Source: a virus
Length of the DNA: 24,071 bases
IMG/VR virus record: IMGVR_UViG_3300021957_005679
Coordinates: 1-24,071 of that record
Direction: 5' to 3' (one strand)
A model generated the notes under the pieces. That model had not been told where the DNA came from. It did not search any database and was given only the letters and a program-made list of their open reading frames with translations. The position numbers were made by a program, and so were the translations under genes. Below are positions 1-24,071 of this stretch, piece by piece. Each line of letters begins with the position of its first letter. The first letter of the stretch is position 1.

Positions 1-675
1 AAAATTGATGAGATAGTGGTTGTCAATGGCGGTGATCCATACAAGAAAAAATACAAACATGTGGACTGGATTCAGCATCACGTCAATGCAGGGCCAGCGA
101 GGAGTAGAAACGATTGCCTCGGATATCTGATCGAACGAGATGTTGACTATTATTGTATCATTGAAGATGATATGATCATAAAATCTCCGGACGTTTTTGA
201 TAAATACATTGACGCTCTTGAAACAACCAAGCTCGGATATTTGTGTTTTGTTAGCATGAGTCTGAATTGTGGGGGACCAGGTAACAGAAATCCATCACAT
301 GTGGTACAATATTCTAGTGATACTGAAATTTGTTACTATCCTAACATGTGTAACGAGTTTACAATCAAAACAAAAAAGTGCTTGCTCGAGACCGGAAAAT
401 ACGACACAAGATTTTATAGTATGTGGGATGTTGCTAATGTGTATATGGTATCACAATCCAATCACATGCAAGCGTTTTGGTATTTTCCAGATATTTCAAA
501 TTCAGATGAATTGATCATGAACAATCCACAAGCGACAAGTCGCATCAACGAGTCAGGTAAAAGAGACTCACGATTATTAGAAGAGAAAAAATTATTTGCT
601 GAGATTTGTGGTGTTGATGTGAGTTACATACCTAAGCTTGATTCTCAACAATTCATACAACACATCAAGCCATGA
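1..675 (+). CDS. Glycosyltransferase, GT2-like (5' partial)
   Basis: The frame is open from base 1, so the gene starts upstream of the window; the GTG at 16 lies inside a beta-strand-like stretch (EIVVVNGGD) and is not a convincing start. The visible 224 residues resemble a GT-A fold, family 2-type sugar transferase: a G-x-A-R-S-R-N segment is followed about 20 residues later by the acidic motif EDDM (bases 163-174), which in this fold holds the metal and the nucleotide-sugar. No membrane segment or signal peptide is seen. Its last bases overlap the next gene (ATGA at 672-675), so the two are probably translationally coupled and part of one glycan-modification operon. Donor and acceptor sugars cannot be told from sequence. 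Confidence 0.75.
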   Translation, partial: KIDEIVVVNGGDPYKKKYKHVDWIQHHVNAGPARSRNDCLGYLIERDVDYYCIIEDDMIIKSPDVFDKYIDALETTKLGYLCFVSMSLNCGGPGNRNPSHVVQYSSDTEICYYPNMCNEFTIKTKKCLLETGKYDTRFYSMWDVANVYMVSQSNHMQAFWYFPDISNSDELIMNNPQATSRINESGKRDSRLLEEKKLFAEICGVDVSYIPKLDSQQFIQHIKP

Positions 676-1481
676 AAATAGTCATTGGTACAAACACGTT
701 CGGTAAATATCACAGACAAAATGTCGCTGTTGAATCGTGGCATCATTTACGTGACACGTTCAATTGTGTGTCTTTACATGACGTGCAGTTTCGTAATGAA
801 CCTAATACATGTTATGATATAGATCAGATGTGTGTGTTGGAAAGAAGTAGTGATCAATACATCGATGATGGTGTGAAGCGTTTGCCTTTCATCAATGATG
901 CAATTGAAGCTCTATCCACAATTGAGAGCGACTATTTCGTTTATGTTAATAGTGATGTTGTGATCAACACGAATTTGATCAAACACATCATGAAGAAACA
1001 ACCTAATTCTTTTGCTTGTTCTAGAGTCGATACATATCCTATTAAATCGTTTCAACAAGTGTTAGACAAAAAGATCAAGCAAGCTAGATATGAAATTGCT
1101 GGGTTTGATGTGTTTGTGTTCAAGCGGGACTGGTATTTGCAAAATAAAAATTTGTTTGGTGATTATTTGATCGGTCAACCACACTGGGATCAAACATATG
1201 CTACAATACTTAAAATATTTGGAGGTGGTGAACCTTTTGGAAACAATTACCCGCCGTTTTGCTTTCATGAGCGTCATGAGATGACCTGGCAGTTAGGCAT
1301 GAGTTTGGAGAGAGAGTTCAATAGTAACTGTTCCAAGCGACCATTGGATCGTCTGTTGGGTAAAATTTTTCATGATTATCTAGATCGTGTGTTGGTGAAG
1401 AGACAGCCATATGGTGCGTTTGTCACTCCTGTTGACAATGAGAGGCAATTGGAAAAAGAGTTTTTCAACCGATATATATAA
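672..1481 (+). CDS. Probable glycosyltransferase, GT-A-like
   Basis: A 269-residue protein starting at the ATG that overlaps the upstream stop codon. The N-terminus (MKIVIGTNTFGKYHRQN) and a central YFVYVNSDVVIN segment, with a hydrophobic strand leading into an N-S-D turn, look like the nucleotide-binding first half and the DxD-like motif of a GT-A glycosyltransferase, although the classical DxD is reduced to SD. A C-terminal stretch with W, H and D residues (QPHWDQTY) may form the acceptor side. It sits between other sugar transferases. I recognise the general fold type only; the exact family is not clear, and a sugar-nucleotide-binding protein without transferase activity is possible. Confidence 0.55.
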   Translation: MKIVIGTNTFGKYHRQNVAVESWHHLRDTFNCVSLHDVQFRNEPNTCYDIDQMCVLERSSDQYIDDGVKRLPFINDAIEALSTIESDYFVYVNSDVVINTNLIKHIMKKQPNSFACSRVDTYPIKSFQQVLDKKIKQARYEIAGFDVFVFKRDWYLQNKNLFGDYLIGQPHWDQTYATILKIFGGGEPFGNNYPPFCFHERHEMTWQLGMSLEREFNSNCSKRPLDRLLGKIFHDYLDRVLVKRQPYGAFVTPVDNERQLEKEFFNRYI

Positions 1482-1498
1482 CAATAACAATTTACCAT

Positions 1499-2212
1499 AT
1501 GAAGATCAAAGCTTATACACTTTTCACACCAACACACAAGCGCTTTCTAGATGATTATTTGTTGAAATCCTTCAAATACAATCCTAATATTGAATTGACA
1601 ATAATCAGTAAACCACAATTGTGTGACACGGCAGAATTTGGTTCGGATGGATGGCAAAAAACAATGGAATACAAAGCTGACTGTTTCTATGAAAATCTTA
1701 AGAGGTGTGATGAAGAGACAGAATTGTTTATGTTTATTGATCCGGATATAGTGATATATCGAGATTTTTATGACGATATAATTGAACGGATTAAAGATCA
1801 TGATGCTGTGTTTCAGAATGATGGGCCAGGTGGTGTGAATACTGGATTTTTTGTGGTGAGAAACAACAAGAAGACAAGAGGATTTTTCAAAACAGTTAGA
1901 GGTAATCTGCAACATTTCCCGGAAGAGCAACAAACAACAAATTATCTGTTACGCAATTTACACAAGTATCCGACAATACAAATAAAATGGTCCATGTTAC
2001 CAGAAAGTTATTGGACGTACGGTAGTATAGCTGGAATGCCAAACGGAAAAGGTGGATTGATGAGTCATTGGCTTGGTGACACAGAGTTTGATGTGCCGAG
2101 GGACATCTACATACATCACGGCAACTGGACGGTACCCAAAGACAACAAATTTAAAATTTTAGATTATGTTCAAAAAAAGATGGAGCATGTGAATGAAGAT
2201 AATCAAGATTAA
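1499..2212 (+). CDS. Nucleotide-diphospho-sugar transferase-like glycosyltransferase
   Basis: A 237-residue protein. The motif FMFIDPDIVIY places a DxD-type metal site at D81-P82-D83, followed by a VNTGFFVVRNN segment and an EEQQTTNYLL segment. This order (DxD, then N-x-GFF-x-x-R, then a (D/E)Q-x-x-x-N helix) is typical of the nucleotide-diphospho-sugar transferase group of GT-A enzymes (PF03407-like). It would transfer a sugar to an unknown glycan in the cytoplasm. The ATG at 1499 is 17 bases after the previous stop and lacks a clear Shine-Dalgarno sequence. The 3' end overlaps the next gene by 20 bases, fitting a tightly packed operon. Confidence 0.65.
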   Translation: MKIKAYTLFTPTHKRFLDDYLLKSFKYNPNIELTIISKPQLCDTAEFGSDGWQKTMEYKADCFYENLKRCDEETELFMFIDPDIVIYRDFYDDIIERIKDHDAVFQNDGPGGVNTGFFVVRNNKKTRGFFKTVRGNLQHFPEEQQTTNYLLRNLHKYPTIQIKWSMLPESYWTYGSIAGMPNGKGGLMSHWLGDTEFDVPRDIYIHHGNWTVPKDNKFKILDYVQKKMEHVNEDNQD

Positions 2213-2990
2213 AGAATGGTCTTTTGAGCAAAGTAAAGATCCGGTTGCAACAGAGGAGACTGTTTCAAAAAAATTAAACAATATCATCGAAGAATTGTCA
2301 GATGATTTTAATTATGTTGAACTACCTATTTGTTGGTTATTAAACAACAAAGGAGTTGAGTTCACACAACAAGTTTTAGATCAGATAGAAGAGCGAATAA
2401 AAGACACAAAAATATATGTGTGTCAACACATACTGGTCAATCGATTGAATTTCCATGACAATGTAGTATACACTCCTCATGCCACTAGTAAAGATAATTT
2501 TAGAGTCATACCACATTACAATCCTTGTGTAGAGAAACACAATTATATTCCTGTAGAGAATAGAAAATACCATTTCAGTTTCATGGGAAGTTTTCACACA
2601 CACTCGCTAAGACCACAATTACAGCGCGTGTCTGGAAAAGGTGTTTTGATAGAAAACACCGGGCAATGGCATTTTCAAAAGAAAGATAGAGAACAACAAA
2701 CCAAGCGTTATGTTGATGTGTTGTGTGACACAAAATTTGCGTTATGTCCTCCTGGTACAGGTCCTAGCACCATACGATTGTATGAAGCGATGGCCGCGGG
2801 ATGTGTGCCGGTGGTGTTTAATGACGTGAAAATCCCAGAGGTGATGGATCCGTATGTTGTGAGAATAACCACAATTGACGAACTAGTGAATTTAACACAA
2901 GGTTGTATTGATATTAATTATATGAAGATACATGAGTTGTACTGGAGGTATCTTTCAAATGATGTTTATTATCAGTTGATTCATAAATAA
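2193..2990 (+). CDS. Exostosin-like glycosyltransferase (GT47-type)
   Basis: A 265-residue protein whose C-terminal half carries the conserved exostosin/GT47 pattern: YHFSFMGSFHTHSLRPQL, then TKFALCPPGTGPSTIRLYEA, then MAAGCVPVVFND followed by IPEV (about residues 125-215; the CPPG starts near residue 185). In this GT-B family the segment binds the nucleotide sugar and includes the E-A-x-x-x-G-C-x-P signature. The start at 2193 lies inside the upstream gene and is preceded at 7 bases by GGAG (2182-2185), one of the few good ribosome sites here. The stop codon lies within a late-promoter-like box that appears to serve the next gene. Likely a cytoplasmic sugar transferase; substrate unknown. 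Confidence 0.75.
   Translation: MKIIKIKEWSFEQSKDPVATEETVSKKLNNIIEELSDDFNYVELPICWLLNNKGVEFTQQVLDQIEERIKDTKIYVCQHILVNRLNFHDNVVYTPHATSKDNFRVIPHYNPCVEKHNYIPVENRKYHFSFMGSFHTHSLRPQLQRVSGKGVLIENTGQWHFQKKDREQQTKRYVDVLCDTKFALCPPGTGPSTIRLYEAMAAGCVPVVFNDVKIPEVMDPYVVRITTIDELVNLTQGCIDINYMKIHELYWRYLSNDVYYQLIHK
2982..2989 (+). promoter_or_regulatory. T4-type late promoter box (CATAAATA)
   Basis: CATAAATA differs at one base from the T4 late consensus TATAAATA. It overlaps the stop codon of the exostosin-like gene, and its last A is 5 bases before the ATG at 2995. The whole string CATAAATAATTTTATG is nearly identical to the one before the gene at 10909 (CATAAATAATTGTATG). By T4 geometry the transcript would start at the A of the ATG. 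Inference from sequence only. Confidence 0.55.
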
Positions 2991-2994
2991 TTTT

Positions 2995-4377
2995 ATGTTT
3001 GTGTGCAACGGTAATATTCGCAGTGCTATCAATGCGAGGTTAAAACAAAAAAAGTTAGAACCGAAAAAACAGGTGGTTGACACACCAGAGTTGCCGCTAA
3101 TTACACTCCAAGCTAGCGACACTATTTTTATTGGTAGTAAACCTCTATCTGGATTGGATTTCAACAATATAATTGACAAATTTCAAAATAATATTAGAAC
3201 TAATATGGACATACTTTTAGGTAATAACAACGGTACTAAATACGATCAATTATACATGAATTCACATGTTCATTCAAATCTACTTAACAAACGTAATTTT
3301 GATGGCTTCATTAAACAATATTCCCAAAAATCTGAAAAGGGTGTTTTGCAAGAGATTTGGAAAGCGTTTGATAAAAATAAGTTTAAAAAAATACATCGAC
3401 AGAAATGGATAAATAAAAATAAAGCGAATGATGCGTTGAAAAAAATTGGCTGTCCGGTGGTTTTTAATAAGGGTCCTAGGGTGGGGCATGAAGCGATTGT
3501 AAGCACAGCTCAAAACACAAAAGACAGACTGTTTGTTTTTGGTTGTACTGTTCATAAGAATAGCGATATCATTTTAAATCGTTACCATCATCAAGATAGA
3601 GACACAACATCAAGAGTTCATCATGATCCCGATAATGAGGTGGATATACTGCACTGGCTACATGAACATAATCACATTGATATAACTTTTTGTCTCCTAA
3701 AAAATAAAAAAATACCAACACTGGATTGTCAAGGTGTTAGACCTACATTATGTTCAATAAACATGTTAATTAGAGAGTTCGGTATTATTGTCTTGGAGAA
3801 TTATTTCAATAACGCATTTATTGATAGTATATCTGACGAATGTTTAAAATTACTTGTCTCACAAAAGGATGAGATACAAAAGCGTCATGAGATGGGATGT
3901 TGTGGTACCGGGGATATTTTACATTTACAAAAACTTTCCGGTGCTATCAAGAGATATACGAATGAAGAATTATTTAATAATGTTGTTAAGTTGTATAAAG
4001 CACCGCGCAGTAAAAAAATATTAATTGATCATAAGACGCATGATCCTAATACAATTAGTAATGTCACCACTGATTGGCATAAAAATGATCGACATTGTCA
4101 GTTTAAGTCAATTATGTATTTAACAGACACATCTGAACAAAATGGTAATTTTCAATGGATCACAAATTCTTCACCTAGACATATTGATATACCAGGTTCA
4201 AAACTATCAACATATACTGTTGATAGTATTGTGAATAATAATGATAGTTGTGAGTTCGTTGATGTAACGGGCAAGAAAGGTACTATAATAATTGCAGACA
4301 CCTCGTATGTCCATCGAAATAACATTATACATTCAGGTGAACGAGTTGCGATAACACAGAACTATTTTTCCGGTTGA
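2995..4377 (+). CDS. Two-part protein: unknown N-terminal region plus PhyH-like dioxygenase domain
   Basis: A 460-residue protein. The C-terminal part, from about residue 257 (FGIIVLENYF), aligns along its length with the next gene product, sharing CQFKS/T-x-MYLTD, NGNFQW-x-TNS and GERVAITQ; this is a phytanoyl-CoA dioxygenase-like Fe(II)/2-oxoglutarate fold. The expected metal triad is altered: H362 and distal H440 are present with R450 for 2-oxoglutarate, but the HxD aspartate position is N364, with D365 one residue later. Residues about 135-250 form a separate alpha/beta-looking region (PVVFNKGPRVGHE, RLFVFGCTVH, VRPTLCSINMLIREFG) that faintly resembles sialyltransferase-type Rossmann folds; I cannot confirm this. 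A late-promoter box stands just upstream. Role in the glycan island is inferred. Confidence 0.6.
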   Translation: MFVCNGNIRSAINARLKQKKLEPKKQVVDTPELPLITLQASDTIFIGSKPLSGLDFNNIIDKFQNNIRTNMDILLGNNNGTKYDQLYMNSHVHSNLLNKRNFDGFIKQYSQKSEKGVLQEIWKAFDKNKFKKIHRQKWINKNKANDALKKIGCPVVFNKGPRVGHEAIVSTAQNTKDRLFVFGCTVHKNSDIILNRYHHQDRDTTSRVHHDPDNEVDILHWLHEHNHIDITFCLLKNKKIPTLDCQGVRPTLCSINMLIREFGIIVLENYFNNAFIDSISDECLKLLVSQKDEIQKRHEMGCCGTGDILHLQKLSGAIKRYTNEELFNNVVKLYKAPRSKKILIDHKTHDPNTISNVTTDWHKNDRHCQFKSIMYLTDTSEQNGNFQWITNSSPRHIDIPGSKLSTYTVDSIVNNNDSCEFVDVTGKKGTIIIADTSYVHRNNIIHSGERVAITQNYFSG

Positions 4378-4389
4378 ATATATTGCTGA

Positions 4390-4397
4390 TTTAAATA
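4390..4397 (+). promoter_or_regulatory. Possible late promoter box (TTTAAATA)
   Basis: TTTAAATA lies in the 134-base gap after the fused dioxygenase gene, 10 bases before an ATG at 4408. It resembles the other late boxes in this window (TAAATAATT) but the first bases and the spacing are poorer. In AT-rich DNA chance matches are common, so this is weak. Confidence 0.3.
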
Positions 4398-4407
4398 ATT
4401 AATATTG

Positions 4408-4531
4408 ATGTGGCAAAACAAACCAGAAGAACAAAAAGGTGTATGAGAATCATCACGTTGAGTACTATACCAGTGATGGTAAGTATTCATTAACAGACAA
4501 CATTACATTTTATGAACATAACAATATTTGA
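4408..4531 (+). pseudogene. Small frame-broken ORF (unknown protein)
   Basis: The ATG at 4408 opens MWQNKPEEQK and then meets a TGA at 4444-4446. One frame over, the same DNA continues as a protein-like stretch (VYENHHVEYYTSDGKYS, then LTDNITFYEHNNI) to a TGA at 4529-4531, overlapping the start of the next gene. The break falls at CAAAAAGG (4432-4439); deleting one base joins the halves into about 40 residues rich in aromatic and acidic residues. This could be a decayed gene, a sequencing or assembly indel in the A-run, or a programmed frameshift. A GTG at 4439 could also start a 30-residue product. No family recognised. Confidence 0.4.
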
Positions 4532-5201
4532 TTGGAAAGAGGGTGAGTATGATTTTAATTCAATTAAAGAATCATTACATAAACACGGTATATGTATCTT
4601 CAAGAACTATTTTGATATACAGTTTGTGAATGAGCTGCATGCTGAGGCTACTAGATTATTACACGAGCAATCAAGTAAAGTACAAATTCTAGATAAAGAA
4701 GATTGTTCAAATGATGAACGTCTATTCCATGCGCAAAAATATTCAGATAAAATAAAACAATTTGCAGATGATGGTCTGTTGAACAAACTCGCAGCTGCGT
4801 ACAACAAAAACATTAACAAAAAAACACTCATCAACAGAATAGTACATGAACCAGGAGTCGTTAAAAACAGTGGTGCGGGTTGGCATAGAGACAATCATAC
4901 ATGTCAATTTAAAACGCTGATGTACTTAACAGACGTTAATATAAACAATGGTAATTTTCAGTGGGTGACTAACTCTAATGCTAAACATATTGGCATGCCG
5001 ATTCCTCGGACAGACTCATATAACACACGGTTTCACGACCATGTTGTGGAGTCTATTGTTCGAGAGAATGATGCGTGCGAGATAATCGATGTTGTCGGTG
5101 ATGCAGGAGATATTGTAGTGACAGACACTACATACATACATCGTGGAAATATTATACAAGCAGGTGAACGCGTTGCTATAACTCAATATTATTTTACATG
5201 A
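4512..5201 (+). CDS. PhyH-like Fe(II)/2-oxoglutarate dioxygenase
   Basis: A 229-residue single-domain protein with a complete metal site: H125-R-D127 in GWHRDN and distal H210 in TTYIHRGN, plus R220 in GERVAITQ as the likely 2-oxoglutarate ligand. This H-x-D...H...R layout is that of the phytanoyl-CoA/ectoine hydroxylase-type dioxygenases, which hydroxylate C-H bonds using Fe(II), oxygen and 2-oxoglutarate. It is clearly a paralog of the C-terminal domain of the preceding 460-residue protein, so a tandem duplication is likely. Its stop overlaps the methyltransferase start (ATGA at 5198-5201). Located among sugar-transfer and nonulosonate genes, a glycan or sugar-nucleotide substrate is a reasonable guess, but nothing in the sequence proves it. 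Confidence 0.75.
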   Translation: MNITIFDWKEGEYDFNSIKESLHKHGICIFKNYFDIQFVNELHAEATRLLHEQSSKVQILDKEDCSNDERLFHAQKYSDKIKQFADDGLLNKLAAAYNKNINKKTLINRIVHEPGVVKNSGAGWHRDNHTCQFKTLMYLTDVNINNGNFQWVTNSNAKHIGMPIPRTDSYNTRFHDHVVESIVRENDACEIIDVVGDAGDIVVTDTTYIHRGNIIQAGERVAITQYYFT

Positions 5202-5890
5202 TAGAGTTATCAACAATTACAGCTTATTATCGTGAAAATAAAGCTCAACTGCATCAATTTTTCGATAATATAACAAGAAATATTTCCGGGAGGATTCCTC
5301 ATGATTCTATCCTATCACTTAAGATAATTTCAGATCTAATTAAGGTTGAGAATTATTTAGAAATAGGTGTACATAACGGAGGCAGTGCATGTGTTATATG
5401 TGCGGGTAGTGATATAAAAAATATATATGGTATTGATCTGTTTGAAGATATGTACAATGTTGAGAGTCACTACAATGAAGATAAGTTTCGTAAATATCAA
5501 TACTTTAAGAGAGATGATCTTAATAATAATAAATCTCGACGTAATATATTAGGTATATGTGAGCTATATAATACTGAACCTAATTTGCATTTAATACAAG
5601 GTAATACATATTTTGATGAAACAGAACGTAAATTTAAAAATTTACTAGGTGATTTGCAGATAGATTTGATTCACATAGATGGTGATCATACCACCGAGGG
5701 TATTAATAATGATTATGCTAGATATTTTCCGTATTTAAAGGCTGGTGGTATACTTGTATTTGATGATTATCATCATACTGATATTAAGCAGTTTGTGGAT
5801 AGTCTAGGTCCAGAGAATGGTGTTATTAAGATTGGTGTGTTTGAGAGTGATAATTCTAATGCTAAGCAATTTATTATATACAAGCAATGA
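5198..5890 (+). CDS. Class I SAM-dependent methyltransferase (Methyltransf_24-like)
   Basis: A 230-residue protein with a Rossmann-type methyltransferase pattern: motif I YLEIGVHNGGSA (E55-I-G57), an acidic end of strand 2 (YGIDLFEDMY), then DLIHIDGDHTTEGINND (H159-I-D-G-D-H164) and the strand GGILVFDDYHH. The HIDGDH and FDD pair is typical of the TylF/macrocin O-methyltransferase and cephalosporin hydroxylase-related group, where the acidic and histidine residues help bind a divalent metal near the acceptor hydroxyl. It probably O-methylates a sugar. It is coupled to both neighbours: it begins on the stop of the dioxygenase (ATGA) and ends overlapping the phosphatase start (ATGA at 5887-5890). 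Confidence 0.75.
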   Translation: MIELSTITAYYRENKAQLHQFFDNITRNISGRIPHDSILSLKIISDLIKVENYLEIGVHNGGSACVICAGSDIKNIYGIDLFEDMYNVESHYNEDKFRKYQYFKRDDLNNNKSRRNILGICELYNTEPNLHLIQGNTYFDETERKFKNLLGDLQIDLIHIDGDHTTEGINNDYARYFPYLKAGGILVFDDYHHTDIKQFVDSLGPENGVIKIGVFESDNSNAKQFIIYKQ

Positions 5891-6177
5891 AGACAATATA
5901 TGTTGATATTGATGGAACTATATGTACCATTCATGATGATTATAATAAAGCAGAACCAATAGTAAAAAATATTGATAAAATTAATAACCTATACAAACTA
6001 GGTAATTATATCAAATACTGGACAGCTAGAGGTACTTGCACCGGAATTGATTGGTATTCAACGACAGAACAACAGCTGAAAGAATGGGGTTGTAAATACA
6101 ATGAGCTTTCTGTTGGAGAGAAACCAGCATACGATCTCATCATTTGTGACAAATCTAAAAGAATCGAGGAAATTTAA
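5887..6177 (+). CDS. Small HAD-family phosphatase, capsule-biosynthesis type
   Basis: A 96-residue minimal HAD hydrolase. Motif I is D7-I-D9-G-T, with D7 the predicted nucleophile; motif II is YWTARG (T46); motif III is the K in VGEKPAYD (K79); and motif IV is D83-x4-D88 in DLIICD. All four catalytic motifs are present in a protein with almost no cap, as in small phosphatases found in bacterial capsule and LPS loci. It could act on a sugar phosphate, for example a nonulosonate 9-phosphate or a hexose phosphate, but the substrate is not visible. The start overlaps the methyltransferase stop; the downstream GT4 gene begins 1 base after its stop. Confidence 0.7.
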   Translation: MKTIYVDIDGTICTIHDDYNKAEPIVKNIDKINNLYKLGNYIKYWTARGTCTGIDWYSTTEQQLKEWGCKYNELSVGEKPAYDLIICDKSKRIEEI

Positions 6178-6178
6178 C

Positions 6179-7225
6179 ATGCACATTCTCTTGAAAAAAC
6201 ATACAGATGTACACAAAGGTGTGTTAATAATAACACATAAAGAATATCCATTTTTAAAGAATAAATTGAAACATCTAAAACAAGATTATTATATATTATG
6301 CCATTACGGATGGAATGTTGCAGTGATGCATGACAGTAATATTGATAACTATTTAATACCTGAGTCGCGATCTGTTGATAAGAGTTTACCATTTACCAGT
6401 CGAAATTTTTTACCTAATTGTTTTTCTCAAGAAGGAGATTTAGACACTTTAAATAAAATACTAACAAAATATGGCATTAAGAATAATATTCTTAATAGAA
6501 TAGATTTTCTACATGTAGGTAGAGCGGTAGAGTTTAAAAAACTTATAGATACACTATTAGGTTTTCAAGAATTCAATGCTAAACACGATAACAAATACAC
6601 AATCTGTTTTGTAATCCTGGAACAACCACCTACTGACTATTATCATAAATTTTTGAAAACATATTCAGAAACGGACAATTCACGTTGTTTACTCATAGAT
6701 ACACACTGTTTTGATAATAATAATGATGTTTTTAAGGGATTATCAAGTGAAGAGCTAGCAGTGATATACTCTAATTCAAATATCTATATACATGGGAGTG
6801 AGGAGGAAGGAGAATCAAGAACTATACAGGAAGGTTTGCTATCTGGTTGTGTTGTGATGGCAAAGGATAATATGAAGGGTGGTGGTTTGGATTATTTAAA
6901 CTTTCACAACAGTGTGTTGTACAACAAGACAAATATTGTCTCCAAGATGGTTGAGTGTGTTGATAAACAGAAAAATTATATTATGGATGATAGTGTGAAC
7001 CAATTGGTAAATGAGAAATATACTGTAAATAAATTTTTGAAGTCCATATACAAAAAATATAAATATGAAATGGAATTCGAGAAGTTTGCTGATAATTGTA
7101 ATACTGATTCTTTATGCTTTTCATTACCGGGCCATAACCTGAAGGTCGATTGGTTTTTAGATGGTAAACCTACTGCAGACATTTTGACAGACAAGCAGTA
7201 TGATATTTTTACAAATTATATTTAA
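6179..7225 (+). CDS. GT4-family glycosyltransferase
   Basis: A 348-residue GT-B protein. The start is placed at 6179 rather than at upstream in-frame codons because GAGGA (6166-6170) stands 8 bases before it and it follows the phosphatase stop directly. The C-terminal half shows the usual GT4 order: a FLHVGRAVEFKKLIDTLLGF segment (cf. VGR...KG...), a long strand ICFVILE, an ELAVIYSNSNIYIHGS region, and the EX7E nucleotide-sugar motif E210-x7-E218 in EEGESRTIQEGLLSGC. The N-terminal acceptor domain is shorter than in many relatives. It lies directly before the nonulosonate synthase gene and is a candidate for moving a sugar onto the same glycan; true CMP-nonulosonate transferases usually belong to other families. 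Confidence 0.75.
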   Translation: MHILLKKHTDVHKGVLIITHKEYPFLKNKLKHLKQDYYILCHYGWNVAVMHDSNIDNYLIPESRSVDKSLPFTSRNFLPNCFSQEGDLDTLNKILTKYGIKNNILNRIDFLHVGRAVEFKKLIDTLLGFQEFNAKHDNKYTICFVILEQPPTDYYHKFLKTYSETDNSRCLLIDTHCFDNNNDVFKGLSSEELAVIYSNSNIYIHGSEEEGESRTIQEGLLSGCVVMAKDNMKGGGLDYLNFHNSVLYNKTNIVSKMVECVDKQKNYIMDDSVNQLVNEKYTVNKFLKSIYKKYKYEMEFEKFADNCNTDSLCFSLPGHNLKVDWFLDGKPTADILTDKQYDIFTNYI

Positions 7226-7226
7226 A

Positions 7227-8045
7227 ATGAGTGTTAAAATTATAGCAGAAATAGGAATTAATCATAACGGTGACATCGACATCGCGAAAAAGTTAATTGA
7301 TGTTGCAGCGGTTGCGGGATGTGATTACGTTAAATTTCAGAAAAGAACACCTGAGCTATGTGTACCAGAAGAGCAAAAAAGGGTAATGAGAGATACACCG
7401 TGGGGTAGAATCACATATCTAGAATACAAACATAAAACAGAGTTCGGTAAACAGGAGTATGATGAGATCGCAAGATATTGTGACCAAAAAAATATAAAAT
7501 GGTTTGCTAGTGTGTGGGATTTAGAGTCAGTCAAATTCATGAGCGAGTATGTTAATATGACGAAAGTACCCTCTGCTCTAATTAATAATCTTGAGTTACT
7601 CAAAGACTGTAGAGATCGTAATGATTATTTTATGTTCTCCACTGGCATGAGCGATGAACAGGAAATTGATGCAGCTATACATGCTGGTGACCCAAATCTC
7701 ATATTTCATACAAACGCCACCTATCCATGTCCGGTTGAACAACTCAACATGCGATACATTAACTGGTTACAGGACAAACATCCAGATAGAGAGGTCGGAT
7801 ACAGTGGACATGAGTTCGGTTTAGTTCCAACATTTGTGGCTGTGGCCATGGGAGCATCTTGGGTCGAGAGACACATAACATTAGACAGAACCATGTGGGG
7901 ATCTGATCATATGGCTTCTGTTGAACCTGGCGGTTTGATCAAGATGTGTAAGAGCATTCGAGATATTGAAAGATGCTTCGGAGAGGCTAGTCCTAGAAAA
8001 GTTTCCGGTGGAGAATTAGATAAAAGGAAGAGTTTGAGAGGTTAG
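7227..8045 (+). CDS. neuB: N-acetylneuraminate/nonulosonate synthase, SAF-less
   Basis: A 272-residue NeuB-family TIM-barrel enzyme, which condenses phosphoenolpyruvate with an N-acetyl hexosamine-type substrate to make a nine-carbon acid sugar. Family hallmarks are AEIGINHNGD near the N-terminus, YVKFQKR, a TYPCPVEQLNM strand, GYSGHE (H195) and WVERHITLDR (H216). The two histidines are 21 residues apart, as are the Mn-binding pair in characterised NeuB. The start at 7227 is chosen because it gives the usual short N-terminus and follows the upstream stop. Known NeuB proteins are about 340-350 residues with a C-terminal antifreeze-like SAF domain; this one stops at KRKSLRG, just where that domain would begin. 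It is followed at 15 bases by the neuA-like gene. Confidence 0.85.
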   Translation: MSVKIIAEIGINHNGDIDIAKKLIDVAAVAGCDYVKFQKRTPELCVPEEQKRVMRDTPWGRITYLEYKHKTEFGKQEYDEIARYCDQKNIKWFASVWDLESVKFMSEYVNMTKVPSALINNLELLKDCRDRNDYFMFSTGMSDEQEIDAAIHAGDPNLIFHTNATYPCPVEQLNMRYINWLQDKHPDREVGYSGHEFGLVPTFVAVAMGASWVERHITLDRTMWGSDHMASVEPGGLIKMCKSIRDIERCFGEASPRKVSGGELDKRKSLRG

Positions 8046-8060
8046 TATGGTGTATAGTAT

Positions 8061-8693
8061 ATGAAAGTAGTATCAGTAATATTAGCACGAGGAGGTAGCA
8101 AGGGAATACCACATAAGAATATAATAGATGTTAACGGTAAACCATTACTACACTACACGGTTACCGCGTCCAAAAATTCTAACACTGATGAAACGTGGGT
8201 TAGTACTGATTGTGTAAAAATTAAAGATGTTGCGTTAGATTTAGGGTGTAAAGTTATCGATCGCCCGGCAGTTATCTCTGAAGATGATTCAAAAAGCGAT
8301 GAAGCTCTTTTACATTTTGCTGAGAATGTAGATTTTGATATATTAGTGTTCATACAACCAACATCGCCGTTGTTACTTGCAAGTGATATCAATCAAGGCT
8401 TAGATATAATGAATAAATATGATTCAGTATTTAGTGTGACAGAAGAGCATTGGGTTCCTCGCTGGAATAAAAATAATGAACCTATCAATTGGAATATCAA
8501 TCATAGACCTATGAGACAGGATGTAGATGAGACATATATTGAGAATGGTGCCTTTTACATAACAACAAGAGATCAACTATTAAAATCTGGTTTGCGCTAT
8601 GGTGGTAAAATCGGGACTGTAAGGATGCCACTGCATCGTAGCTTTCAAATCGACACACACGATGACTTGAAGTTAATTAGTAAATTGTTATGA
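8061..8693 (+). CDS. neuA: CMP-nonulosonate cytidylyltransferase (NeuA-like)
   Basis: A 210-residue cytidylyltransferase, which would join CMP from CTP to an acidic sugar made by the upstream synthase. The N-terminal P-loop-like signature ILARGGSKGIPHKN (residues 7-20), GKPLLHYTV, the strand FIQPTSPLL, a central YIENGAFYIT segment and the C-terminal SFQIDTHDDL are all typical of NeuA/SpsF-type enzymes. The length fits the compact bacterial form without extra domains. The gene follows the synthase by 15 bases with no clear Shine-Dalgarno site. The exact sugar (sialic, legionaminic or another) cannot be read from the sequence. It is the last gene of the glycan island; phage core genes follow. 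Confidence 0.82.
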   Translation: MKVVSVILARGGSKGIPHKNIIDVNGKPLLHYTVTASKNSNTDETWVSTDCVKIKDVALDLGCKVIDRPAVISEDDSKSDEALLHFAENVDFDILVFIQPTSPLLLASDINQGLDIMNKYDSVFSVTEEHWVPRWNKNNEPINWNINHRPMRQDVDETYIENGAFYITTRDQLLKSGLRYGGKIGTVRMPLHRSFQIDTHDDLKLISKLL

Positions 8694-8741
8694 ATATATC
8701 TGAATTAAACTTTATGGAAAGACAATATGATTATGTATGTA

Positions 8742-8749
8742 TCTAAATA
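8742..8749 (+). promoter_or_regulatory. Possible late promoter (TCTAAATA)
   Basis: In the 95-base gap between the neuA-like and DUF366-like genes, TCTAAATA (8742-8749) and TATAAATG (8784-8791, running into the ATG at 8789) both resemble the late box. The first would give a leader of about 34 bases. The second would put transcription start inside the coding region, so it is not favoured for this gene. Weak, because the gap is very AT-rich. Confidence 0.3.
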
Positions 8750-8788
8750 GTGCTTGTATTTTACATTATATTATCATATAATATATAA

Positions 8789-9373
8789 ATGATAATTGAT
8801 CAAAAAACATATGATGGTGATTTAATTCACCGGCGATTCGCGTATACATTTTTTAAAAACAGAACATTACCCATTGGAAACATCGTGACATTCAGAAGTC
8901 CCATGCTTGTTGAAGCTGATGGCATGATCGATCATGAAGATGTGCTCAAGAACGATTTCATATATAGTGATGATGCAATCAATTTTTGTTGGGAGATTCC
9001 CGGAATGGATGCATTTGGTGCAGTGGCATGGCAACGTTTGTTCAACACATCATTAGCTAATATATTACAAAACTTGATAAAAGCTCCAATCGAAGTTGAT
9101 GGTGATGATTTGATTGTACATAAAGAGTTCAAAAGTGGTGGTATAATACAAACCAAAGGCAAGTGTAGTGTGAGTATCACCTACACAAAAGATGGAGCTG
9201 CCCTAGGACACACAGGTATCAATGTACGAGCCGGTGATCGAGCTCCTAGCTTCGCGTACAGCACCGACTTGACGGACGAACAAATCAAGACATTTCAAGA
9301 CACAGTGGTGGAGATGTTTTATGCCATGAATGATGATATGTTTCTAGCTACTACCAAAATCATAACCAAGTGA
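8789..9373 (+). CDS. DUF366-like protein (biotin/lipoate ligase-related fold)
   Basis: A 194-residue protein. The N-terminal pattern YDGDLIHRRFAYTFF, then GNIVTFRSPMLVE, then MIDHEDVLKNDFIYSDDAINF matches my memory of archaeal and bacterial DUF366 (PF04017) proteins, including the order Y-D-G, a long aromatic helix, VxFR, and M-x-D-x-E-D. That family has a fold related to biotin/lipoate protein ligases, but its reaction is unknown. A later IEVDGDDLIVH hairpin followed by a CSVSITYTKDGAALGHTGINV sheet fits the same fold. It is followed with a GTGA overlap by the clamp-loader-like gene, so it belongs to the phage core block rather than the glycan operon. Identification rests on motif memory without a search. 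Confidence 0.5.
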   Translation: MIIDQKTYDGDLIHRRFAYTFFKNRTLPIGNIVTFRSPMLVEADGMIDHEDVLKNDFIYSDDAINFCWEIPGMDAFGAVAWQRLFNTSLANILQNLIKAPIEVDGDDLIVHKEFKSGGIIQTKGKCSVSITYTKDGAALGHTGINVRAGDRAPSFAYSTDLTDEQIKTFQDTVVEMFYAMNDDMFLATTKIITK

Positions 9374-9771
9374 CCATATTCGATTGCTTGAATGACATCT
9401 TGTTCACCAAGCGTGGCAAGCTGTTACAAAATGTTGATGAAGAGAGCGGTTTCAATCAATACATGATCAACCGATGGTGTAGCATGTACAGCCCCAACTT
9501 AGCAATCGTGATAAACAACACGGTCAACTGGCTGTACAGCACATTCGAAACCAAACAACAATATTATCGTTTCGTCAGCGTGGTACTGCCTCGAGTCAGT
9601 AGAAAGCGTATAAACTACATCAAGAAAAACAAGAGTGAAGACATTGAGCAACCGGAACATATAGGATCACTTGCCAAGCGGCTTGAAATTTCACAACGTG
9701 AGATTAAATCTTATTATGAATACAGCAGCAAATACAGCTCAAGTTCAACATGCTCAAGCCAATCTAAATGA
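9370..9771 (+). CDS. Probable clamp-loader small subunit (gp62-like)
   Basis: A 133-residue protein beginning with GTG on the upstream stop (GTGA). The layout FNQYMINRWCSMY, then a helix, then ETKQQYYRFVSVVLPRVSRK and INYIKK, followed after a gap by LAKRLEISQREIKSYYEY, resembles the compact gp62-type subunit of T4-like marine phages (N-x-(F/Y)-x-(V/I)-N-R near the N-terminus, LQYxF followed by a basic R-K-R segment, and a C-terminal helix). In T4, gp62 works with gp44 to load the sliding clamp gp45 at the replication fork. The C-terminal 18 residues, rich in serine, overlap the next gene. I rate this as likely but unproven; no gp44 or gp45 gene is in the window. Confidence 0.5.
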   Translation: MTIFDCLNDILFTKRGKLLQNVDEESGFNQYMINRWCSMYSPNLAIVINNTVNWLYSTFETKQQYYRFVSVVLPRVSRKRINYIKKNKSEDIEQPEHIGSLAKRLEISQREIKSYYEYSSKYSSSSTCSSQSK

Positions 9772-10147
9772 CCGGGTAAAGGGCGCTGTACAACTTGACA
9801 ACTACGCAGGTAGTGAAAATTTCAATCTTTTCGGCTATGAACTAACCAGCGTGTTAGATGATATCATTCTAATCAAGTATGTGGATTGTAATGATGATGG
9901 TACTGAAATCCTAAAAAACGGGGTCTGGGTACCGGTTAATGTCAGTACTTACACTTGGAGAATTGGAGAAGTTTTATTGGCAGGACCAAATTGCTCTCTG
10001 GTCAAACAAGGAGACTTTGTTACATTTCCGAACGACAAAGGAATCTCAGTGGGCAACCTTGAAGTCACAGGTCAAGGCAAAATCCGCAACAGTTGTTTTT
10101 TGAATGAGGATCGAATATTCGGGGTGTGTAAGCCTAAAAGTGAATAA
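9716..10147 (+). CDS. GroES/gp31-like co-chaperonin (probable)
   Basis: A 143-residue protein starting at the ATG at 9716, inside the preceding gene (56-base overlap); an upstream in-frame start at 9671 is possible but lies even deeper in that gene. After a 35-residue leader, the sequence DDIILIKYVD, GVWVPVN, TWRIGEVLLAGPN, VKQGDFVTFPND and FLNEDRIFGV follows the beta-barrel pattern of GroES: strand, mobile-loop region, G-E-V-x-x-x-G-P, V-K-x-G-D-x-V-x-F, and a terminal E-D-x-(I/L) strand. T4-like phages use such a protein (gp31) with host GroEL to fold the capsid protein. The region between the first two strands is short and its mobile loop is not obvious, so another small beta-barrel protein remains possible. 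Confidence 0.5.
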   Translation: MNTAANTAQVQHAQANLNDRVKGAVQLDNYAGSENFNLFGYELTSVLDDIILIKYVDCNDDGTEILKNGVWVPVNVSTYTWRIGEVLLAGPNCSLVKQGDFVTFPNDKGISVGNLEVTGQGKIRNSCFLNEDRIFGVCKPKSE

Positions 10148-10533
10148 TGAAGATCGGTGCAACCACATTACGTGCGTTGCTTGAAAACAATGTATTAGAA
10201 ATTAAATTCAAGCGTCGCCGATCAAAACCTGGGGCTCCAGCCACCAGGAGAATGTTGTGCACCAACAGTCCTGTGATATTGCAGAGTGACGCAGGACGAA
10301 CAACTTTAAAATATTCACGACCAACTGGTTCTCCAAACTACAACCCGGCTGGTAAAAACATCGTGATTGCATGGGACATAATCAAACAAGACTATCGTGC
10401 CATTAGTGTGGACAACTGCGAGCTGTTGAGTCAAATGCCAGTGAGTGGAGACGGGAGAGATTTCTGGCAATATTTCAATCAAAGTGTTTATCCAATGACA
10501 CCAGGACAGAAGAAAGGATTTTTCAATGTTTGA
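10147..10533 (+). CDS. WYL_2/DUF2693-like SH3-barrel protein
   Basis: A 128-residue protein whose ATG shares one base with the upstream stop (TAATG). The pattern LLENNVLEIKFKRR, RRMLCTNSPVIL, and NIVIAWDIIKQDYRAISVDN follows that of the DUF2693/WYL_2 proteins common in T4-like marine phages: a short helix, V-x-x-x-F-x-K, R-x-(M/L)-x-C-T, and V-(V/I)-W-D-x-x-x-x-x-(F/Y)-R-x-x-x-x-(D/N). These are predicted Sm-like SH3 barrels; the role in phage is unknown. A C-terminal tail with FWQYFNQSVY is extra. The 3' end overlaps the next gene by 8 bases. Confidence 0.5.
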   Translation: MKIGATTLRALLENNVLEIKFKRRRSKPGAPATRRMLCTNSPVILQSDAGRTTLKYSRPTGSPNYNPAGKNIVIAWDIIKQDYRAISVDNCELLSQMPVSGDGRDFWQYFNQSVYPMTPGQKKGFFNV

Positions 10534-10876
10534 CGTGGTGCATGAAAACATGAAACTGCTGGAACCTTTGCTGCAAAAAAACGTGATGTTCAACGTGGAA
10601 CACAAAACATTACGCAAAGGTAAGTTGATGCTGTACAACGTGAATGATTATCATATCAAGTTCACCATACGCACAAACAAAGACGTGCTGAAAACATATG
10701 AAATACCCTTTCCATTTATGATAACAAGTACCGACACACATGCGGTTCTATCCTATCAGATACACGAGCTATGCATGGGTAACGCACGTAAACAACAGAT
10801 GATAAGACTGTTTGAGCCGTTGCAAAACAAGTTGTATGACAAAGAGCTGTATATTGTGAATGTTGATGCTATTTGA
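10526..10876 (+). CDS. Unknown phage protein
   Basis: A 116-residue protein that I do not recognise. It alternates hydrophobic strands with basic stretches (MFNVEHKTLRKGKLMLYN, YHIKFTIRTNKDVLKTYEI) and then has a helix-rich C-terminal part (HELCMGNARKQQMIRLFE), so a small alpha+beta cytoplasmic protein is likely. It has no signal peptide, membrane segment or metal motif. Its start overlaps the WYL_2-like gene by 8 bases, so it is probably coexpressed with the clamp-loader-like, GroES-like and WYL_2-like genes. Confidence 0.6.
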   Translation: MFDVVHENMKLLEPLLQKNVMFNVEHKTLRKGKLMLYNVNDYHIKFTIRTNKDVLKTYEIPFPFMITSTDTHAVLSYQIHELCMGNARKQQMIRLFEPLQNKLYDKELYIVNVDAI

Positions 10877-10895
10877 ATAATTTTCACTCGCCAGG

Positions 10896-10903
10896 CATAA
10901 ATA
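10896..10903 (+). promoter_or_regulatory. T4-type late promoter box (CATAAATA)
   Basis: CATAAATA ends 5 bases before the ATG at 10909 and is followed by ATTGT, with no Shine-Dalgarno sequence. The 16-base context matches the site at 2982 in all but one position. A transcript starting by T4 spacing would begin at the A of the ATG. Confidence 0.6.
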
Positions 10904-10908
10904 ATTGT

Positions 10909-11130
10909 ATGGCGAATATACAACCAATTTTTACAAACATTCCACCTGCGAAAGGTGATGTAGATTACTCCCCACTCGGTGGTAAAGTCGGTTTAACTGC
11001 TGAGGATAAAGCTAACATACAAGCTGTTGCTAGTACTGATGCAACTACAGCGATCGAAGCTGGTTACGGTGCAGCTGACGATGGTGAAGTGTTAGATCAT
11101 TGCCGCAGAAGAAATCTTGGATTGATATAA
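10909..11130 (+). CDS. Small unknown protein with its own late promoter
   Basis: A 73-residue protein, start chosen at the ATG directly behind the late box; an in-frame TTG at 10873 overlapping the previous stop is less likely. The sequence begins MANIQPIFTNIPPAKGDVDY, then PLGGKVGLTAEDKANIQAV, an alanine/threonine-rich stretch, and ends in a basic cluster (DHCRRRNLGLI). No family recognised. The N-terminal half looks like a structural decoration or tail-peptide segment. The abrupt basic end, followed at once by a non-coding stretch, may mean that the gene has been shortened. A hairpin with one bulge (11136-11157) starts 6 bases after the stop. Confidence 0.5.
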   Translation: MANIQPIFTNIPPAKGDVDYSPLGGKVGLTAEDKANIQAVASTDATTAIEAGYGAADDGEVLDHCRRRNLGLI

Positions 11131-11530
11131 CATTCCACCGGTAGTTTTCTCCGGGTGATTGTTCCGTACACAATGCACCTATGAACTAACATAGATACAT
11201 TGAGTTGGTAGTTATATCCGTAATGATATGCTCACGCAAAGACGCACTCTTTGAGGTATTAATTTTATGGAGAATCCTGACCTAATAAACTCCGGTTACA
11301 AGTAACCACTAATACATGCCGACATTCAAGTCGCAGTTCGGTGCAATGCAGATGTTACTCTGCCGTTTTTCAGCTGCCGTCTAACAGTTGTGTTTAATTT
11401 AGCTTTGTCCTTTCCAGCAGTTCTCTCTGCCGAGTCACAAACCATCTTCAAGTCGACTACTACTCACGCTCGTGTACCGAAAACGCTGATGGATATACTA
11501 TAGCGTTGTTTCACACTTGTGTACCATTAA
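11131..11530 (+). ncRNA. Candidate structured RNA / non-coding region
   Basis: About 400 bases with no convincing gene and GC somewhat above the flanks. Visible inverted repeats: a bulged hairpin at 11136-11157; a two-part hairpin where CAATG (11171-11175) pairs with CATTG (11198-11202) around CTATG/CATAG (11179-11183 with 11190-11194), separated by a symmetric 3x3 internal loop; a tight hairpin GGTTAC-AA-GTAACC (11294-11307); and AACGCT/AGCGTT (11482-11487 with 11502-11507). A 14-base imperfect tandem repeat CTGCCGT...CAG lies at 11360-11387. I see no tRNA cloverleaf, T-loop or CCA end. The strand is assumed from the neighbours. A 200-base open stretch in one frame (11306-11509) lacks a good start. 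Confidence 0.35.
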
Positions 11531-11676
11531 TATAATATAGTATATATACAAAAAGTCAACCTAGATTTAACTTTTAAAGATGTTAAATATTATAAATGAT
11601 TAATCAACCACAAATACAATGCATTTGATTTTTACACTTATATGTGTTATATTGGCATGAGTTATTAAGTTTAGGT
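11531..11676. other. AT-rich intergenic spacer
   Basis: A very AT-rich stretch between the structured region and the gp15-like gene. It holds a weak inverted repeat (AAAAGT near 11551 with ACTTTT near 11570) and a TATAAATG string at 11591-11598 that resembles a late box but has no gene behind it (only a 10-codon ORF). Nothing else supportable is seen. Confidence 0.4.
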
Positions 11677-11684
11677 TATAAATA
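11677..11684 (+). promoter_or_regulatory. T4-type late promoter box (TATAAATA)
   Basis: An exact TATAAATA, the T4 late consensus, ends 6 bases before the ATG of the gp15-like gene at 11691, with only ATATAA between and no Shine-Dalgarno sequence. It is the strongest promoter match in the window and drives a known class of late gene. Confidence 0.7.
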
Positions 11685-11690
11685 ATATAA

Positions 11691-12809
11691 ATGAAGAGCA
11701 GTCCATATTATTTTGAGATAAAAGATGTGATGACACAGTTTGTTGCTGCATTCAATGATATAATCATCAATAGATACAACAAATCTCGAGATAAAAAGAG
11801 TCGTGTCAAAGTGAGATACATGTATTCACCCAAGCAAAGAGTTGTGCATGATTTGACCAACAAAGCTAGGCACATCACTCTTCCGGTGGTTGCAGTTAAC
11901 ATAACTGGCATGTCCAGAGATGAAGGTAGAGTGTTCAACAAAATAGAAGGTTCATATTTATCATCAGAAGAAAGACATCAAAGTGCATCTAAGACTGAAT
12001 TGTCACAAAGCACATATCACACACCTCAGCCAGTGCCAATAAACATTCAGGTGAGCATGAGTATACTTGCTAGATATCAATCAGATATTGAACAGATTGT
12101 GAGTAATTTTGTACCCTATTGTGATCCATATATTGTAATTTCATGGAAAATGCCCAATGAATTCACACCATTGAAAGATCAAGAGATACGTAGTGAAGTT
12201 GATTGGAGCGGTGACCTGTCTATAAATTATCCAGAACAACTCACAGGTTCAGAACCATACAGAGTTAGTGCCGACACGAGTTTCACCATACGTACATGGT
12301 TGTTCAAAAAAGCTCCAACGCCTGTTGGAAATGTATTTCACATCACAACCAACATCACCCCGGTGTCAAGTATCGATTCAAGTTTCTCATTCTCATTACC
12401 GTATTATGACGATGTTACTGAGAAATCATATATACAAGGATTGGGACCATCTCTAACAGCAGCACCGTTTTTGACACATGTTGATACATCAGGTCAATAC
12501 AATGAACTCATAGGTTATAATTTCAATAGTGTTTTGAATGTATATCTTTCCAGTAGTGAAATTAACGAATTGAGTGGTCAAGGAGTGGTTCCTTTCAACA
12601 GCCCAGGGCTTGAATATATGTCAACATTACATCCTCCATTTACAGCTGTACCTGTAAATTTTGAAATTATTAACGATAATAAAATATATTTTAATATACC
12701 CACTGATATTGAGCTAAATGATGAAGTGGATATAGTGATCAGAAATATTGGTGGTTATGAAACAGCTCTAAATTCAACATTGCACGGAAAAGGTATATTC
12801 ATACAATAG
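11691..12809 (+). CDS. 15: Tail sheath stabiliser/completion protein, T4 gp15-like
   Basis: A 372-residue protein. The first 225 residues follow T4 gp15: an N-terminal SPYYFEIKDVMTQFVAAFND helix, IINRYNKSRDKKSRVKVRYM, a RHITLPVVAVNITGMSRD strand with basic neighbours, then VPINIQVSMSILARYQSDIE and QIVSNFVPYCDPYIVISW, comparable to the gp15 segment IYELSIFTRYEDDMFQIVEQ...YFQPHF. gp15 caps the tail tube and sheath and joins tail to neck in T4. T4 gp15 is about 270 residues; here about 145 extra residues follow, with a pattern like an IPT/TIG Ig-like domain (IGYNFNSVLNVYLSSS, INDNKIYFNIPTDIELNDEV, DIVIRNIGGY). Its own late promoter stands directly upstream. Confidence 0.75.
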   Translation: MKSSPYYFEIKDVMTQFVAAFNDIIINRYNKSRDKKSRVKVRYMYSPKQRVVHDLTNKARHITLPVVAVNITGMSRDEGRVFNKIEGSYLSSEERHQSASKTELSQSTYHTPQPVPINIQVSMSILARYQSDIEQIVSNFVPYCDPYIVISWKMPNEFTPLKDQEIRSEVDWSGDLSINYPEQLTGSEPYRVSADTSFTIRTWLFKKAPTPVGNVFHITTNITPVSSIDSSFSFSLPYYDDVTEKSYIQGLGPSLTAAPFLTHVDTSGQYNELIGYNFNSVLNVYLSSSEINELSGQGVVPFNSPGLEYMSTLHPPFTAVPVNFEIINDNKIYFNIPTDIELNDEVDIVIRNIGGYETALNSTLHGKGIFIQ

Positions 12810-12829
12810 TTTCAAAGCAAGGTTGTGAC

Positions 12830-12837
12830 AATAAATA
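12830..12837 (+). promoter_or_regulatory. T4-type late promoter box (AATAAATA)
   Basis: AATAAATA ends 6 bases before the ATG at 12844; the following ATTGTA repeats the sequence after the box at 10896. No Shine-Dalgarno sequence is present. It probably drives the three downstream virion genes, which are separated only by one-base overlaps. Confidence 0.6.
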
Positions 12838-12843
12838 ATTGTA

Positions 12844-13473
12844 ATGACTGAATGTAATAAAACAACCACTATATCTGAATTACCTCAATGTGATTCAGTA
12901 CAAAGTGATAGTTACCTGATAGTACAAACACAAGACACTGCATGTAAAGTTAAAGTTTCTGATCTTGTGCTAGGTCCAAGCAATGTGAGCTTTTATCCTG
13001 ATTTAACAGAAATCTTGAACAGATTAGATGTGCTCACAAATATCGTACAATCAAATTCCGCGAAGTGGGACCTGACTGCTCAAACTGTAACTGATAACAG
13101 AACTATTTGGGATCAAACAGACACATACAATCTTGCTGGTATGTACAATGCATTAACAGGTAATCAAGATCTATGGACTTCAGCCAGTACACTAGTACAA
13201 GCTGAGAGCTCAAGATGGGAAAACGCTGCAGATACCATTGAGATTGACAGTGTGAAGTGGAATGCTACAGCTAGTACTCTAGAATCTAAAGCTGATGGAT
13301 GGGATCAAGCTAGAAATATTACATTAGATGGAGTGACTGCTATATATGAAGCGCTTGAAATCATAGAAGTATCTCCATGGTTTTCTTATTATGGTGGTGA
13401 TGGTAATGTACCACCTCAACCAGCATTATGGGATTTATATAATGTTGTCACTACTAACAGCGCGTCTTGGTGA
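12844..13473 (+). CDS. Virion protein with 14-residue tryptophan repeats
   Basis: A 209-residue protein. Residues 8-45 (TISELPQCDSVQSDSYLIVQ, then KVKVSDLVLG) match the N-terminal attachment segment common in phage tail and fibre proteins. Residues about 55-165 form a repeat in which tryptophan recurs every 14 residues (SAKW, RTIW, then after a 22-residue step QDLW, SSRW, SVKW, ADGW) with T/A/S-rich spacers; two heptads per repeat suggest a trimeric coiled coil. The C-terminus has WFSYYGGDGNVPPQPALW and ends in TTNSASW, a copy of the repeat start (QSNSAKW). It is driven by a late promoter and its stop shares one base with the next ATG. Probably a fibre or baseplate appendage subunit; exact role unknown. 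Confidence 0.6.
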   Translation: MTECNKTTTISELPQCDSVQSDSYLIVQTQDTACKVKVSDLVLGPSNVSFYPDLTEILNRLDVLTNIVQSNSAKWDLTAQTVTDNRTIWDQTDTYNLAGMYNALTGNQDLWTSASTLVQAESSRWENAADTIEIDSVKWNATASTLESKADGWDQARNITLDGVTAIYEALEIIEVSPWFSYYGGDGNVPPQPALWDLYNVVTTNSASW

Positions 13474-16400
13474 TGAAAAATATTAAGATCAATCCAGATG
13501 TAAATTGGCGCGCCCATGTGCCGAAATATGCACATGATGATATGACTGTGATAAAGAATAAAAATATCATTACAGCAGAAGGTTTACAATTGAATATATC
13601 TGATACAATGTCCAATGTTATTGACACATCATCCAACAATTTTACACAATTGATGTTAACTGACAATATCAAACTAGACGATATGTTGAAGTTAAAAATC
13701 GATACACCGACTTATCCAGAACAATTCACAACGAGTATCATATTCGGTGGGTTTCCGAATCTAGGTGGTAACACAAATTTTTTAATGATTCTCGAAAAGG
13801 AGGACAACACTCGTGCACGAGATTATGTTATAGGACAAAGAATAGTAGATAGTGTTGGCTATAATAGTAATTATTTTGAAGTTTCAAGAACTAGTAACAA
13901 CACCGTGTATCATAATATAACATTACATGATGATACATTTTTGTCAATTAATCATAATGACAACTACGCAAATGTATTCTTGAAACATACTGGTGATCCA
14001 GCTCAAGGTACAAGTGTTTTTGTGTTTGAAGAAACTGATCTGAACATACCAGGAGATGATCAAAAATTTCGTTACATCATCGACAAGGAACAAGGATATC
14101 TTGTTATATATAAGAACATACAAGGTACAACATATTTTCTAAATACAATTTATGATGATAATATTAACGGTGTTAAATTAAACTTCACACAGCCTACTGA
14201 AGGGGATACATCCATATCAATTGATTCAATCATAAGAATTGTACCATACACAAAACAAACTAAACGAGATATAACATTGGTAAATGCTTGGAATTCTTAC
14301 AGAAATGTAGGGGATCAAAATAACTTAAAAGTCAATTTTACAAAATCGTATAATGATTTGAATAATAATTTCTTATTGTCTAATACATACACTACAAATC
14401 AAACAAGTTTCGATATACTGCAACTAAGAAATCAAGTAACACCGACAAATAAATCGACCAGAGGTAATCCGTTCGTAAATTACATAGATTGTGATCACCG
14501 TGAATATGACAAGATCTTTTCCGGAACAAATCAGATATACGGATCACCGAAACTTGCGACTGGTTACAATAGTTACAGCACCACAATCGATCTGTTACCT
14601 GACAACGTAACATATTTTCATGCTCCTCAGGATATGTATCCGTATGATAAAATTAATGTGAATGATAGTGGCTTGATCGAAGCCGGTGCCATTGGTGGTG
14701 ATACGCCAATAGTATCAGATAAATTGTTTAAAAAAGCCGCAGATTACAAATACAACACACCGTATGGTGCACCAACTGATGAAGAAACAGGTGTATGGTT
14801 ATGCTCCTGGTTAAGGTCGAACCCTGGTACCGATTGGGATAGTTTAACAATATACAATAGTGATGTACTGGTGAATTATGACGGTTTAACATATAGAAGT
14901 ACAGAACGTAACACCGGTAAAAAGCCAACAATATATAAATCTACATGGACCGAAGTAAAAGATGCATCACCTGTGTGGGTGGATAGATATTATAATCCCA
15001 AGAAATATACAGTTGCAGAAGCTTTGCAAGTGAAAGGACAATACTATGAATATACAGATAAATTTGATTCTATAGTTAAAACATTAAAGGCTGATGATAA
15101 AATTATTTTTGATAAAAAAAGCGATGTTTGCTTCGAGCCCGGTTCACTTTATGCATATTATAGAATTGGTGCAGTTGAAAATGATGTTATTATTGAAACA
15201 TTAAAAAATAATCTCGTACACCAAGGCATCTCACCGGCGTACAAGCAAGACAGATCGCTCCATGTTAATAATTCAGAAACACATCTATTATTAGATGGCA
15301 CTAATTATGTTGAGACAAATGCATTAAACAAAACAACCAATAGTGATTTTACTATATCATTTCACTTATCGACTAACGATTGGAGTAAAAAATTTGGTAG
15401 TCAAATCGTTGGTAATTATACAAATCACGGCGTGGCTATCTTCAACGAAATAACAACAACACCGTATATGGTCTTCACAACTGACACAACAGTAGAAATA
15501 TACAGCTCAAATTTCGATCATGTGACGACAATCACCCCAGAGTATGTCCCTATAAAAACAGTACATGCTGAAGGTTCTGAAAATTTATACATACTCACCA
15601 AACCAGATGATTATGTAATATATCAATACGACAAAAAAGGTATGTTAGTTGAAAGATTTGAACTACCAGACACAATTGTAGACGTGACAGATTTCAATAT
15701 TGATCTAGAATATATATACATACTTGACACTAGCGGTGTTTATAGATTTGACATCAATAACGAAAACCGTGATTTGTTGTTTAATGTATGGCCAGAACAA
15801 GCAACTGGATCCGGTTCGAGTCCAGCTGGTGGGTCGTTTATAACATCTCCAACAACATTTATTGAGCCGTACGGAGATTCAACATACCGGATAAATTGTG
15901 ATACATACACCCTTGATGTGTCGGGTAACTATTGGTTTGCAAAAGATAATCAGGTTTTTAAGCTTGTACCGAACGAAACAAGAGGTATTAACGCGACATT
16001 CACTGGTGTGTTTGCTGGTTCGCTCATATCTCTAGTGTCAGTTGAGAGAAACAGAGGTGGTACCTTTGGTAATCAGATAGTTTTAGTTGGTGATGGGTCA
16101 CGAACTCTAGAAGAATTGATAACTGTGTGGAACAACGAAAATAGTGGTAATAGAGTTGAGGCACAGGTTTTGGATAGTTTAGGTTTAATATTACCAAATG
16201 ATTATGTAATGCAACTTTCTGGTGGTGTAGACCGTGGTGCCTCAACAACACAATATTCTTTGAGCGGTGATCCGGGCAACATAATAAATCAAATAAAATC
16301 AGACATAGATGGCAATTTATGGGTATTATCTACACTACAAAATGAAACGACCATTTACAAAATGACTCCTGATCGAGCCATAATATTTTGCTCAACACTA

Positions 16401-17321
16401 ACAGATATCGACAATACGTATACACACTCAACGACAAATCATTTGACATTTGATATGGTAACGGAATATATAGATGGTACAAGAAAAACAAATGTTGTTA
16501 TACTTTCACACACTACAAATAGTACTAACGTCAAGGTTATCAAGTTAAATTTAAACGGTAGTGTTGATAATATATCAACGAAAACATTACCTTTTGTTGA
16601 TGTAAACCCTATTGATAGTTATCATAATTTCTCTAACTTTGACACCGTCAAGAGATTGTTTTATAATTATTACAATAATAATTATATGACTCTCAAGATG
16701 AGATATCAGAGTTATTTTGACACTGATAGAACATACATCGCATATTTGCATTACAATGTGAGTGAACTCACGGCTGGAGAGCACCACTTCGCGGCTAGTT
16801 TTAATTCCCTAAATGGTAATTTGTCATTTTTTATTGATGGTGTATTAACAAACACAGCAACAAGTAATGATACACAAACAGGAGCCGCGTACAAATTCTC
16901 TAAAACTATACACAATCCATTATTCGCGGGTTGTGATAGCTTTTTCAACAACATAACATTATCTGAAAATCTGAAACTCGAGAATATGAACTTTGCTATG
17001 AACTGCACTATATCAAACATAAGCGTGTACAACGAATATCTAAACTTTTATAAAATAAAAGCGTTAACTAGAAAAAATTTAAACATCAGAAAAGTTGTTT
17101 TGACACTACCAACTGGAAAGCGTTCTTATGTTGATCAAATGCCTGTGTTTTACAAGCATAAAATACCAGGAAGAAAAGCTAATTATTTTGATATAGATGT
17201 CATATCTACTGATATAAATGATATAAACACACAACTTCAGATTACAGAACAGGTAAAAGATCAATTAACAGACAACTTACCAGTGAATGTTAAATTAAAT
17301 AATATGAACTGGAAAACATAA
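13473..17321 (+). CDS. Large adhesin-like virion protein (CBM5/12-like, LamG-like, propeller-like)
   Basis: A 1282-residue protein; the ATG at 13473 overlaps the upstream stop by one base. Residues 1-400 are beta-rich without a recognised family. Around residues 440-500 there is a CBM5/12-like chitin/sugar-binding pattern (TDWDSLTIYNSDVLVNYDG, LTYRSTERNTGKKP, then a W). A LamG/concanavalin-like fold seems to start at about residue 600 (LLLDGTNYVETNA, DFTISFHLSTND) and to resume at about 1097 (ELTAGEHHFAASFNS, GNLSFFIDGVLTNTA). Between them lie propeller-like strands (LYILTKPDDYVIYQYD, YIYILDTSGVYRFDI, GNLWVLST). It is probably an external tail or baseplate protein binding a surface polysaccharide. 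No catalytic motif is seen. The next gene starts on its stop (TAATG). Confidence 0.6.
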   Translation: MKNIKINPDVNWRAHVPKYAHDDMTVIKNKNIITAEGLQLNISDTMSNVIDTSSNNFTQLMLTDNIKLDDMLKLKIDTPTYPEQFTTSIIFGGFPNLGGNTNFLMILEKEDNTRARDYVIGQRIVDSVGYNSNYFEVSRTSNNTVYHNITLHDDTFLSINHNDNYANVFLKHTGDPAQGTSVFVFEETDLNIPGDDQKFRYIIDKEQGYLVIYKNIQGTTYFLNTIYDDNINGVKLNFTQPTEGDTSISIDSIIRIVPYTKQTKRDITLVNAWNSYRNVGDQNNLKVNFTKSYNDLNNNFLLSNTYTTNQTSFDILQLRNQVTPTNKSTRGNPFVNYIDCDHREYDKIFSGTNQIYGSPKLATGYNSYSTTIDLLPDNVTYFHAPQDMYPYDKINVNDSGLIEAGAIGGDTPIVSDKLFKKAADYKYNTPYGAPTDEETGVWLCSWLRSNPGTDWDSLTIYNSDVLVNYDGLTYRSTERNTGKKPTIYKSTWTEVKDASPVWVDRYYNPKKYTVAEALQVKGQYYEYTDKFDSIVKTLKADDKIIFDKKSDVCFEPGSLYAYYRIGAVENDVIIETLKNNLVHQGISPAYKQDRSLHVNNSETHLLLDGTNYVETNALNKTTNSDFTISFHLSTNDWSKKFGSQIVGNYTNHGVAIFNEITTTPYMVFTTDTTVEIYSSNFDHVTTITPEYVPIKTVHAEGSENLYILTKPDDYVIYQYDKKGMLVERFELPDTIVDVTDFNIDLEYIYILDTSGVYRFDINNENRDLLFNVWPEQATGSGSSPAGGSFITSPTTFIEPYGDSTYRINCDTYTLDVSGNYWFAKDNQVFKLVPNETRGINATFTGVFAGSLISLVSVERNRGGTFGNQIVLVGDGSRTLEELITVWNNENSGNRVEAQVLDSLGLILPNDYVMQLSGGVDRGASTTQYSLSGDPGNIINQIKSDIDGNLWVLSTLQNETTIYKMTPDRAIIFCSTLTDIDNTYTHSTTNHLTFDMVTEYIDGTRKTNVVILSHTTNSTNVKVIKLNLNGSVDNISTKTLPFVDVNPIDSYHNFSNFDTVKRLFYNYYNNNYMTLKMRYQSYFDTDRTYIAYLHYNVSELTAGEHHFAASFNSLNGNLSFFIDGVLTNTATSNDTQTGAAYKFSKTIHNPLFAGCDSFFNNITLSENLKLENMNFAMNCTISNISVYNEYLNFYKIKALTRKNLNIRKVVLTLPTGKRSYVDQMPVFYKHKIPGRKANYFDIDVISTDINDINTQLQITEQVKDQLTDNLPVNVKLNNMNWKT

Positions 17322-19351
17322 TGAGCATAACAGACACTAGCAGCTTTTCACCTGAGATTATCGATACACTTATAACATATAAGTATCAAACGGATCGATT
17401 AACCGGTGATCAATTAAGTTTACCATACGATTATAATTCTACAAAAATTAAAGCGAACGATTTTGTTGTTAGTGACACAGTCAATTATACATTTGAAAAA
17501 TTATACGAAAATTGGTTATACTTAATATCATATTCTGTCATACCGTCAAATAATATACCCAACACGGATTATTATAATAGTATAATCATTGATCAAGGCT
17601 CAGGTCTTACATGGAACGATTCAACAACTTTTCCGAATGTTTCAGGGTTTACCACCGGTAATTTACTATCTGGTGTTAAGAGAATAACTAAAATTGAAAA
17701 TATAGCCAACCCGAACAACTTTAACATAATAGCTTCCACCACCACTAACTTAATGCTGTTAAGCGGTACCGGTACCACATCAATTGATCTCGTTCTTAAT
17801 GATAACGACCCTACAGTTCCAATATATTCTAACAGCAACATAACGCACCCGTCAAATGAAATATATTTTCAGAATATTATAGATCATTTAATAACAGATC
17901 AAAGAGATCTCTTCGTACTAGATGGAGATCTCAAAACAATTTTTAAATTCGATATTAGCGGCATTTTAACTATTGACCAATCAATATTATTAAATGATAC
18001 TCCCGGGAGGTTGATGACAGGCTTGATCGGTGGATCTGGAAATGCTACTGATAAAACAAAATTTAGAAACCCTGTAGCGATTGAGACAGTTGATAATTTA
18101 ATATATGTGTTAGATTTCTCATCAGAAAATCCTAGGTCTCTGGATGATAGTTATATAAAAATATTTGACTCAGAATTGAATTGGAAAGCAAGTGCCAATA
18201 TACAAACACATGCAAATGACGGGCCGCTGGATATGAAGTTCAACTCTGATAATCAAAGATTTTATATACTGACACACGAGTCAAGCTTCTCACAAAACGC
18301 GAGTGATAATCTACCGTTCCTTGTTGAATATGATATAGAATTTAATTTTTTAGAAAAATATCCCTTGATAGACCTGTCAAGACACTCTGCAGAAATAAAC
18401 AAAGAGCAGTTTAAAAAGATATATTTTAGTAATGAAAATAAGAATATATTTTATGTTGTAACAGATAAAAATATTTATAAAAAATATATCTCTAGGCCCA
18501 CAGATTTTATTGGTGTGTTTTTATTAGATGAGAAAAACATCGGAACCGGTGGTGCTTCGGACCGAAATTTTGAAGATATCACCATAACAGACCATCTACT
18601 AACTCAAGGAAATGAGACAATAAAAAAAGATGAAATATTATTAGTTGAGAGTAAAACAGAAGTGATACACAGATTTCTAGAGGATAGTGGTTATGAAAGT
18701 AGTTTAGAAACACAATTTGATAACAAAGCTTTGTTCTTGAAAGATTTAATAATAAATCCAAGCGAATATGTTTCAACACTAGTATACAATAAAACGTTTG
18801 CTAAACACCTATATAACAATCTCCTCTTATTGGAAAATACATCTAGAAAATTTTCTACAAAATTTGATATTTCTGGTATATCTAGATACATAGGATTCAC
18901 ATACTTGAATGAAGACGAGCTGAGAGCATTAGAGTATAAAATAACACAAAATAATTATATAGGAAATAATGAACTGTTAATAACAACAACAGTCAACAGG
19001 TGCATCGACGAAATTATAAAGCTTCAATCTACAATATTAAACAACATGCAAGAGAAGCCGATTAATGTGTTTCCGTTGATAGAGAATCCAGTTCAGTTGT
19101 TACCATGTGATGAATTAGCTTATAATGCGTTTGTGAGAGAGACAGAACCAGATTATGATGCTGATAGATTGTCCAACCGGTTTGAACGTGGTATTGGTAC
19201 TGATCCTGGATATGCAGATACTGATAGAGACAACTTGTCTGACGGTGAAGAAGTCTTAGTGTTGGGTACAGATCCGTTAGATAAGGATTCCGACAATGAC
19301 GGTGTACAAGACGATGTTGATAATTTTCCGATGGATCCAGATCAATCTTAA
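17321..19351 (+). CDS. Virion protein with propeller-like middle and C-terminal TSP3-like calcium repeats
   Basis: A 676-residue protein starting on the previous stop (TAATG). Residues about 195-400 carry repeated strands of the type D-L-F-V-L-D, IYVLDFSSEN, RFYILTHESS and IFYVVTDKNI, suggesting an NHL/beta-propeller domain like that of the upstream protein. Residues about 410-600 are helical. Residues 607-676 form thrombospondin type 3-like repeats: YDADRLSNRFE, GTDPGYADTDRDNLSDGEE, LGTDPLDKDSDNDGVQDD, ending VDNFPMDPDQS. The D-x-D-x-D-G-x-x-D spacing binds calcium in thrombospondins and bacterial surface proteins. In phage such a tail may stiffen or anchor a fibre in seawater-level calcium; this is inference. 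No signal peptide or enzyme motif is seen. Confidence 0.6.
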   Translation: MSITDTSSFSPEIIDTLITYKYQTDRLTGDQLSLPYDYNSTKIKANDFVVSDTVNYTFEKLYENWLYLISYSVIPSNNIPNTDYYNSIIIDQGSGLTWNDSTTFPNVSGFTTGNLLSGVKRITKIENIANPNNFNIIASTTTNLMLLSGTGTTSIDLVLNDNDPTVPIYSNSNITHPSNEIYFQNIIDHLITDQRDLFVLDGDLKTIFKFDISGILTIDQSILLNDTPGRLMTGLIGGSGNATDKTKFRNPVAIETVDNLIYVLDFSSENPRSLDDSYIKIFDSELNWKASANIQTHANDGPLDMKFNSDNQRFYILTHESSFSQNASDNLPFLVEYDIEFNFLEKYPLIDLSRHSAEINKEQFKKIYFSNENKNIFYVVTDKNIYKKYISRPTDFIGVFLLDEKNIGTGGASDRNFEDITITDHLLTQGNETIKKDEILLVESKTEVIHRFLEDSGYESSLETQFDNKALFLKDLIINPSEYVSTLVYNKTFAKHLYNNLLLLENTSRKFSTKFDISGISRYIGFTYLNEDELRALEYKITQNNYIGNNELLITTTVNRCIDEIIKLQSTILNNMQEKPINVFPLIENPVQLLPCDELAYNAFVRETEPDYDADRLSNRFERGIGTDPGYADTDRDNLSDGEEVLVLGTDPLDKDSDNDGVQDDVDNFPMDPDQS

Positions 19352-19388
19352 CTTTAAAAAATAGTAAAACTTTTATAAGCAACAAAAT

Positions 19389-19434
19389 ACAAAATTTTGT
19401 GCCGTGTTTTAAATAAAATCACATAAATTTTATT
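19389..19434. other. Palindrome and AT-rich inverted repeat between genes
   Basis: ACAAAATTTTGT (19389-19400) is a perfect 12-base palindrome, and AATAAAAT (19412-19419) pairs with ATTTTATT (19427-19434) around a 7-base loop. They lie between the TSP3 gene stop and the fibre gene late promoter. Neither is followed by a T-run, so a classical terminator is not shown; protein binding or chance in AT-rich DNA are alternatives. Confidence 0.3.
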
Positions 19435-19443
19435 AACCTCGTG

Positions 19444-19451
19444 ATTAAATA
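19444..19451 (+). promoter_or_regulatory. Late promoter-like box (ATTAAATA)
   Basis: ATTAAATA ends 7 bases before the ATG at 19459. It keeps the TAAATA core of the late consensus and the short distance to ATG seen at 2982, 10896, 11677 and 12830. Stop codons in frame at 19450-19455 rule out an earlier start for the fibre gene. Confidence 0.5.
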
Positions 19452-19458
19452 ATAATAT

Positions 19459-22400
19459 ATGGCCGGTAACCGCAAATTTCACAACAAGTTTCACTCTGCA
19501 AATCATCACACTCTTCCTAGTCCACACATCAAAGATAGTGGATTAGATCCTCTTGCTAGTCATGACTTTCCATTCATTGGTGACTTTGTTTTGAATGGTG
19601 TGCTCAGTTCTAGTAACAATTATTTGTTAAACGCTGGTAACAACAGAAGAGCACAAACACTTGACACAATACCACACGGTTTACCGGCTCCAGAAGGATG
19701 GAATGTTTTCCGGGACAGTACGTATATTGATGGTGATGTTACCATTGCTGGGAATTTAAGTGCTTATGGTGAGCTGACATACCTGCATACTCAAGTCCAT
19801 GTAACCAGTGCCACAGAAATTGAAGTAATGGCTGATAATAGCAATGGTAAAACTGTTGCGTTGTTAGTTGATCAGCACGGCAAGAACGATTTAATACACA
19901 TAAAGAATGATGGTATATCAACACTATTAGTCACCGGTAGTGCACATAACCGTGAGGATAGAGGTGGATGGATTGGGGTAAATCTAGGTAGTTTAGAAAC
20001 AACGGACAGACCCAACCAGCGTATGACCATTGTTGGTAGTGTTAGTGTTGTTCCTGATCCATTGGAAGTAGCGGATCAAAATCAACAAACTGACCCAGGT
20101 CAAACAGGATCTTTATATATTGAAGGTGGGCTACATGTTAATAATCACACGTACCTGGACCAGGTCACAATCGACACAACTGACGGTAAATTCTACGTCA
20201 GTGGTGGTAGCAACGATGCTACAGCCAACATATTTGATGTCGATGTACCGGCTGAATTTGACATGTTGACTGTCAACACCGATGACGGTAATTTCACGGT
20301 AGAAGGACTCAACAAAATATATTTCAACACTACAAACGGTCTTGAAGTTGACACACACTCACATCTAGACCAAGTCACAATCGATACGACAGATGGTAAA
20401 TTCTACGTCAGTGGTGGTAATAATGATGCGACAGCCAACATATTTGATGTCGATGTACCAACAGAACTCGACAAGTTGTCGGTCAACACCGATGATGGTC
20501 AAACGAGATTTCATGGCACAAACAGAGTGTTAATTGACACCACAAACGGTCTTGAAGTTGACACACACGCACATCTAGACCAGGTCACAATCGATACAAC
20601 TGACGGCAAATTTTACGTCAGTGGTGGTGGTAATGATGCGACAGCCAACATATTTGATGTCGATGTACCAACAGAACTTGACAAGTTATCAGTCAACACC
20701 GATGACGGTCAAACCACCTTCACCGGAAGCAAGCAAGTCTATATCAACACAACAGCTGGATTACAAGTTGATACACACACTCAACTGGATCAAGTAACAG
20801 TAAACACCACAGATGGTAAATTTTTAATTGAAGGAACTGGTAATCCAGGTGATGAAAATATATTTGATGTTGATGTACCCACACAATTAGACAGAACTAC
20901 TATTATAACCGATGATGGTAATTTTGTTGTATCGGGTGATTGGACAGTAAATGAAGTCGCTAGAAACCCATTTCAAGTATATGTTCCAACCGAGTTAGGT
21001 AAAACAACAATCGACACAACGGTGGGTAATTTGACCATAACCGGTCCAAACGAGGTGTTATTTAACAACACAGGTGGGTTGAACGTCAATGGACACACTC
21101 AATTAGATCAACTTACAGTCAATACTACAGATGGAAATTTTCAGATAATAGGAACTGGTGAGATTGTATCTAATGTAGGTTTTGATGTTAGAAACGGTCA
21201 TTTACAGGCTCGGAAGGTGACTGTTGATACATCATCCACCAAGAACATGACCATACAAGGCGGTGGTGTTTTAAACGTAAATACAGAGGCTTATTTTGAT
21301 AATGCAGTAGAACTGGACAAGGTCACGATTGATACAATTGACGGGCAGTTTATCGTAAAGAGTTCAAACCCTACTTTCTCTGCGAAATCACCCATGCGAG
21401 TGGATGTACCCACACGTCTTGAGAGTCTGTCTGCACACACGGATTTTCAACCAGTTGTGATCAAAGGTAGTGGTAAACTTTTAGTAGAATCTGAAAGCTA
21501 CTACTCAAACCTAACATACTTTAATGATGATGTATACACCAATAAAAATCTATATGTAAGCGCGATGGATGTGGATGATCACGCTTTGCTAGATCGCGTG
21601 ACAATAGACACAACAGATGGTACATTTTCAATTGAAGGTGCTGGAGTTGCTGAGTTTGATGTTGATACAACATTTAACCATAACGTCCATATCAAAGGCA
21701 ATTTACGAGTTGACGGAAATGCATATTTAAGTGCTGGTGCTGATGGTAATATATATGTTGGTGACACGTCCGGTGATAACGTAGTATTTTATGCGGATGT
21801 TAATAGTGATATTCTCCCGGATAAAACTAACGCGTTTCGATTGGGTAATACCGGTAAAAGATGGCTGGACATACAATCAGAACATATACATGGTGATCAT
21901 ATATATTCAGAAAATCAAATACTCGCAGATGGATCGCTACACGTTGATGGTATCACAGAACTTGATGAAACAAATATAGATACTACTGACGGTGCTTTCG
22001 CTGTTAGTGGTAACAACAGAACAGAACTTTACACAAACACCACAACACATGGACAGGTATCCGCTCTTGGAGGTCCATGGATTTTCGGTGCCTGTACACA
22101 ATATTACAACCATAACATGGGTAATATCAATCCGAGCGATCAAACATCTGGAAGTGTTCATAACTCATCAGAATGGTTTGTACATCACCCGTTTCAGGTT
22201 GATTGTAACAGCTTGTTCAACGCTGGATTGACAGCTAACGGTCCAGTTCAAATCGGAGAGCTACCATCCAGTATCACAGACGAGATTCCAGAACCAACAT
22301 TTGAGGTTCTTGGTAACACACACATCAGATCTGGGAATCTTAAAATTGAGAGTGATATCAGACATCTCGAGAATGAATTGACATTGATACGATTCAACAC

Positions 22401-24071
22401 TGACGCAATATATTTCCGCGCTGGTGATAATCAATTATTATCTTTACAAGAACGTACCGAGATAGATGGTGGTAATATTGTTCAAGTTGGGGCCCCAGAT
22501 GCACCGGCTCATTTTGAATTATACCGCGAGAGTGATCAATCCACAATAGGCATGGCTTATGACAGTGTGTCCGGTAACATGACACTAGGTGGTGAGCTGA
22601 CCGTTCTCAACAATGTTGGTATACTTGGTCAAAATGAAATAACAGATCTTTTAGGCCCTGGGGTTGATGTTCATGGTAGCATGCGAGTGACAGAAACCTT
22701 ATCTGCTAAAACATTGATTGTGGATTATTTGACGGTACAAGACGAATCGTTTGGTAATGTTGGTGGTGGATTCGGTACCAGTTCGTCCGCGATGAGTGTG
22801 TTGAGCGGAACTGCTGGGGCTGGTGATCAAACGCTTGAATGGGTCAATGGATCTACAGTCACTCTTTCCGGAACCCCGGTTGGTATTGAAATCGATCCGA
22901 TGTTAGACGAGCGTGGATCCATACAAAACCTTTACTCATTCTCGTTTGTAGCAACACAAGCCGACGCAACATTAGGTGTACAAATTGGTGACGTACAAAC
23001 AACAACATATCAATTGGCAGTGATGTATGATGCGCAGGTGTATTCACAGGCATTTGTAAATGATGTTGAATATGGTATAACACATACATCAACCCACCCG
23101 TTTGTGTCAGTAAGATCGGTTGTTTTATCTGCTGATAGTGTACCTACAACAGAGCGTATTGTAAAAATCATAGTTCAACCAGAAGTTGATATCGAATATC
23201 ATGCACATAATGTGTTAGTACAAGACGCTCCTAGCGAGCTTGACACTATCACTACTGGTGATTTCACAGTCAATGGAGCATTAACAGTACAAGGTGCATA
23301 CACACACAATGGTGCAACTACATTGAATGACACGTTAGACGTTGCCGGTCGAGTGATTATTGATGATGATTTGTACGTCAAAGGTAATCTACGAGTAGAT
23401 GGTAATGCATGGTTGAGTGCTGGTGCTAGTGGTATAATAAATGTTGGTGATAGTGAGGATGATCTAGTAGTTTTCTCCGCAGATGTAGGTAGTAATATAA
23501 TACCAGATCAAAACATGACGTATGATCTCGGTACTTCTAGCAAGCACTGGATGAACATCTATTCACACAATTTAAGTGCGCATGGTAGATTAGATGTAGG
23601 TGATGATAGTGTCCTTTCTGGCACGTTAGTAGTTGAAGGTGCAACTCATCTACAAAACAACTTAACAGTTGACGGCAACACGGAGCTTAGCGGCACGCTA
23701 GTAGTTGAAGACGCGACCCATCTTCAAAACAATTTAACTGTTGACGGCAACACGGAGCTTAGCGGCACGCTAGTAGTTGAAGACGCGACCCATCTTCAAA
23801 ACAATTTAACTGTTGACGGCAACACGGAGCTTAGCGGTACATTAGTTGTCGAGGATGATTCACACTTGTCAAGCAATTTAACTGTTGCCGGTAACACGGA
23901 GCTTAGCGGTACATTAGTTGTCGAGGATGATTCACACCTGTCAAGCAATTTAACTGTTGATGGTAATCTAGCATTATCAGGAACATTAGATGTAGACCTA
24001 GACGCTACATTAAAATCAGATCTACATGTAAATGGTGGTTTGACAACTGACGGCAACACGGAACTGAGCGG
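19459..24071 (+). CDS. Giant repetitive tail-fibre-like protein (3' partial)
   Basis: I read this frame codon by codon; it is open from the ATG to the window edge (at least 1537 residues, no stop). After an N-terminal segment (MAGNRKFHNKFHSANHHTLP, then PFIGDFVLNG, a possible attachment region), it has 70-residue repeats (LDQVTIDTTDGKFYVSGG ... IFDVDVP), a module KGNLRVDGNAYLSAGA ... LGNTGKRWLDI that recurs about 562 residues later, a non-repeated region (about residues 1095-1255), and 24-residue beta-strand repeats (ELSGTLVVEDATHLQNNL) at the visible end. This architecture is typical of trimeric beta-helical phage tail fibres. The usual C-terminal receptor-binding tip or intramolecular chaperone is beyond the window. 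Confidence 0.8.
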   Translation, partial: MAGNRKFHNKFHSANHHTLPSPHIKDSGLDPLASHDFPFIGDFVLNGVLSSSNNYLLNAGNNRRAQTLDTIPHGLPAPEGWNVFRDSTYIDGDVTIAGNLSAYGELTYLHTQVHVTSATEIEVMADNSNGKTVALLVDQHGKNDLIHIKNDGISTLLVTGSAHNREDRGGWIGVNLGSLETTDRPNQRMTIVGSVSVVPDPLEVADQNQQTDPGQTGSLYIEGGLHVNNHTYLDQVTIDTTDGKFYVSGGSNDATANIFDVDVPAEFDMLTVNTDDGNFTVEGLNKIYFNTTNGLEVDTHSHLDQVTIDTTDGKFYVSGGNNDATANIFDVDVPTELDKLSVNTDDGQTRFHGTNRVLIDTTNGLEVDTHAHLDQVTIDTTDGKFYVSGGGNDATANIFDVDVPTELDKLSVNTDDGQTTFTGSKQVYINTTAGLQVDTHTQLDQVTVNTTDGKFLIEGTGNPGDENIFDVDVPTQLDRTTIITDDGNFVVSGDWTVNEVARNPFQVYVPTELGKTTIDTTVGNLTITGPNEVLFNNTGGLNVNGHTQLDQLTVNTTDGNFQIIGTGEIVSNVGFDVRNGHLQARKVTVDTSSTKNMTIQGGGVLNVNTEAYFDNAVELDKVTIDTIDGQFIVKSSNPTFSAKSPMRVDVPTRLESLSAHTDFQPVVIKGSGKLLVESESYYSNLTYFNDDVYTNKNLYVSAMDVDDHALLDRVTIDTTDGTFSIEGAGVAEFDVDTTFNHNVHIKGNLRVDGNAYLSAGADGNIYVGDTSGDNVVFYADVNSDILPDKTNAFRLGNTGKRWLDIQSEHIHGDHIYSENQILADGSLHVDGITELDETNIDTTDGAFAVSGNNRTELYTNTTTHGQVSALGGPWIFGACTQYYNHNMGNINPSDQTSGSVHNSSEWFVHHPFQVDCNSLFNAGLTANGPVQIGELPSSITDEIPEPTFEVLGNTHIRSGNLKIESDIRHLENELTLIRFNTDAIYFRAGDNQLLSLQERTEIDGGNIVQVGAPDAPAHFELYRESDQSTIGMAYDSVSGNMTLGGELTVLNNVGILGQNEITDLLGPGVDVHGSMRVTETLSAKTLIVDYLTVQDESFGNVGGGFGTSSSAMSVLSGTAGAGDQTLEWVNGSTVTLSGTPVGIEIDPMLDERGSIQNLYSFSFVATQADATLGVQIGDVQTTTYQLAVMYDAQVYSQAFVNDVEYGITHTSTHPFVSVRSVVLSADSVPTTERIVKIIVQPEVDIEYHAHNVLVQDAPSELDTITTGDFTVNGALTVQGAYTHNGATTLNDTLDVAGRVIIDDDLYVKGNLRVDGNAWLSAGASGIINVGDSEDDLVVFSADVGSNIIPDQNMTYDLGTSSKHWMNIYSHNLSAHGRLDVGDDSVLSGTLVVEGATHLQNNLTVDGNTELSGTLVVEDATHLQNNLTVDGNTELSGTLVVEDATHLQNNLTVDGNTELSGTLVVEDDSHLSSNLTVAGNTELSGTLVVEDDSHLSSNLTVDGNLALSGTLDVDLDATLKSDLHVNGGLTTDGNTELS
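20155..20994 (+). repeat. Four 210-base tandem repeats in the fibre gene
   Basis: Units start at 20155, 20365, 20575 and 20785, each exactly 70 codons. Each contains two related half-units of about 35 residues, one opening L-D-Q-V-T-I-D-T-T-D-G-K-F and one opening L-D-K-L-S-V-N-T-D-D-G. Units 2 and 3 are the most alike; unit 4 diverges in its second half, and degenerate copies continue to about 21660. Confidence 0.85.
23605..24036 (+). repeat. Six 72-base tandem repeats in the fibre gene
   Basis: Units of 24 codons start at 23605, 23677, 23749, 23821, 23893 and 23965. The second and third (23677 and 23749) are identical base for base; the fourth and fifth differ by only a few bases. The first and last are more diverged. 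A further partial unit start recurs at 24055, after a shorter step, at the window edge. Confidence 0.9.

Follow-up and report, generated by a model that had tools for sequence, protein, structure and literature searches.

The gap at positions 11131-11690 of the window, the 24,071-base virus record IMGVR_UViG_3300021957_005679 of a T4-like phage, almost certainly encodes a structured RNA. Comparison of homologous sequences places this RNA with high confidence on the minus strand, opposite to the genes, where about 385 nt are conserved and fold into 16 helices, two of them pseudoknots (Table 1). The RNA probably represents an independent non-coding gene with a promoter of its own. The window is assigned to the T4-like phages because the first gene after the gap belongs to the family phrog_227 and because Gp23 is present on related contigs, namely on two (G001 and G002) of the four related contigs searched together with the window. 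Among the matches listed, the best isolate for this major capsid protein is a Prochlorococcus phage with only 36% identity, which sets the group far from cultured phages.

Table 1 Features in and around the gap. Paired segments of a helix are separated by a slash.
Feature	Positions	Strand	Remarks
116-aa gene	10526..10876	+	closest upstream neighbour of the RNA in 21/31 homologues
73-residue ORF	10909..11130	+	adjoins the gap; own late box CATAAATA at 10896-10903
Structured RNA	~11140-11525	-	predicted 5' end near 11525; from 31 aligned homologues, pair counts and strand tests
Repeat R1	11150..11159	-	flanks P1
Hairpin P1	11171-80/11193-202	-	ten unbroken pairs, on minus only; hairpin of the earlier note
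Repeat R2	11217..11227	-	on the other side of P1; changes together with R1
P2 enclosing P3, P4	11256..11315	-	P2 11256-63/11308-15; both-side changes in 7/8 pairs
P3	11269-72/11290-93	-	both-side changes in 3/4 pairs
P4	11294-97/11304-07	-	both-side changes in 2/4 pairs
Pseudoknot PK1	11277-79/11334-36	-	98.9% of cells paired; both-side changes in 2/3 pairs
Hairpin P5	11320-23/11330-33	-	both-side changes in 4/4 pairs
Hairpin P6	11348-51/11360-63	-	100% of cells paired; both-side changes in 3/4 pairs
Hairpin P7	11374-76/11385-87	-	both-side changes in 3/3 pairs
Hairpin P8	11415..11432	-	5 pairs, 4 invariant; outermost C-G 24/U-A 7
Pseudoknot PK2	11433-36/11455-58	-	98.4% of cells paired; both-side changes in 3/4 pairs
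P9 enclosing P10, P11, P12	11442..11492	-	P9 arms 11442-46/11488-92
P10	11450-53/11462-65	-	within P9
P11	11466-68/11484-86	-	within P9
P12	11470-72/11478-80	-	within P9
P13 enclosing P13a	11495..11524	-	P13 11495-98/11521-24; P13a 11502-06/11513-17
-10-like box TATTAT	11532..11537	-	16 bases from the -35-like box
-35-like box TTGACT	11554..11559	-	TTGA in 30/31 flanks
Late box TATAAATA	11677..11684	+	of the tail sheath stabilizer gene
Tail sheath stabilizer gene (phrog_227)	11691..12809	+	family match; first gene after the gap

An earlier note on this DNA had described a stretch of about 560 bases without a gene, and the gap indeed measures 560 bases. The only ORFs of at least 40 aa inside it or reaching into it encode 41 and 42 aa, both on the minus strand. 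The first 400 bases (11131-11530) are richer in GC than the later spacer (42% vs 19%), as the note had stated. The hairpin that it had drawn at 11171-11202 is present and corresponds in relatives to the conserved helix P1, some pairs of which have changed on both sides. A small tandem repeat that it had listed, CTGCCGT, occurs in the window and found no support from relatives. The folding energy of the single sequence lies within chance on either strand (z -1.1 on plus, -1.4 on minus).

At least 31 distinct homologues, the window included, were found in IMG/VR contigs of T4-like phages. A search with the tail sheath protein gave 13 loci, eight of which (three identical) carry about 420 bases that are 84-91% identical to the gap. 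The set was enlarged through conserved DNA patterns and alignments of neighbouring proteins, the protein searches covering the best 80 of 214 and of 478 loci. Copies with an identical core were removed before counting, which left 31 sequences in each of the alignments A8 (plus) and A9 (minus). In a separate MAFFT alignment of those 31 homologues, the mean pairwise identity is 0.63.

The conserved region does not behave as a coding sequence. No conserved protein frame crosses it, stop codons being found in all six frames of all 31 homologues, and 117 of 125 deletions relative to the majority are not multiples of three. Open stretches do exist in relatives, but their frames differ and indels in the loops break them. 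Across 105 pairs of 15 loci, the RNA has a mean identity of 0.69, compared with 0.61 in a 128-aa gene and 0.53 in the 116-aa gene; the DNA identity of the RNA exceeds that of the 116-aa gene in all 105 pairs and that of the 128-aa gene in 101.

The fold is supported by extensive covariation. In the 73-pair structure on the minus strand, including both pseudoknots, 97.1% of 2256 cells from the 31 homologues are paired, and 51 of the 73 pairs have changed on both sides, amounting to 333 such cells. None of 500 shuffles matched the pairing or the covariation of this structure, and sliding it lowered the paired fraction to 31-38%. A 57-pair structure on plus letters gave a similar picture, with 96.6% of cells paired, both-side changes in 44 pairs, no equally good result in 500 shuffles, and 28-48% when slid. 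On a tree built from 310 unpaired columns, at least 150 Watson-Crick switches are distributed over these 57 pairs, 34 of which switch at least twice. Moreover, the top column pairs by corrected mutual information are nearly all complementary. Two measures contributed little: the count of further pair types was reached by all of 500 shuffles on plus and by 15 of 500 on minus, a mild excess on the latter strand, and RNAalifold applied to ten close relatives detected covariation in 5 of 87 pairs. Taken over all 31 homologues, the covariance analysis that the earlier note had proposed thus reveals stems that are kept and carry compensatory changes. The structured RNA that it had suspected between the genes is strongly supported; the plus-strand expression that it had proposed is not.

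Pair counts within the alignments distinguish the two strands. For the 57 pairs, a set selected on plus, the plus letters give 42 A-C cells vs 19 G-U cells; 17 pairs lean to A-C and four to G-U (two-sided p 0.007). Read on minus, the 73 pairs show 199 G-U vs 33 A-C cells and are formed in 97.1% of cells vs 89.8% on plus, both figures being biased because this set was extended on minus; the 57-pair count, unlike the 73-pair count, is free of that bias. In addition, on the minus strand P2 grows to eight and P1 to ten unbroken pairs, and both helices are complete only there. Wobble pairs are found at individual positions on minus, for example at 11309/11262 in P2 (G-U 22, A-U 5, G-C 4) and at 11515/11504 in P13a (U-G 27, C-G 4 of 31). 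The plus-strand reading, on which the structure was first based, was dropped on account of the A-C excess and the minus-strand promoter. Since covariation alone cannot separate RNA from single-stranded DNA, the fold could also act in DNA, as an origin, a recombination site or a packaging site. We regard this as extremely unlikely, because strand-specific tolerance of G-U is an RNA trait and a predicted promoter is located at the expected end.

This promoter, whose existence is highly likely on the sequence patterns, is recognised by a -35-like and a -10-like box in the minus-strand flanks just before the RNA, 24 of 31 of which contain GTTGAYTT. Both boxes, defined as TTGA followed 13-19 bases on by a match to TATAAT in at least five of six places, are present in 28 of 31 minus-strand flanks. 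By contrast, 200 rounds of dinucleotide shuffling gave 2.7 flanks on average and never more than 8, and the plus strand of these flanks gave 3 of 31. A less restrictive scan found a summed score of at least 10 in 19 of 31 flanks, as compared with 9.8% of shuffles; in 30 of 31, L215 being the exception, 11-18 bases separate the end of the best-scoring boxes from P13a, pointing to a start at or just before P13. A strict promoter pattern occurs once each in G000, G001 (146.8 kb), and G002, every time at the RNA; it is absent from G004 and G005, and the reversed control gave a single match, in G001. The promoter resembles either a phage middle promoter or the bacterial sigma-70 type, in which 16-18 bases separate TTGACA from TATAAT. 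Its own boxes lie 14-19 bases apart, frequently 15, which is less than the typical sigma-70 spacing of 17, so a middle-type promoter is possible, as is a phage-specific type.

From this promoter, transcription would start at about 11525 and proceed in the direction of the 116-aa gene, and the transcript would fold into the 16 helices including the two pseudoknots. Expression would be expected early or in mid-infection, given that the promoter differs from the late type, TATAAATA. Conservation fades near 11140 on the 3' side, where no terminator was recognised by eye.

The gene neighbourhood bears on whether the RNA could be part of a messenger. Among downstream ORFs of at least 60 aa, the tail sheath stabilizer gene comes first in 21 of 31 homologues and second in another 8; in L211 and L214 no match to it was seen among the first two. 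Upstream, the nearest gene is other than the 116-aa gene in 10 of 31, although the counts may include short ORFs that are not genes. The earlier note had considered a late small RNA or 3' UTR element, transcribed from the late promoter at 10896 together with the 73-residue ORF. This promoter does not apply to an RNA on the minus strand, and an element in the UTR of one gene is at odds with neighbours that vary on both sides. A plus-strand late RNA or 3' UTR element derived from the tail-gene transcript is in general very unlikely. In its favour, the plus letters accommodate all 57 pairs, the RNA starts no more than about 20 bases away from the 116-aa stop codon in 19 of 31, and late boxes are nearly absent from the 500 bases before the RNA (2 of 31). 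The excess of A-C cells and the poorer pairing on plus, the conserved promoter facing the other way, and the changes of the nearest upstream gene weigh against it. The downstream position of the tail sheath stabilizer gene would suit a 5' UTR control element of that gene, a reading to which we give hardly any credence: the RNA lies on the wrong strand, other ORFs intervene in 10 of 31, and in many homologues the gene's own late box stands between, a plus-strand late box being present in 24 of 31 flanks (the window's own box is beyond the flank cut used). A separate minus-strand gene remains the preferred reading. The RNA has persisted where genes were inserted on one side or the other of it, which makes action in trans fairly likely. 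The RNA is better conserved than the two coding genes compared and is kept as its neighbours change, so it is maintained by selection.

Several further observations concern the surrounding genes. Relatives of the 73-residue ORF (10909-11130) are located beside the 116-aa gene in L044, L045, L048, L049, and L051, where they are followed by a large protein resembling the 1284-aa one; the ORF may be the head of a tail fibre or a broken-off start. The run of genes at 1499-9373 contains sugar and modification functions, including glycosyltransferases (Nucleotid_trans, exostosin GT47, phrog_2170), a PhyH dioxygenase, and a methyltransferase, together with NeuB, a CTP transferase, and DUF366; these genes may make a sialic-acid-like sugar. 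A 676-aa protein (17321-19351) has a weak match to bacterial TSP3 repeats near its end, under the curated cut-off.

The individual helices differ in how strictly they are kept, while many loops and joining strands are almost invariant. P13 is the weakest helix in the window sequence, and 13 of 31 homologues do not form the inner pair of P9. P12 is formed by UCG/CGA in most of them and by CCU/AGG in L130, L131, and L215, the loops differing. PK1 connects the P3 loop with the strand next to P5, and PK2 connects the P10 loop with the strand outside P9. An additional hairpin at 11245-11255 is tentative, with a mean best stem of 4.2 against 3.8 (sd 0.2) in shuffled segments. The P1 strand at 11198-11200 covaries with two partners, 11175 and 11318 (C-G/U-A; regions 11173-11175 and 11316-11318), which could reflect a base triple or a change between two alternative folds.

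The repeats R1 and R2 carry the same letter at 11153/11220 in 28 of 31 homologues, at 11159/11227 in 25 of 29, and at 11157/11225 in 22 of 31, values reached by none of 5000 shuffles; at 11158/11226 the letters agree in 27 of 29, and one of 5000 shuffles was as high. These shuffle statistics ignore the kinship of the sequences. As equal letters cannot pair with each other, the simplest reading is that R1 and R2 would contact one common partner.

As far as the fragments show, the RNA marks one clade. A core model of 107 positions found no match in 36 of 38 records, the two matches being the known holders G001 and G004, and none in 41 of 42 loci, the sole match being the positive control L057; blastn with L009 returned nothing in 32 records. 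Seven near relatives searched (G015-G021) also lack the tail sheath gene on their contigs, so that the RNA may be only apparently absent there. In the outgroup loci L061, L064, L067, L068, L074, and L078, the place that the RNA occupies in the clade, directly behind the 116-aa gene, is taken by a gene encoding 540-545 aa, and their contigs gave no core-model match. The protein at this place in L061 is a helicase.

The RNA appears not to have been described before. The whole Rfam library, searched on both strands with five members, contained no credible match; weak matches (carA with E 0.53, P31, snoRNAs, and others) fell far under the gathering scores and differed between members. Comparison of four members with 50,697 phage records by blastn gave no significant match, a 25-base match with E 5 to a Synechococcus phage being taken as chance. 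The searches made of plasmid and GTDB collections were likewise without significant match: a first GTDB pattern scan was empty, and a second gave one match, in an Omnitrophota MAG (L221), in which only 27 bases align to the profile and which we attribute to chance. Entries close to the genome of the window may have been withheld from the phage, plasmid, and GTDB collections. The earlier note could not fit a tRNA, a tmRNA or a group I intron, in agreement with empty results from ARAGORN and from Rfam at the gathering score. ARAGORN detected no tRNA or tmRNA in the window, L003, L005, L008, L009, L018, or L024, and five of five contigs (24 to 147 kb, possibly fragments) carry no tRNA gene. Rfam gave no match to group I or II introns or RNase P RNA, and the RNA also sits between genes. 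By the tests made here the RNA forms a new family, whose broad kind, large phage RNAs of unassigned function, is already known.

Other phage RNAs offer points of comparison. GOLLD assembles as a cage of 14 copies, ICP1 is a myovirus, and CfrI is an antisense RNA. In the available text of the papers found, which include PMC7567579, PMC12286853, PMC2864571, and PMC9964418, no description of the present RNA was encountered. GOLLD is a large ornate RNA of phages and prophages, seen in marine samples and with no assigned function (PMC12286853), and is in these respects similar to our RNA; it is often longer than 800 nt and near tRNAs, whereas the RNA here has about 385 nt and no tRNA on five contigs. 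ROOL is also large and phage-borne, with several pseudoknots and no assigned function, the example given having 659 nt and the family often being found near tRNA islands (PMC12286853), unlike the shorter RNA here, which has no Rfam match. The Rfam covariance models of GOLLD and ROOL did not match five members on either strand, and the resemblance would be one of kind, no kinship being detected. In ICP1, an abundant non-coding transcript of about 800 bases comes from ORF-less space beside the lysis cluster (PMC7567579). It likewise is a long RNA from the ORF-less space of a lytic phage, differing in length and location from the RNA here, for which four members gave no significant blastn match to phages. 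The manA and wcaG motifs are structured RNAs of T4-like cyanophages and marine metagenomes, located in 5' UTRs of metabolic genes (PMC2864571). In contrast to these cis elements, the RNA here is longer, has its own predicted promoter and tail-gene neighbours, and matched neither Rfam model. CfrI is a further non-coding RNA of T4-like cyanophages (PMC9964418), while the RNA here lies on the minus strand opposite the gap, not opposite a gene.

The near-invariance of many loops and joining strands suggests a compact scaffold that binds protein or RNA, and a protein-bound scaffold is a possible role that we put forward tentatively. The size, the two pseudoknots, and the joining strands would also fit a ribozyme or a self-assembling RNA instead of a protein scaffold, which we consider unlikely; Rfam holds no credible ribozyme match to the RNA, and no catalytic motif was recognised. 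A broader proposal, which we regard as rather doubtful, is that the RNA represents a new class of large pseudoknotted RNA machine, as an RNA-only assembly, a ribozyme or the core of an RNP, expressed from an early-type promoter in one T4-like clade, with twin repeats coevolving to fit a host or phage partner in host takeover or evasion. To our knowledge, few RNA families have so many covarying helices and pseudoknots. GOLLD and ROOL are longer and have no assigned role, and the RNA described here would provide a clean test case, being a single gene whose start is predicted and whose fold is amenable to probing.
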